A stretch of 64,000 nucleotides of DNA. It comes from Sulfitobacter albidus. Its GTDB lineage: Bacteria; Pseudomonadota; Alphaproteobacteria; Rhodobacterales; Rhodobacteraceae. The notes beneath the pieces were generated by a model. The model was not told the DNA's origin, searched no databases, and saw only the letters and a list, made by a program, of their open reading frames with translations. The first letter of the stretch is position 1. Every line of letters starts with the position of its first letter. Positions 1-64,000 of the stretch are shown here, one piece after another. The stretch spans positions 1,360,501-1,424,500 of the forward strand of contig NZ_CP073581.1 of NCBI RefSeq assembly GCF_018200035.1. Direction: 5' to 3'. The position numbers and the translations under genes are program-made.

Positions 1-141
1 CGCGATCAGATCGCGGCGCTGGTGCATCAACACCGGCCCGATGAGGTGATCCTCACCGGCCAGATCCACGACCACGCCGCGCGCAAACGCTCGTTCGAGA
101 TTGCCGCGCAAGCGTTGCACGCGCTGCCCGCCGCCGCCTAA
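1..141 (+). CDS. C-terminal fragment, probable LLM-class flavin-dependent oxidoreductase
   Basis: Only the last 46 residues are present; the gene begins outside the window. The frame is open from base 1 to a TAA at 139-141. The tail contains the string DEVILTGQIHDHAARKRSFE, which resembles the C-terminal end of luciferase-like (LLM) flavin monooxygenases, where an HDHAARxRSxE pattern is common. That match is from memory and the catalytic part is not visible, so the assignment is tentative. The stop overlaps the stop of the convergent TetR gene by 4 bases. Confidence 0.45.
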   Translation, partial: RDQIAALVHQHRPDEVILTGQIHDHAARKRSFEIAAQALHALPAAA

Positions 142-755
142 TCGTCCGGCGGGATCAGACCCAGCCCGCGCAGGTAGATCCCGATACCCGATTCCAGCAG
201 ATCCTCGGGCGGGAACGGCGAGGCGCGCCCCGGCGAGTTGCGCGCGAACAGCTCGACCACCCCGTGGCTCATCGCCCAGATATGCGCCGAAAACATCGCG
301 GCGGGGGGACGTTTTTCGGCAGGGATGTGCTGGCTCAGATCGCCGGCGGCTTTTTCCAGCACCCCGTTGGCGCGGCCCGCGGCGACGGCCAGTTCAGGCG
401 TGCGGTTGATTGACAGACCGCTTTCGAACATCGCGATGTAGTGGCCGGGGTATTTGCGCGCGAAGGCCAGATAGGCGCGGCCCGTCGCCTCGAACGCCGC
501 CAGCGCGGAGGGTTGGCCAGTTTGATAGGCATGCTCCATCAACTCGCCAAACATCTCGTAGCCTTGCAGCGCCGCCTCGGCGATCAGATCATCGCGCCCG
601 TCGTAGTGACGGTAGACGGCCGCCGGGGTGACGCCGGCCTCTTTCGCGGCCTGACTGAGCGTGAACCCCGTCGGGCCCTTCTGCTCGATCAGCGCGAGGG
701 CGGCATCGACCAACGCCTGACGCAGATTGCCGTGATGATAGCCGCGTTTAGGCAT
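138..755 (-). CDS. TetR/AcrR family transcriptional regulator
   Basis: A 205-residue protein of normal TetR length. The N-terminal DNA-binding domain (about residues 8-55) has a clear helix-turn-helix reading [20 protein letters not shown] followed by DGRDDL. The C-terminal part is a typical all-helical ligand domain with no recognisable ligand signature. The start [10 protein letters not shown] was chosen because it gives the canonical TetR N-terminus; longer upstream reading is the shadow of the polyphosphate kinase gene. The start overlaps the end of that gene by 8 bases (748-755), so the two are probably translated as one operon and the kinase may be linked to the regulator's response. 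Which genes it represses cannot be told from the sequence. Confidence 0.9.
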
Positions 756-1617
756 TCCAGATGTCGGGGCCCGCGCAGATGCTGCGATCGATCTCGCCGA
801 TGGCGTCCGCATCCTTGCGGTCGTAGTCAAAGCTGTGCAGCACGGTGCGGATTGCGTTGAGCCGCGCGCGGCGCTTGTCGTCAGAGCGCACAACCGTCCA
901 GGGCGCATGGGCCGTGTGCGACCGCGCGAGCGTGTCCTGAATGGCCGCCGAGTATTCGTTCCACAGGTGCAGCCCCTTCACGTCGATCCCGCTGAGCTTC
1001 CATTGTTTGAGCGGATCGCTCTCGCGTTTGAGCATTCGGGAAAGTTGTTCGGCCCGTCCCACGTTGAGCCAGAATTTGAAAAGGTGGATGCCGTCCTCGA
1101 CAAGCATCTGCTCGAACGGTTGGACTTGGGCAAAGAACCGTGCGTTCTGGTCGGGGGTGCAAAAGCCGAATACCGGCTCGACCACACCGCGATTGTACCA
1201 GCTGCGATCAAAGAAAACCACTTCACCCGCGGCGGGCAAGTGGCTGATGTAGCGTTGGAAATACCATTGCGTGCGCTCGGTGTCCGAGGGTTTGGAGAGC
1301 GCCACCACCCGTGCCGCGCGCGGGTTGAGGTTCATCCGGAACCGCCCGATGGTGCCTCCCTTTCCGGCGGCATCGCGCCCCTCGAACACCATGGCGACGC
1401 GGGTGCCCGTCTCGCGCGTCCAGGCCTGCCATTTGACCAGCTCGATCTGCAGCGCGTCCATGGCGGCGTCGTATTTCTTGCGGCTGAGGCGTTTTTCATG
1501 CGGGTAGCTGTCCGACAGCATCACGCCCTTTTCGGCGGAGGCGACGGCGGTGCGCACGTCCTCGGGGGCGTCATTTTCAAAGAACGCGCTGATCGCGCCG
1601 TCAAAGGGCAGGGACAT
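748..1617 (-). CDS. ppk2: Polyphosphate kinase 2
   Basis: PPK2 enzymes move phosphate between polyphosphate and nucleoside di- or monophosphates, normally in the cytoplasm. The 289-residue sequence has the one-domain PPK2 architecture: Walker [14 protein letters not shown] around residues 78-90, the Walker B/lid stretch FFDRSWYNR, and the C-terminal region [20 protein letters not shown]. Length fits a class I PPK2. An ATG at 1617 preceded by AGGTG at good spacing is preferred over an in-frame GTG two codons upstream at 1623. The gene lies directly upstream of, and overlaps, the TetR gene. Nucleotide preference (GDP, ADP or both) cannot be read from the sequence alone. Confidence 0.93.
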
Positions 1618-1666
1618 TGTCACACCTATTCAAACCACTGGCGGGGACTATGCGATGTTAATCGGA

Positions 1667-2652
1667 TTAACGCAAACCCGCACGGGCCGCGACACGGTCG
1701 ATCGCAGCGACCGATTCCTCGGGGGCTACGTGGTGCGGCATGTGGCCGATCCCCTCAAGCACGGTGAGATTGGCGCCCGGCACCTGTTTCGACAGCGGCT
1801 CCGAGTGCACGGTCAGCGGCACGATGGTGTCGGCATCGCCGTGCACGATCTCGAACGGCATGGTCAGATCGGGGTAGCGTTTGACCATCTTCACGATATG
1901 CGGGTAGAGGCCGTTGACCTGCTGCGCATTGGCGCGCAAGCTTTCGCGGCGCAGCACCAGCGCGGCACCGACGTGGGTGGCATACCCCTCGGGTGCGGGC
2001 TGCGGGGCAAATATGCTCTCGATCGAGCTGTCGACATAGCTTTGCGGTACAAAGGCGGAGGCCAGCGGCACCACGATCCCGCCCCCCAGCCGGAGCCGAC
2101 CACGGTATAGTTCCAGCCCAGATCGCCCGGCCAAGGGTTCGACACGGCGGCGAGCATCACAACGCCGGCCGTCTCATCGGGACGCGCGAGCGCCCAGGCC
2201 ATGGCGACGGCGCCGCCAAACGAATGGCCCACCACGATGGGGTTTTCGACACCAATGATGTCGGTGGCGCGCTGCAACAGCTGCGCCTGCTCGGCCGGGC
2301 TTTCGGCGCGGGCGTTCCACGCGCCTTGCTTGCCGGGGAGCCGACCCGTCCAGCCCAGGCCGGGCCGGTCGATCATCACCACGCGGTAGCTTTGTGACAG
2401 GCGGTCGACAAAATCAAAGGTCCAGTCGCGCACGTTGCCCGAGGCGCCGTGGATCAGCACCAGATCGGGCCCGTCCCCTTGGGTCAGCACGTGCACCGGC
2501 ACGCCGTCCACGTCGATGATCCGCCCCTGCGGCGGATACTCCCGCGCGGCCTGCGCCTCGCGCGCGCTGGCACGCCAGTGCACGACAGCGATCAGCAGAG
2601 CGATCAGGGCAAGCAGAACCAACAAACTAGTGACCGATTTTCTGGATATCAT
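1667..2652 (-). pseudogene. Alpha/beta hydrolase, interrupted by a frameshift
   Basis: Two overlapping reading frames together make one complete alpha/beta hydrolase of about 328 residues. The N-terminal part (2652 down to about 2095) has a membrane anchor ([19 protein letters not shown]), the oxyanion segment LVLIHGASGN and the nucleophile elbow GHSFGG. The C-terminal part resumes in another frame at GGGIVVPLASAF and carries the acid in HGDADTIVP and the catalytic His in GIGHMPHH. The break lies near a C6 run at 2082-2087. Total length is one base short of a multiple of three, so a single missing base restores the gene. All three triad residues survive, which favours sequencing error over decay. 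The start overlaps the end of metA by 26 bases. Substrate unknown. Confidence 0.8.
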
Positions 2653-3544
2653 AGGGCGTCGACTGATAGATTTCCTGGATCCAGTTGCCGTACAGCAGAT
2701 GCGCGTGGCTGCGCCAGCGGTTCACGGGCGGAAGGGCCGGATCGTCGTTTGTGTAATAGTTCACGGGCACGTTGATCGGCGTGCCCGCAGCGATGTCGCG
2801 GTCGTATTCCTGTTTTAGCGTGTCGCGATCGTATTCAAAGTGGTTGAAGATATAAAGCGCGCGGTGCGCGGGATCTTCGATCAGCGCGGGGCCGACCTCG
2901 TCACTGCCCAGAAGGGTCGTGAGGCCCGCCCGCGCGTCCACTTCGGCCTGACGGATCTCGGTCCAGCGGGAGACGGGGATCACGCAATCATCGGAAAACC
3001 CGTTGAGATACGGTGAGGCGGGCACAAGGTTACGGTGGCGGAAACAGCCGAATGCCTTGGCGTCCAGCATGTGTTTGGCGATGCCGTGAAAATGATTGAT
3101 CATCGCCATGCCGCCCCAGCACACGCCGAGGGTGGATTGCACGTTGGTCTGCGTCCAGTCCATCACGCGCTTGAGCTCGGCGTAATAATCCACCGCGTCA
3201 AAATCGAGATGCTCAATCGGCGCGCCGGTGATGATGAGCCCGTCGAATTTCTCGTCCCAGACCTCTGAGACAGGGCGATAAAAGCTCTCCATATGCGCGG
3301 CGGCTGTGTTGCGGGTCTGGTGGTCGGACATGCGCAGCAACGTGAAGTCGATCTGCAGCGGCGTCGCCCCGATCAGCCGGGCGAACTGGTTTTCCGTCTG
3401 GATCTTCTTGGGCATCAGGTTCAGCAGCGCGATGCGCAGCGGGCGGATGTCCTGACGCGCGGCCTCGTCTGGGTCCATGACGCGCACACCCTCACGGGTG
3501 AGCACATCGTAGGCGGGAAGGTCTGAGGGGATCTTGATTGGCAT
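2627..3544 (-). CDS. metA: Homoserine O-acyltransferase, MetA family, probably acetyl-CoA specific
   Basis: Activates the hydroxyl of L-homoserine in methionine biosynthesis. The 305-residue protein is full length. Visible active-site residues match the MetA family numbering: Cys142 in GVCWGG, His235 and Glu237 in FNHFEYDRD. Residue 111 in [10 protein letters not shown] is glutamate. In MetA enzymes Glu111 is linked to acetyl-CoA use and Gly111 to succinyl-CoA use, so this is predicted to be homoserine O-acetyltransferase (MetAA type) even though many annotations will say succinyltransferase. It is the first gene of a pair with the hydrolase downstream. I looked for a SAM-II-like element in the short leader (3545-3597) and did not find one. 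Confidence 0.95.
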
Positions 3545-3597
3545 GGGTCCGGTCCTTTGGGACGGCTTAGATAGGGAGGCGCTCCGGCAGTCTCAAG

Positions 3598-4449
3598 TCA
3601 CGCTTGCGTGTCGAGCTTGGCGGCGATGAGCGCCTCGAACGCGGCGCTGTCGGTGACGGCGTGCACCTCTTCGGCCGTGACGGTGACACCAAAGCGCGCC
3701 ATCGCCGCATAGCGGGGCTGACGGTGGGCGAGCGCCTGCGCGTAGGTCCAGCGAATGAAGGTATCTGGATCAACCTCGCCCTCTTGCACGTTGTTTTCGC
3801 TTAGGTATTGCGACCAGACCCGTTCAAGGAAGGCAGGCTGGTAGGCCATCGGCTTGGGCGCGCGGTCAAAGCGGCGGATCAGCTCTTGCGCGTGGGCCTC
3901 GCTGCCCTTGATCCAGATCGGCAGGCAATGCGCGGCGAGCTTGGTCATCAGCGGATCATCGCGGTCGTCTGGGTTGATCCATTCGCAGATCGACCCACCG
4001 GTGTCGCAGATGAAATGCGGGTAGCCGTAGAGGTCGTGCGCGCGGTCGATGAACTGGGGCGTATCCGTCAGGGCCGCAATCTCAGCCTCGCGAAACTGCG
4101 TTTGTCGGCGGCGGTATTCGTCGATTGGCAGGCCGCCGCACCCCGGTTTGCCCAGATAGGCAGACACCGCGGTCAGATCGTGGTCGTGCACAATGGGATC
4201 GAGATACATCGCGTCCGCGCGCAGCATCTGCGCCAGAAACGGCTCGCGCATGGCGTGGGCGATCAGGTTGTCCTTGATGTGGCGGTGCATGCCGGCGGTG
4301 CCGATGCGGTAATCGATCGAATAGTGGAACCAATCGCCGCCCTGTACCAACAGCTTCGAGATATGGGTCTTGCCCAGACCCGACATGCCAAAGAACAGCA
4401 CGGATTTGCGCGGTGCGGCGCGCCAGCTGGCGGCATCTGGATAAAGCAT
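3598..4449 (-). CDS. P-loop ATPase of unknown function
   Basis: A 283-residue protein with one clear nucleotide-binding loop near the N-terminus (FFGMSGLGKTHISK, about residues 19-32). Further in there are polar conserved-looking stretches (YLDPIVHDHDLT, ICDTGGSICEWINPDD), but I see no helicase, kinase or AAA+ second motif that would name it. No signal peptide or membrane span, so cytoplasmic. I have the impression that similar proteins occur widely in Rhodobacteraceae as plain 'ATPase'. It sits between metA and an EamA permease on the same strand, with about 50 and 30 base gaps, which does not suggest a shared pathway. Confidence 0.75.
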   Translation of the reverse strand: MLYPDAASWRAAPRKSVLFFGMSGLGKTHISKLLVQGGDWFHYSIDYRIGTAGMHRHIKDNLIAHAMREPFLAQMLRADAMYLDPIVHDHDLTAVSAYLGKPGCGGLPIDEYRRRQTQFREAEIAALTDTPQFIDRAHDLYGYPHFICDTGGSICEWINPDDRDDPLMTKLAAHCLPIWIKGSEAHAQELIRRFDRAPKPMAYQPAFLERVWSQYLSENNVQEGEVDPDTFIRWTYAQALAHRQPRYAAMARFGVTVTAEEVHAVTDSAAFEALIAAKLDTQA

Positions 4450-4478
4450 CGGGGGGCCTTTCTGCGTTGCTTCCCTGA

Positions 4479-5390
4479 CTAGCGCCGCACGCGCAGCCGG
4501 TCAATCAGCCGCCCGTCGATCACCACCAGCCCCAGTGCGAGCAGGGCAAAGCCGCCGTAGGCGTTGGGCGAAAGTGTCTCGTCCAGCACCAGCGCGCCAA
4601 GGGTGATGGCCACGGGCGGGATCAGCAGGGTGACCAACATCAGGTTACCGCTGCCCGCCAGCGCCAGCACACGGTAATAGATCATATAGGCCAGCGCGGT
4701 GGCGATCAGGGAATAATACCCGATGGCAAGCATCGTGCGCGGCGCAAGATCCAGCCGGATCGGGCCGTCGAGGCTCCACGCCAATGGGATCATGATGAGG
4801 GTCGAGGTGCTGAGCATGCCCGCCGCGGCGACCAAGGGAGGCAGACCGCCCAGTCGTTTGCGCGCCCAGACCCCGGCAAAGGCATAGCTGATCGTCCCCC
4901 CGATCACCGCGAGCTGCGCCAGTGAAGTGATGTCGAAATTGCGCAGGTTCTCCAGCCCGATGGCTACCGCCACTCCGGCAAAGCCGAGCGTGACGCCGAA
5001 CGCCTTGCGCGCGCTCAGCCTTTCGTCGCTCAGCAGCAGGGCGGCGATCAGCACGCCAAAGATCGCCGTGGCGGCGTTGAAGATCGATGTGAGGCCCGAC
5101 GGGATGTGCAGCTGTCCCCAGGCCATCAGCGAAAAGGGAATGACGTTGTTGAGGATGCCCATGCCAAGGAAGCCGATCCAGATGGCGCGCCCGCGCGGCA
5201 GGGGCAGGCGGCGCACAATCACGACGATCCACAATAGCACCGTGGCCCATCCGACCCGATGCGCCACCGAGGTGAGCGGTGGCACCTCGTCAAGGGCGAT
5301 GCGGATCGACAGGAATGACGCGCCCCAGATGGCGCCGAGCGCTAGCAGCAGAAGCCAGGCCTTCGAGGATATGCTGCGTTCGGTGATCAT
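4479..5390 (-). CDS. DMT-superfamily (EamA) permease
   Basis: A 303-residue inner-membrane protein with ten hydrophobic segments arranged as two EamA halves. The first half begins WLLLLALGAIWGASFLSIRI, a typical EamA start; the second half begins around VIGGTISYAFAGVWARK. Members export or import small metabolites such as amino acids and nucleobases, but the substrate cannot be predicted from the sequence. It is followed on the same strand by the P-loop ATPase gene after about 30 bases. A second EamA permease lies 1.3 kb upstream (6698-7564); the two are not close copies. Confidence 0.9.
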   Translation of the reverse strand: MITERSISSKAWLLLLALGAIWGASFLSIRIALDEVPPLTSVAHRVGWATVLLWIVVIVRRLPLPRGRAIWIGFLGMGILNNVIPFSLMAWGQLHIPSGLTSIFNAATAIFGVLIAALLLSDERLSARKAFGVTLGFAGVAVAIGLENLRNFDITSLAQLAVIGGTISYAFAGVWARKRLGGLPPLVAAAGMLSTSTLIMIPLAWSLDGPIRLDLAPRTMLAIGYYSLIATALAYMIYYRVLALAGSGNLMLVTLLIPPVAITLGALVLDETLSPNAYGGFALLALGLVVIDGRLIDRLRVRR

Positions 5391-5446
5391 GCCACCGCTC
5401 TAGCAGCGTGCAGCCTCCGGGGCGACCCGGAAGCTGCGGGATGAGT

Positions 5447-6583
5447 TTAAAAGCTGTAGGCGATCTTGAACCCGGCGGAGACGGCGGAGTTGCTGTCAAA
5501 ATCCGCGCGCGCTGCGCCCGATGTGGCCGGGCGCGCATCCCCGAAGGAGGTGTAGCGCACGCCACCGCTGAGCGTCACATCCTGGGTCAGCTTGTAGCTG
5601 CCCCCGATCGAAACATTGCGCGAGCCGTTGACCGGCGCCAGCGGAGAGGTCAGATCGTCGCTGTCCGTGGCGCTGTACCCGATCGAGATCGAGCCCGCGA
5701 AGCGATCGGTGAACTGCCGCCCGATGCCGATCTCGAGGTCAACACTGTCCTCGATGTCAGTCAAGCTGTCGCCGCTGCTGCCGGGATTGACGGCGCTGTC
5801 AAAGAACGCGGGCGAGACGCGTGTATCGGCGTAGCGTGCGTAGCGGACCGATCCAAAGACGAGCGTGCCCTCGGCAATACCGCTCTGAAAGCTGAGGTTG
5901 AGGCTTTCGGGGGCGGTGATTTCGGTCACGCTCGCAGGTGCGACGGGCACGCCGCCGATGGTTTCGGTGGTACGTAGGTCGTGGGTGATTTCGGAGTTGT
6001 AGGTCAGCGCCACACGCAGTGCGATATCGGGGATTTCATAGGCCGCACCAACCAGATAGCCGACGGCCCCGTCAGAGGCAAAGCTGCCGCGATAGCCGTT
6101 CAGACCGCCAAAGCCCAACCCGCCAAGGGTCACGTCAGCCTCGATCTCCTGGTAGCGGATACCGCCGTGCACGCTGAAACGGTCGTCGAATTTATAGCGC
6201 CCGATCGCGGTGATCGCAAAGCTGTCGACCGTCGCCGACGTGCCGCCAAGCGCCGAGGCAGCTGGATTGCCGCCGTAGGCGATGTCGGTCCCGTAGGGTT
6301 CATCGACCACAACCGCCACGGCGATCTGATCGGTGATGTTGTAGCGCAGCGCGCCGCTGCCCAGATTGAACCCGTCGCCGACGTTGTTGATGCGCGCGGC
6401 GGTGCCGGTCGATCCGTTCTCGGTCCCGTCGATCGAGGGGCGCGTGGTGCCAAAGCTCAGCTCGAGCCTGTTGTCGGTCTCGAAGATGATGTCGATGTCC
6501 TGACCCGACCGGTCAAGCCCGCCGGCCTGCGCGCCCAGCGTGGACATGATGATGACGCCGGTCGCGGCGGTAATAATTTTCAT
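5447..6583 (-). CDS. OmpP1/FadL-type outer membrane transporter
   Basis: A 378-residue protein with a signal peptide (MKIITAATGVIIMSTLGAQA) followed by many alternating-hydrophobicity segments expected for a beta-barrel. It ends in FKIAYSF, with a terminal Phe as in outer membrane barrels folded by the BAM complex. The pattern (GIRYQEIEADV, SGVRYTSFGDA) fits the OmpP1/FadL family, which moves hydrophobic compounds such as long-chain fatty acids across the outer membrane. The start at 6583 was chosen because GGGAGGA lies just upstream and the signal peptide begins there. It stands alone between two permease genes. Substrate is unproved. Confidence 0.85.
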   Translation of the reverse strand: MKIITAATGVIIMSTLGAQAGGLDRSGQDIDIIFETDNRLELSFGTTRPSIDGTENGSTGTAARINNVGDGFNLGSGALRYNITDQIAVAVVVDEPYGTDIAYGGNPAASALGGTSATVDSFAITAIGRYKFDDRFSVHGGIRYQEIEADVTLGGLGFGGLNGYRGSFASDGAVGYLVGAAYEIPDIALRVALTYNSEITHDLRTTETIGGVPVAPASVTEITAPESLNLSFQSGIAEGTLVFGSVRYARYADTRVSPAFFDSAVNPGSSGDSLTDIEDSVDLEIGIGRQFTDRFAGSISIGYSATDSDDLTSPLAPVNGSRNVSIGGSYKLTQDVTLSGGVRYTSFGDARPATSGAARADFDSNSAVSAGFKIAYSF

Positions 6584-6697
6584 GCGAATCCTCCCAAATT
6601 CGGCAGGCGGGCCCGTGCGCGGGCGGCCTGCCGCGCGATAAGGGCGCGACGCGAGGCGCAAATCAATGCTGACCAGACGGCAACTCACGTCAACGTG

Positions 6698-7564
6698 TCA
6701 GGCCGTGCGTTTGCGTGTCTCGTTCCAGATGTTGGCATAGTTGGCGGCAAAGATGACGCCCGCACCGACAAAGACCCAGATATCCAGCGGCTCGCTGTAG
6801 AGGATCATTGCCACGATGGCGATCACCGGCAGGCGCGCGAAATCCAGCGGCACGACGACCGTGGCCGGCGCGATGGCCAGCGCATTGGTCAGGCAGAAAT
6901 GCGCAAGCAACCCGGCGAACCCCACAAGGATCAGGAACGGCAACGCCTCAAGCGTCGGCAGGGCGATTTCACCGTCGTAGCCGGACATTATCAGGCCAAA
7001 CACCAGCTGGATCGTGGTAAGGAAAAACAGGATCGACGCGATGGTATTGTCGCGCGTGAGCCGTTTGGTAAGCATATTTGTCAGCGCAAAGAAGAGTGCA
7101 GCGGCGGCGGCCACGGCAAGGCCGATCTCGAATGTCTCGACGCTCGGGCGCGCGACGATGAGGATACCGATAAAGCCCAGGACGGCGGCAAAGCCGCGCA
7201 TTCGCGTCATCCGCTCACCCAGGATCAGCGGCGCCAGCACGGCGACCCAGAGGGGCGAGGTGAACTCAAGCGCGAATACCTGCGCCAGCGGGATCACGGC
7301 GACGGCGTAGAACCACAGGTTTTGCCCGGTGAAATGAAAGACGTTGCGCACGAAATGCTGGCGGAACTGGTCAAAGCGGATCTCGGCCCAGCGGTGTTGC
7401 GCCGCGATGATCGAGACGACGACAATCGCGCCCACGACACTGCGGTAGAACATGATCTCAAACGTGTCGTAGTCGCCCGCCAGCTCACGCCCCGCCACGG
7501 CCATGAAGGAAAACGCGGCAATCGCGCCCAGCATCCATATCGCGGCTTTCAGCAGGACGTTCAT
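6698..7564 (-). CDS. DMT-superfamily (EamA) permease
   Basis: A 288-residue integral membrane protein with about ten membrane spans and the two-fold EamA repeat (first half starts LLKAAIWMLGAIAAFSFMAV; second half near AAAALFFALTNMLTKRL). The gene start overlaps the stop of the small ABM-domain gene by 4 bases (ATGA at 7561-7564), indicating translational coupling. That gene in turn overlaps guaA, so all three probably share a transcript. The substrate is unknown; coupling to guaA does not by itself prove a purine substrate. Confidence 0.9.
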   Translation of the reverse strand: MNVLLKAAIWMLGAIAAFSFMAVAGRELAGDYDTFEIMFYRSVVGAIVVVSIIAAQHRWAEIRFDQFRQHFVRNVFHFTGQNLWFYAVAVIPLAQVFALEFTSPLWVAVLAPLILGERMTRMRGFAAVLGFIGILIVARPSVETFEIGLAVAAAAALFFALTNMLTKRLTRDNTIASILFFLTTIQLVFGLIMSGYDGEIALPTLEALPFLILVGFAGLLAHFCLTNALAIAPATVVVPLDFARLPVIAIVAMILYSEPLDIWVFVGAGVIFAANYANIWNETRKRTA

Positions 7565-7842
7565 GGCATCCCGGTGATCGTATAGTCCCGCGCGATGCCT
7601 GCGGTCTCGCGTGCCCAGTCGGAGGCGGCGGCGCGGCTCTGATGTGCCTCAAAGGCTGCTGGGCTGTCGAATTGCTCGGCCACAGTCCAGACCATCGGAT
7701 CGTCGGTTGCGGTGACCTCAAAGCTGATGCAGCCCGGCTCGGCCCGCGTCAGGCGGATGTGCTCAGACAGGGCCGCGCGCACCCGCGCGGCCTCTTCCCC
7801 GGTCGTGCAGGTAAGCGTGCCGTTCAGGGTGACTATTCCCAT
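7561..7842 (-). CDS. Antibiotic biosynthesis monooxygenase (ABM) domain protein
   Basis: A 93-residue protein matching the single ABM fold (dimeric alpha-beta barrel). It has the typical progression: a first strand ([12 protein letters not shown]), a helix of about 18 residues, [15 protein letters not shown] and [18 protein letters not shown]. Proteins of this type include small quinol monooxygenases such as YgiN and heme-degrading enzymes, but many have no known substrate. The gene overlaps guaA by 10 bases at its start and the EamA permease by 4 bases at its end, so it sits inside a tightly coupled three-gene unit. Confidence 0.85.
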
Positions 7843-9395
7843 TCGATGGTGCCCGGAGGTTTTGAAGTGATGTCATAGGTGACGCGGTTGATGCCCGGCA
7901 CTTCGTTGATGATGCGCGTCGCCGTCTCGCCCAGAAATTCGTGGCTGAACGGGTAGTAGTCGGCGGTCATGCCGTCCACGCTTGTGACCGCCCGCAGCGC
8001 GCAGGCGAAATCATAGGTGCGCCCGTCGCCCATGACGCCCACGGTGCGCACCGGCAGGATCGCGCAGAACGCCTGCCAGATTTCGTCATAAAGCCCGTGT
8101 TTGCGGATCTGGTCGATGTAGACCGCGTCGGCCTCGCGCAGGATATCAAGCTTTTCGCGGGTGATCTCACCGGGGCAGCGGATGGCAAGCCCCGGACCGG
8201 GGAAGGGGTGGCGCCCGATAAACGACGCGGGCAGGCCCAGCTCGCGCCCCAGCGCGCGGACCTCGTCCTTGAACAGCTCGCGCAGCGGTTCGACCAGTTT
8301 CAGACCCATCTTTTCGGGCAGGCCACCGACGTTGTGGTGGCTCTTGATCGTCACCGAAGGGCCACCCGAAAAGCTGACCGATTCGATGACATCTGGGTAA
8401 AGCGTACCCTGGGCGAGGAATTCGGCCCCCTCGATGTCCTTGGCGTATTTCTGGAACACGTCGATGAAGAGCCGCCCGATGATCTTGCGCTTGGTCTCGG
8501 GGTCGGATTGGCCCTCAAGTTCGCCCAGAAACAGATCAACCTCGTCGGCGTGGATCACATGCAGGTTCATGTGGTCGCGGAACATGGTCACGACCTCGTC
8601 GGCTTCGTTCTTGCGCAGCAGGCCGTGGTCGACGAACACACAGGTCAGCTGATCTCCGATAGCCTCGTGGATGAGGGCCGCGGTGACCGAGCTGTCGACG
8701 CCGCCGGACAGGCCGCAGATCACACGTTTGTCGCCGACCTCTTCGCGGATGCGGCCCACGGCCTCTTCGCGGTAGGCGCCCATGGTCCAATCGCCGTCGA
8801 AACCCGCGAGACGCACAAAGTTTTCGTAAAACTTTGCCCCGTTCGGCGTGTGGTGCACTTCGGGGTGGAATTGCACGGCGTAGAAGCGGCGCGCGGTGTC
8901 GGCGGTGATGGCGAAAGGCGCGTGGGGCGAGGTGCCGTAGACCTCAAAACCGGGGGCGATGGCGCTGACGTGATCGCCGTGGCTCATCCAGACCTGCTCG
9001 CGCTCGGTCAGGAACCATCCCTCCAGCAGTTCGGTCTGCTTGTCCGTGGGGGTGACGTAGGCGCGGCCGAATTCCTTGGTACCGACGCCGGTTTCCACCT
9101 TGCCGCCCAGCATGTGCATCATCACCTGCTGGCCATAGCAGATGCCCAGCACAGGCACGCCCAGATCGAATACCGCCTGCGGCGGGCGGGGCGATCCGTC
9201 GTCGATGACCGAGGCAGGGCCGCCCGACAGGATCACCGCCTTGGGCGCGAAATCCGCCAGAAAGGCTTCGGTTACGGTCTGGAAGGGGTGGATTTCGCAG
9301 TAGACATTCAGCTCACGCAGGCGGCGCGCGATCAGCTGCGTCACCTGGCTGCCGAAATCAATGATGAGGAGGCGGTCATGGGAGGTCTGTGTCAT
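7833..9395 (-). CDS. guaA: GMP synthase (glutamine-hydrolysing)
   Basis: Converts XMP to GMP using glutamine and ATP. The 520-residue protein has all three domains. The class I glutamine amidotransferase domain (about 1-200) shows the nucleophile in GICYGQQVM and the His-Glu pair in FHPEVHHT. The ATP pyrophosphatase domain has the PP-loop [10 protein letters not shown]. The C-terminal dimerisation domain ends in the usual PPGTIEWE. The start [15 protein letters not shown] gives the standard N-terminus; upstream in-frame sequence is not conserved-looking. The leader carries a strong hairpin at 9453-9484. The divergent neighbour is an MttB-like gene. Confidence 0.98.
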
Positions 9396-9452
9396 GGCCC
9401 CTGAGTATGCCCGCCCGCGCGGGCTGGCAAGTGCGTGAGATGTCGTTTTTAT

Positions 9453-9484
9453 CCCGCGCCCGCCGCAATCACGGCGGGCGCGGG
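9453..9484. promoter_or_regulatory. Strong GC-rich hairpin in the guaA/mttB-like divergent region
   Basis: Two 13-base arms (9453-9465 and 9472-9484) are perfectly complementary around the 6-base loop CAATCA. A second short perfect palindrome, GCCCGCGCGGGC, lies at 9413-9424. On the guaA strand the stem is followed by an A-rich, not T-rich, stretch, so it does not look like a standard intrinsic terminator. It may be part of the guaA 5' leader, of the mttB-like leader, or a protein-binding site. Function is not known. Confidence 0.5.
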
Positions 9485-9532
9485 ACGTGCGAGACGCTAC
9501 AGACGGGCAGCAAATCAGTGAGGGGATATACA

Positions 9533-11071
9533 ATGGTCGAGACAACACGGCGCGCCCGAGGCGGCGGCGGGGCAGCACGGCGCGCAGCCCGCAGCGCGGT
9601 ATCGTTTGAGACCGCACGGTTTATCGAGCGCAACATCCCCAACTTCGAAGTGCTCACCGAAGAGGCACTCCAGATCATCGAGACCAACGCCGAGACGATC
9701 CTCGAAGAGGTGGGCGTGAATTTCCCCGACAACCCGCCCGCCTTGCAGCGTTGGCGCGATGCTGGCGCGGACGTGCAGGGTGACCGGGTGCGTATCCCGC
9801 GTGGCCTCGCGCGCAAGCTGTGCGAAACCGCACCCGCAACCTTTACGCAGCACGCGCGCAACACCGCGCGCAACGTCGAGATCGGCGGCAACAATCTGGT
9901 GCTGGCCCCGGTCTACGGCCCGCCTTTCGTGCGCGATGCGGCGGGAGGGCGCCGCTATGCCACAATGGCCGATTTCCGCAAGTTCGTGAAACTGGGCTAC
10001 ATGTCAAAGTGGCTGCACCATTCGGGCGGCACCGTGTGCGAGCCCACGGATGTGGCCGTCAACAAGCGCCACCTCGACATGCTGCACGCCCATATGACGC
10101 TGAGCGACAAGCCATTCATGGGGTCGGTGACCGAGCCAAGCCGCGCACAGGATTCGGTGGATATGGCCGGGATCCTCTTTGGCAAGGATTTCGTGCAGCA
10201 GAACACGGTGATGACGTCGCTCATCAACATCAATTCCCCGATGACGTTTGACGACGTGATGATGGGCGCGCTTGAGGTCTACGCGCAGAACAACCAGGCC
10301 TGTATCGTCTCGCCCTTCGTCGTCGGTGGCGCGATGGCGCCCGTTTCAGTCGCGGGCACGCTGACGCAGGTACTGGCCGAGGGATTGGCGGGCATCGCCT
10401 ACAGTCAGCTGTGCAAACCCGGCGCGCCGGTCATTCTGGGCGCCTTTGTCACCTCGATCGACATGAACTCGGGCGCGCCCACCTTCGGCACGCCCGAGGC
10501 CAGCCACATCACCTATGGCATGGGGCAACTCGCGCGGCGTCTGAAGCTGCCTTACCGCTCCGCCGGATCGTTCTGCGGATCGAAACTGCCCGATGCGCAG
10601 GCAGCCTACGAGACGGCGAACAGCCTGAACATGGGGCTTCTGGCGGGTGTGAACTTCATGCTGCACGCCTGCGGCTGGCTGGAAGGCGGTCTGGTATCGT
10701 CTTTCGAGAAATTCGTGATGGACGCAGATCAGCTCGGCGCGTTGCATCATTTCGCCCGCGGCGTGGCCGTGGACGAGAACGCGCAAGCCATGGATGCCAT
10801 CCGCGAAGTGGGCCCCGGCGGGCATTTCCTGGGCTGCGCCCATACGCAGGCAAATTTCAAGGAAGCGTTCTGGAAATCCGACCTTCTGGATTACAAACCC
10901 TTCGAGACGTGGGAGGACGAGGGCGCGCGCGATACGCAAACCCTCGCCGCCGCGCGCATCGAAAAGATGTTGGGCGACTACCAGCAGCCTGCGCTCGATC
11001 CGGCAATCGCGGAGGCGCTTGACGCCTTCGTTGCCGAGCGCAAGGCCGCCGAGCCCGACAGCTTTATGTAG
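9533..11071 (+). CDS. MttB-superfamily methyltransferase (non-pyrrolysine)
   Basis: A 512-residue protein of the trimethylamine methyltransferase (MttB) superfamily. The core stretches [20 protein letters not shown] and [12 protein letters not shown] are characteristic of the TIM-barrel methyltransferases. True MttB needs pyrrolysine encoded by an in-frame TAG; this reading frame has none, so it belongs with the MtgB-like members, some of which demethylate glycine betaine or related quaternary amines. The expected partners (a corrinoid protein and a reactivase) are not in the window. The first 20 residues are Gly/Ala/Arg rich. The start at 9533 follows GTGAGGGGA. Its end overlaps the convergent DUF6477 gene by 8 bases. 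Substrate unproved. Confidence 0.85.
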
Positions 11072-11375
11072 CGACCCGCAGCTGCGCGCCGTCATTGGCC
11101 GCGCGCAGCAGCCGCGCCTCGGCCACAATGGCGATCAGCGTATCGACGTGACGCACGAGGTTATAGGCCGCATCCGAATCGATGCGCTGGCTTTCCAGCT
11201 CAGCCTCCATATCAATGAGCCGCATCAGCGCGGCCCCGTGCCGCGGTACCATTCCATAGCCCAGCAACCGCCCCAGATGCGCCCGGCGCCGGTAGTCGCG
11301 TGCGCCAATGCGCGCGGCGCGCATCAGCAGGCGGGGACGGTGCAGTGTTGCGAGAATAGTGTGGATATCTTGCAT
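11064..11375 (-). CDS. DUF6477 family protein
   Basis: A 103-residue, arginine-rich, mainly helical protein. The pattern LHRPRLLMRAARIGARDYRR followed by LGRLLGY and a C-terminal HVDTLIAIVAEARLLR agrees with the DUF6477 family, which as I recall is confined to Rhodobacterales. The start at 11375 is supported by AAGGAGCG just upstream. No signal peptide or membrane span. It faces away from the DUF6456 gene across about 240 bases that hold no gene and probably the promoters of both. Function unknown; the neighbouring DUF6456 gene may be functionally linked, but that is a guess from position. Confidence 0.8.
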   Translation of the reverse strand: MQDIHTILATLHRPRLLMRAARIGARDYRRRAHLGRLLGYGMVPRHGAALMRLIDMEAELESQRIDSDAAYNLVRHVDTLIAIVAEARLLRAANDGAQLRVAT

Positions 11376-11616
11376 CGGAACGCTCCTTGTCGTGGCTCCA
11401 TGACGCCGCTGCGGCGTTGGTGAGCGTCCTTTATTCCACGAGTTTTCCGCGTGTTGCGCGGAAAGCCGCCGCACCGTGCGCCGCTTTCAAGATTGTTTAT
11501 CTTTTTTCAACAATCCTGCCCGTAGTCGCTGATTTTAACGAATGAGTAACTTATTCTCTCATAGGTAGTATGCCGGACAGGGCAGTACCTTTAGCAGACT
11601 TCGGGTCCAAGGCAGT

Positions 11617-12666
11617 ATGCAGCACAAACACAAAACAAAGACGTCAGAGCTCAAGGGATTTCAGGAAGCGATGCCGGAATGGGTGCCGCAGCCAATCCAG
11701 AACTACCTTGGCCATACCGAAATGGGGATTCCGATTCGGGCACTGGCCCGGCACCAGGGGTGTCATGCCTCGACGATCCTGCGGCAGATCCGCCGGATCG
11801 AGACGTTGCGCGATGACCCGCTGGTGGACGGGATGCTGACCACATTGGGCCTGCGCAACCCCGCCGAAGGGACCGCGCCCGCAGAGGGCGAAGACCCCAT
11901 CGCCTGGGCCGAAGGGTTTCGCCTGCTCGGCAAGCTGTGCGAACGCGGCGCGGTGCTGGCAGTGGCGGCGGAGATGGACAAGGCGGTGATCCTGCGGGTG
12001 CTGCCAGGCGGCGAAAGTGCGCGCACCGGCGTCGTCGACCGTTCCGTGGCCGAGGCGTTGGCGCTGAAAGGCTGGATCACCTCGGATAATCCCGGCCGCA
12101 TCACGCGCTACACGATTACGCCCGCAGGGCGCAACGCTTGCGCCGAACTCTCCGCAACCGTCGATGCGGATCAGACCGCAGGCCCTGTCGAGACCGCGCA
12201 ACGGCCCGGCATCGGGCGCATTCGCTATTCGGCGCAGGAAAGCCCCGTCAGCGCGCTGGCGCGGCGCCGGGACAAGGACGGGCAGCAATTTCTGAGTGAC
12301 GCACAGGTCCGCGCCGCCGAACAGCTGCGTGAGGATTTTGAGCTTGCCCGTCTGGGTCCGCGCCTGAAATCGGTGCTGGAGGCATTTCAGACCACGCTTG
12401 ACGTGACGCTTTTGCCCAACCGCCCCGAGGCCGGCACGCCCGCCGGTCGCGCCGAGGCGCGGGTGATCCAAGCGCTGCAGGATCTGGGGCCGGGGCTGTC
12501 CGAGGTTGCGCTGCGCTGTTGTTGCTTTCTGGAAGGGCTGGAAAGCGCTGAAAAGCGCCTTGGCTGGTCGGCGCGGTCGGGCAAAATCGTGCTGCGCATC
12601 GCGTTGACCCGGCTGGAGCGGTATTATGCCACGACCATCGGCGCCTCCTCCGCGATGATCGGTTGA
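11617..12666 (+). CDS. DUF6456 protein with an N-terminal helix-turn-helix
   Basis: A 349-residue cytoplasmic protein. Residues about 35-60 (GIPIRALARHQGCHASTILR) look like a helix-turn-helix, and residues about 140-170 (AEALALKGWITSDNPGRITR then YTITPAG) look like a winged-helix segment. The C-terminal third, starting at SALARRRDKDGQQFLSDAQV, is the DUF6456 domain. The family is therefore probably DNA-binding, but no target is known. The start is uncertain: upstream AAGGCAG is a weak ribosome site, and Met19 is an alternative. The upstream region contains two close GGCAGTA strings (from 11580 and 11610) of unknown meaning. Confidence 0.75.
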   Translation: MQHKHKTKTSELKGFQEAMPEWVPQPIQNYLGHTEMGIPIRALARHQGCHASTILRQIRRIETLRDDPLVDGMLTTLGLRNPAEGTAPAEGEDPIAWAEGFRLLGKLCERGAVLAVAAEMDKAVILRVLPGGESARTGVVDRSVAEALALKGWITSDNPGRITRYTITPAGRNACAELSATVDADQTAGPVETAQRPGIGRIRYSAQESPVSALARRRDKDGQQFLSDAQVRAAEQLREDFELARLGPRLKSVLEAFQTTLDVTLLPNRPEAGTPAGRAEARVIQALQDLGPGLSEVALRCCCFLEGLESAEKRLGWSARSGKIVLRIALTRLERYYATTIGASSAMIG

Positions 12667-12756
12667 GCCACGCGCAGGGCGGCAATGCGGCACACCGGGG
12701 TTTCGCCGCGCGCGCGACATGCTACATACGACAGGTGTAGCCACGAGAGGTCTCCC

Positions 12757-13710
12757 ATGCGCGATCTGAAAATCCCCGAACAGCGCCACCCCGAAAAAGC
12801 GCGGCGTCCGGACAACCCACAGCCAAAAAAACCGGACTGGATCCGGGTGAAGGCACCGGGCGGAAAAGGGTACACCGAGACCGCCAAGATCATGCGCGAC
12901 AACAAGCTGGTGACCGTCTGCGAAGAGGCAGGATGCCCCAACGTCGGCGAATGCTGGAGCCAGGGTCACGCCACGATGATGATCATGGGGGAGGTGTGCA
13001 CCCGCGCCTGCACCTTTTGCAACATCGCGACGGGCAAGCCACCCGAAGCGCTCGACGCGTTTGAACCGGGGCGGGTGGCCGATGCGGTGGCCAAGCTGGG
13101 GCTGAACCATGTGGTCATCACCTCTGTCGACCGCGATGATGTCGAGGACGGCGGGGCGGAGCATTTTGCCCAGACCATCCGCGCCGTGCGCCACCGCGCG
13201 CCGGGCACCACGATCGAGATCCTCACGCCCGATTTCATCCGCTGCGCGCCCGAGGCGCTGGAAAAGGTCGTCGAAGCGCGCCCCGATGTTTTCAACCACA
13301 ACCTTGAGACTGTGCCGGGGCTCTACCCCGAAGTTCGCCCCGGCGCGCGGTACTTCCACTCGCTGCGCCTGTTGCAGCGGGTCAAAGAGCTTGATCCCTC
13401 GATGTTCACCAAATCCGGTATCATGGTGGGGCTGGGCGAGGACCGTCAGGCGGTCATTCAGGTCATGGAAGACATGCGCGCCGCCGACATCGATTTCCTG
13501 ACCATCGGACAGTATCTGCAACCCACACCGAAACACCACGCCGTCGACCGCTTTGTGCATCCCGATGAATTCGCGGCTTACGAAAAGGCAGCCTATGGCA
13601 AGGGGTTCCTGATGGTGTCGGCCACGCCGTTGACACGGTCGAGCTATCACGCGGGCGATGATTTCGCGCGCCTGCGCGATGCGCGCAACGCAAAGCTCGG
13701 GATTGCCTAA
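12757..13710 (+). CDS. lipA: Lipoyl synthase
   Basis: Radical-SAM enzyme that inserts two sulfur atoms into octanoyl groups bound to 2-oxoacid dehydrogenases and the glycine cleavage H protein. The 317-residue protein has both iron-sulfur clusters: the auxiliary-cluster cysteines in [13 protein letters not shown] and the radical-SAM CxxxCxxC in CTRACTFC. The conserved [13 protein letters not shown] follows near the C-terminus. The start at 12757 follows GAGAGG and gives the usual N-terminus. The gene stands alone here; lipB is not in the window. Its stop overlaps a small convergent membrane-protein gene by 4 bases. Confidence 0.97.
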
Positions 13711-13916
13711 TCGCCTTTGGGATCAATCGGGGTCACGCCCCCGATCCCCCGCGGCACGCGGTCGGCTTGCGCCCAGTCGGGCCAAAATCCCAGCTTTTCA
13801 ACGCCGATGATCGCCAGCGCCAGCGCGATGGTGGCAAAAACGAGGATCACCCGCTTCAGCGACGGGGGATTGCGCACCCACAGCGACGCGCGCAACAGCC
13901 AGCGCGGATCAAGCAC
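13707..13916 (-). CDS. Small single-span membrane protein
   Basis: A 69-residue reading frame with one membrane segment ([20 protein letters not shown]) preceded by positive residues (RNPPSLKR) and followed by a Trp/Pro-containing tail, suggesting N-in/C-out topology. The proposed start is GTG at 13916, which overlaps the hpt stop (13909-13911) by a few bases, so translation is probably coupled to hpt. The stop overlaps the lipA stop. No family name is known to me. The clean membrane segment and tight fit between two real genes argue that it is real, but the start codon is inferred. Confidence 0.6.
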
Positions 13917-14454
13917 CGTCGGTGAACCGTACTTTCCCGATGAACGGCAGGTTGCGGTTGCGCTGCGCAAAATCGATGCCGTATCCCACGACAAATTCAT
14001 CCGGTATCTCGAAGCCGGTGTGATCGGCGCGCAGATCGACCTCGCGCCGGGTGGGCTTGTCCAGCAGCGCCACGGTTTTCAGCCGCGCGGGCCCGCGCGC
14101 GCGCAGCATGCCGGTGACGTGGTGCAGGGTGTATCCGGTATCGACGATGTCCTCGACCAGCAGCACATCGCGCCCTTCAATGCCGCCGCGCAAGTCCTTG
14201 AGAATGCGCACCTCGCGCGAGGACTCCATGCCGTCGCCGTAGCTTGACGCCTCCAGAAAATCGACCTCGATGGGCAGGTCCAATTCGCGCACCAGATCGG
14301 CGATGAACACGAAACTGCCGCGCAAGAGGCCCACCACCACCAGCTTGTCGGTGTCCGCAAATTCGGTCTGGATCTCGCGGCACATCTCTTCGATGCGCGC
14401 GGCGATGGATTTGGCCGATATCATCTCGTCTATGACATAAGGACGCGCGGGCAT
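13909..14454 (-). CDS. hpt: Hypoxanthine phosphoribosyltransferase
   Basis: Purine salvage enzyme that makes IMP (or GMP) from hypoxanthine (or guanine) and PRPP. The 181-residue protein carries the type I PRTase signature [13 protein letters not shown] (PRPP-binding loop), the flexible-loop region [10 protein letters not shown] and the base-binding C-terminal part FVVGYGIDF. The start [15 protein letters not shown] at 14454 is supported by an upstream GAGGTGAG and by family length; longer in-frame sequence upstream is not needed. A small membrane-protein gene overlaps its end. Confidence 0.95.
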
Positions 14455-14522
14455 GCTCACCTCTTGATTGTGCGGGGCGGTGCCCTTTGATACAGCGCTA
14501 CCGACACGAGCGCAGGAAATCA

Positions 14523-14966
14523 ATGCCCACCCATTCAGAGACCCGAACGCTGCCCTATACCGCGCAGCAGATGTACGACCTTGTGGCCGATGTGGGGCGC
14601 TATCCCGAATTCCTGCCATGGACCGCCGCCGCGCGCATCAAACGCGACGAGGTCGTGGGCGACCACCGGGTGATGGACGCCGATCTGGTGATTTCGTTCA
14701 AGGTTTTTCGCGAGCGGTTCACCAGCCGGGTAAAGCTGTGGGACGAGACGAAGCATATCGATACCGAATACCTTGACGGGCCGTTCAAAAAAATGGTCTC
14801 GACCTGGAAGTTCCGCGATGTCGACGGCGGCTGCGAGGTCGATTTCTTTGTCGATTTCGAATTCAAGAACGCAATTTTGCAGCGCATCATCGGGGTGGTG
14901 TTCAACGAGGCGATGCAGCGCGTTGTCAAAGCGTTTGAGAAGCGCGCGCAGGCGCTTTATGGCTAA
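14523..14966 (+). CDS. Coenzyme Q-binding COQ10/RatA-family START-domain protein
   Basis: A 147-residue single-domain protein. The N-terminal string [20 protein letters not shown] followed by PEFLPW is the hallmark of the COQ10/RatA subfamily of the SRPBCC fold. Members bind ubiquinone or related lipids and support respiratory electron transfer; the E. coli relative was named RatA for an effect on ribosomes. The start at 14523 follows AGGAAA. It is encoded directly upstream of the MmgE/PrpD gene (about 20 bases), probably in one transcript. Confidence 0.9.
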
Positions 14967-14987
14967 GCCCCAAAGAGGGGGCAGGCC

Positions 14988-16249
14988 ATGGGCATCACAT
15001 CTCAACTGATCAAATTCGCGGGCACCGATGTGCCCGAAGAGGCCGCCGCGATGATGCGGCTGTCGCTGTTTGACTGGGCCGCCTGCGGGATCGCGGGCGC
15101 GCGGGAGGTGGAGTTCTTGCCCTTCAAGCGCGCGCAAATGGTCGAGGACGGGCCGGCAGGGGTCTTTGGCGGGGGCGAGGCGGGGGCGGCTGTCGCTGCC
15201 TTGCTCAACGGGACGCTGAGCCACGCGCTCGATTACGACGACACGCATTTTGCGCATATCGGGCATCCGTCGGTGGCGGTGCTGCCGGCCGTGGTTGCGC
15301 TGGCGCAAACGCTCGACACGCCGCTGGCGGACGCGATTGATGCGGCCACCGTGGGGTCGAGGCGTCGATCCTCGTGGGGCTGTGGCTGGGGCGGGATCAC
15401 TATCAGGTGGGGTATCACCAAACCGCGACAGCGGGGGCCTTCGGCGCCACGCTGGCCTGCGCGCGGCTGCTGGATCTTGACAAGGGGCAGACGCGGCACG
15501 CGCTGGGGCTGTGCGCCTCTATGGCATCGGGGGTGAAAGCACAATTCGGCACGATGGCCAAACCGCTCAACGCGGGCCTTGCCGCGCGCACGGGGGTCGA
15601 GGCGGCGCTGTGGGCGCAGGCGGGCATGACGGCGGCGACCGAAGGGCTTGAGGGGCCGCTCGGCTTTGGCGCGACGCACCACGGGGCAAGCGACGATGTG
15701 AAGATGTCGAAAAAGTCGTGGCACATCAGCACGATCAGCCACAAATACCACGCCTGCTGCCACGGGCTGCACGCCACGCTTGAGGCGCTGAGCGGGGCGC
15801 AGGTCGATCCCGAAAGGCTCGCCTCGATCCGCATCCGCACGCATCCGCGTTGGATGAGCGTGTGCAACATCGCGGATCCCAAGACGGGGCTTGAGGCAAA
15901 GTTCAGCTATGCGCAGGTTGCGGCGATGGCGATCCTTGGCCACGCGACCGGGCGGATCGAGAATTTCAACGATGCAATGACGCGGGATCCACAGGTGCGC
16001 GCGCTGCGCGACATCGTCGAGGTGATGGAGGATGAAAGCCTGACGGAGACGCAGGCGCAGGTGACGCTGACCCTCAAATCCGGCGAGGTGCGCCGGCTGC
16101 GCCACGATCTGATGGCGCCGATCACCCTTGAGGCGCGCAGCCTGAAACTGCGCGCCAAGGTCGACGCGCTGCTGAGTGAAGATCGCGCGGCGCCTCTCTG
16201 GCAGGCGGTCATCGGCCAGGATCTGGAGGCCGTGACGGCGACCTTCTAG
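14988..16249 (+). pseudogene. MmgE/PrpD family protein, interrupted by a frameshift
   Basis: Two frames together cover a complete MmgE/PrpD protein of about 420 residues, the family of 2-methylcitrate dehydratase, cis-aconitate decarboxylase and iminodisuccinate epimerase. The first part (to about 15355) has the hallmark LSHALDYDDTHF. The second resumes as VGYHQTATAGAFGATLACAR with GTMAKPLNAGLAA and YHACCHGLHATLEAL. The break is at GGGG, 15353-15356: adding one G restores ATVGVEASILVGLW, and the total length is one base short of a multiple of three. The rest is undamaged, so a sequencing error is likely. Substrate unknown. It ends 4 bases into the convergent cinA gene. Confidence 0.8.
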
Positions 16250-16722
16250 GGCGCGGACAGGGCGCGTAGCGCGTCAAGGATCATCCCCAACGCGTGATCG
16301 CGCGCCGCTGCGCGCACAACGTCGCGGCCCAAGGCGCCGAATTCCACCGTTTGCGTGTGCACCCCGTCCGGGCCTGCGAGGGCAAAGCACACGCGCCCCT
16401 CGGGCTTATGCTCCGACCCGCCGGGCCCCGCGATCCCGCTGAGCGACACGGCGATCTGCGCCTGGGAACGGGCCAGCGCCCCCGCCGCCATCTCAGAGGC
16501 GACAGGCTCGGACACAGCACCATGCGCGTCGAGCGTTGCGGGGTCCACGCCCAGCATCTCGATCTTGGCCGCATTGGTGTAGGTCACAAAACCACGGTCG
16601 AAAATCGCGGAGCTGCCGGGCAGATCGGTCAGCGCGGCGGCGACCATGCCTGCGGTGCAGCTTTCCGCCGTGGCGATCATCACGCCCCGCGCGCGGGCGA
16701 GGGCAAGGATGTCAGAGCGCAT
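16246..16722 (-). CDS. CinA C-terminal domain protein (nicotinamide-nucleotide amidohydrolase type)
   Basis: A 158-residue stand-alone CinA C-terminal (PncC-like) domain that would convert nicotinamide mononucleotide to nicotinic acid mononucleotide in pyridine nucleotide recycling. Family marks are TAESCTAGMVAAALTDLPGS, the following YTNAAKIEMLGV, and SLSGIAGPGG with the EGRVCFAL stretch. The N-terminal molybdopterin-binding part of full CinA is absent, as usual for the short form. The start at 16722 lies inside the end of pgpA (11-base overlap), so translation is probably coupled to pgpA. Confidence 0.93.
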   Translation of the reverse strand: MRSDILALARARGVMIATAESCTAGMVAAALTDLPGSSAIFDRGFVTYTNAAKIEMLGVDPATLDAHGAVSEPVASEMAAGALARSQAQIAVSLSGIAGPGGSEHKPEGRVCFALAGPDGVHTQTVEFGALGRDVVRAAARDHALGMILDALRALSAP

Positions 16723-17200
16723 GATACGCCCCCGCCAGCACAACCACGCCAATGGCGGCGAATACACCGGCGATCACATCGTCCAGCATCACGCCCAACG
16801 CGTCGCCGCGCCGGTCGGCCCAGCCGATGGGACCGGGTTTCCAGATGTCGAAGAGGCGAAACAGCGCAAAGGCAGCGATCCAACCCGGCCACATCACGGT
16901 GATGTCGATCCCCATGCGCCAGCTTGCAATCGACAGCGGCAGCAGGGCGATCCATTGGCCGACCAGCTCGTCCACGACGATTTCCGACGGATCGTGATCG
17001 TCACTTCCCGCCGTCATTTTCGACGTGGCCCACCACCCCTTGAGGAAAGCAGCCACGATCCCCAGCGCCAGCAGGGGAAACCCGCCGATCACATGCAGCA
17101 GCCACGCCCAGGGCAACGCCACCAGCGAGCCCCAGGTGCCCGGCGCCGGACGGATGTAACCCGCGCCCAGCACCGTGCCGATCAGCCGCGCGAGCGTCAT
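16712..17200 (-). CDS. pgpA: Phosphatidylglycerophosphatase A
   Basis: Inner-membrane enzyme that removes phosphate from phosphatidylglycerophosphate to give phosphatidylglycerol. The 162-residue protein has the PgpA motifs [10 protein letters not shown] near the N-terminus, [10 protein letters not shown] in the middle and DDVIAGVFA near the end, plus several hydrophobic segments. The start overlaps the ispDF stop by 4 bases and its end overlaps cinA, making the coupled order ispDF-pgpA-cinA, which I know as a recurring order in alphaproteobacteria. Confidence 0.95.
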
Positions 17201-18324
17201 GGCTTCACCAGCGTTGCGGTGGCCATGCAGGCGATGCCTTCGCCCCGGCCGGTAAAGCCCAACCGTTCTGACGTGGTGGCCTTGACCGACACCCGCTCAA
17301 TCTCGATCCCGCTGATGCGGGCCACCTCGGCGCGCATGGCTGCGGCGTGGGGTCCGACCTTTGGCGCCTCGCAGATGAGGGTGCAATCGACATGGGTGAG
17401 GGTGTATCCCTGATCGCGGGCCATCTCTGCCGCGTGCGTCAGGAAGATATGGCTCTCGGCGCCTTTCCACTGCGGATCGGAGGGCGGGAAATGGGTGCCG
17501 ATGTCGCCCGCGCAGAGCGCGCCGTAGATCGCATCGGTGATCGTATGCAGGCCCACGTCCGCGTCCGAATGCCCCTTGAGGCCCCGATCATGCGGGATCG
17601 CGACCCCGCAGAGCATCACGCGATCGCCCGGCCCGAAGGCGTGTACGTCAAAGCCGTTGCCGGTGCGGATGTCCATCGTGCTCTCCAATATGCGCGCGGC
17701 GCGGGCGAAATCATCCGGGCCGGTGATTTTCAGGTTATCGGCGCTGCCGGGGGTAATGGCAACGTCGATCCCATAGGCACGCGCCACGGCCACATCATCG
17801 GCGGCGGGGCCGGTGTAGGCATCGTGGGCCGCACGAATCGCGACGAGATCGAACCCCTGCGGCGTCTGCGCCGCAAAAAGCCCGTCTCGGGCCTGAGTGC
17901 CGGTCACAGCCCCCTGGGCACCGTGCCAGAGCGCGTCGGTCACCGGCAGACCCGGCGCCGCACCCGCGTGCGTGTCGAGCGCTGACAAAACCCCGTCGAT
18001 CACCACCGCCTGCACGCAGCAGCGCGCCGCATCGTGGATCAGCACCCGTGTGCCGGTGCAGGCGGCGAGCCCCGCGCGCACGCTGTCCGACCGCTCAGCC
18101 CCGCCGGCAACGACGGTGATCCCGCGTGCCTCAAGCGCGGGGGCCTCGGCCATATCCTGCGCGTGCAGCACCACGACGATCGCGCCCACGCCGGGGTGGC
18201 GCGCGAACGCCTCGATCGTGTGATCGATCACCCGCCGCCCGGCGAGCGGTTGCCACTGTTTTGGCAGCGCACCGCCCGCGCGCGTGCCGCGTCCGGCGGC
18301 GACGATCAGCGCCGTGACTGTCAT
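17197..18324 (-). CDS. ispDF: Bifunctional IspD/IspF enzyme of the MEP isoprenoid pathway
   Basis: A 375-residue fusion of two enzymes. The N-terminal IspD part (about 1-215) makes CDP-methylerythritol from MEP and CTP, with the nucleotide-binding start [19 protein letters not shown]. The C-terminal IspF part makes the cyclic diphosphate, with the metal ligands in GFDVHAFG and [10 protein letters not shown]. The intervening IspE is not here. IspDF fusions are common in alphaproteobacteria and in epsilonproteobacteria. The start follows AAAGGAGA. It diverges from the dusB-ntr operon across about 200 bases that hold no gene and probably both promoters. Confidence 0.97.
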
Positions 18325-18521
18325 GGCGGTCTCCTTTGCGTTCCGTGCCTCGTGCAGCATTAGGCAATGCAGGGCGGGCACGCAAACCCGCCGCCGCTGC
18401 GCACCGCCCAAAAATTAGGCGACGGGCGGCTGATTTTACCGCAGACCGGCGCGGTCAAGTTGTGGCCCTGCCTGCATTGCGGTACCACAGACGGACCTGC
18501 CCAAGGATTAAGCACACCCGC

Positions 18522-19496
18522 ATGCGCCTGCCGCTCGATGCCTCACCACCGGTTTTGCTGGCCCCGATGGCCGGCATCACGGATCTGCCGTTTCGCAGTC
18601 TCGTGTCGGGATTTGGCGCGGGGCTGGTCGTGTCGGAAATGATCGCGTCAGGCGAATTGCTGACGGACCGCCCCGGCACCCGCGAAAAGGCCGAGCTGGG
18701 ATTGGGCGAGCGCGCAACCTCGGTCCAGATCGCCGGGCGCGAGGCCGCCCCAATGGCCGAAGCTGCGCGGATGCTGGCGGGGCAGGGCGCGCGGATCATC
18801 GACATCAACATGGGCTGCCCGGCCAAGAAGGTGACGCAGGGCGCCTCCGGCTCGGCGCTGATGCGCACGCCCGATCACGCGCTGCGGCTGATCGAGGCGG
18901 TGGTGGCGGCCGTCGACGTGCCCGTCACGCTCAAGACGCGGCTGGGCTGGGACGACGGGATGCTGAACGCCGCCGAAATCGCCACGCGGGCCGAAGCGGC
19001 CGGCGTGCAGATGATCACCATCCACGGGCGCACGCGCTGTCAGTTCTACAAGGGCCGCGCGGACTGGGCGGCGATCCGCCCGGTGGTCGAGGCGGTGCGC
19101 ATCCCCGTCATCGCCAATGGCGACATCGTCGACACGGCAACCGCCCGCATGGCGTTGGCGCAATCGGGGGCGGCGGGCGTCATGATCGGGCGCGGCGTGC
19201 AGGGGCAACCGTGGCTTTTGGCGCAGGTGGCACACGCGCTCCACGGCACGCCCGCGCCGCAGGTGCCTGCGGGCGAGGCGCTGGTGCAGCTTGTGGCCGA
19301 GCATCACGCGGCCATGCTGGATTTCTACGGGCCCGATCTGGGCCTGCGCGTGGCCCGCAAACACCTCGGCTGGTATATGGAGCGCGCGGGCACCCCCGCC
19401 GCCGACCGTCGCGCAGTGATGACCGCACGCGACGCAGGCGCGGTGCGCGATCTGCTCGGCCCGGCGTTGCTGCCCGCGCAGGAGCGCGCCGCATGA
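18522..19496 (+). CDS. dusB: tRNA-dihydrouridine synthase B (NifR3)
   Basis: FMN enzyme that reduces uridines in tRNA to dihydrouridine. The 324-residue protein starts with LLAPMAGITDLPFRSLV, has the catalytic-cysteine loop DINMGCPAKKVTQGASGSAL, TIHGRTRCQFYKG and the FMN-phosphate site VMIGRGVQGQPWLL. It is the first gene of the nitrogen operon: its stop overlaps the ntrB start (ATGA). This is the nifR3-ntrB-ntrC order described in Rhodobacter capsulatus, where the first gene was named nifR3. The link between tRNA modification and nitrogen control is only positional. Confidence 0.96.
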   Translation: MRLPLDASPPVLLAPMAGITDLPFRSLVSGFGAGLVVSEMIASGELLTDRPGTREKAELGLGERATSVQIAGREAAPMAEAARMLAGQGARIIDINMGCPAKKVTQGASGSALMRTPDHALRLIEAVVAAVDVPVTLKTRLGWDDGMLNAAEIATRAEAAGVQMITIHGRTRCQFYKGRADWAAIRPVVEAVRIPVIANGDIVDTATARMALAQSGAAGVMIGRGVQGQPWLLAQVAHALHGTPAPQVPAGEALVQLVAEHHAAMLDFYGPDLGLRVARKHLGWYMERAGTPAADRRAVMTARDAGAVRDLLGPALLPAQERAA

Positions 19497-20602
19497 GCCC
19501 GCTTGAGGACGCCGCGCGCCCGCTTTGGGCCTCGCTGCCGGTACCGGCGCTGCTGGTGGGGGCGGATGACGCCATCCTCGATATCAACGCCGCCGCCGAG
19601 GGGTTTCTGAACACCTCGGCCAAATCGATCCGCGGCGCGCCGGTCTGGGATACGCTTTTTGTCAATGTCCCGATCTTTGAGGCGTTCGAGCGCGCGCGCG
19701 CGGGTGGCACCACGCTGTTTGTCAATGACGTCGATGTCGGGTGCGGCCAGCGCCCGCCCTTGCAGTCGCAGGTCCAGATCGCGCCCTACACCGGGGCGGA
19801 GGGGGTCATGATCGTGATGATCTCCCCGCGCGAGCTGGCCGACCGCATGACGCAGAGCCAATCGGTGAAATCCGCCGCAAAATCCGCCATCGGCATGGCC
19901 GAAATGCTCGCCCATGAGATCAAGAACCCGCTGGCGGGCATCACCGGCGCCGCGCAATTGCTGAGCATGAACCTGCCGCGCGAGGATCTGGAGCTGACCG
20001 ATCTGATCGTGGCGGAGAGCCGCCGCATCGTGAAGCTGCTCGAACAGGTGGAGCAATTCGGCAATCTCACGCGGCCCGAGCGCGGGCCGGTCAACCTGCA
20101 CGACGTGCTCGACCGCGCACGGCGCTCGGCATTGTTGGGTTTTGGCGCACGGATGCGCATCATCGAGGACTACGATCCATCGTTGCCGCTGGCGCTTGGC
20201 GACAAGGATCAGCTGTTGCAGGTGGTGCTGAACCTGCTCAAGAACGCCTCCGAGGCCGCCGGAAAAAGCGGTGGCACGATCCGGCTGCACAGCTTTTACG
20301 AACATTCCTTCCGCCTGCGGCGCGCCGATGGATCGGGACAGGCGCTGCCCCTTCAGATCGAGGTGATCGATGACGGGCCGGGCCTGCCGGAGCATATCAA
20401 GGGCGATGTTTTTGAGCCTTTCGTGTCGGGCAAGGAAAACGGCACGGGCCTTGGCCTTGCGCTGGTAAGCAAGATCGTGGGCGAGCATGGCGGCTGGATT
20501 TCCGTCAGCTCCGTTCCCGGTAAGACCGTCTTTCGCATCTCTCTGCCCCGGGCGGACGATGCGCAGAAATCGGGCGCAACCGCGCCAATCAAGGAGAGCT
20601 AG
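19493..20602 (+). CDS. ntrB: Nitrogen-sensing histidine kinase NtrB
   Basis: Soluble two-component kinase that phosphorylates or dephosphorylates NtrC under control of PII proteins. The 369-residue protein has a PAS-like sensor region (about 10-110, starting LPVPALLVGADDAILDINAA), a dimerisation/phosphoacceptor helix with His141 in MLAHEIKNPLAG, and an ATPase domain with the N box NLLKNASEA, the G1 box DDGPGLP and the G2 box GTGLGLALV. No membrane segment. ATGA overlap with dusB and a three-base gap to ntrC show a tight operon. Confidence 0.96.
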   Translation: MSPLEDAARPLWASLPVPALLVGADDAILDINAAAEGFLNTSAKSIRGAPVWDTLFVNVPIFEAFERARAGGTTLFVNDVDVGCGQRPPLQSQVQIAPYTGAEGVMIVMISPRELADRMTQSQSVKSAAKSAIGMAEMLAHEIKNPLAGITGAAQLLSMNLPREDLELTDLIVAESRRIVKLLEQVEQFGNLTRPERGPVNLHDVLDRARRSALLGFGARMRIIEDYDPSLPLALGDKDQLLQVVLNLLKNASEAAGKSGGTIRLHSFYEHSFRLRRADGSGQALPLQIEVIDDGPGLPEHIKGDVFEPFVSGKENGTGLGLALVSKIVGEHGGWISVSSVPGKTVFRISLPRADDAQKSGATAPIKES

Positions 20603-20605
20603 CAT

Positions 20606-21970
20606 ATGGATGGCACAGTTCTGGTCGCCGATGACGACCGCACGATCCGCACGGTTCTGACGCAAGCGCTGACGCGCGCGGGCTGCAAGGTACACGCCAC
20701 GTCGAGCCTGACGACGCTCATGCGTTGGGTGGGTGAGGGCAAGGGCGATGTGGTCATCTCGGACGTGGCGATGCCCGACGGCAACGGCCTTGAGATGCTG
20801 CCCAAGATCGCCGCCGACCGCCCCGATCTGCCGGTGATCGTGATCTCGGCGCAGAATACCATCATGACCGCGATCAAGGCGGCCGAGGCGCAGGCCTTTG
20901 ACTACCTGCCAAAGCCGTTTGATCTGCCGGAGTTGATGAAGCGCACCGCGCGCGCGCTTGACCAATCCAGCACACCCCGCCGGGCAACACCGGATGCGAC
21001 CGCGCAGACGCAGGACGATCTGCCAATGGTCGGGCGCACGGCGGTGATGCAGGCGCTCTACCGCGTGATCGCGCGGGTGATGAATACCGATCTGCCGGTG
21101 CTGATCTGGGGCGAGAGCGGCACGGGCAAATCGCTGATCGCGCGCGCCATCCACGATCTGTCGGACCGCCGTACGCTGCCGTTTGTCACCGTGAACGAGG
21201 CCGATCTGATGGATATCGAAGGCCCGGCACGGGTGCTGGCACGGGCGCGCGGCGGCACCCTGCTGATCGACGAGATCGGCGATATCAGCCAGGAGGTGCA
21301 GGCCCGCATCGTGCGCATGATGGATCTGGAGCAGGACAACGCGCCCCGGTTCATCGCCACATCACAGGTGGATCTGGGCGATGAGGCAGGGGAGAGCAAC
21401 CTGCGCCGCGATCTGTATTACCGGCTGTCGGGCGCGACGCTGCACGTGCCCGCCCTGCGCGACCGGGTCGAGGATATCCCGTTGCTGGCGGTGCATTTCC
21501 TCGAACGCGCGGAGGCCGGCGGCGCGCAGCGCGTTCTGTCGGACGGGGCGGCCAAGGTCTTTTCCGGCTACGGCTGGCCGGGCAACGTGCGCCAGCTCGA
21601 ACATGCCGTGCGTCAGATGACGCTGACGAATGGCGCTGCCGAAATCTCGCGCGCGGAGGCCGAGCAGATTGTCGGCGGCCAGCCGGGGCCGGAGCCCGCA
21701 CGCGCCACGACCAACACCGAAAAGCTGGGCGCAAGCGTCGAGCGGCACATCAAGCGATACTTTGAGCTGCACGGTGCGATGCTGCCGCCGCCGGGCCTGT
21801 ATCAGCGGATCCTGCGAGAGGTCGAGGCGCCGCTGATCGAAGTCGCTCTTGCCGCAACGTCAGGGAATCAGGCCAAATGCGCCGAGCTGCTTGGCATCAA
21901 TCGCAATACCCTGCGCAAAAAAATCACAGATCTTGAAATAGAGGTTACGCGCGGGCGAAAAATGATGTAA
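20606..21970 (+). CDS. ntrC: Nitrogen response regulator NtrC lacking the GAFTGA loop
   Basis: A 454-residue response regulator. The receiver domain has Asp53 as phosphoacceptor (ISDVAMP) and Lys103. The AAA+ domain has Walker A GESGTGKS (169-176) and Walker B LLIDEIGD (about 219-226). Between the VNEADL segment and Walker B there are only about 20 residues ([16 protein letters not shown]), where sigma-54 activators carry the longer L1 loop with GAFTGA; the motif is absent. The C-terminal helix-turn-helix ([17 protein letters not shown]) is intact. This matches R. capsulatus NtrC, known to activate with sigma-70 RNA polymerase. AAGGAGAG precedes the start. Confidence 0.95.
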
Positions 21971-21991
21971 TACTGCCACATAAGCGTGGCC

Positions 21992-22009
21992 ATCGGGAAA
22001 CATCCCGAT
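21992..22009 (+). promoter_or_regulatory. Small hairpin between ntrC and ntrY
   Basis: Arms ATCGGGA and TCCCGAT (7 bases each) pair perfectly around AACA. A second weaker hairpin, CCAC...GTGG, lies just upstream (about 21976-21989). There is no T tract after the stem, so a full terminator is unlikely; it may cause partial attenuation or mark the 3' end of the dusB-ntrBC message before ntrY. Function is inferred only from position. Confidence 0.4.
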
Positions 22010-22072
22010 CAGGACCACAGATAACGGCGGTCAGATGCGTTCACGCGCATCGCATCAGGTGAGGGCACGGCA

Positions 22073-24313
22073 GTGGCGCCCCAGAAACGCAGGTCCTGGC
22101 TTGTGCGCTTGTCGCATTTGCGCAGACAACGGCGCATGCGCACCGTTACCACCTTTGGTTTGGTGGTGCTTGGGCCCTTGCTGGCGCTTGCGACCTATCT
22201 TGCACTTGGCCCGCTCGACCAGGGCAGCACGGATATCCTGCGGCTGATCCTGCTGCTTGATCTTATCTATATTCTTGTGGTGGCGGCGCTGGTACTGGCG
22301 CAGGTGGCGCGGCTGATCACGGCGCGGCGGGCGAAATCCGCAGGCTCGCGCCTGCATTTGCGGCTGACGGGGGTCTTCGCGCTGATGGCGCTGATCCCCA
22401 CGGTCTCTGTCGCCGTTTTTGCGGTGCTGACGATCAACATCGGCATCGAGGGCTGGTTTTCCGAGCGGGTGCGCGCCGTGGTCGGCAACTCGCTGCTTGC
22501 CGCCGAAGCCTACGCACAGGAAGAACGCGAAGGGCTGCGCGCGGATGCGGCAAGCCTTGCGCGCAGCATCGACCGTGCCCGGCGCGGCGGGATCGAGCTG
22601 AGCGACAGTGAGCTTTTGGGCGAGGGGCAGCGCCAGATCCAGCGTGGCCTGCGCGAGGCTTACATGATCGACGGCACCGGTGAGATCCGGGCGCGCGGGG
22701 ATCGGTCCTATCTGTTCGATTTTGAGCCGCCGGCGCCCGACGACCTTGCCGCGGCGGACAACGGTGGCGTGCACCTGATCGAGGACAAGCAGAACAACGA
22801 ATTCCGCGCGCTCATCCGGCTGGAGTCCTTTGTCGATCGGTTCCTTTATATTTCGCGCGATGTGGACGGCGAACTGCTGAGCCTTCTGGACGAGACCCAG
22901 GAGACCATCCGGCTTTACCAGCAACTCGAAAGCGAACGCGGGCGCACGCTGTTTGAATTCGGCCTGCTGTATCTTGCCTTTGCCGTCATCATCATCCTGG
23001 CCGCCGTCTGGCTGGGCCTGTGGTTTGCAGAACGCCTGTCCGGCCCCGTGGGCCGCCTGACGGGTGCGGCGCAGCAGGTTGGGGCAGGGGATCTGGACGT
23101 GCAGGTGCGCGAGGATGACGGCGACGACGAAATCGCGATGCTGGGCCGCTACTTCAACCAGATGACCAAGCAGCTGAAGGGCCAGCGCAACACGCTGCTG
23201 GACAATACCCGCCAGATCGAGCGGCGCCGCCGCCTGTTCGATTCCGTGCTGTCGTCTGTCACTTCCGGCGTTGTCGGTCTGGATCCCGAGGGACGCGTGA
23301 CGTTCGTCAACCGCTCCGCCATGCGGTTGCTGGACTGGGAGGAGGACCAGCAGTCGCTGGCGCTTGCGGTCGCGATCCCCGAATTCGGGCCGCTGTTCGA
23401 GACGGTGGCGCATGGTTCGGCCGAGGCGGCGCAAGAGGAAATCAAAGTTTCCCGTCAGGGGCGTCTGGAAAACCTGCTGGTGCGTATGGCGACGCGGCGC
23501 ACGGATGAGGGGCGGCTGGAGGGCTATGTGGTTGCCTTCGACGATGTCACCGATCTGGTCAGCGCGCAACGCATGGCCGCCTGGGGCGACGTGGCGCGGC
23601 GCATCGCGCATGAGATCAAGAACCCGCTGACACCCATCCAGCTGAGCGCGGAGCGGATCCAGCGCAAATACGGCAAGCAGGTGGACGACGCCGACAGGCT
23701 TGAGCAGATGACCGGCGTCATCATCCGTCAGACAGGCGATCTGCGGCGCATCGTGGACGAATTCTCGAAATTCGCGCGCATGCCGGAGCCCGAGCGCAAG
23801 CCGCAGGATCTGGCGCAGCTGGTGCGCGATGCGGTGACGCTGCAAAAGGCAGGGCGCCCCGACATCAAGCTGAACGTGGATCTGCCGGACGGTGCGCTGC
23901 CCACCTTGATTGATGCGACCATGATCAGCCAGGCGCTGACCAACCTGATCAAGAACGCGGGCGAAGCCATTGATAGCTTGCGCGAAAACGGCGCGCCGGA
24001 CGATCTGGCGCCGCAGGTGCAGGTCACGCTGAGCCAGACTGACACCCACGCCCGGATCACGATAGCGGACAACGGTATCGGCCTGCCCGAGGACCGCGCG
24101 CGGCTCTTTGAACCCTATGTCACCACCCGCAGTGAAGGCACCGGGCTGGGCCTGCCAATCGTGAAAAAGATTATCGAGGAGCACGGCGGCAGCCTGACCC
24201 TCACCGATGCCGCCCCTTTCGAGGGGCAGTCCCATCATGGCGCCATGGCGGTCATCGACCTGCCCCTTGAGCAAAGCCAGCACACACAAACCGAGGAGAG
24301 ACAGTATGGCTGA
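22073..24313 (+). CDS. ntrY: Membrane histidine kinase NtrY
   Basis: A 746-residue sensor kinase for NtrX. Hydrophobic spans lie near residues 24-46, 58-80 and 95-118, with another near 300-325 ahead of a HAMP segment (LSGPVGRLTGAAQQVGAGDL). A PAS region follows (FDSVLSSVTSGVVGLDPEGR), then the phosphoacceptor box RRIAHEIKNPLTPIQLSAER and the ATPase boxes NLIKNAGEA, ADNGIGLP and GTGLGLPIV. Between the first spans and the HAMP there is a periplasmic-type sensory stretch. Translation starts at GTG 22073 after TGAGGG. NtrYX is tied to nitrogen and redox control and envelope functions in alphaproteobacteria. The end overlaps ntrX by 8 bases. Confidence 0.95.
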   Translation: MAPQKRRSWLVRLSHLRRQRRMRTVTTFGLVVLGPLLALATYLALGPLDQGSTDILRLILLLDLIYILVVAALVLAQVARLITARRAKSAGSRLHLRLTGVFALMALIPTVSVAVFAVLTINIGIEGWFSERVRAVVGNSLLAAEAYAQEEREGLRADAASLARSIDRARRGGIELSDSELLGEGQRQIQRGLREAYMIDGTGEIRARGDRSYLFDFEPPAPDDLAAADNGGVHLIEDKQNNEFRALIRLESFVDRFLYISRDVDGELLSLLDETQETIRLYQQLESERGRTLFEFGLLYLAFAVIIILAAVWLGLWFAERLSGPVGRLTGAAQQVGAGDLDVQVREDDGDDEIAMLGRYFNQMTKQLKGQRNTLLDNTRQIERRRRLFDSVLSSVTSGVVGLDPEGRVTFVNRSAMRLLDWEEDQQSLALAVAIPEFGPLFETVAHGSAEAAQEEIKVSRQGRLENLLVRMATRRTDEGRLEGYVVAFDDVTDLVSAQRMAAWGDVARRIAHEIKNPLTPIQLSAERIQRKYGKQVDDADRLEQMTGVIIRQTGDLRRIVDEFSKFARMPEPERKPQDLAQLVRDAVTLQKAGRPDIKLNVDLPDGALPTLIDATMISQALTNLIKNAGEAIDSLRENGAPDDLAPQVQVTLSQTDTHARITIADNGIGLPEDRARLFEPYVTTRSEGTGLGLPIVKKIIEEHGGSLTLTDAAPFEGQSHHGAMAVIDLPLEQSQHTQTEERQYG

Positions 24314-25697
24314 TATTCTGATCGTGGACGATGAGCGCGACATTCGCGAGCTTATCTCTGACATTCTCGAAGACGAGGGGTTTGCCACGCGGCTTGCGGG
24401 CAACTCCGATGATGCGATGGCCGCCGTCAATGCCGAGCCGCCGGCGCTGATGATCCTCGATATCTGGCTCAAGGACAGCAAGATGGACGGGATCGATATC
24501 CTCAAGACCGTCAAACGGGACAACCCGGACGTGCCGGTGGTCATCATTTCGGGCCACGGGAACGTCGAAATCGCGGTCGCCGCGATCAAACAGGGGGCGT
24601 ATGATTTCATCGAAAAGCCGTTCAATATCGATCAGCTTCTGGTGGTGATCCGCCGCGCGATGGAAACCTCGCGCCTGCGCCGCGAAAACATCAGCCTCAA
24701 ACGCCAGGACAGCAAGGGCGGGGAGATGATCGGCTCGTCGCCGGCCTTCCGCACGCTGATCAGCCAGCTCGACAAGGTGACCAAATCCAACGGCCGCGTG
24801 ATGCTGACCGGGCCCGGCGGGTCGGGCAAGGAGGTCGCGGCACGCTATATCCACGCGAACTCGGGGCGCGCCTCGGCGCCCTTTGTCACAGTGAACTGCG
24901 CGGGCGTGGCGCCCGAGCGGATGGAAGAAGTTTTGTTTGGCCGCGAGACCCCCGAGCGCGGGGTCGAGCCGGGATTGCTGGAGCAGGCCCACGGCGGTGT
25001 CGTCTATTTCGACGAGGTCGCGGATATGCCGCTGGGCACGCAGTCCAAGATCCTGCGCGTGCTGGTGGATCAGCAGTTCACCCGCGTGGGCGGCAACGAC
25101 AAGGTGCGCGTCGATCTGCGCGTGATCTCAAGCACGAACAAGGACCTGGCGGCCGAAATTGAAGCGGAAACCTTCCGGCAAGAGCTCTACCACCGCCTGA
25201 ACGTGGTGCCGATCGCGGTGCCTTCGCTGTCCGAACGGCGCGAGGACATCCCGGAGCTTGCCGATCATTTCATCGCTGAGTTCAACGGCACGCAGGGCCT
25301 GCCGCTGCGCAAGGTTTCCGAGGATGCGCTGGCGCTGATGCAAACGATGGTCTGGCCGGGCAACGTGCGGCAGCTGAAAAACCTGATTGAACGGGTGCTG
25401 ATCCTGGGCGAGGGCACAGCCCCCATCGAGGCGCGCGAGCTGCCCGGCGAGGAAGAGCCCGCCGCCGAGGAAGGCCGCGTGGTGCTGTCTGGCGCGATGG
25501 CGAGCCTGCCGCTGCGCGAGGCCCGCGAGGCGTTTGAGCGCGAATACCTGCTCACCCAGATCAACCGCTTTGGCGGGAATATCTCACGCACGGCGAACTT
25601 TGTCGGAATGGAGCGCAGCGCGCTGCACCGCAAGCTCAAGAGCCTCGGCGTCGTGACGAGTGCAAAGTCGGGGGCAAGGGTGGCCGAGGTCGGTTGA
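24306..25697 (+). CDS. ntrX: Response regulator NtrX
   Basis: A 463-residue partner of NtrY. Receiver Asp52 lies in LMILDIWLKDSKMDG, with Lys104 in FIEKPF. The AAA+ domain has a modified Walker A (GPGGSGKE) and Walker B VVYFDEVAD. As in other NtrX proteins the GAFTGA loop is missing: the sequence runs EEVLFGRETPERGVEPGLLE. The Fis-type DNA-binding region (ISRTANFVGMERSALHRKLK) is complete. The start at 24306 overlaps the ntrY stop by 8 bases, so the two are co-translated. Downstream, about 100 AT-richer bases separate it from an orphan membrane protein gene. Confidence 0.95.
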   Translation: MADILIVDDERDIRELISDILEDEGFATRLAGNSDDAMAAVNAEPPALMILDIWLKDSKMDGIDILKTVKRDNPDVPVVIISGHGNVEIAVAAIKQGAYDFIEKPFNIDQLLVVIRRAMETSRLRRENISLKRQDSKGGEMIGSSPAFRTLISQLDKVTKSNGRVMLTGPGGSGKEVAARYIHANSGRASAPFVTVNCAGVAPERMEEVLFGRETPERGVEPGLLEQAHGGVVYFDEVADMPLGTQSKILRVLVDQQFTRVGGNDKVRVDLRVISSTNKDLAAEIEAETFRQELYHRLNVVPIAVPSLSERREDIPELADHFIAEFNGTQGLPLRKVSEDALALMQTMVWPGNVRQLKNLIERVLILGEGTAPIEARELPGEEEPAAEEGRVVLSGAMASLPLREAREAFEREYLLTQINRFGGNISRTANFVGMERSALHRKLKSLGVVTSAKSGARVAEVG

Positions 25698-26188
25698 GGG
25701 GGGCGGTCCGCTGTGCGGGACTAAGCGCCAATTCGCTGCACTGGTTGTCAAAGTCTGCTGTTGTAAGTTAACGAAGTGTGCGCAGCGCAGGATAGCTAAA
25801 TGAACAAATACGGATTGGCGGTAACAATAACCGTCGTTGGCGCACTTTTTATCGCTGTACCATTTGGTCTGAAATACTCTCAGGCAACTCTACTGTTTGG
25901 CTTGATCGCAGCACTTTCTGCCCCAGTGGTAATTCACAAAATTCCCAATGCAAGTTGGGCAATGGGGATGCTGATGGGGCTGTCTTTCTTCGCCAGCTTT
26001 CCAGCGAAAAAGCTTTTTCAAATCGACGGTTTCATAAATGAAGTGCCGGTAACTCTGGCATACGCCGCCTTACTTTGGGTAATTGGCTTTGGTTGGAGAA
26101 GGAGTTGGCGCTAAGCCGACTTTCGTAAGTCTTGCAGCATCGGTAACTCTGGGCTCGTTGCCGCCATTTCGCACCAGAGCACATCCCC
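25698..26188. other. AT-richer inserted segment between ntrX and the SnoaL-like gene
   Basis: From about 25720 to 26180 base composition shifts visibly towards A+T compared with both flanks. The stretch contains one reading frame (25800-26114) and otherwise no gene. The 12-base string CGGTAACTCTGG occurs twice, in the reading frame at about 26046 and again at about 26142. The part from about 26115 to 26165 resembles short intergenic repeats I associate with marine Rhodobacteraceae, but I cannot confirm this here. It separates ntrX from trkA, which are usually close neighbours, so it looks like later material. Confidence 0.45.
25800..26114 (+). CDS. Orphan small membrane protein, possibly acquired
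   Basis: A 104-residue reading frame with three or four hydrophobic segments (YGLAVTITVVGALFIAVPFG, TLLFGLIAALSAPVVI, ASWAMGMLMGLSFFASFP, VTLAYAALLWVIGFGW) separated by short basic loops, as expected for an inner-membrane protein. AGGA lies eight bases before the ATG. Codons such as ATA, CTA and AAA are frequent here and rare in neighbouring genes, and the segment is AT-richer, both signs of horizontal transfer. I do not recognise a family. It could be expressed alone or be a relic; the clean membrane topology argues for a real gene. Confidence 0.55.
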   Translation: MNKYGLAVTITVVGALFIAVPFGLKYSQATLLFGLIAALSAPVVIHKIPNASWAMGMLMGLSFFASFPAKKLFQIDGFINEVPVTLAYAALLWVIGFGWRRSWR

Positions 26189-27199
26189 TTACGCCAGCTC
26201 CCCCAGAACATCGATCCCCTGCATCAGCAGGAAATGCAGCATGTCGATAAAGATCCAGTTTTCGGCCAGCTTGTCGCCGTCGCGGCGGTAGATGTCGATC
26301 ACGCGCATGTCCGCGCGGGTTTCGGTCACGGGGAGGCCCATGAAACCGCCCGTGACGCTCAGCGTCAGGTTCGGCCAGCCGAAGAACCCGCCGTAATTGC
26401 CCTCCGCCAGGCGCGCGACATGGCCGTTGAAGGTGCGCCCCGAAAGGCCGCTGCGAAAGGGGGTTTGGTGTTGCTCGATATAGCGGTCGATGGTGTAGGT
26501 GGCGCCGATGCCCTCGGGCCCCCACCACAGCATGTCGTCGTGCCAGTTGCGCTGCATCTCCTCGCGCGGGGTCAGCGCCGTCGGATTGGCGTTTGCCGCG
26601 TCGATGGCCTTGACCATGCTGTCGATGATCGCCAGCGTCCGGGCGCCCTCGGCGGGATCCGACGCGCCGAACAGCAGGCCGTCGTGCGTGCGCGGACCCG
26701 GCTGCACCAAATGCGCGGCGGTCTGGTCGGGAAAGCGTACCACGCCCGCTTGCCGCATCAGGTGCAGCAGGTCGCAATACATCGCCGTCTCGACAATCTG
26801 CCCGTCGACCACGCGGTTGAATTCTGCGTAGCGCAGCATCGCAATCTTGCGGGTGGGCCGGATGCCGACGAAAGGCGCGTCGAACAGCCCCATCAGATGC
26901 CCCATCGACACGACCCAGATGTCCTGATCGGGATCGTTGTGATTATGCGCGGCAAAAAACACATCCTCGCGTCGCTGCACGGCTGAAAAAGCGTTCAGAA
27001 GCGGCGTCCAAAAGACCTCCGCTGCGGCCTGCGGGCCGGTTTGCAGGTTGAAGGGATGAAATCCGCGCCAGATCGCCCCGTCGCCCATACGCGCGGCAAG
27101 CGTGTCAGCGACCGTATCCGGCGTCGCCCGGGCGAGTGCTGCATAATGGGCCTGCACGAGGGTTTTTGCCTCGGCAATCGCGTCTATCCGGTCTCGCAT
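26189..27199 (-). CDS. SnoaL-like (NTF2-fold) polyketide cyclase/ester cyclase family protein, two domains
   Basis: A 336-residue protein built of two NTF2-like halves (about 1-165 and 170-336). Each half has a helix pair followed by a curved sheet; the second contains TYTIDRYIEQHQTPFRSGLS and ends VIDIYRRDGDKLAENWIFID, the typical SnoaL end motif. Members are often called ester cyclases or putative polyketide cyclases, but most have no known reaction. The start at 27199 gives a natural N-terminus; the ribosome site is weak (GATGAGA), and an in-frame ATG lies 19 codons upstream. A perfect 14-base palindrome lies about 45 bases upstream. Confidence 0.75.
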   Translation of the reverse strand: MRDRIDAIAEAKTLVQAHYAALARATPDTVADTLAARMGDGAIWRGFHPFNLQTGPQAAAEVFWTPLLNAFSAVQRREDVFFAAHNHNDPDQDIWVVSMGHLMGLFDAPFVGIRPTRKIAMLRYAEFNRVVDGQIVETAMYCDLLHLMRQAGVVRFPDQTAAHLVQPGPRTHDGLLFGASDPAEGARTLAIIDSMVKAIDAANANPTALTPREEMQRNWHDDMLWWGPEGIGATYTIDRYIEQHQTPFRSGLSGRTFNGHVARLAEGNYGGFFGWPNLTLSVTGGFMGLPVTETRADMRVIDIYRRDGDKLAENWIFIDMLHFLLMQGIDVLGELA

Positions 27200-27241
27200 G
27201 ACAGTCTCATCTGTTGAACAATCCCTCAAGCGGTAGCGCGT

Positions 27242-27255
27242 TGCACACGTGTGCA
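27242..27255. promoter_or_regulatory. Perfect 14-base palindrome upstream of the SnoaL-like gene and trkA
   Basis: TGCACACGTGTGCA is its own reverse complement. It lies in the 190-base region between the divergent SnoaL-like gene and trkA, about 43 bases before the former's start. Length and symmetry suggest an operator for a dimeric regulator. No regulator gene is adjacent, so the protein that would bind is unknown. An accidental palindrome cannot be excluded. Confidence 0.45.
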
Positions 27256-27391
27256 CCAGATGTTTTTTTACATATCAGCCACGCTTTTGACGACCCGCCA
27301 GACGGACAATTCGTTTGACCGCCTGTGCTGCTCATGCAAGATCGGCACTCCGAAGATGGCAGGGCAGCGCAATGCGAAGGGTCGGACGGGC

Positions 27392-28768
27392 ATGAAAGTC
27401 ATCATTTGTGGCGCGGGGCAGGTCGGCTGGCAGATCGCGCGGCATTTGTCGGGCGAAAGCAACGATGTGACGGTTGTTGACAGCAACGCCGATCTGGTGC
27501 GGCGCGCGACCGATACGCTGGACGTGCAGGGGGTTGCGGGTTTTGCCAGCTACCCGGACGTTTTGGAACGCGCGGGGGCTGCCGACGCGGATATGATCAT
27601 CGCCGCGACCCATTCCGACGAGGTCAACATGGTGACCTGTCAGGTCGCCCATTCGGTTTTCGGCATCACGCGCAAGATCGCGCGCCTGCGCTCGCAGTCC
27701 TACCTCGACGCGATTTATTCGGACCTCTACCGCCGCGACCATCTGCCCATCGACGTGGTCATCAGCCCCGAACGCGAGGTGGCGCAGGCCGCGTTGCAGC
27801 GCCTGTCGGCGCCTGCGGCCTTCGATACCGAAGTATTTATGGACGGGCACGCGCAGCTGCTGGGCATCACGCTGGACGAGGATTGCCCGGTGCTCAACAC
27901 GCCGCTGCGGCAATTGACGGATCTGTTTTCGACCCTGCGCGCGGTCGTCGTCGGCGTGCGCCGCGAAGGGCGCCTGTTTGCGCCGGAGCCGGAAGACCAG
28001 CTGTTTGCGGGCGATGATTGCTATGTTTTCGTGCACCGCGACGACATCTCCCGCACGATGGAGATCTTTGGAAAGACATCCTCGACCCAGGATCGTGTGG
28101 TTCTGGTGGGCGGCGGCAATGTCGGGCTGAGCGTGGCGCAGACACTGGAGCGACGGGTCAAACGGGTGCGCGCCAAGGTGATCGAGAAAAACCGCGCCTG
28201 TGCGGAGCGGGCGGCCGAGGCGCTGGAGCGCACGATCGTGCTGAACGGGGACGGTCTGGACGCCGCACTGCTTGCCGAGGCGGGCATCGCCCGTGCCGAT
28301 GCCATGCTGGCCGTCACCGACGATGACAAGACGAACATGCTGGCCTGCGTGCGCGCCAAGGCCGAAGGGTGTGATTACGTGATCGCCCTGATCAACGATC
28401 CCACGCTGGTGCCGCTGATGCAGCCCCTTGGGATCGATGCCTATATCAACCCGCGCGCCACCACCGTCAGCTCGATCCTGCGGCACATCCGGCACGGGCG
28501 GGTGCGGGCGGTCTATTCGATCGGTGACGCCGAGGCCGAGGTGATCGAGGCCGAAGTGCTGTCGACCTCGCCCATCGCCGGGCGCCGCATATCCGAGATC
28601 GACTTTCCCGAGGGTGCGTTGGTCGGCGCGATCCGCAAGGGGGACAAGATCATGCGCCCGATGGGCGATACCCGCATCGAAGAGGGCGATGTCGTCGCCG
28701 TCTTTACGCTGACCAAGGATGTCGCACAGCTGGAACAGCTGATGCAGGTCTCGATCGACTTTTTCTGA
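27392..28768 (+). CDS. trkA: Trk potassium uptake regulatory protein TrkA
   Basis: Peripheral membrane, NAD(H)-binding subunit that gates the TrkH potassium channel. The 458-residue protein has two RCK modules. Each begins with a nucleotide-binding glycine motif: MKVIICGAGQVGWQIA at residue 1 and VVLVGGGNVGLSVAQTL near residue 230. Each is followed by a TrkA-C domain. The start at 27392 was chosen because it gives the standard N-terminus. Its TGA stop overlaps the trkH ATG by one base, so the two are translationally coupled. Confidence 0.96.
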   Translation: MKVIICGAGQVGWQIARHLSGESNDVTVVDSNADLVRRATDTLDVQGVAGFASYPDVLERAGAADADMIIAATHSDEVNMVTCQVAHSVFGITRKIARLRSQSYLDAIYSDLYRRDHLPIDVVISPEREVAQAALQRLSAPAAFDTEVFMDGHAQLLGITLDEDCPVLNTPLRQLTDLFSTLRAVVVGVRREGRLFAPEPEDQLFAGDDCYVFVHRDDISRTMEIFGKTSSTQDRVVLVGGGNVGLSVAQTLERRVKRVRAKVIEKNRACAERAAEALERTIVLNGDGLDAALLAEAGIARADAMLAVTDDDKTNMLACVRAKAEGCDYVIALINDPTLVPLMQPLGIDAYINPRATTVSSILRHIRHGRVRAVYSIGDAEAEVIEAEVLSTSPIAGRRISEIDFPEGALVGAIRKGDKIMRPMGDTRIEEGDVVAVFTLTKDVAQLEQLMQVSIDFF

Positions 28769-30306
28769 TGGCGCGCGCGGCCCCCGAGAGCGTTCTGAAG
28801 ACCGAGCTGCGGCGCTTGCCGCTGTTTGTGATCATTGCGGGGCTGGCCTGTGTATCGATGATGGCGCCGGCGCTGCATGCGCTGGTGGTGGACGATCACG
28901 CGACCGCACAGGCGTTTTTCTATGCGGGCGTCCTGGGCACGCTGGCTTGTGCGATGATTGCGGTTGCCCACGCCGGGCGCGCACCGCGCTACGGCACGCT
29001 GGGGCCGCTGCTGTCGCTTTTCGCGGCCTTCGTGTTTGTGCCCGCGATGCTTGCCGTGCCCTTTGTCGAGGCGCTGCCGACCACACGGTTCATCAACGCC
29101 TACGTCGAGATGCTGAGCGCGCTGACCACCACGGGCGCCACCCTCTTCGAGGATCCCACCCGTCTGAACCCCACGCTGCATCTTTGGCGCGCGCAGGTCG
29201 GCTGGATGGGCGGGCTGCTGATGTGGGTCGCGGCGGTGGCGATCCTCGCACCGCTGAACCTTGGCGGGTTTGAGGTGACCGCACGGGCGGAGCCGGGCAG
29301 GCGCACGGACTTCTGGAACATGGCGCAAGGCCCGACGCCGCGGGCGCGGATCAACCGCGCGGTCAGCACCCTGTTCCCGCTTTACGCGGGATTGACGCTG
29401 CTGCTGTGGGTTCTGCTGATGACGAGCGGTCAGACGCCGCTCAACGCGGCCGTGCACGGGATGTCGGTGATGGCGACCTCGGGCATCAGCGCCAGCGGCG
29501 GCGCGCAGCCCTTCGGTTTTGCTGGGGAGGCCGTCATGGTGCTGTTCATGTGCTTTGCGCTGTCACGGCTCACCTTCAGCGCCGATACGATGACGGCGAC
29601 GCAGGGCGGGCTGTCGACGGATCCCGAATTTCGCATCGGCTTGGGCATCATCCTTCTGGTGCCGCTTGTTCTATTCGCGCGTCATTTTATCGGCTCCATC
29701 GAGGTGCAGACGTCGGCCAACGCCGGTGACGCGCTTGCCGCGCTCTGGGGCGGGGCGTTTACGGTGATCTCGTTCCTGACGACGACAGGCTACGTATCGG
29801 ACCACTGGGGTGACGCGCAAAGCTGGTCGGGCCTGCGCACGCCGGGGCTGATCCTGATGGGGCTGGCCCTGGTGGGGGGCGGGGTGGCCACGACCGCCGG
29901 CGGGGTCAAGCTGTTGCGGGTCTACGCGCTTTATCGCAACGGCGTGCGCGAGATGCAGCGGCTGGTGCATCCCAACGCCGTCAGCGGCGCGGGAGTGGTT
30001 GGCCGCCGCCTGCAATCGAATGGCGCATTCATCGCGTGGATCTTTTTCATGCTGTTTGCCCTGTCGTTTGCCGCCGTGACGCTGGCGCTGACATTCGTGG
30101 GCGTGGCATTCGACGACGCGCTTGTGATGTCCATCGCGACGCTGTCGACCACCGGCCCCTTGATGGATGTCGCCAGCGAAGCCCCGATTGATCTGATCTC
30201 GCTCGGCGCGTCGGCAAAGGCCATTCTATGTGCAGCCATGGTGTTGGGACGGCTCGAAACTTTGGCAATCATCGCGCTTTTGACCCCCGATCTGTGGCGC
30301 GCGTGA
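28768..30306 (+). CDS. trkH: Trk potassium uptake channel TrkH
   Basis: A 512-residue inner-membrane protein of the TrkH/KtrB superfamily. Four selectivity-filter loops can be recognised: LTTTGATLFE, MATSGISASGG, FLTTTGYVSDHWG and LSTTGPLMD, each preceded by a short pore helix and set between membrane spans. With TrkA it forms the potassium uptake system. It is the last gene of the trk unit. The 150 bases downstream contain GC-rich inverted repeats (for example GGCGC...GCGCC near 30325-30340) and then an A-rich leader before hfq. Confidence 0.95.
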   Translation: MARAAPESVLKTELRRLPLFVIIAGLACVSMMAPALHALVVDDHATAQAFFYAGVLGTLACAMIAVAHAGRAPRYGTLGPLLSLFAAFVFVPAMLAVPFVEALPTTRFINAYVEMLSALTTTGATLFEDPTRLNPTLHLWRAQVGWMGGLLMWVAAVAILAPLNLGGFEVTARAEPGRRTDFWNMAQGPTPRARINRAVSTLFPLYAGLTLLLWVLLMTSGQTPLNAAVHGMSVMATSGISASGGAQPFGFAGEAVMVLFMCFALSRLTFSADTMTATQGGLSTDPEFRIGLGIILLVPLVLFARHFIGSIEVQTSANAGDALAALWGGAFTVISFLTTTGYVSDHWGDAQSWSGLRTPGLILMGLALVGGGVATTAGGVKLLRVYALYRNGVREMQRLVHPNAVSGAGVVGRRLQSNGAFIAWIFFMLFALSFAAVTLALTFVGVAFDDALVMSIATLSTTGPLMDVASEAPIDLISLGASAKAILCAAMVLGRLETLAIIALLTPDLWRA

Positions 30307-30458
30307 CACGGCGCGCTTTTTCTTTGGCGCGCGGGGCGCCAAGGGGGGTGGAAACTTGGAAACCCGCTGGGCATAGTCGCGCGGGGAGGTGTGCCCGGCG
30401 TACACTTTCAAAAAACCAAAAGCAAAAATAACGAAAAACAAAACTGGAAGAACAAACT

Positions 30459-30698
30459 ATGGCGTCTGATAGACAGAATCTTCAGGATGCGTTCCTGAAC
30501 CACGTGCGCAAAACAAAGGTGCCGGTGACGATCTTTCTGATCAACGGCGTGAAATTGCAGGGCGTGATCACATGGTTTGACAACTTCTGCGTCCTGCTGC
30601 GCCGCGACGGGCAGAGCCAGCTTGTCTACAAGCACGCGATTTCGACCATCATGCCCAGCCAGCCGATCAGCCTTTACGAGGGTGAAGAGGCTTCTTGA
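30459..30698 (+). CDS. hfq: RNA chaperone Hfq
   Basis: A 79-residue Sm-like protein that forms hexamers and pairs small RNAs with mRNAs. The Sm1 motif ([20 protein letters not shown]) and the Sm2 motif with YKHAIST are complete, and the N-terminus [11 protein letters not shown] is typical. The C-terminal tail is short, as usual in alphaproteobacteria. The start lies in an A-rich leader (about 30410-30458) with GGAAGAA as ribosome site. The hfq stop overlaps the TTG start of hflX, the classical hfq-hflX arrangement. Confidence 0.97.
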
Positions 30699-31992
30699 GC
30701 AAGCCTGACTTTCAGATCGACGAGACCGGCGGCCCGCGCGTTACCCGCGCCTGGGTCCTGCATCCTGACATCCGCACCGATCCCGATCGCCGCAGACCGG
30801 AACCCGCATTGGCCGAAGCCATGGCGCTGGCCGAGGCGCTGCCGGGCCTCGAGGTCCTGGGCGGGAACGTCGTGCAGCTGCGCCAGGTCAGCGCCGGGCA
30901 GCTGTTCGGCAAGGGCAAGATCGAGGATACCCGCCAGCTGATCGAGGAGAACGAGATCGAGCTGGTTTTGGTCGACGGCCCCGTGACCCCGGTGCAGCAG
31001 CGCAATCTTGAGAAGATCTGGAAGGTCAAACTGCTCGACCGGACCGGGCTGATCCTTGAGATCTTTTCCGACCGTGCGGCGACGCGCGAGGGCGTGCTGC
31101 AGGTCGAGATGGCAGCACTCAATTACCAGCGCACGCGGCTCGTGCGCGCCTGGACCCACCTTGAGCGGCAGCGCGGTGGCCTTGGCTTTGTCGGCGGCCC
31201 CGGCGAGACGCAGATCGAGGCGGACCGCCGCGCCATCGACGAGCAGCTGGTGCGGCTCAAACGCCAGCTGGAAAAGGTGGTCAAGACGCGCGCGCTGCAC
31301 CGCGCCGCGCGCGCCAAGGTGCCTTATCCGATCGTCGCGCTGGTGGGCTATACCAACGCGGGAAAATCAACGCTTTTCAACCGGTTGACGGGCGCAGAGG
31401 TGATGGCAAAGGACATGCTGTTCGCCACGCTCGACCCCACGATGCGCAGCCTGACGCTGCCCGAGGGCCCGAGATCATCCTCAGCGATACGGTGGGCTTT
31501 ATCTCCGATCTGCCGACCGAGCTTGTCGCGGCCTTCCGCGCCACGCTTGAGGAAGTGCTGGCCGCCGATATCATCCTGCACGTGCGCGACATCAGCCATT
31601 CCGAAACCGCGGAACAGGCGCGCGACGTGGACGAGATCCTGACATCGCTGGGCGTGCCCAAGGAAACGCGCAGTTTCGAGGTCTGGAACAAGCTTGATCA
31701 ATTGCCCGATGACGCAGCCGATGCCATGCGCGAACGCGCGGCGCGCGACGACACGGTGATGGCGATCAGCGCGATCACCGGCGAAGGGCTCGACGCATTG
31801 CAAAGCGTTATCGCCGACGCCCTGCAGGGCCAGCGCCGCGTGGCCGAGCTGTCACTGGGCTTCGACGAGGGGCGCAAGCGCGCGTGGCTCTTTGCGCAAG
31901 ACGTGGTCGAGCATGAGGACCAGACGGAGGAGGGGTTCTCCCTGCGTGTCCGCTGGTCCGCGGATCAGGAAGCGGCGTTCCAGCGCCTCTGA
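30695..31992 (+). pseudogene. hflX: GTPase HflX, interrupted by a frameshift
   Basis: HflX is a ribosome-binding GTPase that splits stalled or heat-damaged 70S ribosomes. Two frames combine to a full-length protein of about 432 residues. The first (from TTG 30695, overlapping the hfq stop, after GAAGAGG) has LRQVSAGQLFGKGKIE, GGPGETQIEADRR and the G1 loop GYTNAGKSTLF. The second resumes with the G3 region (DTVGFISDLPTELVAAFR) and has NKLDQL (G4). The break is at GGGCCC, 31465-31470. One added base gives a continuous protein, and total length is one short of a multiple of three. All GTPase motifs are intact, so a sequencing error is more likely than loss. Confidence 0.88.
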
Positions 31993-32036
31993 CCGAAATT
32001 TTCGAAAATTTCGGCCCGGAAAATTCGAATTTTCCG
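31993..32036. repeat. Two perfect AT-rich palindromes in tandem after hflX
   Basis: Positions 31993-32014 (22 bases, centre TTCGAA, ends CCG...CGG) and 32017-32036 (20 bases, centre TTCGAA, ends CGG...CCG) are each their own exact reverse complement and are separated by two bases. The first starts directly after the hflX stop. Both share the core AAATT/AATTT around TTCGAA. They could form hairpins acting as a transcription end or 3' mRNA protection, or bind a dimeric protein. No T tract follows, so a classical terminator is not certain. Confidence 0.7.
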
Positions 32037-32082
32037 ATCCCCGCCGCATCTGTAGGGGAAACCCTTTTGCGGAGTCCCTCGC

Positions 32083-32484
32083 ATGACCCTTATCCTCCTC
32101 TTTCTGTCGACCTTCATCGTCTTTCTGGCCATCGATTTTGTCGGCCTCAGCTATATGATCAAACCGATTTTCGCGCGCCAGATTGGTCATTTGATGACGG
32201 ACAGCCCGCGCCTGCTGCCCGCGTTCCTGTTCTATGCCTTCATGGTGGCGGTGGTGTTGTGGTTCGTCTCCTGGCCCGCCCTGACGCAGGACCGCAGCCT
32301 GCTGTGGGTCTTTGGCAATGCAGCCCTTCTGGGCATGGTAGGCTACGGCACCTATGAATTCACCAGCTACGCGGTGATGAAAGATTGGACGACAACGATG
32401 GTCGCCGTCGATTTCACCTGGGGGACGTGTTTGACAGGGTTTTCGGCGCTCGCGGGGGTCTGGATCACGCGGGCCTTTTCCTAG
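32083..32484 (+). CDS. DUF2177 family membrane protein
   Basis: A 133-residue protein with four membrane spans (LILLFLSTFIVFLAIDFVGL; LPAFLFYAFMVAVVLWFVSW; LLWVFGNAALLGMVGYGTYE; a last one in CLTGFSALAGVWI). The sequence YGTYEFTSYAVMKDW followed by DFTWG is characteristic of DUF2177. Function unknown. GGAG lies at good distance before the ATG. Its stop overlaps the stop of the convergent rluE-type gene by 4 bases. Confidence 0.88.
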   Translation: MTLILLFLSTFIVFLAIDFVGLSYMIKPIFARQIGHLMTDSPRLLPAFLFYAFMVAVVLWFVSWPALTQDRSLLWVFGNAALLGMVGYGTYEFTSYAVMKDWTTTMVAVDFTWGTCLTGFSALAGVWITRAFS

Positions 32485-33041
32485 GCGCCGGTGGCAGAGG
32501 CAAACCGGCTGGCCCCCGGCGCCAGTTGGTTGAGCCGCCAGTCACCGACCTGAACCCGCACCAGCCGCAGACATGGCAGGCCGACATGGGCCGTCATGCG
32601 GCGCACCTGACGGTTGCGGCCCTCGGAAATGGTGATCTCTAACCACGCATCAGGCACCGTCTTGCGAAAGCGCACGGGCGGGTCGCGCTCCCACAGATCG
32701 GGCGCGTCGATCCGGTTGGCCAGTGCTGCGCGCGTGCGCCCGTCCTTCAGGTCTACCCCCTTGCGCAGCGCATCCAGCGCCGCGTCGTCCGGTGTTCCCT
32801 CGACCTGCACAAGATAGGTCTTGCGCAGCTTGTATTTCGGATTGCTGATGCGCGCCTGCAGCGGCCCGTGATCGGTCAGCACCATCAGCCCCTCGCTGTC
32901 ACGGTCCAGACGGCCTGCGGGATAGAACCCCGGCTCATTGATATAGGCCGAAAGCGTCGGGCGCGGGCTGGGGCTGCGCGCGTCGGTGAATTGCGACAAC
33001 ACCCCGTAGGGTTTGTTGAACAGCAGAACGCGGCCCGTCAT
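32481..33041 (-). CDS. rluE: 23S rRNA pseudouridine synthase, RluE type
   Basis: A 186-residue enzyme of the RsuA/RluB/E/F family. The start RVLLFNKPYGVLSQFTD, the catalytic-aspartate motif PAGRLDRDSEGLMVLT and the C-terminal EGRNRQVRRMTAHVGLPCLR are all present. There is no N-terminal S4 domain, as in RluE, which modifies one uridine in the peptidyl transferase region of 23S rRNA. The start overlaps the stop of the penicillin-acylase-type gene upstream by 4 bases, indicating a coupled pair. The exact target uridine is inferred from the family. Confidence 0.92.
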   Translation of the reverse strand: MTGRVLLFNKPYGVLSQFTDARSPSPRPTLSAYINEPGFYPAGRLDRDSEGLMVLTDHGPLQARISNPKYKLRKTYLVQVEGTPDDAALDALRKGVDLKDGRTRAALANRIDAPDLWERDPPVRFRKTVPDAWLEITISEGRNRQVRRMTAHVGLPCLRLVRVQVGDWRLNQLAPGASRFASATGA

Positions 33042-35503
33042 TGCTGCGGGATCAGCAGCGTCACACCGACCGAAGCGGCGCGCGCGAGGTCCTGATCAAG
33101 GCTCATGGGGATATATTCGCCGCGCCGCCACAGCTGCGCCAGATCATCGTAATGGCGCGACAGGAAATGCCCCGATTGCCCGGTGGAGCTGACAAAGACC
33201 GAGCTGTCGGGATCGGCAAAGTCATACACCCCGCGATAGCCCGCACCGTGCACGTTGTGGAAGGGATCGGGATCCGTGCCCTTGGTCCGTCCGCGCATCA
33301 GCGTGTTGTCCCCGCCGGACGTGCTTTGCCGGATGTTGACGAAATAGCGCAGCACAGGCACCGATCCCAGCACCGGATGGTCGTGCGTCGCCTGATGTGC
33401 GTCCCCCCAGCGCAGCGATTGCAGGGCGGTGCCATAGCGCTCGTCGATGTCGATCAGCGCATCGTCGAGCGCGAGGCGGGCCATATCGGCGCAGGTCTCG
33501 ACCGGGGCGGACTGGAATACGTCGCACCAGGCAGAGGCGCCTTCGACGTCGCGGAACACCCGCTCGATGAACAAGGGCTCGACATGGTCGAACTCATCGG
33601 CGAGCGGGCCCAGCTCATCGCGGATCAGGCGCTCTTGCAGCTTGCGCAGCCAGGTGGCGTAGATCAGCGGCTCGGGCAGGTGTTCGTTCATCTCGCCCGA
33701 CCATTCGGCCAGCAGGGCAAGGGCGCGTTGGCGCAGGCGTTCGGGCGTGCCGTCCGGCGCGGCCTCTCCGGTAAACCACAGCTCGGCACCGATGAGCGGC
33801 AGCAGCGAGCGGGCGGTGAAGCTGACGGTATCCAGCTGCGCCTCGATAAAGCTGTCGCGGGTGTGCACCTGACGGCCCTGCATCAGCCGCTGCCAGCGCT
33901 GCACACGCTGCGTGTCCCCCCAGAGATAGCTGACGTGATTGGGAAAGGCGCGATCGACCGTCTTGTTGTTGGTATTCCCGAGGATCCCGCCGGCAGGCGA
34001 TACAAATCCGGGGTTGGCGGTATAGGGCAGCGTGCCCTGCCAGCGGTTGGTGGCGATCCAGCCCGGAGAGGGCAGGCGCCCCTTGCTCTGGTGCGCGGGG
34101 TCGCGTTTGGGCATCGCGCCGATCGTCTTCATCGCGATCGTCTCGCCATCGACCAGCGTGAGGTTTTGCGATGGCGCGATATAGAGGCTGGCGGCGTCGA
34201 TCCCGTCGGCCACCGTCTGCGCCCGCATGATCTCCATCGCGGCTTGCAGCGTGGTGTCGCGCTGGCTCAGCACGGTCCAGTTGACGCTGGCCACGTGGCC
34301 GGGCGGGGTGATCGTGGCGAGGTTGTAGTGCGTGCCGGGCAGCACCGGGCCGTTATCGGTCCACCGCAGGGTGAGGGTGACCGGATCGGCGTCCTTGATG
34401 GTGATGATCGAGGCACGGGTGCGGAATTTCTTGAACCCCTCGGGCGTGCGGTATTCCTCGCGGTTGGCGGGGTTCAGCTCTTCGATATAGACGTCCTGAT
34501 CGTCCAGATAGCTGGAGGTCAGCCCCCAGCCCAGCCGCGCGGAGCGGCCCGTCATTACCGCCGGAATACCGGGGATCGTGCCGCCGATCACACCGCCTGT
34601 CTCAAGCTCAAGCCGGGCAAGGTACCAGATCGCGGGTGCGGTGAACCCCAGATGCGGATCATTGGCCAGAAGCGTGCCGCCCGAGGCGGAGCGCGACGGC
34701 GCCGCGGCCCAGGCGTTGGACGCGCCCGCCAGCGCCGTGCGTTTGAACGGCGAGAGCGGATGCGCGGTGTAGGGCGCAACCGTGGCAAAGCGTTCGGCGG
34801 TCGGGAACAGCTGCGCGTAGGCGGGCAGGGCGGCCACACCGTCACCGGGCGCATCGGGCAGGATGTCGCGCAGGCGCGCCTCGTCGGGCAGCGCCAGCGA
34901 GACCCGCGCGCGCATCACCTCCGCATCCAGATGGCCCGACAGTTGCAGGCCCATCAGCTTGACGATGGCGATGCTGTCTGCCGGGCGCCACGGCGCCATG
35001 GGCGCGTTGAACAGGAACATCTCGGGTGCGCCGCGCCCCAGTGCCTCTGTGTTGATCTGGTCAAGCCGGGCGTTCACCCCCGCCGCATAGGCGCGCAGGG
35101 CGTCCTGCGTGCGCGCGTCCAGCGCCTCGACCGACGCGACGGAGAGCGCGTAGACATCCAACCGACGCAACAGCTTGTCGATCTCCAAAGTGCGCGGGCC
35201 AAAAATCTCTGACAGCCGCCCCTGCGCCGTGCGCCGCATCACCGTCATCTGCCACAGACGGTCCTGCGCGTGGGCAAAGCCAAGGCCAAAGAACACGTCC
35301 TCATCCGCCTGCCCAAGGATATGCGGCACATTGGCGTTGTCGCGCACGATCTCGACCGCGCGCGCGAGATTGGGCACTTCCACCTCTGCGGTATATTCGG
35401 GCAACGAGCGGGAGGCGAGCCAGTAGACAAGGCCCACCGCGATCACGCTGATTGCCAGCAACGCGGCGGTCAGACGAACGAGCCAGCGAAATACCAATGC
35501 CAT
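33038..35503 (-). CDS. Penicillin acylase family Ntn hydrolase
   Basis: An 821-residue precursor with an N-terminal membrane/signal segment (LVRLTAALLAISVIAVGLVY), an alpha-subunit region with NVPHILGQADEDVFFGLGFA and HAQDRLWQM, a spacer, and the beta subunit starting at Ser262 in LAGASNAWA. That serine would become the N-terminal nucleophile after autocleavage; supporting residues appear in LLANDPHLGF. Such enzymes sit in the periplasm and cleave amide bonds of beta-lactams, N-acyl homoserine lactones (quorum quenching) or other acyl amides. The start at 35503 follows GAGGGGG. It diverges from a dehydrogenase gene. The substrate cannot be told from sequence. Confidence 0.92.
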   Translation of the reverse strand: MALVFRWLVRLTAALLAISVIAVGLVYWLASRSLPEYTAEVEVPNLARAVEIVRDNANVPHILGQADEDVFFGLGFAHAQDRLWQMTVMRRTAQGRLSEIFGPRTLEIDKLLRRLDVYALSVASVEALDARTQDALRAYAAGVNARLDQINTEALGRGAPEMFLFNAPMAPWRPADSIAIVKLMGLQLSGHLDAEVMRARVSLALPDEARLRDILPDAPGDGVAALPAYAQLFPTAERFATVAPYTAHPLSPFKRTALAGASNAWAAAPSRSASGGTLLANDPHLGFTAPAIWYLARLELETGGVIGGTIPGIPAVMTGRSARLGWGLTSSYLDDQDVYIEELNPANREEYRTPEGFKKFRTRASIITIKDADPVTLTLRWTDNGPVLPGTHYNLATITPPGHVASVNWTVLSQRDTTLQAAMEIMRAQTVADGIDAASLYIAPSQNLTLVDGETIAMKTIGAMPKRDPAHQSKGRLPSPGWIATNRWQGTLPYTANPGFVSPAGGILGNTNNKTVDRAFPNHVSYLWGDTQRVQRWQRLMQGRQVHTRDSFIEAQLDTVSFTARSLLPLIGAELWFTGEAAPDGTPERLRQRALALLAEWSGEMNEHLPEPLIYATWLRKLQERLIRDELGPLADEFDHVEPLFIERVFRDVEGASAWCDVFQSAPVETCADMARLALDDALIDIDERYGTALQSLRWGDAHQATHDHPVLGSVPVLRYFVNIRQSTSGGDNTLMRGRTKGTDPDPFHNVHGAGYRGVYDFADPDSSVFVSSTGQSGHFLSRHYDDLAQLWRRGEYIPMSLDQDLARAASVGVTLLIPQQ

Positions 35504-35601
35504 ATGCGCCCCCTCAAAATCAGCGCCGCGAATTGACCGGGGCGCGCAGGCTGTTACCTTGCGCGCCAGCAATAGCGCAACAACACGCATAGGAAAAGCA
35601 T

Positions 35602-36474
35602 ATGGCAAAGCTCGCGTTTCTGGGTCTCGGAGTGATGGGGGGACCGATGGCGGGCCACCTGCAACGGGCGGGCCACGATGTGACGGTCTACAACCGCACG
35701 ACGGCCAAGGCGGAGGCGTGGGTCGAGACCTACGGCGGCGCGATGGCCGCGACGCCGCGCGAGGCTGCGGCGGGCGCGGATTTCGTCATGGCATGCGTGG
35801 GCAACGACGACGATCTGCGCGCGGTCTGCACCGGCGCGGACGGCGCCTTTGCCGATATGCCCGCAGGGTCCGTCTTTGTCGATCACACCACCGTGTCGGC
35901 GGCGGTGACGCGTGAGATGTACGCGGCGGCGGACACCAAGCAGATCAGCTTTGTCGATGCGCCAATCTCGGGCGGGCAGGCGGGGGCGGAGAACGCGCAG
36001 CTGTCGATCATGTGCGGCGGCGATGCGGGCGCGTTCGAGCGCGCGCTGCCGATCATGGATGTCTACGCCAAGATCTGTCGCCGCATCGGTGACAGCGGCG
36101 CGGGCCAGATGACCAAATGCTGCAACCAGATCGCCATCGCCGGTCTGGTGCAGGGCCTGTCAGAGGCGCTGCATTTCGCGGAGAAGGCTGGCCTGGACGG
36201 CCGCGCAGTGACCGAGGTCATCAGCCAGGGCGCGGCGGGCAGCTGGCAGATGGCCAACCGCTACGAGACGATGCTCGACGGGGAATTCAATCACGGGTTC
36301 GCCGTCGACTGGATGCGCAAGGATCTCGATATCTGTCTGCGCACGGGCGACGAGATCGCGGCCTCGCTGCCGGTCACGGCGCTGGTCGATCAATTCTACA
36401 AGGATGTGCAAAAGCTCGGCGGCGGGCGGTGGGATACCTCCAGCCTGATCGAGCGTCTGCGCAAGATGGGATAG
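35602..36474 (+). CDS. NAD(P)-dependent beta-hydroxyacid dehydrogenase
   Basis: A 290-residue enzyme of the 3-hydroxyisobutyrate dehydrogenase family (including tartronate semialdehyde reductase). The Rossmann dinucleotide motif is LAFLGLGVMGGPMAGHLQRA, the substrate-binding motif is DAPISGGQAGAENAQL, and the catalytic lysine lies in GAGQMTKCCNQ. The C-terminal helical domain is complete. Exact substrate (3-hydroxyisobutyrate, tartronate semialdehyde or another) is uncertain. It has no obvious operon partner; the divergent neighbour is the Ntn hydrolase, and it ends at a hairpin shared with the convergent SYLF gene. Confidence 0.9.
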   Translation: MAKLAFLGLGVMGGPMAGHLQRAGHDVTVYNRTTAKAEAWVETYGGAMAATPREAAAGADFVMACVGNDDDLRAVCTGADGAFADMPAGSVFVDHTTVSAAVTREMYAAADTKQISFVDAPISGGQAGAENAQLSIMCGGDAGAFERALPIMDVYAKICRRIGDSGAGQMTKCCNQIAIAGLVQGLSEALHFAEKAGLDGRAVTEVISQGAAGSWQMANRYETMLDGEFNHGFAVDWMRKDLDICLRTGDEIAASLPVTALVDQFYKDVQKLGGGRWDTSSLIERLRKMG

Positions 36475-36481
36475 GCATCCG

Positions 36482-36508
36482 CACCCGGATCAGGGAATGA
36501 TCCGGGTG
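36482..36508. terminator. Bidirectional hairpin between convergent genes
   Basis: Arms CACCCGGATC and GATCCGGGTG (10 bases, perfect) enclose a 7-base loop AGGGAAT. The stem covers the stop codon of the SYLF gene and lies 7 bases after the dehydrogenase stop. Neither side has a long T tract (the plus side reads TATTTCG), so termination may be weak or need other factors. Confidence 0.6.
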
Positions 36509-37056
36509 TATTTCGTGCCCTCAAGGGTGGCGCCGATGCGCAGGCCCGCGCGGCCAAAGACCGCCGCCAGAACCGGCGCCAGAACGGTGGTTGTATCCGC
36601 CGCCACGCTGTCGCCGCGATCCGAGATCACGTATTCCAGATCAGCGCCTGCCGCCCATCCGGGCGAGCGCCGGAAATTGGCAAGCGCATCGTCGGTCATG
36701 AAGAACAGGACATGCGCGTATTGCTGCGCGCCGATCTGCAAACCGCCCGAGGCCTTCGTTACCGAATAGTAATCCACCGAGATATCGTTGACCCGCAGCG
36801 CACCGCGCCCGTAGGCGCCGCCAAATCCAAGGCCCGCTTCGGTCACCAGTGGCATCACCAGCATGCCGTTTGCCTTTTGCGCAAGGGTCTGCGTGTTGGG
36901 AAAACTTGTGTACATCTGGTTGAGGGTTGCGTCGACGCGCGCGTCGATGGTCGACCCACCGGTCGATCCCACGCCATTGCCGCACCCGGCCAGCACGCCG
37001 GTGCCCGCGATGGCGCCGAACGCGAACGCGCGGCGCGAAAGGTATGATTGTGTCAT
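36490..37056 (-). CDS. SYLF (Ysc84-type) domain lipoprotein
   Basis: A 188-residue lipoprotein. The N-terminus has an RR pair and a lipobox (GAIAGTGVLAGC, lipidated Cys at about 25). The mature part starts with a helix (DARVDATLNQMYTSF) and holds the SYLF fold: GMLVMPLVTEAGLGFGGAYG, RGALRVNDISVDYYSVTKAS and GLQIGAQQYAHVLFFMTDDA. In eukaryotes SYLF domains bind lipids; in bacteria they are surface or periplasmic with no settled function. The gene ends inside the hairpin at 36482-36508. Confidence 0.88.
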   Translation of the reverse strand: MTQSYLSRRAFAFGAIAGTGVLAGCGNGVGSTGGSTIDARVDATLNQMYTSFPNTQTLAQKANGMLVMPLVTEAGLGFGGAYGRGALRVNDISVDYYSVTKASGGLQIGAQQYAHVLFFMTDDALANFRRSPGWAAGADLEYVISDRGDSVAADTTTVLAPVLAAVFGRAGLRIGATLEGTKYTRIIP

Positions 37057-37126
37057 CTGTTCTGCCTGATTTGGGGTTTACACTGCTCGTTGCCGGTATT
37101 GTCCGACTTGTGGATAACATTAGGCG

Positions 37127-37161
37127 AAAAACGGCGCCCTGTCAGGGGAAATCCGCCGTTT
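37127..37161 (-). terminator. Probable intrinsic terminator of the glycosyltransferase-like gene
   Basis: On the minus strand the arms AAACGGCG and CGCCGTTT (37161-37154 and 37136-37129) enclose a 17-base loop that itself contains a short hairpin, and the second arm runs into TTTTT. It lies about 20 bases after the stop of the gene ending at 37180, the expected place for its terminator. Confidence 0.6.
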
Positions 37162-37179
37162 GCGCGGGGTTTTGCCGGC

Positions 37180-38091
37180 TCAGGCCGCGTCCTGTGCACG
37201 ACCTGGGGCCGCAAGCATCGCCGCCTCTGCAATCCGCGCCAGCAAGGTTGCGTGCAGACTGCCCGCCTCCGCGCCGATGAAGGAGAACCATTTGCCCAAG
37301 ATCGTTTCGGCCTCTTCGGCTGTAACCGGGCTGTGCGAATTGCGGATATGGGGCATCGCCATGCTGATCGGCTCTGAATCGTGCCCGTCGATCTTGATCG
37401 AGATATAGCCCATGCCGGAGTTGTCGACGATCGCCGGGAAGCGTTTGTGCAGCGCGTTGTGCCCGAACGAAAAAATCGTGCGTTCGCCGTGCACCCGGAT
37501 CGCGGTGCCCATTGAGTTGAAGGGCAGGTTCGCCTGATAGATCTGCGGCCAGCGGTCTTCAGCGTAATGCGTGACCACCAGCCCGTTCGCACGGCTGTAG
37601 CCGATGGGCATGCGGTCGCCCAGACGGGTCATGTAGCCGCGCAACTCCTGCACATAGTCGCGCGACAGGCAATCATCGTCGTCGATGCGGAAATTGACCA
37701 GCGGGCGGCCCGCTTGGGCGTTGAGCTCGGCCAGTCGCGGCCAGATCGCCGCATGAACCGTCGCCTCGGACGACACCCGCAGCTCGATCCGGGGCGAGCG
37801 TTGGCAGAGCGCGTCGAGCCGCTCAAGATAGGTGTCGGGCATCAGATCGGAGGTGAGCACGATGCAGATGAAATTCGGATCCGTCTGCGCCTCGAGCGAG
37901 GGCAGCAGGAAGTGTTCGAACAAATGAAACCGCAGGGCCATCCGCTCCGGCGTGTAGAGCTGCGTTGCCGTGACAAGGCGCGTCGTCTCAATCGCGTCAT
38001 CGGTGGTGGCGGTGCGGTAGCTGCGCCAGTCGCCTTTGCCACAAAAGGAAAACCGGCAGATCCCGACAACGGGTTCCAGAAGATAGGACAT
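37180..38091 (-). CDS. Putative rhamnosyltransferase-like glycosyltransferase
   Basis: A 303-residue protein that looks like the 'putative rhamnosyl transferase' family (PF11316 type): a GT-A-like nucleotide-sugar region with the acidic metal motif FRIDDDDCLSRDYV, the upstream strand FICIVLTSDLMPDTYLERL, and a C-terminal SFGHNALHKRFPA stretch. No membrane span; acts in the cytoplasm or at the membrane surface on glycans. The start at 38091 follows GTGAGG. It stands alone, without other polysaccharide genes in the window, so the acceptor is unknown. Confidence 0.7.
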   Translation of the reverse strand: MSYLLEPVVGICRFSFCGKGDWRSYRTATTDDAIETTRLVTATQLYTPERMALRFHLFEHFLLPSLEAQTDPNFICIVLTSDLMPDTYLERLDALCQRSPRIELRVSSEATVHAAIWPRLAELNAQAGRPLVNFRIDDDDCLSRDYVQELRGYMTRLGDRMPIGYSRANGLVVTHYAEDRWPQIYQANLPFNSMGTAIRVHGERTIFSFGHNALHKRFPAIVDNSGMGYISIKIDGHDSEPISMAMPHIRNSHSPVTAEEAETILGKWFSFIGAEAGSLHATLLARIAEAAMLAAPGRAQDAA

Positions 38092-38217
38092 GGGGGGCCT
38101 CACGCTCGAATACCTCGCGCGCCTCATTTGGCGGGCGCGCTGCGGCTATTAGAGCGTGCGGCGACCGCATTGCGCAAGGGGGCTGCGGACAATGCGGCCG
38201 AGTGATGCGAATGGGAC

Positions 38218-39219
38218 TCAGTCGCCCGCCAGCACCCGCGCGGCGGCGGGCGCGAAATACGTGAGGATCCCGTCGCAGCCCGCGCGTTTGAAGGCCATGA
38301 GGCTTTCCATCATCACCCGCTCCTCATCCAGCATGCCCGCAGCGGCGGCGGCCTTGAGCATGCTGTATTCGCCCGACACCTGATAGGCGAAGGTCGGCGC
38401 GCCGAACGCGTCCTTTACCCGCCGGCAGATATCGAGGTAGGGCATGCCGGGTTTGACCATGACCATATCCGCACCCTCGGCCAGATCGCGCGCGACCAGC
38501 CGCAGCGCCTCGTCGGAATTGGCGTAATCCATCTGGTAGGTTTTCTTGTCGCCCGTCAGCGCGCCCGACGCGCCCACCGCATCACGGAAGGGGCCGTAGA
38601 AGGCGCTTGCGTATTTCGCGGCGTAGCTGAGGATCATCACCTTGTCGAAGCCCGCCTCCTCAAGCCCCTTGCGGATCGCGCCCACGCGCCCGTCCATCAT
38701 GTCCGACGGGCCGATGATGTCGGCGCCCGCGCGCGCCTGTTCCACCGCCATTTTGACCAGCGCCTCGACCGTGCGGTCATTGACGATCTCGCCATCCACC
38801 ACAAAACCGTCGTGCCCGTTGATGTTGTAGGTATCAAGCGCCACATCCGTCATCACCACCAGATCGGGCAGCACCGCCTTGATCGCGCGAATGGCGCGGT
38901 TGACGTGGTTGTCGGGATCCCAGGCGCCCGCGCACTCCTCGGTGCGCTCTTCCAGCCCGGTGTAGGGAAACAGGCACAGCGCGCCGAGCCCCAGATCCCA
39001 CGCCTCTTGCGCGGCCTCCACGATGCGGTCGACCGAGCGGCGATAGACGCCGGGCATCGAGGGGATTTCCTCGACGATATCCTCGCCCGCGCGCACGAAG
39101 ACGGGCCAGATGAAATCGCCCGCCGACAGGGCGTTTTCGCGCACCAGACCGCGGATGCCTGCGTTTTGGCGGGTGCGCCGCAGGCGGGTTGCGGGGAAGG
39201 GGGCGTTGATCGGCTGCAT
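38218..39219 (-). CDS. hemB: Delta-aminolevulinic acid dehydratase (porphobilinogen synthase)
   Basis: Condenses two 5-aminolevulinate molecules to porphobilinogen in heme and chlorophyll synthesis. The 333-residue protein has both active-site lysines in ILSYAAKYASAFYGPFRDA and MVMVKPGMPYLD. The zinc-binding cysteine cluster of other HemB proteins is replaced: the site reads MTDVALDTYNINGHDG, with no cysteine ligands. This is the metal-site type of Rhodobacter and plant enzymes that use magnesium or need no zinc. It stands as a single gene. Confidence 0.97.
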   Translation of the reverse strand: MQPINAPFPATRLRRTRQNAGIRGLVRENALSAGDFIWPVFVRAGEDIVEEIPSMPGVYRRSVDRIVEAAQEAWDLGLGALCLFPYTGLEERTEECAGAWDPDNHVNRAIRAIKAVLPDLVVMTDVALDTYNINGHDGFVVDGEIVNDRTVEALVKMAVEQARAGADIIGPSDMMDGRVGAIRKGLEEAGFDKVMILSYAAKYASAFYGPFRDAVGASGALTGDKKTYQMDYANSDEALRLVARDLAEGADMVMVKPGMPYLDICRRVKDAFGAPTFAYQVSGEYSMLKAAAAAGMLDEERVMMESLMAFKRAGCDGILTYFAPAAARVLAGD

Positions 39220-39338
39220 GGCGGTGTCCTGTGATAAGCTGTCAATCTAGGCTGACACGTATTTTTGCGTGTCTCAAGGGGTGGTCTCGCCCCTCCCGTG
39301 CCGCTAGAACAACGCAAAAGCAAAACACGAGCGGCCCG

Positions 39339-39866
39339 TTGGACTGGTACCAGACCCTTTTCGAACTTATCGACATGCGATCCTTCTCGAACCTGTGGTT
39401 CTGGATCGTGCTTGCCGTGGTGTGGTCGACGACCAGCCACTACGTCTTGGGCGTGCCCTTTGACATGGTGCTGCGCGCCAAGCGGCACGAGGGGCAATAC
39501 GAGGCCGACCTTGAGGATCTGGTGCGCATCAACACCAATCGCCTGCTCTATATCGCGCAGATGTCGGGGCTTTGGCTGGCGGGGTTTGCGTGTTTCTTCC
39601 TGACGATGCTGGTGCTGCTGGGCTTTGTCTACGGCAATGAATTTGCGCAGGCGCTCACGCTGTTGGGCGTGCCGCTGTCATTGGTGGGGCTGTTGAGCCT
39701 GTCGACCGCGCGGCTGATCCGCGAAGAGGACGCGCGCGGCGAGCGGTTGCGCAAGCGGCTGATGCGCCACCGGCTATATACCCAGATCATCGGCATGATC
39801 TCGATCTTTGTGACCGCCCTTTGGGGGATGTATCAGAACCTCAACGTCGGCCCCTTTGGCGGTTGA
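39339..39866 (+). CDS. Four-span membrane protein of the 'component of SufBCD complex' family
   Basis: A 175-residue integral membrane protein with four spans (LWFWIVLAVVWSTTSHYVLG; MSGLWLAGFACFFLTMLVLL; ALTLLGVPLSLVGLLSL; IIGMISIFVTALWGMY). Relatives in Rhodobacteraceae are often labelled 'component of SufBCD complex', but I see no iron-sulfur motif and regard that name as unproved. A TTG start at 39339 (LDWYQTLFELIDMRSF) is preferred because similar proteins begin with an MDWY-type sequence; ATG 39375 is the alternative. It precedes mfd by 30 bases and may share its transcript. Confidence 0.7.
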   Translation: MDWYQTLFELIDMRSFSNLWFWIVLAVVWSTTSHYVLGVPFDMVLRAKRHEGQYEADLEDLVRINTNRLLYIAQMSGLWLAGFACFFLTMLVLLGFVYGNEFAQALTLLGVPLSLVGLLSLSTARLIREEDARGERLRKRLMRHRLYTQIIGMISIFVTALWGMYQNLNVGPFGG

Positions 39867-39896
39867 CACGCGCCCGCGCTGTGCCATGTCAGCCGC

Positions 39897-42800
39897 ATGA
39901 CTGATCCCGCCCATATCACCGTTTCCGGCGCGCCCGAAGGGTTTGACGCACAGCTGATCCTGAATGAAATCGCGCGCGCGGACGGCCCCGTGATCCACGT
40001 GGCGCGCGACGACAAACGCATGGCCGCGATTGAGAGCGCGCTGCGCTTTTTCGCGCCCGACATGCCGGTCGTGCGCTTTCCGGGCTGGGATTGCCTGCCG
40101 TACGACCGGGTATCGCCCAACGCCGATATCTCGGCGCAGCGCATGGCGACACTGGCGGGGTTGGTGCACGGGATGCCCGCGCGCTACGTGCTGCTGACAA
40201 CGCTGGGGGCGGCGACGCAACGTCTGCCCGCCCGCGATGTGCTGCGCGACGCCGCGTTCCGCGCGCGCGTGGGCGACCGGATCGACGAGCGGGGCCTGCG
40301 TGAATTTCTGGTACGCATGGGCTTTGTGCAAAGCCCCACGGTGATGGAGCCGGGCGACTACGCCGTGCGCGGTGGCATCATGGACATCTACCCGCCCGGC
40401 GATCTGGGGCCGGTACGGCTGGATATGTTCGGCGATGTGCTCGACGGCGCGCGCCGCTTTGATGCAGCGACCCAGCGCACCACCGAAAAGCTGGACCAGA
40501 TCGAGCTCGCGCCGGTGAGCGAGGTCATCCTCGATGAGGCGGCGATCACGCGGTTTCGCCAGAACTACCGCATCGAATTTGGTGCGGCGGGCACCGATGA
40601 TCCGCTTTACGAGGCGATTTCGGCGGGGCGCAAACATCAGGGCGCCGAGCATTGGCTGGCGTTCTTCTATGAAACGCTGGAAACGCTGTTTGACTATCTG
40701 CCCGGCGTGCCCGTCACCCTCGACGATCAGGTCACGCCCGTGCGGCTGGCGCGCTGGGAAAGCGTGGCGGACCAATACGAGACGCGCAAGATCGCGATGT
40801 CCGCGCGCGGGCGCATGGACAGCGTGTACAAACCCGCACCTGCCGGGGGGCTTTATCTGGACGACGCCGCGTGGGAGGCCGCCGTGGCCGGGCACCGCGT
40901 GATCCAGCTGGCGCCACTGCCTCAGGCCACAGGGCCGGGGGTGACGGATGCGGGCGGGCGCATCGGGCGAAACTTTGCCCCCGAACGCCAGCAGGAATCC
41001 ATCAGCCTTTTCGGGGCTTTGGCCAAACATGTTAAGACCAAGCTTGCGGATGGCTCCGTCGTCATCGCCAGCTATTCCGACGGCGCGCGCGAGCGTTTGA
41101 GCGGGCTCATCGAGGACGAAGGGCTGGCCGAGGCGATCCCGATCCCCGACGCCACACGGCTGGGCAAACGCGGCCTGCATCTGGTCGTCTGGCCGTTGGA
41201 GCACGGGTTCGAAGCGCCGTGGCGGGACGGCAAGATCACCGTCATCTCGGAACAGGATGTGCTGGGTGACAGGCTGATCCGCCGCCCGAAACGCAAGCGG
41301 CGTGCGGAGAATTTCCTGAGCGAGGTGCAGAGCCTCACGCCCGGCGATCTGGTGGTGCACGTCGATCACGGCATCGGGCGCTATCTGGGCATGGAGGTGG
41401 TGACCGCCGCAGGTGCGGCACACGAATGTCTGCTGCTCGAATACGCCGAGAATTCAAAGCTGTACCTGCCGGTCGAGAATATCGAACTGTTGAGCAAATA
41501 CGGCCACGAGGAGGGCCTGCTCGACAAATTGGGCGGGGGCGCGTGGCAATCCAAGAAGGCCAGGCTCAAGGAACGCATCCGCGAGATGGCCGACAAGCTT
41601 ATTCGCATCGCTGCCGAGCGCGCGCTGCGAAAGGCGCCGGTGCTGGAGCCGCCGCCGGGCATGTGGGACGCGTTCTCGGCGCGCTTCCCCTATCAGGAAA
41701 CCGACGATCAATTGAGCGCCATCGGCGACGTGATCGACGATCTGACCTCGGGCAATCCGATGGACCGTCTGGTGGTCGGAGACGTCGGTTTCGGCAAGAC
41801 CGAAGTCGCGATGCGCGCGGCCTTTGTCGCCGCCATGTCGGGCGTGCAGGTGGCGGTGATCGCCCCCACCACGCTGCTGGCGCGGCAACACTACAAATCC
41901 TTCGCCGACCGGTTTCGCGGTTTCCCACTAGAAGTGCGCCAGCTGAGCCGCTTTGTCACCGCGAAGGATGCCGCCGCCACCCGCGACGGCATCACCAAGG
42001 GCACCGTCGATATCGTCGTGGGCACCCACGCGCTGCTGGCAAAATCCATCAAGTTCAAGAACCTCGGCCTACTGGTCATCGACGAGGAGCAGCATTTCGG
42101 CGTCACCCACAAGGAACGCCTGAAATCCCTGCGCACGGATGTGCATGTGCTGACCCTCACGGCGACGCCGATACCGCGCACGCTGCAACTCAGCCTCACC
42201 GGCGTGCGCGATCTGAGCATCATCGGCACGCCGCCCGTCGACCGGCTGAGCATCCGCACCTATGTGTCGGAATTCGACGTAGTCACCCTGCGCGAGGCGC
42301 TTTTGCGCGAGCATTACCGGGGCGGGCAGTCGTTCTACGTGGTGCCGCGGATCAGCGATCTGCCGGAGATCGAAGCCTTCCTGAAGGATCAGCTGCCCGA
42401 GCTGAGCTATGTCGTGGCGCACGGGCAGATGGCGGCGGGTGAGCTCGATGACCGCATGAACGCCTTTTACGACGGGAAATTCGACATTCTGCTGGCCACG
42501 ACGATTGTGGAATCCGGTCTCGATATTCCCACGGCGAACACGATGATCGTGCACCGGGCGGATATGTTCGGGCTTGCCCAGCTTTACCAGATCCGGGGCC
42601 GGGTGGGGCGCTCGAAAACGCGCGCCTACGCGTATCTGACGACCAAACCTCGCGCCAAGCTGACGGCAACGGCTGAAAAACGCCTGCGCGTGTTGGGCAG
42701 TCTCGACACGCTGGGGGCGGGGTTCACGCTGGCCTCGCAGGATCTGGACATTCGCGGCGCGGGCAACCTGCTGGGCGAGGAGCAGTCGGGCCAGATGCGC

Positions 42801-43388
42801 GACGTGGGGTTTGAGCTGTATCAATCCATGCTCGAGGAGGCGATTGCCAAGATCAAATCGGGCGAGCTTCAGGGCCTCACGGACGACGACGGGCAATGGG
42901 CGCCGCAGATCAATCTGGGCGTGCCCGTGCTGATCCCGGAGGACTACGTGCCCGACCTTGACGTGCGGCTGGGCCTCTACCGCCGCCTGTCAGAGCTTAC
43001 GCGCAAGGTCGAGCTGGAAGGATTTGCCGCCGAGCTGATCGACCGCTTTGGCCCGCTGCCGCGCGAGGTCAACACGCTGATGCTGGTGGTGCGGATCAAG
43101 GCGATGTGCAAACGCGCAGGCATCGCCAAACTGGACGGCGGCCCCAAGGGCGCGGTCGTGCAGTTTCACAATGATAAATTCGCCTCTCCCGAGGGATTGG
43201 TGCAGTTCATGCACGCGCAAAAGGGTCAGGCAAAGGTCAAGGACAACAGAATCGTCGTTGCGCGCGATTGGAAAACCGACACGGACAAGATCAAGGGCGC
43301 GTTCGCCATCGCGCGCGATCTGGCGGAACACGTCGTTGCCCGGGAGAAAGCGGCCAGGAAACGGGCCGCTACCGCACCGTCCGGCTGA
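39897..43388 (+). CDS. mfd: Transcription-repair coupling factor
   Basis: ATP-driven translocase that releases RNA polymerase stalled at DNA damage and recruits UvrA. At 1163 residues it is full length. Domains in order: UvrB-like N-terminus (about 1-350, with FPGWDCLPYDRVSPNADI), the RNA polymerase-interaction module (about 475-545, LTPGDLVVHVDHGIGRYLGM), and the RecG-like motor with Walker A GDVGFGKTEVAMRA, the DEEQ box DEEQHFGVTHKERLK and the TRG region, then the C-terminal regulatory domain. The last 20 bases overlap the end of the convergent MFS gene. Confidence 0.97.
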   Translation: MTDPAHITVSGAPEGFDAQLILNEIARADGPVIHVARDDKRMAAIESALRFFAPDMPVVRFPGWDCLPYDRVSPNADISAQRMATLAGLVHGMPARYVLLTTLGAATQRLPARDVLRDAAFRARVGDRIDERGLREFLVRMGFVQSPTVMEPGDYAVRGGIMDIYPPGDLGPVRLDMFGDVLDGARRFDAATQRTTEKLDQIELAPVSEVILDEAAITRFRQNYRIEFGAAGTDDPLYEAISAGRKHQGAEHWLAFFYETLETLFDYLPGVPVTLDDQVTPVRLARWESVADQYETRKIAMSARGRMDSVYKPAPAGGLYLDDAAWEAAVAGHRVIQLAPLPQATGPGVTDAGGRIGRNFAPERQQESISLFGALAKHVKTKLADGSVVIASYSDGARERLSGLIEDEGLAEAIPIPDATRLGKRGLHLVVWPLEHGFEAPWRDGKITVISEQDVLGDRLIRRPKRKRRAENFLSEVQSLTPGDLVVHVDHGIGRYLGMEVVTAAGAAHECLLLEYAENSKLYLPVENIELLSKYGHEEGLLDKLGGGAWQSKKARLKERIREMADKLIRIAAERALRKAPVLEPPPGMWDAFSARFPYQETDDQLSAIGDVIDDLTSGNPMDRLVVGDVGFGKTEVAMRAAFVAAMSGVQVAVIAPTTLLARQHYKSFADRFRGFPLEVRQLSRFVTAKDAAATRDGITKGTVDIVVGTHALLAKSIKFKNLGLLVIDEEQHFGVTHKERLKSLRTDVHVLTLTATPIPRTLQLSLTGVRDLSIIGTPPVDRLSIRTYVSEFDVVTLREALLREHYRGGQSFYVVPRISDLPEIEAFLKDQLPELSYVVAHGQMAAGELDDRMNAFYDGKFDILLATTIVESGLDIPTANTMIVHRADMFGLAQLYQIRGRVGRSKTRAYAYLTTKPRAKLTATAEKRLRVLGSLDTLGAGFTLASQDLDIRGAGNLLGEEQSGQMRDVGFELYQSMLEEAIAKIKSGELQGLTDDDGQWAPQINLGVPVLIPEDYVPDLDVRLGLYRRLSELTRKVELEGFAAELIDRFGPLPREVNTLMLVVRIKAMCKRAGIAKLDGGPKGAVVQFHNDKFASPEGLVQFMHAQKGQAKVKDNRIVVARDWKTDTDKIKGAFAIARDLAEHVVAREKAARKRAATAPSG

Positions 43389-44574
43389 CGCGCAGCATCG
43401 TCAGCGATCCGGCTGCCGCCAGCACGAGTACGGCCAGAAACAGCGTCGACGCCCCGGTGCCGATCAGGGCGGTCACCAAGCCCGAGATCACGGCAGCGCC
43501 CACGGTCGAGACCGCGCCGATGACAGACGCCGCCATCCCGGCGATATGGCCCATCGGCTCCATCGCGAGCGCGTTGAGGTTGCCGATGGTCAACCCGGCC
43601 TGAAAAAAGATGCAGGTCTGCCAGAACACGAAGAAATAGAAACCGTTTGGTCCCGCACCCAGATCGAAGGCCACAAACGCCGCCGAGATCACGATCTGAA
43701 CGCCGAGCGCCAGCCGCGTGAGGTTTATCATGCCAAAGCGCACCACCAGCACAGCGTTGAGCAGGCTGGCCGTACCCGCAATCAGCGCGATCCCGCAGAA
43801 CCAGAAGGGAAATTCATCGCCCCGGCCATAGCCCGTATCGTAGATCGGCTGCACCAGCATCAGGGTCAGAAACAGCATCGACATCACCAGCGTCTGCGCA
43901 AGGATCGACAGGCGCACCATGCGGTCGCGGAATATCTCGGCCACCGCGTCGCGCATCAGGGCTGCGCGCATCGGGCGGCGATCCTTGGGGGGAAGCGTTT
44001 CGGGCAGGCGCACCAGCATCCAGACCACGTAGATCGCAGAGAACACAACAAACGCGACAAAGATCCCACGCCACCCGGCAAACGCAATGATAAGCGCGCC
44101 CAGCATCGGGGCGACCGCGGGCACCAGCACAAAGATCATCATCACAATCGATACGATCTGCGCCATCTGTCGGCCGGCAAACCGGTCCCGGATCACGGCC
44201 ATGCTGACCACGCGCGGTCCGGCCGCCCCCAGGCCCTGCACCAGCCGCGCGATCAGCATCGGCGTCAGCGTATCGGCAAACCACGCACCAATCGCGCCGA
44301 CACAATACAAAAGCGCGCCCAGCAGGATCACCCGTTTGCGCCCCAACGCGTCCGAGATCGGACCGGCCACAAACGTGCCCAACCCCATGCCAAGCAGGAA
44401 GGTCGACAGGATCAGCGGGGCGCGTTCGGGATCGCCGGGGCTCAGTTCAGCCGCAATGTCCGGGAGGGCAGGCAGCATGGCGTCGATGGCAAAGGCGACG
44501 CTCGCCGTCATCAAGGCAATGAGCGCCACGAATTCGGCGCGTCCCATCGCAAAAGGCTGGTCTGGCTGGGTCAC
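43369..44574 (-). CDS. MFS drug-efflux transporter, Bcr/CflA type
   Basis: A 401-residue protein with 12 membrane spans. The motif GMGLGTFVAGPISDALGRKR between spans 2 and 3 is the MFS signature, and the span-4 region MLIARLVQGLGAAGPRVVSM matches the Bcr/CflA subfamily of proton-coupled drug exporters (bicyclomycin, chloramphenicol). The start is probably GTG 44574 after GGAGCG; ATG nine codons later is the alternative. Two perfect palindromes upstream suggest a local repressor. The end overlaps mfd by 20 bases. The real substrate is unknown. Confidence 0.9.
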   Translation of the reverse strand: MTQPDQPFAMGRAEFVALIALMTASVAFAIDAMLPALPDIAAELSPGDPERAPLILSTFLLGMGLGTFVAGPISDALGRKRVILLGALLYCVGAIGAWFADTLTPMLIARLVQGLGAAGPRVVSMAVIRDRFAGRQMAQIVSIVMMIFVLVPAVAPMLGALIIAFAGWRGIFVAFVVFSAIYVVWMLVRLPETLPPKDRRPMRAALMRDAVAEIFRDRMVRLSILAQTLVMSMLFLTLMLVQPIYDTGYGRGDEFPFWFCGIALIAGTASLLNAVLVVRFGMINLTRLALGVQIVISAAFVAFDLGAGPNGFYFFVFWQTCIFFQAGLTIGNLNALAMEPMGHIAGMAASVIGAVSTVGAAVISGLVTALIGTGASTLFLAVLVLAAAGSLTMLRVSRTVR

Positions 44575-44608
44575 GGGAACGCTCCACGGCTTGCGGGATT
44601 ATTCCCTT

Positions 44609-44648
44609 GGTTATCGATAACCCAAGGTTGTGGTTCTGACAATTGTCA
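44609..44648 (-). promoter_or_regulatory. Two palindromes in the MFS promoter region
   Basis: GGTTATCGATAACC (44609-44622) and TGACAATTGTCA (44637-44648) are each perfect palindromes. They lie 35-75 bases before the MFS start. On the gene's strand the second overlaps a good -35-like TTGACA, and AATAAT downstream of the first could serve as a -10, with TTGGGT as its -35. Operator sites for a repressor of the exporter are a reasonable reading; no regulator gene is adjacent. Confidence 0.45.
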
Positions 44649-44674
44649 ATTTGTTCAAGGGCTAAGCGCGCAGC

Positions 44675-45109
44675 CTAGCCTGCGGCAACGGCCTGAAGCG
44701 CGGGCAGGGGGGCGACGTCATGGAACGGCTGGCGGGCGCCGATCAGTTCCGCGCGTGGAATATAGGTCACGCGGGTGACATCCTCGAAATGATCAAATTG
44801 CCCCGCCCATTCCTCGCCCATCGCAAAGATGAAGACGTTGTAATTCACGATATCGGTGTATTTTTGCTCCCACTCATGCTCGGCGATCACGCGATCGACA
44901 AAGCGGCAGCTTTCCAGCATCAGTCGGCGTTGCGCGTAGGATTGTACGGCGGGAACGCCCATGCGCGCGTTGTAGCTGTCGGTTGAGCATCCCACGATCA
45001 GCTCTGTGCCCATGCGGGCAAGCCGTTGCAAAAGGCGCGCGTGGCCCTGATGGAACATGTCGAATGAGCCGTAGGTCAGCACGGTTCGCGATGAAATTTC
45101 TGTCAGCAT
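44675..45109 (-). CDS. Cytidylyltransferase-family protein (TagD-like)
   Basis: A 144-residue nucleotidyltransferase of the HxGH type. The CTP-binding start VLTYGSFDMFHQGHARLLQR has the HQGH motif, and the sequence continues in the family pattern (LIVGCSTDSYNARMG, RRLMLESCRFVDRVIAEHEW). Glycerol-3-phosphate cytidylyltransferase is the closest named relative. The second catalytic motif RTxGISTT of TagD is not present; the tail reads RAELIGARQPFHDVAP, so substrate and activity are open. The 250 bases upstream (45110-45363) hold no gene that I can see. Confidence 0.75.
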   Translation of the reverse strand: MLTEISSRTVLTYGSFDMFHQGHARLLQRLARMGTELIVGCSTDSYNARMGVPAVQSYAQRRLMLESCRFVDRVIAEHEWEQKYTDIVNYNVFIFAMGEEWAGQFDHFEDVTRVTYIPRAELIGARQPFHDVAPLPALQAVAAG

Positions 45110-45363
45110 TGGGTGCCCTTTCTGATCCGCCTCACACCGCGTGATCTGGAAGGGCTGCGGGCGGGTCCGTCCCGGGACGCCGCGTACCGCTCGATATTTG
45201 AAACGCGCCTCTTTCGGGCGTCTGATTCACACTGCCTGCCTGACCCGTCGGGTTCATTCACCGGGGTCTGAACGCCCCGTATCCGAGCAGAGTATCGGCG
45301 ACCGAATCGTGCGGCCAGCAAAAACGACCGCCGCCGCAACAGGTCGCCCAAAATTGTTGCAAA

Positions 45364-46011
45364 TTAGTCCCCGGCCTCTGCGGTAAGCTCCGCGATGACC
45401 TTGGCCCAAAGCTCGGGCGGCTGTGCGCCGGGCACCGCGTGTTGGCCGCCGACGATGAAGGTCGGCACCGAATTCACGCCCATCGAGCGGCTGTGCGCGT
45501 CGCGCTGGCGGATGTCGTCGAGGTCACTGTCGGTGCCCAGAAGGCGGGTGACGACGCTTGCGTCCATCTCGATCGCATCGGCGATGTCTGCCAGCACCTC
45601 GGCATCCCCGATATCGCGACATTCGACAAAATAGGCTTTGAACAGCGCGGAGACGGCGGCAGTCTGGCGCCCCTCAATGCCGGCCCAATGGATCAGCCGG
45701 TGGGCGTTGATCGTGTTGGGGGTGCGCTTCATCCCCTCGAAATCGATCTTGAGCCCGGCTTTTTCAGCATGCTCTACCACCGGCGCATAAGCGCGCACGG
45801 CGCCTTCCTTGCCGCCGAATTTACCCTCCAGATAGGCGCGGCGGTCCATCCCCTCGGCGGGCATATCGGGGTTGAGCTGGAAGGGATGCCATTCAATCTC
45901 GAACGGGTGATCGGGGTGCTGGGACAGGGCGCGGTCCAGATGCGCCTTGCCGATATAGCACCACGGGCAGATCGGGTCTGACATGATGTCGAGCTTGATG
46001 GTCTGGGTCAT
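45364..46011 (-). CDS. DsbA family oxidoreductase (FrnE type)
   Basis: A 215-residue cytoplasmic thioredoxin-fold protein of the FrnE/2-hydroxychromene-2-carboxylate isomerase-like group: start TIKLDIMSDPICPWCYIGK with the CPWC redox motif, WHPFQLNPDMPAEGMDRR, and SVPTFIVGG with the cis-proline near the C-terminus. No signal peptide, so it does not act as a classical periplasmic DsbA. Its start overlaps the stop of the acyl-CoA synthetase gene by 4 bases, so both are made together; a joint pathway is plausible but not identified. Confidence 0.9.
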   Translation of the reverse strand: MTQTIKLDIMSDPICPWCYIGKAHLDRALSQHPDHPFEIEWHPFQLNPDMPAEGMDRRAYLEGKFGGKEGAVRAYAPVVEHAEKAGLKIDFEGMKRTPNTINAHRLIHWAGIEGRQTAAVSALFKAYFVECRDIGDAEVLADIADAIEMDASVVTRLLGTDSDLDDIRQRDAHSRSMGVNSVPTFIVGGQHAVPGAQPPELWAKVIAELTAEAGD

Positions 46012-47516
46012 GTGTTTTCCTCGAAACGCTGGCGCAGCTGGCGGCGCAGCAATTTGCCGTTGGCCCCGGTGGGAAGGGCATCGGTATGAATATAAAGGCG
46101 CGGCTGTTTGTAGCGCGCCAGATTGGCCTCGGCATATCGGTGCAGGGCGTCCTCGTCCAGTGGCGCGGCGGCGGTATAGTAGGCCGCGATCACGCTGGCC
46201 CCCGCCTTGACAGTGACTTCCACGGCGGCAGCACCGGTGATGTCGGGATGCGCGGTCAGGCATTGCTCAACCTCAAGCGGGGAGACGCGGAAGCCCCCGG
46301 CGTTCATCATATCGTCGTCGCGGCCCAGGTACGTGATCTGGCCCTGCGCATCCATCACCGCGCGGTCGCCGGTCAAAAACCAGTCGTCGGCGAACTTCGC
46401 CGCCGTCTCATCGGGGGCGTCCAGATAGCCGCGCATCAGACCCGGATCTGTGCGGTGCACGGCGATGGTACCCTCTGCGCCGCGCGCCACGGGGGTGCCA
46501 CCTTCGATCAGCGCAAGGCGCCGTCCCGGCTGCGCGCATCCCAGCGCGCCGGGGGCGGCGGGTCGCGCGGGGCTGGCCGAGATGAAGGTGGAGCATTCCG
46601 ACATCCCGTAAGCCTCAAAGATCGGCGTGCCGGTGGCGTCCTGCCACGCCGCGCGCGTCACATCAGCCAGCTTTTCGCCCGCGCTCAACCCGTGGCGCAG
46701 ACGGGGCAGCGCAGGGACGGGCGCGCGGGTCAGCTGGCGGTAGACTCCGGGTGCTGCGGCAAAGATCGTGGCACCGCTGTCGGCCATCAGTGTCGGCAAA
46801 TCCGTGGCCTTCGTACCGGGCGCGGGAATCAGCGCCGTGGCACCCATGGTCCAGGGATCCATGAGCCCGGTGCCCAGCGTATAGGTCCAGTTAAAGGCGC
46901 CCGCGTGCATCACCCGGTCGTCGGCGCGCAGACCGTACCAGCCGTCAAACATCATTTGCCGCGCCCAGATCGCGCGATGCGCGTGCTCCACCGCGCGGGG
47001 GCGCCCGGACGTGCCGGAGGTGTAGATGATATAGCCGGGGCGATCCGCATCGCCCATGTGCACGTCGGCCGCGGGCAGGGCGCGCATGGCGCGCAGATCC
47101 TCGCGCGAAATACTGCGTGGATCGTCGGGGCAGGGCACATCCGGGTCGCTGAGGATCACACGCGGATCGAGTGCCGCGATCATCGGGGCGACTTCGCGCG
47201 TGGTGAGCGCGGCAGCGGTCGGGACGGGCACCGCACCGATGGCCAGCGCGGCAAGGTAGGCGAGCGGGAAATCCACCGTATTGCCCAACCGCATCAGCAC
47301 CCGGTCACCGGGGGTTACGCCCGCGCGCAAAAGCCCCGTACCGGTGCCCAGAACGGCCGCGTGCAGATCGGCGTAGCTCCAGACTTCGGGGGCAGCACCG
47401 ACGATGCACAGCGCCGTCTTGTCGCCCAGACGTGGCGCGTGGCGCAGCACATGGGCGGCCATGTTGAACGGCGCGGGGCAGGGCGGTTGCGGGCTGGGGT
47501 CTGTCAACGACTGCAT
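46008..47516 (-). CDS. AMP-binding acyl-CoA synthetase/benzoate-CoA ligase-like enzyme
   Basis: A 502-residue ANL-superfamily adenylating enzyme. Visible motifs: the phosphate loop YTSGTSGRPRAVEHAHR, YGMSECSTF, the hinge-region LTGDRAVMDAQGQITYLGRD followed by DDMMNAGGFRVSPLEVE, and the catalytic lysine in GANGKLLRRQLR. It would activate a carboxylic acid to the acyl-AMP and then acyl-CoA; the acid (aromatic or short/medium chain) is unknown. The start at 47516 gives a normal N-terminus. It is coupled to the DsbA-like gene downstream and diverges, across 67 bases, from an XRE-cupin regulator that probably controls the pair. Confidence 0.9.
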   Translation of the reverse strand: MQSLTDPSPQPPCPAPFNMAAHVLRHAPRLGDKTALCIVGAAPEVWSYADLHAAVLGTGTGLLRAGVTPGDRVLMRLGNTVDFPLAYLAALAIGAVPVPTAAALTTREVAPMIAALDPRVILSDPDVPCPDDPRSISREDLRAMRALPAADVHMGDADRPGYIIYTSGTSGRPRAVEHAHRAIWARQMMFDGWYGLRADDRVMHAGAFNWTYTLGTGLMDPWTMGATALIPAPGTKATDLPTLMADSGATIFAAAPGVYRQLTRAPVPALPRLRHGLSAGEKLADVTRAAWQDATGTPIFEAYGMSECSTFISASPARPAAPGALGCAQPGRRLALIEGGTPVARGAEGTIAVHRTDPGLMRGYLDAPDETAAKFADDWFLTGDRAVMDAQGQITYLGRDDDMMNAGGFRVSPLEVEQCLTAHPDITGAAAVEVTVKAGASVIAAYYTAAAPLDEDALHRYAEANLARYKQPRLYIHTDALPTGANGKLLRRQLRQRFEENT

Positions 47517-47583
47517 GGGTTTAGTCGCTAGCCGCTGCGCGCGCGCGTTGCAAGGCGCAGGCGCTGAGCCTATAGATATCTCA

Positions 47584-48207
47584 ATGACAGATGATGCCCC
47601 CAAATCCATGATCCAGCTCGCCCGCGAGGACGGCGCACACCATACGGTGCCGCCCGTCGATCTGGGCGCGCGTGTGCGCGAGCTGCGCAAGGCGCGCGCC
47701 TGGACACTTGAGCAGGCGGCAAGTCAGGCGGGCCTTGCCCGATCCACCCTGTCCAAGATCGAAAACGGGCAGATGTCGCCCACCTATGACGCGCTGAAAA
47801 AGCTGGCCGTGGGGCTTGAGATCACGATCCCGCAGCTTTTTACGCCGCCTGCGTCGGATCAGATCAACGGGCGCATGGCGCTGACGCGGATGGGTGAGGG
47901 GACGGCAAAGGCCACGACCACATACGAGCACGAGCTGCTGGCCGACAGCTTGCGCAAAAAGCAGATGCTGCCCTATCGCGCCCGCATCCGTGCCCGCGCG
48001 ATGGAGGAGTTCGACGGCTGGGTGCGCCACGACGGCGAAGAATTCCTGTACGTGCTGACCGGCGTGGTCAAACTCTTTACCGAGTTTTACGAGCCCATCG
48101 AGATGCGGCGCGGCGACAGCGCGTATTATGACGCGGCGATGGGGCACAACGTGATCTCCACCTCCGCCGAGGATGCGACCATCCTGTGGGTGACGTCACT
48201 CGTCTAG
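47584..48207 (+). CDS. XRE-family regulator with C-terminal cupin domain
   Basis: A 207-residue transcription factor. The Cro/C1-type helix-turn-helix covers about residues 30-85 (LGARVRELRKARAWTLEQAA then SQAGLARSTLSKIENGQMSP), and the cupin barrel covers about 120-205 (HDGEEFLYVLTGVVKLFTEF, with EPIEMRRGDSAYYDAAMGH). Regulators of this build usually sense a small metabolite in the cupin. The start could also be Met9 (47608); no strong ribosome site is visible. It is divergent from the acyl-CoA synthetase, the probable target. Its end overlaps the aquaporin-family gene by 12 bases. Confidence 0.9.
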   Translation: MTDDAPKSMIQLAREDGAHHTVPPVDLGARVRELRKARAWTLEQAASQAGLARSTLSKIENGQMSPTYDALKKLAVGLEITIPQLFTPPASDQINGRMALTRMGEGTAKATTTYEHELLADSLRKKQMLPYRARIRARAMEEFDGWVRHDGEEFLYVLTGVVKLFTEFYEPIEMRRGDSAYYDAAMGHNVISTSAEDATILWVTSLV

Positions 48208-48846
48208 CAGGGGCCGCAGCGTGGCGTGCGCGATGAACACGGCCAAGATCTGCATGACGACGAACATCACGATATGACCTGGATAGATGCCCGCGAACGT
48301 GTCCGAGACCCCGCGCGCCAGTGTCACTGCCGGATTGGCAAAGCTGGTCGATGAGGTGAACCAATAGGCTCCGGTGATATAGAGCGCGACAAGCACCGGC
48401 ACCGCGTCGGGGCGCGACCGCAGCCCGCCAAAGATCACGAACATGAGGCCAAGCGTGGCGAGGATCTCCGACAGCCACTGCGCGGGGCCGGTGCGGTGCA
48501 GCGTTTCGCTGAGCTGAAGGATCGGCAGATCGAACATCGCGTGCGCGGCCCAGACGCCAAGGAATGCGCCAGTGATCTGGACGGCCACATAGCCCGCGCA
48601 GGCAGGGCGCGTGATCTGCCCGCGCAGCAGAAACGCGAGGCTGACCGCCGGGTTGAAATGCGCGCCTGAAATCGGCCCCAGAACGGTGATGATGACAAAA
48701 AGCATGCACCCCGTCGCAATCGCATTGGCCAAGAGCGTGACCGCCGCATTTCCCTGCGCCAAAGACTCCCCCATGATCCCCGACCCGATGACCGCGATCA
48801 GCAGCATCGCACTGCCCAAACCTTCGGCGCAGAGTTTACGGATCAT
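48196..48846 (-). CDS. MIP family (aquaporin/glycerol facilitator) channel
   Basis: A 216-residue membrane protein with six spans and both NPA half-helices: SGAHFNPAVSLAF and SSTSFANPAVTLAR. Membership of the MIP family is clear. The arginine after the second NPA box (NPAVTLAR) is conserved, as in aquaporins. Water, glycerol, arsenite or another small solute could be the cargo; nothing nearby (no ars or glp genes) decides. It ends overlapping the XRE-cupin gene and lies about 40 bases from the end of the binding-protein gene. Confidence 0.92.
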   Translation of the reverse strand: MIRKLCAEGLGSAMLLIAVIGSGIMGESLAQGNAAVTLLANAIATGCMLFVIITVLGPISGAHFNPAVSLAFLLRGQITRPACAGYVAVQITGAFLGVWAAHAMFDLPILQLSETLHRTGPAQWLSEILATLGLMFVIFGGLRSRPDAVPVLVALYITGAYWFTSSTSFANPAVTLARGVSDTFAGIYPGHIVMFVVMQILAVFIAHATLRPLLDE

Positions 48847-48888
48847 CGGCTATCTCTCATGTCTCATCCTGGCGGGTTGGCGGGGCGA

Positions 48889-50706
48889 CTACTCCGCCTC
48901 CCACCACCACACGCCGGGCATCCATTCCGGCCCGTCGCCGTAGATCGGCAGCGTGTCGGGGTATTTCATCTCGCTGACGTGGGCGATACGCCCCTCGGTA
49001 TAGGACCAGAAGGGGATCACAAAGCGTCCGGCGGTCAGGATCCGGTCAAGCGCGCGGGTGGCCGCGATGAAATCCGCCGATTCGCGGGCGGTCAGCATCG
49101 TTTCGATCATCGCGTCGATGGCTGGATTGCGCGCGCCCATCAGATTGCGCGACCCTTCCTGATCGGCGGCCTCGCTGCCCCAATAGAACTTCTGCTCATT
49201 TCCCGGGCTCAGCGACAGCGCACGGCGAAAGGTCGTCATGTCGAAATCAAAACTGCCGGTGCGTGCGAAATACTGTGCGTCATCCACCGCGTCGATGGTG
49301 ACGGCAATGCCCAACCGTTCAAGCGCCTGACCGTAGAGTTCGGCGATGGCGATGTCTTCGGTGCTGCCTTTCTGGATCAGGATGGTAAAGGCGACGGGCG
49401 TGCCGTCCCCGCGCCGCAGCGTGCCGTCCTCGACGCTGAGCCCCGCGGCCTGCAACTGCGCTGTTGCGGCCCGCAGCCCCGCACGGTTGCGCGCAGAGCC
49501 ATCGGCGACAGGCAGCGCGTAGCCTTCGATCGTGCCGGGCGGCAGGGTATCCTGATAGGCCGACAGCATTTCGGCAACGCGGCCCACGGCGGGGCCGGGC
49601 ACATAGCCCAGAACGGAATTGGAAAAATAGGACGTGATGCGCGGCTGCGCGCCGCCGGTCAGCGTGTCGTTGATGTATTCGAAATTGAACGCCTGGATCA
49701 GCGCATCGCGCACGCGCCAATCGTCAAAGGGCGCGCGCCGGGTGTTCATCACGAATCCCGTCATGCCGGACGGTTTTTCGTGTGGCACGACCGTCTTGAC
49801 GATATCGCCGCGCGTCACGGCAGGGAACGTATATTGGCTGGCCCATGTCTCGGCGTTGAATTCGCGCACGGCAGAGATTTCGCCGGCCTTGAACCCTTCG
49901 AACAGAACCTTGCTATCGCCGTAGAAATCCAGCGTAATTTCGTCAAAGTTGTGAGTTCCGCGCCGGAAGGGGACATCCGCGCCCCAATAGTCGGGATTGC
50001 GGGTCAGCTTGACGAAGCGCCCGGTCTCGTAGTCGCTGACCGTGTAGGGCCCGGAGCCGACGGGCACCTCTTGCACGGGGGCATTGGCGAAATCGCGCCC
50101 CTCCCACTGTGCGCGGCTGATGATGGGACGCATACCCGCGAGCAGGGCAAGCTCGCGGTTGGGGGTGTTGAAGGTCAGGCGGACGCTGCGCTCTGCGGTT
50201 TGCTCGATCCGCTCGATCTGGGTGTAGAGCGTGCGGTAGCGCGGGTGGCCCTCGGTGCCCAGAAGCTCGAACGAAAAGATCACATCGTCCACCGTCAGCG
50301 GGCTGCCGTCCGAAAATGTCGTGCCGTCGCGCAGGGTGAATTCGACCCAGCTCCGCTCTGCGTCCGTCTCGACCGTCTCGGCCAGAAGACCGTAAAGCGT
50401 GAAGGGTTCGTCAAATGAGCGGCCCATAAGCGTCTCATGGGTGAAAAAGCCAAGCTGCCACGGCACTGTGCCCTTGAGCACAAACGGATTGAGACTGTCG
50501 AAGCCGCCGGTATTGCCCAGCGTGATCACCCCGCCCTTGGGCGCATCAGGGTTGACATAGGGCAGCGCGCCGAAATCGGCGGGCAGGGCGGGCGCCCCAT
50601 ACATCGAAATCCCGTGCTGCGGGGAAGCGCCAGCGGCGATTCCCCAGAGAATCAGTGAAGAAACGGCGACAACGCCCCGCGTCTTCTGGAAAAAATCAGA
50701 AGTCAT
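48889..50706 (-). CDS. Extracellular solute-binding protein, family 5 (oligopeptide type), orphan
   Basis: A 605-residue periplasmic binding protein with a signal peptide (TRGVVAVSSLILWGIAAGA). The mature part starts YGAPALPADFGALPYVNPDAP, a YejA-like N-terminus, and continues with family 5 marks such as LAETVETDAERSWVEFTLRD and VDDVIFSFELL. Such proteins feed oligopeptides or similar cargo to an ABC importer. No permease or ATPase gene lies nearby, so it either uses an importer encoded elsewhere or acts as a receptor. The upstream region carries an A-rich leader, and beyond it, on the other strand, a candidate small RNA. Confidence 0.92.
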   Translation of the reverse strand: MTSDFFQKTRGVVAVSSLILWGIAAGASPQHGISMYGAPALPADFGALPYVNPDAPKGGVITLGNTGGFDSLNPFVLKGTVPWQLGFFTHETLMGRSFDEPFTLYGLLAETVETDAERSWVEFTLRDGTTFSDGSPLTVDDVIFSFELLGTEGHPRYRTLYTQIERIEQTAERSVRLTFNTPNRELALLAGMRPIISRAQWEGRDFANAPVQEVPVGSGPYTVSDYETGRFVKLTRNPDYWGADVPFRRGTHNFDEITLDFYGDSKVLFEGFKAGEISAVREFNAETWASQYTFPAVTRGDIVKTVVPHEKPSGMTGFVMNTRRAPFDDWRVRDALIQAFNFEYINDTLTGGAQPRITSYFSNSVLGYVPGPAVGRVAEMLSAYQDTLPPGTIEGYALPVADGSARNRAGLRAATAQLQAAGLSVEDGTLRRGDGTPVAFTILIQKGSTEDIAIAELYGQALERLGIAVTIDAVDDAQYFARTGSFDFDMTTFRRALSLSPGNEQKFYWGSEAADQEGSRNLMGARNPAIDAMIETMLTARESADFIAATRALDRILTAGRFVIPFWSYTEGRIAHVSEMKYPDTLPIYGDGPEWMPGVWWWEAE

Positions 50707-50786
50707 TTTCGAAACAATCCTGCGCTGCCCTTTTTTTTATTACTTAAAGCTTTAGCGCGCCCGTCTGGATGGCGCAAACTTTATAC

Positions 50787-50815
50787 TTGGACTCACGCGG
50801 TTAGTTGAGTATACA
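50787..50815 (+). promoter_or_regulatory. Strong sigma-70-type promoter of the candidate small RNA
   Basis: TTGGAC (50787-50792) and TATACA (50810-50815) are separated by exactly 17 bases, the ideal spacing, and each differs from the consensus in one position. Transcription would begin near 50822. The downstream unit ends at a perfect intrinsic terminator, so the promoter and terminator define a short transcript rather than a gene. Confidence 0.65.
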
Positions 50816-50821
50816 TAAGGC

Positions 50822-50898
50822 ACTGCTCGATAGGTTTCTTGCCTGTATGAAACCTGCCTCAATAACTTGACGCCCGCCTTGTGCGGGCGTTTTTTTTT
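50822..50898 (+). ncRNA. Candidate small RNA (about 77 nt) with intrinsic terminator
   Basis: Between the promoter at 50787 and the bdhA gene at 51010 lies a short unit without an open reading frame. It has a 5' hairpin with arms AGGTTTC (50832-50838) and GAAACCT (50849-50855) and a 10-base loop, a single-stranded middle (about 50856-50870), and a terminator with arms CGCCCGC/GCGGGCG and nine Ts (50871-50898). This 5' hairpin, free linker, strong terminator with long U tail is the usual plan of an Hfq-binding small RNA, and hfq is present in this genome. Alternative: the untranslated leader of bdhA with an attenuator. The name and targets are unknown to me. Confidence 0.55.
50871..50898 (+). 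terminator. Intrinsic terminator
   Basis: Arms CGCCCGC and GCGGGCG pair perfectly around a 5-base loop (CTTGT) and are followed by nine Ts (50890-50898). It is the clearest rho-independent terminator in the window and lies about 110 bases before bdhA, with no plus-strand protein gene upstream for about 2.6 kb. Confidence 0.85.
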
Positions 50899-51009
50899 GG
50901 CGCTGACAGGGCTGTGTTCTGCACGCAGGAACGTTTCGGCCCCCCGCGCATTGGCATTCTAGCTGCATCGCGGCATAAAACGTCAAACTCACAGGACAGG
51001 AACGCATCC

Positions 51010-51795
51010 ATGGCACTTACCTACGATCTCAGCGGAAAGACCGCGATCATCACGGGCTCGAACTCCGGCATCGGGCTGGGGATCGCGCAGCAGCTGGCGC
51101 AGGCGGGGGCCGATGTGGTTCTCAACTCCTTCACCGACCGCAAGGAAGATCACGCGCTTGCCGAAGAGATCGCCAATGTCACGGGGGTTAAGGCCCGCTA
51201 TATCAAGGCCGATATGTCCAAGGGCGAGGAATGCCGCAAGCTGATCGAAGAGGCCGGCGCCTGCGATATCCTGATCAACAACGCGGGCATCCAGCATGTG
51301 GAGCCCATCGACAAATTCCCGACCGAAAAATGGGATGCGATCATCGCGATAAACCTCAGCTCGGCCTTTCATACCACCGCCGCCGCCCTGCCGATGATGC
51401 GCAAGGCGGGTTGGGGCCGGGTGATCAATATCTCCTCGGCGCATGGTCTGACGGCCTCGCCCTATAAATCCGCCTATATCGCGGCCAAGCACGGGATCAT
51501 CGGCCTGACCAAGACCACCGCGCTTGAAACCGCGGAGGAACCGATTACCGCAAACGCGATCTGCCCCGGCTACGTGCTGACGCCGCTTGTCGAATCGCAG
51601 ATCCCCGACACCATGAAGGAATACGACATGGGCCGCGAGGAGGTGATCAAGAACGTGATGCTCAAGCGTCAACCGTCCAAGGAATTCGCGACGGTGGAGC
51701 AGATGGGCGGCACGGCGGCTTTCCTGTGCTCGGCCGCGGCGGATCAGATCACCGGCACGCACATCAGCGTCGACGGCGGCTGGACCGCCCTTTGA
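51010..51795 (+). CDS. bdhA: D-3-hydroxybutyrate dehydrogenase
   Basis: Short-chain dehydrogenase that interconverts 3-hydroxybutyrate and acetoacetate with NAD, a step in use of the storage polymer PHB. The 261-residue protein has the cofactor motif TGSNSGIGLGIA, the NNAGIQHVEP segment typical of BdhA, the catalytic YKSAYIAAKHG (Tyr-xxx-Lys) and ICPGYVLTPLVESQIPD, also BdhA-like. The start at 51010 follows ACAGGACAGGA. A PHB-related role is supported by the patatin-like gene 1.8 kb downstream. A candidate small RNA or attenuator lies upstream. Confidence 0.93.
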   Translation: MALTYDLSGKTAIITGSNSGIGLGIAQQLAQAGADVVLNSFTDRKEDHALAEEIANVTGVKARYIKADMSKGEECRKLIEEAGACDILINNAGIQHVEPIDKFPTEKWDAIIAINLSSAFHTTAAALPMMRKAGWGRVINISSAHGLTASPYKSAYIAAKHGIIGLTKTTALETAEEPITANAICPGYVLTPLVESQIPDTMKEYDMGREEVIKNVMLKRQPSKEFATVEQMGGTAAFLCSAAADQITGTHISVDGGWTAL

Positions 51796-51836
51796 GCGCG
51801 ACGGCCCCTGACCGCTTTCGGTCAAGGGCCAAGGCG

Positions 51837-53471
51837 CTATTCGGCGGCCAAGGCGGTGCGCAGGCCCTGCGTCGTCAGAAACCCGTCGATTTGCGCGCGC
51901 ACGACTTCGGCAATAGGCAACGTCTGGCCCAGATCGGCGAAGGTCATGGCCGTCACTGTGCCCGCCGTCTCTTCCTTGTCGTCAATCCGGCGCCAATCGG
52001 CGTCAAGGTGATCCGACAGATGAACCTGCCCCACGCATTCCCCGGCCCGGTAGTGGCGGATCACCGGGTGGATGAAGGGATCGGGCTCGCCCTCGTAAGC
52101 GGTATGCGCGCGCTTGACGTGGGTGGGCGTGTCACCAAAATTGCCGAACTCAAGCGTCACGACCAGCGCATCCTCGCTCAGGAACGCAGGGTTTTCCGCC
52201 AGCCATTGTACGGGCATGTCGCGATAGCGTGTGCCCGCCTGCGGCCCACCAACGTGGATCACGTCGCCCAGAAAGCCCGGCTGCAAAAACATCGCCGAAC
52301 TCAGGCTGATGCGGTCGATGATGGTATCGACCAGCGCGGGGCCGTCGACGTCGATGCGATCACTGGGCAAGGCGGCCCCCGTCGCGCGTTCGGCGATGAA
52401 ATGCGCAAGTGCTGCGATGTTATGGCGAAACCCGTGCACGAATCCCGACATGGTTTTCTTGAAATCGCGGCTTTGCATGATCGTGCCCGCAAACCACAGG
52501 TTCGGCGTGGATTTCGCCTCCCACTGCGGGGTCATTTCGGGGAATTTGTCGAAATGGCGCAGGGCGGGGCGGATGTCTGCGTCGAGGATGCTCGCATCCC
52601 AGCGAAAGCCCGTGCAGCAGATGACATGATCGTAGCGCAGAACGATCTCGTGGTCTTCGGCGGCGGTCATGCGCGCGTGCACAAGGTAGGTATCGCCGTC
52701 CCGCTCGATGCGGACCGGGTTTGCGTCGACCACGGCGTTTTGCGATTTCAGCTGGTAGGTGTCGATGAATTGCGTGTTCACCGCGCGCACGTGGCCGACA
52801 AAATGCGTGTTCCAGGCAAATTTGATCGGGTTCGGGCTCATCACATGGATGGCTGCCGCGTGTTCGATCATCTTTTGTGCGGTCTCGAAGGCGGCGTTGC
52901 CCTTGCCGAGGATCAGCACACGCTTGTTGTCGAACCTTTCCTGCGTGGCGTCGAAATCCATGTAATTTTCGGTCAGCTCGACGCCCTCGACATCCGGCAG
53001 CCATGGTTGCGTGACACCGGAGGAGACGACCACGTGACGCGCGTCAAAGCGGCGCCCGTCCGCACAGGCGAGGGTGAACACATCGTCGGTTTTCGAAATC
53101 CGGCAGACATCGGCATTAAGCACGATCTCCTCCTCGAGGGTCTCGGCAAACCGCTCAAGATAGCGCACGTAGTCGTCAGCCTTGGGAAAGTATCTTTTGG
53201 TGAAGTCGCGCACCTCCAGCCCCTCGTCGTTGAGCAGGCTGTTCCAGTCGTAGCGCAGCCGCGCGTCCGCGTCGTCAAGCCCGGTGTGCACCTTGTTGAT
53301 CGAGATAAAATTGCGGTGGCGCGGGAACTTACGGAAAAATCCGCTGACGCCGTCGCCACGCTCAAGCAGCTTTACCCGCAGGCCTTTCTTGCGCAGAAGA
53401 TACGCCGCCTGCAATCCCGCCGGGCCTGCGCCCACAATGCAGCAATCCAGAATGTCGGTTTCTTGTGTCAT
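51837..53471 (-). CDS. FAD/NAD(P)-binding monooxygenase-like oxidoreductase
   Basis: A 544-residue flavoprotein. The FAD dinucleotide motif is CCIVGAGPAGLQAAYLLRKK at the N-terminus, the second (NADPH) motif is VLILGKGNAAFETAQKMIEH, and a ATG-type end motif appears in VICCTGFRW. FRKFPRHRNFISINKVHTGL is like FOXRED2-type and flavin monooxygenase-like proteins. The C-terminal 130 residues (from about 410) lack a domain known to me. The start at 53471 follows GGGGATGGA. It faces the end of bdhA and diverges from the patatin-like gene; substrate unknown. Confidence 0.8.
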   Translation of the reverse strand: MTQETDILDCCIVGAGPAGLQAAYLLRKKGLRVKLLERGDGVSGFFRKFPRHRNFISINKVHTGLDDADARLRYDWNSLLNDEGLEVRDFTKRYFPKADDYVRYLERFAETLEEEIVLNADVCRISKTDDVFTLACADGRRFDARHVVVSSGVTQPWLPDVEGVELTENYMDFDATQERFDNKRVLILGKGNAAFETAQKMIEHAAAIHVMSPNPIKFAWNTHFVGHVRAVNTQFIDTYQLKSQNAVVDANPVRIERDGDTYLVHARMTAAEDHEIVLRYDHVICCTGFRWDASILDADIRPALRHFDKFPEMTPQWEAKSTPNLWFAGTIMQSRDFKKTMSGFVHGFRHNIAALAHFIAERATGAALPSDRIDVDGPALVDTIIDRISLSSAMFLQPGFLGDVIHVGGPQAGTRYRDMPVQWLAENPAFLSEDALVVTLEFGNFGDTPTHVKRAHTAYEGEPDPFIHPVIRHYRAGECVGQVHLSDHLDADWRRIDDKEETAGTVTAMTFADLGQTLPIAEVVRAQIDGFLTTQGLRTALAAE

Positions 53472-53520
53472 GGTCCATCCCCAGCTAGACAACGCCTGAG
53501 CGCTCCGTGCCATGAACGAT

Positions 53521-53553
53521 ATTCCCGTTTGACGTGTCAACCGATACGGGAAT
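53521..53553. promoter_or_regulatory. Nested inverted repeat between oxidoreductase and patatin-like genes
   Basis: Outer arms ATTCCCGT (53521-53528) and ACGGGAAT (53546-53553) enclose an inner inverted repeat TTGAC-GT-GTCAA (53529-53540). It lies in the 160-base divergent region, about 50 bases before the oxidoreductase start and 80 before the patatin-like start. The element could be an operator or a hairpin. The inner half resembles FNR/CRP-family half sites only loosely, and the spacing is wrong for those. Confidence 0.45.
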
Positions 53554-53630
53554 TTTTATTACATAATCGAACGATTCCGCAGGGTGTCGATCACGCAGCG
53601 GGCACGCCCCGCCAAAAAGGAAAATAACCA

Positions 53631-54665
53631 ATGGCCAGCAAGAAGCAGATCAACCTCGCCCTTCAGGGCGGCGGCGCGCATGGGGCCTTTACCTGGGGCG
53701 TGCTGGACCGTCTCTTGCAGGAAGACGATCTGGAGGTCTGCGGGATTTCCGGCACCTCGGCGGGGGCATTGAATGGCGCGGCCCTGAAGGCGGGGATGGT
53801 TACGGGGGGGCGCGAGGGGGCGCGCGAAAACCTTGATTGGCTCTGGGCGCAGGTGGCGGGCACCGATGATCTGCGCATGGCGGATTGGATGGCGCCCTTT
53901 GGCCTCAGGGCGCTGAGCACGCAGATCGAGAATTCGCTGCCCTATATCGTTGGTGACAACCTCACGCGGGTGATGTCGCCCTATGGCTACGGGCCGTTCT
54001 ACGCCAACCCGCTGCGCGACATCGTGACCAAGTTCAACTACGATCCGATCTGCAACGGGCAGGCGCCGCTGTTCTTTGTCGGCGCCACACGCGTGCGCAA
54101 CGGCAAGATCCGCGTGTTCAGCGGGGATGAGATCGGACCCGAGGCGCTCATGGCCTCCGCCTGCCTGCCGACGGTGTTTCAGGCGGTCGAGATCTTTGAC
54201 AAGACGACCGACCGGGTCGAGGCGTTCTGGGACGGTGGATTTACCGGTAATCCCGCGCTTTTCCCGCTGTTCGAGGCCAATTTGCCGGACGATATCGTCA
54301 TCATCAACATCAACCCGCTTGAGCGCGACGAGGTGCCGACGACGCCGCAGCAGATCCAGAATCGCATCAACGAGATCAGCTTCAACTCAAGCCTGTTGCG
54401 GGAGCTGCGCGCGATTGAATTCGTGCAGCGCCTGATCGACGAGGGCACGATGCCAAGCGATCGCATGAGCCGGGTGCGGATCCACATGATTGCCGATGAC
54501 GCGTTGATGGCGCAACTGTCGGCGGCGACGAAACTGGTGCCCAATCCGGCGGTCATCAAAAAGCTCAAGGAAGCGGGCATCGTCGCTGCCGAAAGCTTCC
54601 TGCGCGACGATATCGACAACATCGGAAAGAAAAGCAGCGTCGATCTGCGCGCGATGTTCGCCTGA
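53631..54665 (+). CDS. Patatin-like phospholipase, possible PHB-granule-associated hydrolase
   Basis: A 344-residue serine hydrolase with a Ser-Asp dyad. The oxyanion region LALQGGGAHGAFTWGVLDRL, the nucleophile elbow GISGTSAGALNG and the aspartate motif DGGFTGNPAL are all in place. No signal peptide. Patatin proteins hydrolyse lipids; some alpha- and betaproteobacterial members act on intracellular PHB granules, and the nearby 3-hydroxybutyrate dehydrogenase makes that reading attractive but not proved. AAAAAGGAAAA precedes the ATG. A nested inverted repeat sits upstream. Confidence 0.88.
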   Translation: MASKKQINLALQGGGAHGAFTWGVLDRLLQEDDLEVCGISGTSAGALNGAALKAGMVTGGREGARENLDWLWAQVAGTDDLRMADWMAPFGLRALSTQIENSLPYIVGDNLTRVMSPYGYGPFYANPLRDIVTKFNYDPICNGQAPLFFVGATRVRNGKIRVFSGDEIGPEALMASACLPTVFQAVEIFDKTTDRVEAFWDGGFTGNPALFPLFEANLPDDIVIININPLERDEVPTTPQQIQNRINEISFNSSLLRELRAIEFVQRLIDEGTMPSDRMSRVRIHMIADDALMAQLSAATKLVPNPAVIKKLKEAGIVAAESFLRDDIDNIGKKSSVDLRAMFA

Positions 54666-54668
54666 GCG

Positions 54669-55408
54669 TCAGCCGCGCGCGTTCAGATCTGCAATCGGCG
54701 GCGCGCCATTCTCAAACGCCTTGGCATTGGGGTACACAAGGCCCGCCGAAATCACCAGTTTCGCGGCATCCTCCACGCTCATGTCGAGGGTGATGACATC
54801 ACTGGCCGGCAGGAACAGCAAAAAACCGGATGTGGGGTTCGGCGTGGTCGGCAGAAAGATCGACATCATCGCCGTATCTCCGCCGGATTTCTGCGCAATC
54901 TCACCCTTGGCGGTGGTCGAGACAAATCCGATGGCCCAGATGCCGCGGCGCGGATATTCGATCAGGCAGGCGGTCTCGAAACTGCGCTCCGACTGGGCAA
55001 AGATCGTCTCGGAGATCTGTTTGATGCCCGAATAGATCGAGCGCACGACCGGCGTCCGCTCCACAAGGCTTTCGCCGAAGCGGATGAAGGACCGGCCGAT
55101 CAGCCCCTTGGCCATCCACCCGATGAGGCAGGTGAACAGCAGGAAGATTACTACGCCGATGCCGCGAATGTTGATCTGCACCGACGGATCGAGGCCCAGA
55201 TAGGTCTGGATCAGATGATCGGGCTGCCACGCGTTCGGCACAAGCGGCAGCACGAATCCGTCGATCCAGCCCACAACGCTCCAGATCAGCCAGATGGTGA
55301 GGCCGACGGGGGCGATCACGATAAGACCGGTCAGAAAATTTGCCCTGAGCCCGGCGATAAGCCCCCGCCGGGGCGGAGGGGCGGGATCTGGGTCGAAGGG
55401 GTATTCAT
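54669..55408 (-). pseudogene. DUF502 membrane protein with an apparent N-terminal frameshift
   Basis: The frame from 55319 to 54669 encodes a DUF502 protein (APVGLTIWLIWSVVGWIDGF; GIGVVIFLLFTCLIGWMAKG; TPVVRSIYSGIKQISETIF). The same frame continues upstream with a natural N-terminus, PFDPDPAPPPRRGLIAGLRA then NFLTGLIV, but has no ATG or GTG before a stop. An ATG at 55408 reads MNT P and would join if one base were added at the GGGG/CCCC run (55398-55401), giving MNTPFDPDP. Length from 55408 is one base short of a multiple of three. A GTG start at 55319 is the unshifted alternative but would cut into the first membrane span. DUF502 function is unknown. Confidence 0.7.
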
Positions 55409-55486
55409 CGGAATGCGGCGCCTGTCTCGTTCATGCCCCATAGCTAAGCGCAAGCGCCATCGGCCACAATGGCTGCGGCCGGCAAA

Positions 55487-56398
55487 TCAGCCCTTGTCGC
55501 GCAACTCGATGGCGATCTGGGCCGCAAATTGGGCATTGTTACGCACCAATGCGATATTGGCCGTAAGCGACGCACCTTCCGTCAGCTCAAAAATGCGTTG
55601 CAGCAGATAGGGGGTGACGGATTTGCCGGTGATGCCCGCGCGCGTCGCGTCGTTCTGGGCCTGCGCGATGATCGGGGCCAGCGTTTCGGCGGCAATCTCA
55701 GCGTCAGCGGGGATCGGATTGGCCACCAGCTGCCCACCGGGCAGGCCAAGGGCCGCGCGCATCCGGTGCGCCCGTGCGATGTCGGCTGGATCATCCATGC
55801 GCAGCGGCGCCTTGAGTTTCGATCCGCGCGACCAAAAGGCCGGGAACATGTCCTGCCCTACGGCAATGACCGGCACGCCCTGCGTTTCCAGCACTTCCAG
55901 CGTCTTGGCCACGTCGAGGATCGCCTTGGCGCCGGCGGCGACAACAGTCACGGGGGTTTGCGCCAGCTCCATCAGATCGGCAGAGATGTCAAAGCTGTTC
56001 TCGGCCCCCCGGTGCACCCCGCCGATGCCGCCCGTGGCAAAGACATGGATGCCCGCAAGATGCGCCGCGATCATCGTGGCGGCCACGGTCGTGGCCCCGG
56101 TGCCGCCGGTGGCGATGCAGGCGGCCATGTCCGCGCGGCTGAGCTTGGCCACGCCCTTGGCCTGCGACAGTGCTTCGAGCTGGTCTGCGTTCAGACCGAT
56201 GTGCAGCGTGCCGTCGATGACGGCGATGGTGGCGGGCACGGCGCCCTTGGCACGGACATCCGCCTCGACCTGTCGCGCCACCTCAAGGTTTTGCGGATGC
56301 GGCATGCCGTGGGTGATGATCGTGCTTTCGAGGGCGACGATGGCGGCACCTTCGGCAAGGGCGGTCGTGACCTCGTCGGAGCGGACGATGGGGATCAT
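55487..56398 (-). CDS. psuG: Pseudouridine-5'-phosphate glycosidase
   Basis: Breaks the C-C bond of pseudouridine 5'-phosphate to give uracil and ribose 5-phosphate. The 303-residue protein shows the family marks IVALESTIITHGMPHPQN, TGGTGATTVAATMI, FATGGIGGVHRGAE and VIAVGQDMFPAFWSRGSKL. It is full length. The start overlaps the stop of the kinase gene upstream by 4 bases, so both enzymes of the pathway are coupled. Confidence 0.95.
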   Translation of the reverse strand: MIPIVRSDEVTTALAEGAAIVALESTIITHGMPHPQNLEVARQVEADVRAKGAVPATIAVIDGTLHIGLNADQLEALSQAKGVAKLSRADMAACIATGGTGATTVAATMIAAHLAGIHVFATGGIGGVHRGAENSFDISADLMELAQTPVTVVAAGAKAILDVAKTLEVLETQGVPVIAVGQDMFPAFWSRGSKLKAPLRMDDPADIARAHRMRAALGLPGGQLVANPIPADAEIAAETLAPIIAQAQNDATRAGITGKSVTPYLLQRIFELTEGASLTANIALVRNNAQFAAQIAIELRDKG

Positions 56399-57267
56399 AT
56401 CTTGGTCTCTCCTGAAACATAAAGGGCGGCGGCGGCGAGCGCGTCGGACAGGGCCGCATCGTCGGTCAGCCCGCGCCGCTCTGCCGCGATGTGGGCCGCC
56501 ATGAAGGTATCGCCCGCACCGGTGACCCGCGTCACGGCAACGGCGGGCGGGGTCTGTGTGACCACGCCCTGCGCACCCGCGACCGTTGCCGGGTTGCCCC
56601 CGTCGGTGACGACCGCGCGCGCGGCCCCGCGTGCCAGCAGCGCGCGGGCGGCGGCGTCAGAGCTGTCGAAATGGGTCTGGCACAGCAGCCCGGCCTCTTC
56701 GAGATTGACGTAGAGCGTGCCGCGCCCGGTTTCCAGAAACGGCGCGAGGCGCAGCGCCTTGCCGGGGGAGGCGGGCGCCACCCGCAGATCCGCCTGCGCC
56801 AGCAGCGGGCTGCGCGCCACGCGCGCCAGCAGATCGACCGTGAGGTTTCCGTCCAGCGCGACGGCGCCGGTGTAGGGCGTATCGCCCAGTGGGCGCAGGA
56901 TCTTATCGCCCGCCGCCTCAAGCGAATGCGCATCCGCGATGGCCGCGATTAGACCGTTTGACGCCTCGACCGCCATGTATTGATCGGTCGGCAAATCGTC
57001 GGAGCGGTAGATTAGATCGGTGCCCAGACCGCGCGCCTGGCAGGCGGCGATCAATTCATCCCCTTCGGTGTCGCGCCCCACGGCGCTGAGCAGGGCAGGG
57101 GCAAGGCCAAAGCGTTTGAGCGCCATCGCGATGTTGAGCGCCACGCCGCCGGGCAGCCGCGTGATACGGCCCGGCATGTCGCTGCCCTGCCGCATTGGCG
57201 TATCACAGCGGCCGATCACGTCCCACAGGACGGAGCCGATGCACAGGATGTCCGCGTTTTCTGTCAT
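56395..57267 (-). CDS. psuK: PfkB-family carbohydrate kinase, probable pseudouridine kinase
   Basis: A 290-residue ribokinase-like enzyme. Marks are ILCIGSVLWDVIGRCD at the start, the first PfkB signature region GGVALNIAMALKRFGL, and the second, VTGAGDTFMAAHIA, with the catalytic Asp. Its position, overlapping psuG, makes it the pseudouridine kinase that makes the substrate of PsuG; the name rests on this context. The start at 57267 follows AAAGGCG. No pseudouridine transporter is encoded next to it. Confidence 0.85.
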   Translation of the reverse strand: MTENADILCIGSVLWDVIGRCDTPMRQGSDMPGRITRLPGGVALNIAMALKRFGLAPALLSAVGRDTEGDELIAACQARGLGTDLIYRSDDLPTDQYMAVEASNGLIAAIADAHSLEAAGDKILRPLGDTPYTGAVALDGNLTVDLLARVARSPLLAQADLRVAPASPGKALRLAPFLETGRGTLYVNLEEAGLLCQTHFDSSDAAARALLARGAARAVVTDGGNPATVAGAQGVVTQTPPAVAVTRVTGAGDTFMAAHIAAERRGLTDDAALSDALAAAALYVSGETKI

Positions 57268-57308
57268 ATCGCGCCTTTTGCCGCGCGCACCGGTTGGACG
57301 CAAGCCGC

Positions 57309-58121
57309 TTAGGGCACCGCAAAGGTCAGCGCGGCCCAGAGCGTCTCCCACAGGGGGCCGTCCGTGGCGGACGTGGCGCCCGCCGCCTCACGCAGCACGA
57401 CCGCATCCAGCAGGTAGCTGTGCCCGGATTTCACCGGCACCGCCAGCGCGCCACCGGCGTCTGTCCGTAGCACAGTCACGCTTACCTCGCCCTGCGCATC
57501 CTTTTCGTAGACTTCGACCTGCGCGTCCCCCCGCACCACATCCCCGTAGAAAAGCGTCACGTCCATCGTACCGTCGAAATCGACCGCATAGGGATTGTCC
57601 TGCGCCACAAATTCGGTCGCCAGCCCAAAGGCACGGTCCGCCCCTTCACCGTCCCCGACGGCCACGAGGGATTTGGAATGGCGGGTATAGGTCTCCTTGA
57701 AATCCTCTTTGGCCCAACCCCGGGCCTCATGTGTCGCCACCGCGTCGGCAAAATCCTTGTGATCGACGAACTTCAGAAACTTCTCCCAACTGCGGTAGGT
57801 GAGGGTCGAGGGCGCCGCCTCATGCAGCAGCACCATCAGCCCGTCCTGCAGGGGCGCGGGCACTTGAATTGCGGGGCGGTCCCCAAGCCGCCCTTCAACC
57901 GGCGCCAGTTCATCGCCAAGGGCAAAATCAAGCCGGGTGTTGTTGCGGGGAAAGAATGACTGCCGCGATCCGTCAAAAAGCTCACCGTTGCGCAGGTTTG
58001 CCACGACGGCCTCACCAGTTTCAACTTGATATTCCTCGGGTTCAATCCAAAACTCATGCGCAGAAGCGGTTGTGCCAAGTGCTGCGCAAAAGCAAAGTGC
58101 TATAAGGTATTTACCAAACAT
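57309..58121 (-). CDS. DUF4198-type periplasmic protein, possible nickel/cobalt uptake partner
   Basis: A 270-residue secreted protein with a signal peptide (MFGKYLIALCFCAALGTTASA) whose mature N-terminus is HEFWIEPEEYQVETG. That start and the following sandwich-like pattern match DUF4198, proteins often found beside nickel or cobalt transporters. An AGAGGGAA ribosome site lies nine bases before the ATG. The start codon shares the bases CATG with the divergent HupE-like gene, so the two are almost certainly co-regulated. Metal binding by the mature N-terminal histidine is a reasonable guess. Confidence 0.75.
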   Translation of the reverse strand: MFGKYLIALCFCAALGTTASAHEFWIEPEEYQVETGEAVVANLRNGELFDGSRQSFFPRNNTRLDFALGDELAPVEGRLGDRPAIQVPAPLQDGLMVLLHEAAPSTLTYRSWEKFLKFVDHKDFADAVATHEARGWAKEDFKETYTRHSKSLVAVGDGEGADRAFGLATEFVAQDNPYAVDFDGTMDVTLFYGDVVRGDAQVEVYEKDAQGEVSVTVLRTDAGGALAVPVKSGHSYLLDAVVLREAAGATSATDGPLWETLWAALTFAVP

Positions 58122-59289
58122 GTTGAACCGTTCCCTCTTCCTGCTGACCAAGCTGATGTTTGTGCTGGCCTTGTCAAGCCTGCCCGCGCGCGCGCATGAA
58201 GTCTTGCCGACGATCGCAGATCTGGCTGTGACCGATGGCGCCGTCGAGATGCAGATCGAGATCAACCTCGAAGCGTTTGCCGCGGGCATCGACCTCGACG
58301 GTCTTGAGGATATCAACGAAGACGCGCAATCGGATGACTACGACGCCCTGCGCGCGCTGCCCGGCGACGAGATCGCCGCCAGAGCCCCGGCCATTCTGGA
58401 GCGCTGGAACGCCCTCCCGCTGCTCAGCGTCGACGGCGCGCCCGTCACGCTGAGCACGCAAAGCCTGACGGTGCCGGACGATGTGCCCGAAAGCCTGCCG
58501 CGCGGCAGCGTGTGGATCCTTTCGGGCGTCCTGCCCGAGGGAGGCGCCGTGACGGTCAACTGGCCCGAGGGTGGCGGTGATCTGGTGGTGCGTCAGCAAG
58601 GGGTCGCGGCGCCCTTCACCGGGTTTATCTCGGGCGGTGAGGACAGCGGGCCCATCGCCATCGCGGGCGGTGATCAGCAGACCGGCTGGGGCACATTCGC
58701 CGCGTATATTCCCGTAGGATTTGACCATATCCTGCCGCAGGGGCTGGATCATATCCTTTTTGTACTGGGCCTGTTCTTCCTGTCGACGCATCTGCGCCCT
58801 CTGATCTTTCAGGTCACCGCGTTTACGCTGGCGCATACGGTGACGCTTGCGCTAGGGGCGTTGGGGCTGGTGAATATCCCCGGCTCGATCGTGGAGCCGT
58901 TGATTGCGGCATCGATCGTCTATGTCGCGGTCGAAAACATATTCTTCCACCGGCTCAACACATGGCGGCCCGCGATCATCTTTGGCTTTGGCTTACTGCA
59001 CGGTCTGGGCTTTGCCTCCGTGCTGGGGGAATTTGGCCTGCCGGCGGGGCAATTCGTGCCGGCGCTTATCGGTTTCAACGTCGGTGTCGAGGTCGGGCAG
59101 CTGACCGTGATCGCCATCGCCTTTGTGCTGCTGTGGCTGGCGGTTGCCGGCGCGCGCCGCGCGGGTCTGGAGGGCCCCGAAGAGATGGTGACCGAGTATC
59201 CGGTCATGTTCCGCGCCGTCTCGGTCACGGGGTCGCTGATCATCGCGCTGATCGGTATCTACTGGGTGATTGAACGCACCCTGCTGTAA
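58120..59289 (+). CDS. HupE/UreJ family membrane protein
   Basis: A 389-residue protein with a signal peptide (LLTKLMFVLALSSLPARA), a periplasmic domain of about 170 residues starting HEVLPTIADLAVTDG, and a C-terminal membrane domain with about six spans and the family motif VGFDHILPQGLDHILFVLGL, then FTLAHTVTLALGALGL and LHGLGFASVLGEFGL. HupE/UreJ proteins are nickel or cobalt permeases; the conserved histidines in these spans fit. The upstream TATAAG (58101-58106) could be a -10. An internal ATG (58156) is the alternative start, but it has no ribosome site and a poor signal peptide. Confidence 0.88.
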   Translation: MLNRSLFLLTKLMFVLALSSLPARAHEVLPTIADLAVTDGAVEMQIEINLEAFAAGIDLDGLEDINEDAQSDDYDALRALPGDEIAARAPAILERWNALPLLSVDGAPVTLSTQSLTVPDDVPESLPRGSVWILSGVLPEGGAVTVNWPEGGGDLVVRQQGVAAPFTGFISGGEDSGPIAIAGGDQQTGWGTFAAYIPVGFDHILPQGLDHILFVLGLFFLSTHLRPLIFQVTAFTLAHTVTLALGALGLVNIPGSIVEPLIAASIVYVAVENIFFHRLNTWRPAIIFGFGLLHGLGFASVLGEFGLPAGQFVPALIGFNVGVEVGQLTVIAIAFVLLWLAVAGARRAGLEGPEEMVTEYPVMFRAVSVTGSLIIALIGIYWVIERTLL

Positions 59290-59337
59290 AGGATCCCGCG
59301 CGCCGTGCCCCGCAAGGTGCGGCGCGCGCCCCCCAGC

Positions 59338-60684
59338 CTAGATCAAACCGGGGTCATCCACGAAGGACGTGAATACCACGCTGTCATCGTCGTAGGTAAT
59401 TTCACGCGTCAGCAGGCTGCCATCGGGCGCGAATGTATCGACGTACATGTGCCACCCAAACAGATCGCCCCCGTCGGTCAACGTGGCTTGCGTCTTCGAC
59501 CCGTTCTCAAACAGCTTTTCCAGCACGCGCCCGTCGTCATAGGCGATGGTCTGGCTGGTGCGCGCGCCCCCCGGCGCAAAGGTCGACACCACGCTGTCCC
59601 ACGCAAAGTTATCGGCGGTATCGGTCAGCGTGGTCTGCGTGCGGCTGCCATTCTCAAACAGCTTTTCCACCCGCCGCCCGTCGTCGTAGGCGATGGTCTG
59701 CCCCGTGCGCTGCCCGTCCGCTGCGTAGGTCGAAGAGACGGTGTTCCAGTCGAACGCATCGGCGACATCCGTGCTGACCTGCACGCTGCGCAGGCCGTCG
59801 GTGTAGCTCACGTCATCCCGCCGTCCGTTGTCAAAGAGCACTTCGCGCGTCAGTTGCGCGCCATCGGGGCCGAACGCATCGACGTAGCGGGTCCAGCCAA
59901 ACACCTCCGCCGCGTCGGTCAGGGTCGCGCGCGTCTTGACGCCGTCCTGAAACAGGATTTCCAGCGTGCGCCCGTCATCGTACAGCATATCACGCTGAAG
60001 CCGCACGCCGTCGGCATCGATTGTATCGGTGTAGCGCGTCCAGACGAAAGCGTCAGCCGTATCTTCGACCGTCGTGCGCGTGGGCGGCGGGGGAAGGGGC
60101 GTCAGATCTCCCGCAAGCGCAAGTGTATCGATGTCGGAGTTCCACGTGACATCCCCCAACAACCCACCGGTCGACAACGCGGAGAAATCGATCGTCATGG
60201 AGGTAAACAGATCCCCCTGCGCGGGCGCGTCCCCAAGACTGACGATGTTGGAATAGGTGACGCCGACGCTCCCCGTCAGGGCCTCATCCATCTCGATCAG
60301 CTCGAAAGGGAAGCCGTTTTTGGAGGTGGGCGTGTTGATGCCGTCGGTGTCATCCTCCATCGTGGTCGTGATATCGAAAACGGAGCTGGCCGCCAGCAGA
60401 TCGAAGGTAAGCGTGGTGAGCAGTTTTGTCGTGCTCAGCGCGTGGGCGCTGAACCCGAAGGACATATCGATATCCGCACCGGTCACGCCCCCGAATGTGT
60501 AGGGATCGAAAGCGACCCAGGTCAGCGTCTCGACCGTGCCGTCGGCATAGGTGGCCGTGATCTGGGTGCCCGCCAGATCGACCCCGCGCGAGGAGGTATC
60601 GGCACGGATGCCCTGCGCCGACGTATAGGCGACGCCTTCGCGGGTCAGTGGATCAAGTATCGCAACGGACATGGTAAGGCTCAT
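59338..60684 (-). CDS. Protein with five tandem 49-residue repeats
   Basis: A protein of about 448 residues (start at 60684 or four codons later; no strong ribosome site, and an ATG at 60768 is also in frame). The N-terminal 200 residues are Asp/Thr/Ser rich and look like a beta-sandwich (LTMSVAILDPLTREGVAYTS, ending in TLALAGDLTP). A proline linker LPPPPT leads into five 49-residue repeats to the C-terminus. No signal peptide, no membrane span, few lysines and a low-pI appearance: such proteins are often exported by type I secretion, but I see no exporter gene here. I do not recognise the family. Confidence 0.75.
   Translation of the reverse strand: MSLTMSVAILDPLTREGVAYTSAQGIRADTSSRGVDLAGTQITATYADGTVETLTWVAFDPYTFGGVTGADIDMSFGFSAHALSTTKLLTTLTFDLLAASSVFDITTTMEDDTDGINTPTSKNGFPFELIEMDEALTGSVGVTYSNIVSLGDAPAQGDLFTSMTIDFSALSTGGLLGDVTWNSDIDTLALAGDLTPLPPPPTRTTVEDTADAFVWTRYTDTIDADGVRLQRDMLYDDGRTLEILFQDGVKTRATLTDAAEVFGWTRYVDAFGPDGAQLTREVLFDNGRRDDVSYTDGLRSVQVSTDVADAFDWNTVSSTYAADGQRTGQTIAYDDGRRVEKLFENGSRTQTTLTDTADNFAWDSVVSTFAPGGARTSQTIAYDDGRVLEKLFENGSKTQATLTDGGDLFGWHMYVDTFAPDGSLLTREITYDDDSVVFTSFVDDPGLI
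59341..60081 (-). repeat. Five tandem repeats of 147 bp (49 residues)
   Basis: The repeat consensus is roughly T..TD.AD.F.W......(A/P)DG....., then YDDGR..E.LF.DG. per unit. Units 3 and 4 are also very similar at DNA level: TTCTCAAACAGCTTTTCC occurs at 59504 and again at 59651, exactly 147 bases apart, followed by a common GCGATGGTCTG. The last unit diverges at its end. The regular spacing shows growth by in-frame duplication. Confidence 0.88.
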
Positions 60685-61088
60685 TTCGGCTGATGACACG
60701 GTGTCAGGCGGCACCTGAACAATGCAACCGGTCAGGGGACCGCTCCTGTCGTCCCGGTGGCATCCCACGGCCTGTTTTCAAAGCAAGGACTGTCGCAGAT
60801 CAAAACATGTCGTCGGGACCGCTTCTTGATAGTCGATAACCGGGCGCTGCGACAAGCCATTCATACGGAAACACTGAAATGCGCGATGGGGACAATTAAC
60901 CTATTGGCGTCTTGTGCAAAATGCAGCCGAACCGGCGCGAAAGTCCGCATGGCAGACGTTCGCCGGCCGCCATGGCAACGCAGGATCCGGCGGAAACCGT
61001 CTGCGGCAGCTGCTGCGCTGCTGCAGACCGTCGTGACTACGCCCGCCCGTCCCCGATGCGATACAGGGACTGGTCGGGACCACTTTGA
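60685..61088. other. Intergenic stretch without a recognisable gene
   Basis: I find no convincing reading frame, ribosome site or RNA gene between the start of the repeat protein and the remnant near tRNA-Ser. Base composition is more mixed than in the genes on either side. GTCGGGACC occurs near 60811 and again near 61074, a weak hint of a rearrangement. The promoter of the repeat-protein gene should lie in the part next to 60685. Confidence 0.5.
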
Positions 61089-61181
61089 CTAGCCCATCAT
61101 GAGTGGATCATCCGGTATGAGGACCTCGCTGACCATGCTCCCGTCGTCCTGATAGGTGGTCGTAAGCGTGTTCCATCCGGG
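61089..61181 (-). pseudogene. Remnant of a second repeat-type protein beside tRNA-Ser
   Basis: Thirty residues ending at a TAG read PGWNTLTTTYQDDGSMVSEV then LIPDDPLMMG. They line up with the last repeat of the neighbouring protein (FGWHMYVDTFAPDGSLLTRE): W at the same place, the xxDGS turn, then a strand and an acidic end. Upstream the similarity stops. This looks like the 3' stump of a paralog cut by an insertion or deletion next to the tRNA gene. The match is short, so chance is possible. Confidence 0.4.
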
Positions 61182-61292
61182 CGCGCGCGCAACCTTTGGC
61201 GCAATTGACACGATACGAGCGCATAAAGCCAGTGAGTAGGAGGGTGGTAGAAAACCTTGATCCAACTTGTCGTGCCTGAAATCAAAGGCATC

Positions 61293-61382
61293 TGGCGGAG
61301 AGACAGGGATTCGAACCCTGGGAACCCGTGAAGGCTCAACGGTTTTCGAGACCGCCCCGTTCGACCACTCCGGCACCTCTCC
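61293..61382 (-). tRNA. tRNA-Ser, anticodon CGA
   Basis: A 90-base class II tRNA with long variable arm. The acceptor strands are GGAGAGG and TCTCTCC, the discriminator is G, and CCA is encoded (61293-61295). The T arm contains GGTTCGAATCC. The anticodon loop is CTCGAAA (61350-61344), giving anticodon CGA at 61346-61348, which reads UCG codons. The gene sits beside the remnant described above. Confidence 0.95.
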
Positions 61383-61523
61383 GCGGGGATCGAAGCGCCG
61401 TTTAGTCCGCTTTTTCCGCGGGGGCAAGGGGGCGGCACGCGCAAGTTTGCCAATCGCGCGGTTTTTCATTGCAGGCCCGGATGCAACCCCTACGTTATTG
61501 CAAACAAACCCCAAGGAGCTGCG

Positions 61524-62363
61524 ATGTTTTTGCACGGATTTGCACGGTTGACCCTGATGAGCGCGGTTTTGCTGCTGACGTCGGTAGTGGCGGCACAGGC
61601 GCAGGTGGCGCGCGACCGGGTCGAGACATTTCTCGAGATCACGGGCTTTGACGTGGCGTTGGAGAGTATACGCTTGTCGGCCGATGCCGCGCCGCAGATG
61701 CTGGGGGTCGAGGCCGATGATTTCGGCTCGGAATGGCAGCGGCTGGTGGGAGAGGTGTTCGAGACCGAGTTGATGCATGAGATGGCCGCCGATGTCATCG
61801 AACGCGCCATGACGCCCGAACAGCTTGATCACGCGGTGGCGTTCTACAGCTCCGATCTTGGCCAGCGGCTGGTCGCGGCCGAGAACCGTTCGCATCTGAT
61901 TGACGAGGATGGGCTGAAGACGGAAAGCGGTGGCGCGATCCTTGAAGGGCTGCGCGGCATCGACAGCCCGCGCGTCGATCTGCTGGAGCGGCTCAACGCC
62001 GCCAGCGGCAGCGAGGACGCAACGGTGCGCGCCATTCAGGAGGTGCAGATAAGGTTTCTGCTGGCCGCGGCGGGGGCAGGGGTGATCGATCTGACCATGG
62101 ACGAGCCAGACCTGCGCGAGGCGATGACCGAGGGCGAGGAGGAGCTGCGCGAGAACCTGCGCCGCGGTGCCATGGAGGGGGCCGCCTATACCTATCAGGC
62201 GTTTTCGGACCCGGAGGTCGAAGCCTATGCCGAAGCGCTGGAGCATCCGCTGATGCAGGAAGCCTACGCGCTGATGAACGCCGTGCAATACGAGATCATG
62301 GCCAATCGGTTCGAAGCCGTGGCCGACCGGCTGCGGCAGATGCAGCCCAGTCAGGATCTGTGA
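61524..62363 (+). CDS. DUF2059 domain protein (first of a tandem pair)
   Basis: A 279-residue exported protein with a signal peptide (LTLMSAVLLLTSVVAAQAQ). Two all-helical DUF2059-like segments follow: TFLEITGFDVALESIRLSAD and MTPEQLDHAVAFYSSDLGQR. The second has the FYSSDLGQRL motif typical of the family (phosphate starvation or host-linked proteins of unknown function). AAGGAG lies just before the ATG. Its stop overlaps the ATG of the following DUF2059 gene, so both come from one message. Confidence 0.85.
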   Translation: MFLHGFARLTLMSAVLLLTSVVAAQAQVARDRVETFLEITGFDVALESIRLSADAAPQMLGVEADDFGSEWQRLVGEVFETELMHEMAADVIERAMTPEQLDHAVAFYSSDLGQRLVAAENRSHLIDEDGLKTESGGAILEGLRGIDSPRVDLLERLNAASGSEDATVRAIQEVQIRFLLAAAGAGVIDLTMDEPDLREAMTEGEEELRENLRRGAMEGAAYTYQAFSDPEVEAYAEALEHPLMQEAYALMNAVQYEIMANRFEAVADRLRQMQPSQDL

Positions 62364-63184
62364 TGCGCGCTGTTCTGACCTCCGCTCTTGCGGCGCTTTT
62401 GTGCGTCACGCTGGCGCTGCCGGTATGGGCCAACGCCCGCCACACCGTCCTGATGGACGTGCTGCGCATCAACGAACTGACGGCGATCCTGCACGCCGAG
62501 GGGCTGGCGTTTGGCGAAAGCCTCAACATCGACTGGCTGGACGGGCGGGGCGGGGCGGCGTGGAACCAGCAGGTCGCGCGCATCTACGACCGCGAGCGCT
62601 TGGCCGAAGGGATCCGCGCGGGGCTGGAGCCGTCGGTGACCGGTGACACGCTGGAGACGGCGATCGAATTCTTCGCCTCCGATCTGGGACAGCGGGTTCT
62701 GACGCTGGAGAATTCCGCGCGCGAGGCCATGGCCGATGCGCAGATCGAGGAGGCCGCCCGCGCGCGCCACGCGCAGATCAGTGGCACCAATGATCCGCGA
62801 TTGGCCCAGATCGCGCGCATGATCGACGCAGGGGATCTGATCAATCGCAACGTGACCTCCGCGCTCAATTCCAACGTGCAATTCATGCGCGCTTTGGTCG
62901 ATGGCGGCCTTTACGAGATGTCCGAGGACGAGATTTTGAGCGACGTGCTTGCCGAACGCGACAGCATCGAGGCCGACACGACTGGCTGGATCTACGCCTT
63001 TTTGCTGCTGGCCTACAGCCCGCTGACGCTCGAAGAGCTGACAGCCTACGCCGATTTCAGCGAAACCCGCGCGGGCAAGGCGCTGAATGCGGGGTTTTTC
63101 GCGGGGTTTGATCCGCTTTATGCCGATATCTCCTACGCGCTGGGGCGCGCGATGGTGCTGAACATGGCCGCCGAGGAGCTTTAG
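62363..63184 (+). CDS. DUF2059 domain protein (second of a tandem pair)
   Basis: A 273-residue exported protein, signal peptide up to LALPVWA. It repeats the plan of its upstream neighbour: DVLRINELTAILHAEGL, then LETAIEFFASDLGQRVLTLE matching AFYSSDLGQRLVAAE of the first protein. Sequence identity between the two is low overall but the helical layout is the same, so they are old paralogs. ATG 62363 overlaps the upstream stop by one base (TGATG). Function unknown. Confidence 0.85.
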   Translation: MRAVLTSALAALLCVTLALPVWANARHTVLMDVLRINELTAILHAEGLAFGESLNIDWLDGRGGAAWNQQVARIYDRERLAEGIRAGLEPSVTGDTLETAIEFFASDLGQRVLTLENSAREAMADAQIEEAARARHAQISGTNDPRLAQIARMIDAGDLINRNVTSALNSNVQFMRALVDGGLYEMSEDEILSDVLAERDSIEADTTGWIYAFLLLAYSPLTLEELTAYADFSETRAGKALNAGFFAGFDPLYADISYALGRAMVLNMAAEEL

Positions 63185-63197
63185 GCCGCGCGCCCGC

Positions 63198-63226
63198 TTG
63201 ACTTGGCGCAACGATACGCACATAAC
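63198..63226 (+). promoter_or_regulatory. Promoter of rplU
   Basis: TTGACT (63198-63203) and CATAAC (63221-63226) are separated by 17 bases, giving a transcription start near 63233 and a leader of about 130 bases before rplU. The leader holds a CCCC-GAAA-GGGG hairpin (63319-63330) and a GGTG...CACC hairpin just upstream (about 63296-63308); such leaders often serve autoregulation of ribosomal protein operons, but I do not recognise the L21-leader consensus. Confidence 0.55.
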
Positions 63227-63365
63227 CGCGCAACTTGGACGGGGAGGCCCGAATCCGAGTGTTTTGTAATGACGCCCAAGGGCGCGCTGTCTGCCGGTGA
63301 GGGACACCCTCGCAAACGCCCCGAAAGGGGGACCACAAGACGCGGAAAAGATGAAGGAAAGACCT

Positions 63366-64000
63366 ATGTTTGCGGTCCTGAAGACAGGCGGTAAGCAATA
63401 CAAAGTACAGGCCGGCGATATGCTGCGCGTGGAACGGATTGCGGCCTCCGCCGGTGAGAAAGTTCAATTCAACGAAGTGTTGATGCTGGGCGGTGACGAC
63501 CCGAAAGTCGGCGCGCCCCTGATTGAAGACGCGGGCGTTCAGGCCGAAGTCGTCGATCAGATCAAGGGTGACAAGGTCATCCACTTCGTCAAGCGTCGCC
63601 GGAAGCACTCTTCCAAGCGCACGAAGGGTCACCGTCAGAAGCTGACGCTGGTCAAGATCACGGATATCCTCGCCTCCGGCGCGGGCAAATCCGGTGTGGC
63701 CGCCGCCGTTGGCACAGGCTCCGTCAGCGCGGCTGCCGTGGCCGCCATCGAAGAGCGTTACACGTTCAACCGGGGCGAGCAGGCGGAGATGAAAAAGCGC
63801 GTCTCCGAAGGCGAAGCGAAAGAGAAAACCGCAAAGCCCGCCAAGAAGGCCGAGGCCGGTAACGCCGCTGGCAAGGAAGAGACCAAGAAGGCCGACGCGA
63901 AGCCCGCCAAGTCAAAGAAAGCCGCCAAGGGCGACGGCGACGACCTGAGCCAGATCTCGGGCGTGGGTCCTGTCATCGTGGGCAAGCTGAACGACGCGGG
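63366..64000 (+). CDS. rplU: 50S ribosomal protein L21 with C-terminal extension (partial)
   Basis: The first 103 or so residues are a normal L21 (FAVLKTGGKQYKVQAGDMLR, then HFVKRRRKHSSKRTKGHRQK and TLVKITDI). The frame then continues far beyond the usual end: an Ala/Gly linker, a long Lys/Ala/Glu-rich stretch (about 135-190), and a helix-hairpin-helix-like DDLSQISGVGPVIVGKLNDA. The gene runs off the window, so the end is not seen. Long L21 proteins with this tail are known in Rhodobacteraceae. AAGGAAAG precedes the ATG at 63366. L21 stays in the 50S subunit; the role of the tail is unknown. Confidence 0.95.
   Translation, partial: MFAVLKTGGKQYKVQAGDMLRVERIAASAGEKVQFNEVLMLGGDDPKVGAPLIEDAGVQAEVVDQIKGDKVIHFVKRRRKHSSKRTKGHRQKLTLVKITDILASGAGKSGVAAAVGTGSVSAAAVAAIEERYTFNRGEQAEMKKRVSEGEAKEKTAKPAKKAEAGNAAGKEETKKADAKPAKSKKAAKGDGDDLSQISGVGPVIVGKLNDA

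Follow-up and report, generated by a model that had tools for sequence, protein, structure and literature searches.

In Sulfitobacter albidus, the space between a divergent gene for an ABC-transporter solute-binding protein (48889–50706, minus strand; no curated cut-off reached) and bdhA, encoding 3-hydroxybutyrate dehydrogenase (51010–51795, plus strand; TIGR01963 at 362.8 bits, cut-off 307.05), raises the question of whether a small RNA of its own is made there and, if so, on which message it acts. Coordinates refer to the window, the whole stretch of 64 000 nucleotides that was analysed, unless another contig is named. A preliminary description had read a promoter, a stem and a terminator in this space, and all of the parts are present: TTGGAC at 50787–50792, a 17-base spacer, TATACA at 50810–50815, the stem and nine T. 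We place the RNA, proposed to be the Sulfitobacter StsR, on the plus strand at 50822–50898, with its 5' end inferred from a conservation boundary and its 3' end within the T-run. Its length would be 72–77 nt counted from A50822 to the T-run, 72 nt corresponding to an end at 50893. The order of parts is a 5' hairpin (50832–50855; seven pairs, AGGTTTC with GAAACCT, around the loop TTGCCTGTAT), a linker and an intrinsic terminator (50869–50898), the last consisting of a GC-rich stem at 50869–50891 and nine T at 50890–50898. The predicted fold of 50820–50899 reaches -26.2 kcal/mol, compared with -15.3 ± 2.8 for shuffled sequences (z -3.9). The terminator ranked first among the 10 terminator-like sites that a terminator scan found in 46000–56000, a number of sites not above the shuffle expectation of 7.7 ± 2.8.

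The RNA is widely conserved within its family and was found as a whole only there. A search with a 136-base region against 60 genomes recovered it in all 35 other Sulfitobacter genomes, while the 24 genomes from other families gave two terminator-only matches and 22 blanks. With an 81-base RNA query, 289 of 295 family genomes (288 of 294 genera; own genome included) contained the RNA, and the weakest best E-value among the matches listed was 2.1e-15. Two of the six genomes without a match are at least 90% complete (G213, 92%; G191, 90%), and a repeated search of both gave weak partial matches only; no sRNA was found in either, owing to gene loss or an assembly gap. At the level of the class, whole-RNA matches occurred in three of 210 genomes, all three being family members and one of them our own; two more genomes of the class (G440 and G468) matched over the terminator only, and neither these nor the two terminator-only matches of the first search (G040 and G045) were counted as homologues. 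The RNA is also present in all 13 named genomes chosen from 80 named loci, among them Cereibacter johrii, and Sulfitobacter sediminilitoris (L142, G364) carries it as well.

For a closer comparison we assembled 100 loci, made up of the 30 best from the same-genus search, the 30 best from the family search, the 13 named genomes and 27 of 30 further loci, with the weakest matches included. Two loci without the RNA (L231 and L232) were dropped from the set, and duplication of our own window and of one congener left 98 distinct stretches, 97 of which were used to build a profile (L225, which carries an insert, was left out). The 39 nt from A50822 through the linker CCTC are kept in 95–97 of the 97 distinct family sequences. 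Immediately before A50822 stands C in 79 sequences and T in the other 18, and still further upstream conservation drops until the promoter is reached; this boundary suggests that transcription starts at A50822, the A of ACTGCTCG. The terminator stem is variable in sequence across the profile. A covariance check on 56 sequences (the window plus 55 distinct loci taken from beyond the first 30, excluding L060, which lies at a contig end) showed that seven of its eight pairs have changed on both sides, with 99.5% of cells pairing compared with 92.3% in shuffles. The seven pairs of the 5' hairpin show no variation at all in the same 56 sequences, and hence gain no covariation support of their own. 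In the genome that was left out of the profile (G285, minus strand, around 1018–1084 of contig C18), an insert of some 30 bases separates ACTGCTCGA from TAGGTTTC and leaves the 5' block and the hairpin block intact, a natural test of the modularity of the sRNA.

We judge the RNA to be real because it is conserved, in 35 of 35 congeners and 289 of 295 family genomes, with near-invariance beginning at A50822 and a compensated terminator. The proposal of a genuine sRNA bracketed by a promoter and a terminator of its own is thereby upheld, and these comparisons give strong support to a stand-alone, trans-acting sRNA. The statement that the element has no reading frame needs correction, since a short frame with its ATG in the hairpin (MKPASIT*) is intact in 57 of the 100 loci and extended or altered elsewhere. 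A small peptide was rejected as the product; the end of the frame is not kept and, by eye, a good ribosome site is missing at the usual spacing. Rfam at gathering score returned nothing in the window except a tRNA, and the RNA is therefore probably unannotated in most family genomes. Matches at low threshold in 50600–51030, which include asX2 (opposite strand), the Leu leader, Hrs13, mmgR and SorY, lie far below their gathering scores. Two of these families, mmgR/suhB (RF00519) and SorY (RF02651), are alphaproteobacterial sRNAs of similar size that likewise end in a terminator, and both were rejected, mmgR/suhB scoring 22.7 bits (gathering score 41) and SorY 16.1 bits (gathering score 111).

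The promoter had been described as near-consensus with a 17-base spacer. The spacer length is right, but the match to the sigma-70 consensus is only 7 of 12 positions (three of six at -35, four of six at -10), the site is absent from the promoter-scan list, and the sequence is RpoH-like instead. From 50786 the window reads CTTGGAC, 17 bases and TATACAT, following the pattern CTTGG-17-TATA. In the -35 element CTTGGA (50786–50791), the first five positions are kept as C in 88, T in 97, T in 91, G in 86 and G in 83 of the 97 sequences, and in the -10 element TATACA (50810–50815) the first four are kept as T in 94, A in 95, T in 95 and A in 88. Judged by these letters, the promoter fits the RpoH type and is conserved throughout the profile. 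The TTG of the -35 element is reported to be important for both RpoHI and RpoHII promoters in the sections consulted of a Rhodobacter sphaeroides study (PMC3441632), whose promoter rule also holds that C at -9 favours RpoHII over RpoHI. The base at -9 is C here, which by analogy would favour RpoHII. Our own genome encodes two RpoH-like sigma factors, one scoring 368.7 bits against the sigma-32 family (cut-off 323.1) and a second at 263.8 bits, below the cut-off; the two are plausibly RpoHI and RpoHII. Just 5' of the -35 box lies a further element, CAAACTTT (50775–50782, plus strand), each of whose eight positions is kept in 83–93 of the 97 distinct family sequences, so that its conservation nearly equals that of the promoter itself. 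It may be an UP element or the site of a regulator.

A search of our own genome with 50740–50905 returned, besides the gene itself, an exact 18-base match at C1:1829910–1829927 (G000). The stretch concerned, TGCCTGTATGAAACCTGC (50840–50857, plus strand), is the main seed of the RNA, and its perfect complement lies antisense within the mraZ leader, 199 nt before the start codon, and is unique in the genome. The gene behind mraZ there resembles rsmH. Of nine whole genomes searched, eight contain the exact 14-nt complement twice and no more, once in the gene itself (antisense) and once elsewhere; this second place was confirmed as the mraZ leader in our own genome, in S. sediminilitoris and in G210. 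In the ninth, C. johrii, the gene is the only exact place, and the mraZ leader site, found on two contigs, carries one mismatch. When one mismatch was allowed throughout, the nine genomes gave nine further places (C. johrii leader sites excluded) compared with five for a backward control pattern; in our own genome the gene and the mraZ leader remained the only two.

We then examined 30 mraZ leaders, from the 13 named genomes and 17 others, each taken as the 450 bases before the mraZ protein match and thus chosen independently of the site. The core CATACAGGC is present in 26 of the 30, compared with nine of 6000 shuffled leaders, and is altered in the other four; 25 of the 30 match the seed at 14 or more of 18 positions (15 of 6000 shuffles). 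Four leaders (G354, G240, G135 and G213) match the 18-nt seed at no more than 12 positions, a level reached by 839 of 6000 shuffles. One of these belongs to a genome without a detected sRNA, G213, which keeps both CATACAGGC and CGAGCAG in its mraZ leader, the full site matching at only 12 of 18 positions. The motif CGAGCAG is complementary to RNA nucleotides 2–8, a 5' seed reading CTGCTCG (50823–50829, plus strand). It occurs in 24 of the 30 leaders, compared with 352 of 6000 shuffles, and in 19 of those 24 it stands 43–50 nt after the start of CATACAGGC. From these counts and from duplex prediction we propose CGAGCAG as a second contact for the 5' end of the sRNA. Because the surrounding part of the leader is conserved in any case, conservation of the motif does not by itself prove such a contact, and covariation cannot decide the matter because the 5' end of the RNA is nearly invariant. 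As far as complementarity can tell, the partner of the RNA is the mraZ/dcw leader rather than a flanking gene.

The leader itself also appears to have a recurrent structure. In 27 of the 30 leaders the site is predicted to lie within a stem of five or more pairs between its two flanks, compared with 371 of 1200 folds with shuffled flanks (31%), and in 25 of the 30 within a stem of nine or more, compared with 220 of 1200 (18%), the control consisting of single-base shuffles of the flanks. This result depends on the folding window: the C. johrii stem is seen in one window and absent in another, and C. johrii is among the three leaders without an enclosing stem in the 30-leader test. The sequences of the enclosing stem differ widely between genera, which suggests that the predicted stem is kept by compensation. 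In Sulfitobacter the mraZ leader is about 200 nt or more in length and has a strong 14-bp hairpin followed by TTTT before mraZ; under its rules, the terminator scan listed no terminator in this leader. In one locus (L153, around 7729–7930, minus strand), the 14-bp hairpin of the mraZ leader ends in just four T. Read-through from the mraZ leader into dcw may be frequent.

In R. sphaeroides the mraZ leader yields an abundant sRNA, UpsM, of 206 nt within a 268-nt leader, which is cut to leave a 130-nt 3' fragment, according to the sections consulted of PMC5089854. UpsM and the long mraZ leader of Rhodobacteraceae (PMC5089854) thus correspond to the partner and not to the element described here, and a leader with a strong hairpin is found in Sulfitobacter too. 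The 5' region of UpsM, R1, is called hardly conserved in those sections (PMC5089854), whereas in our comparison the site and, mostly, the predicted enclosing stem recur. If C. johrii shares the R. sphaeroides geometry, the site would fall at about nt 48–65 and the cut near nt 76, directly behind the pairing.

The best-fitting known RNA is StsR (RSs0827) of Rhodobacter/Cereibacter sphaeroides, and we are confident that the element is the Sulfitobacter copy of stsR, the likeness being one of published traits. The sections consulted of PMC8307010, PMC11354728 and PMC8625941 describe StsR as a 72-nt, Hfq-bound RNA dependent on RpoHI/RpoHII, which pairs with UpsM and the dcw 5' UTR, alters their structure and lets RNase E cut, whereupon dcw mRNA and growth fall. 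Stationary phase, iron limitation and singlet oxygen each induce it, as stated in the consulted parts of these papers and of PMC3413700 and PMC3688512. Those StsR traits that are visible in sequence are found in the window RNA, which shares a length of about 72 nt, an RpoH-type promoter, an intrinsic terminator and complementarity to the mraZ/dcw (UpsM) leader, the last at 18 of 18 positions in our own genome. StsR differs in belonging to another genus, and its pairing with rpoE, a published secondary target in the literature sections consulted, was not recovered for the present RNA: in five genomes, between 9 and 92 of 100 shuffles did as well as the predicted rpoE duplex or better (a crude test over ~650 nt).

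R. sphaeroides 2.4.1 is absent from the 80 named loci, and the homologue in C. johrii was compared instead. C. johrii is a sister species of R. sphaeroides; its PufM is 100% identical to the PufM query. Its RNA shares the core, lies between the same two genes and is 76 nt long to the last T, and its terminator stem and promoter spacer differ in sequence from those of the window. A literature text search for four core strings of the RNA found no paper printing them, and a search for the neighbours of RSP_0827 in R. sphaeroides found only RSP_0829 (lactate dehydrogenase). The consulted parts of the sRNA catalogues of Ruegeria pomeroyi (PMC4809877) and Paracoccus denitrificans (PMC5107571) contain no sRNA linkable to the window RNA.

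The preliminary description had also pointed out that the window encodes Hfq, and a motif search on the translated window confirms hfq at approximately 30459–30698 on the plus strand. StsR binds Hfq in R. sphaeroides, as reported in the consulted part of PMC8307010. Together with the U-tail and the presence of hfq in the genome, this analogy makes Hfq dependence of the Sulfitobacter RNA plausible.

Other explanations of the locus are considerably less probable. One is that the RNA is a separate kind of sRNA, which has the mraZ leader as a partner in common with the real StsR, encoded by another gene. Such a reading would agree with an assignment made by traits instead of letters and with the failure to recover rpoE, and we still regard it as improbable, since length, RpoH-type promoter and target all fit StsR and a second conserved sRNA directed against the same leader would be a coincidence. 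Moreover, when C. johrii is searched for the 14-nt leader-site complement with one mismatch allowed, solely this gene and the mraZ leader (two contigs) are found.

The remaining explanations turn on the flanking genes. The binding-protein gene is the upstream neighbour in 98 of the 100 loci and bdhA lies downstream in 85, as counted by translated comparison in fetched flanks of up to 1.5 kb, with some contigs ending nearby; by these counts, the position of the locus is old. That bdhA follows on the same strand, mostly 140–300 nt from the RNA 5' end, could mean that the RNA is a leader or attenuator whose transcript normally continues into bdhA under the control of the terminator, an alternative that the preliminary description had raised. 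The full range of that distance in the 85 loci is 114–1427 nt, no bdhA was found in the fetched flanks of the other 15 even though the RNA is kept, the near-invariance spans the RNA itself, and the long complementarity is to mraZ, in trans; we consider an attenuator very improbable. Equally small is the chance that the RNA is nutrient-responsive and acts chiefly on the adjoining binding-protein gene or on bdhA, as had been hinted from the identity of these genes. The synteny with the binding-protein gene and the response of StsR to iron limitation in R. sphaeroides (PMC3413700, sections consulted) would suit this idea, but the search of our own genome listed no additional match within the window, and when one mismatch is allowed the 14-nt seed leads there to the gene and the mraZ leader only. 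The flanking genes are conserved neighbours and lend no support to nutrient control, the long complementarity being found in the mraZ/dcw leader some 420 kb away. A T-rich stretch, GCCCTTTTTTTTATT (50727–50737), adjoins the divergent binding-protein gene upstream and has counterparts in congeners; it perhaps belongs to the promoter or leader of that gene.

Returning to the StsR assignment, we postulate that an RpoH sigma factor would transcribe Sulfitobacter stsR under stress or in stationary phase, and that StsR would slow cell division under stress by pairing at the start of the division-gene message. The mraZ leader is predicted to present the StsR site in a hairpin loop, and the 5' end of the sRNA, CUGCUCG, is predicted to be able to reach CGAGCAG as well, the second conserved complement, which lies some 45 nt beyond that site. 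If events follow those in R. sphaeroides, Hfq-aided pairing would alter the leader structure so that RNase E cuts UpsM and the dcw leader, and this cleavage would lower dcw mRNA and slow growth. A broader reading, which we put forward tentatively and at slightly less than even chances, is that cell division throughout the family is under an ancient RNA–RNA switch made up of StsR and the UpsM/mraZ leader. The site would lie in the loop of a compensated leader stem, StsR would dock by its hairpin loop, and its near-invariant 5' end would clamp CGAGCAG; the two contacts and the RNA's own stem would then account for most of the near-invariant 39 nt.

Family-wide conservation is not shown in the consulted parts of the StsR literature, and the breadth and near-invariance of the RNA may be new, as may the second conserved leader complement and the stem that encloses the StsR site. 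With a near-invariant seed, one long complement in the whole genome and a leader site that is itself conserved, the mechanism lends itself directly to testing by point mutations in a tractable laboratory roseobacter. An RNA circuit that links stress to cell division, described in one phototroph, would extend to nearly all sampled genera of this large family, with its sequence almost frozen.
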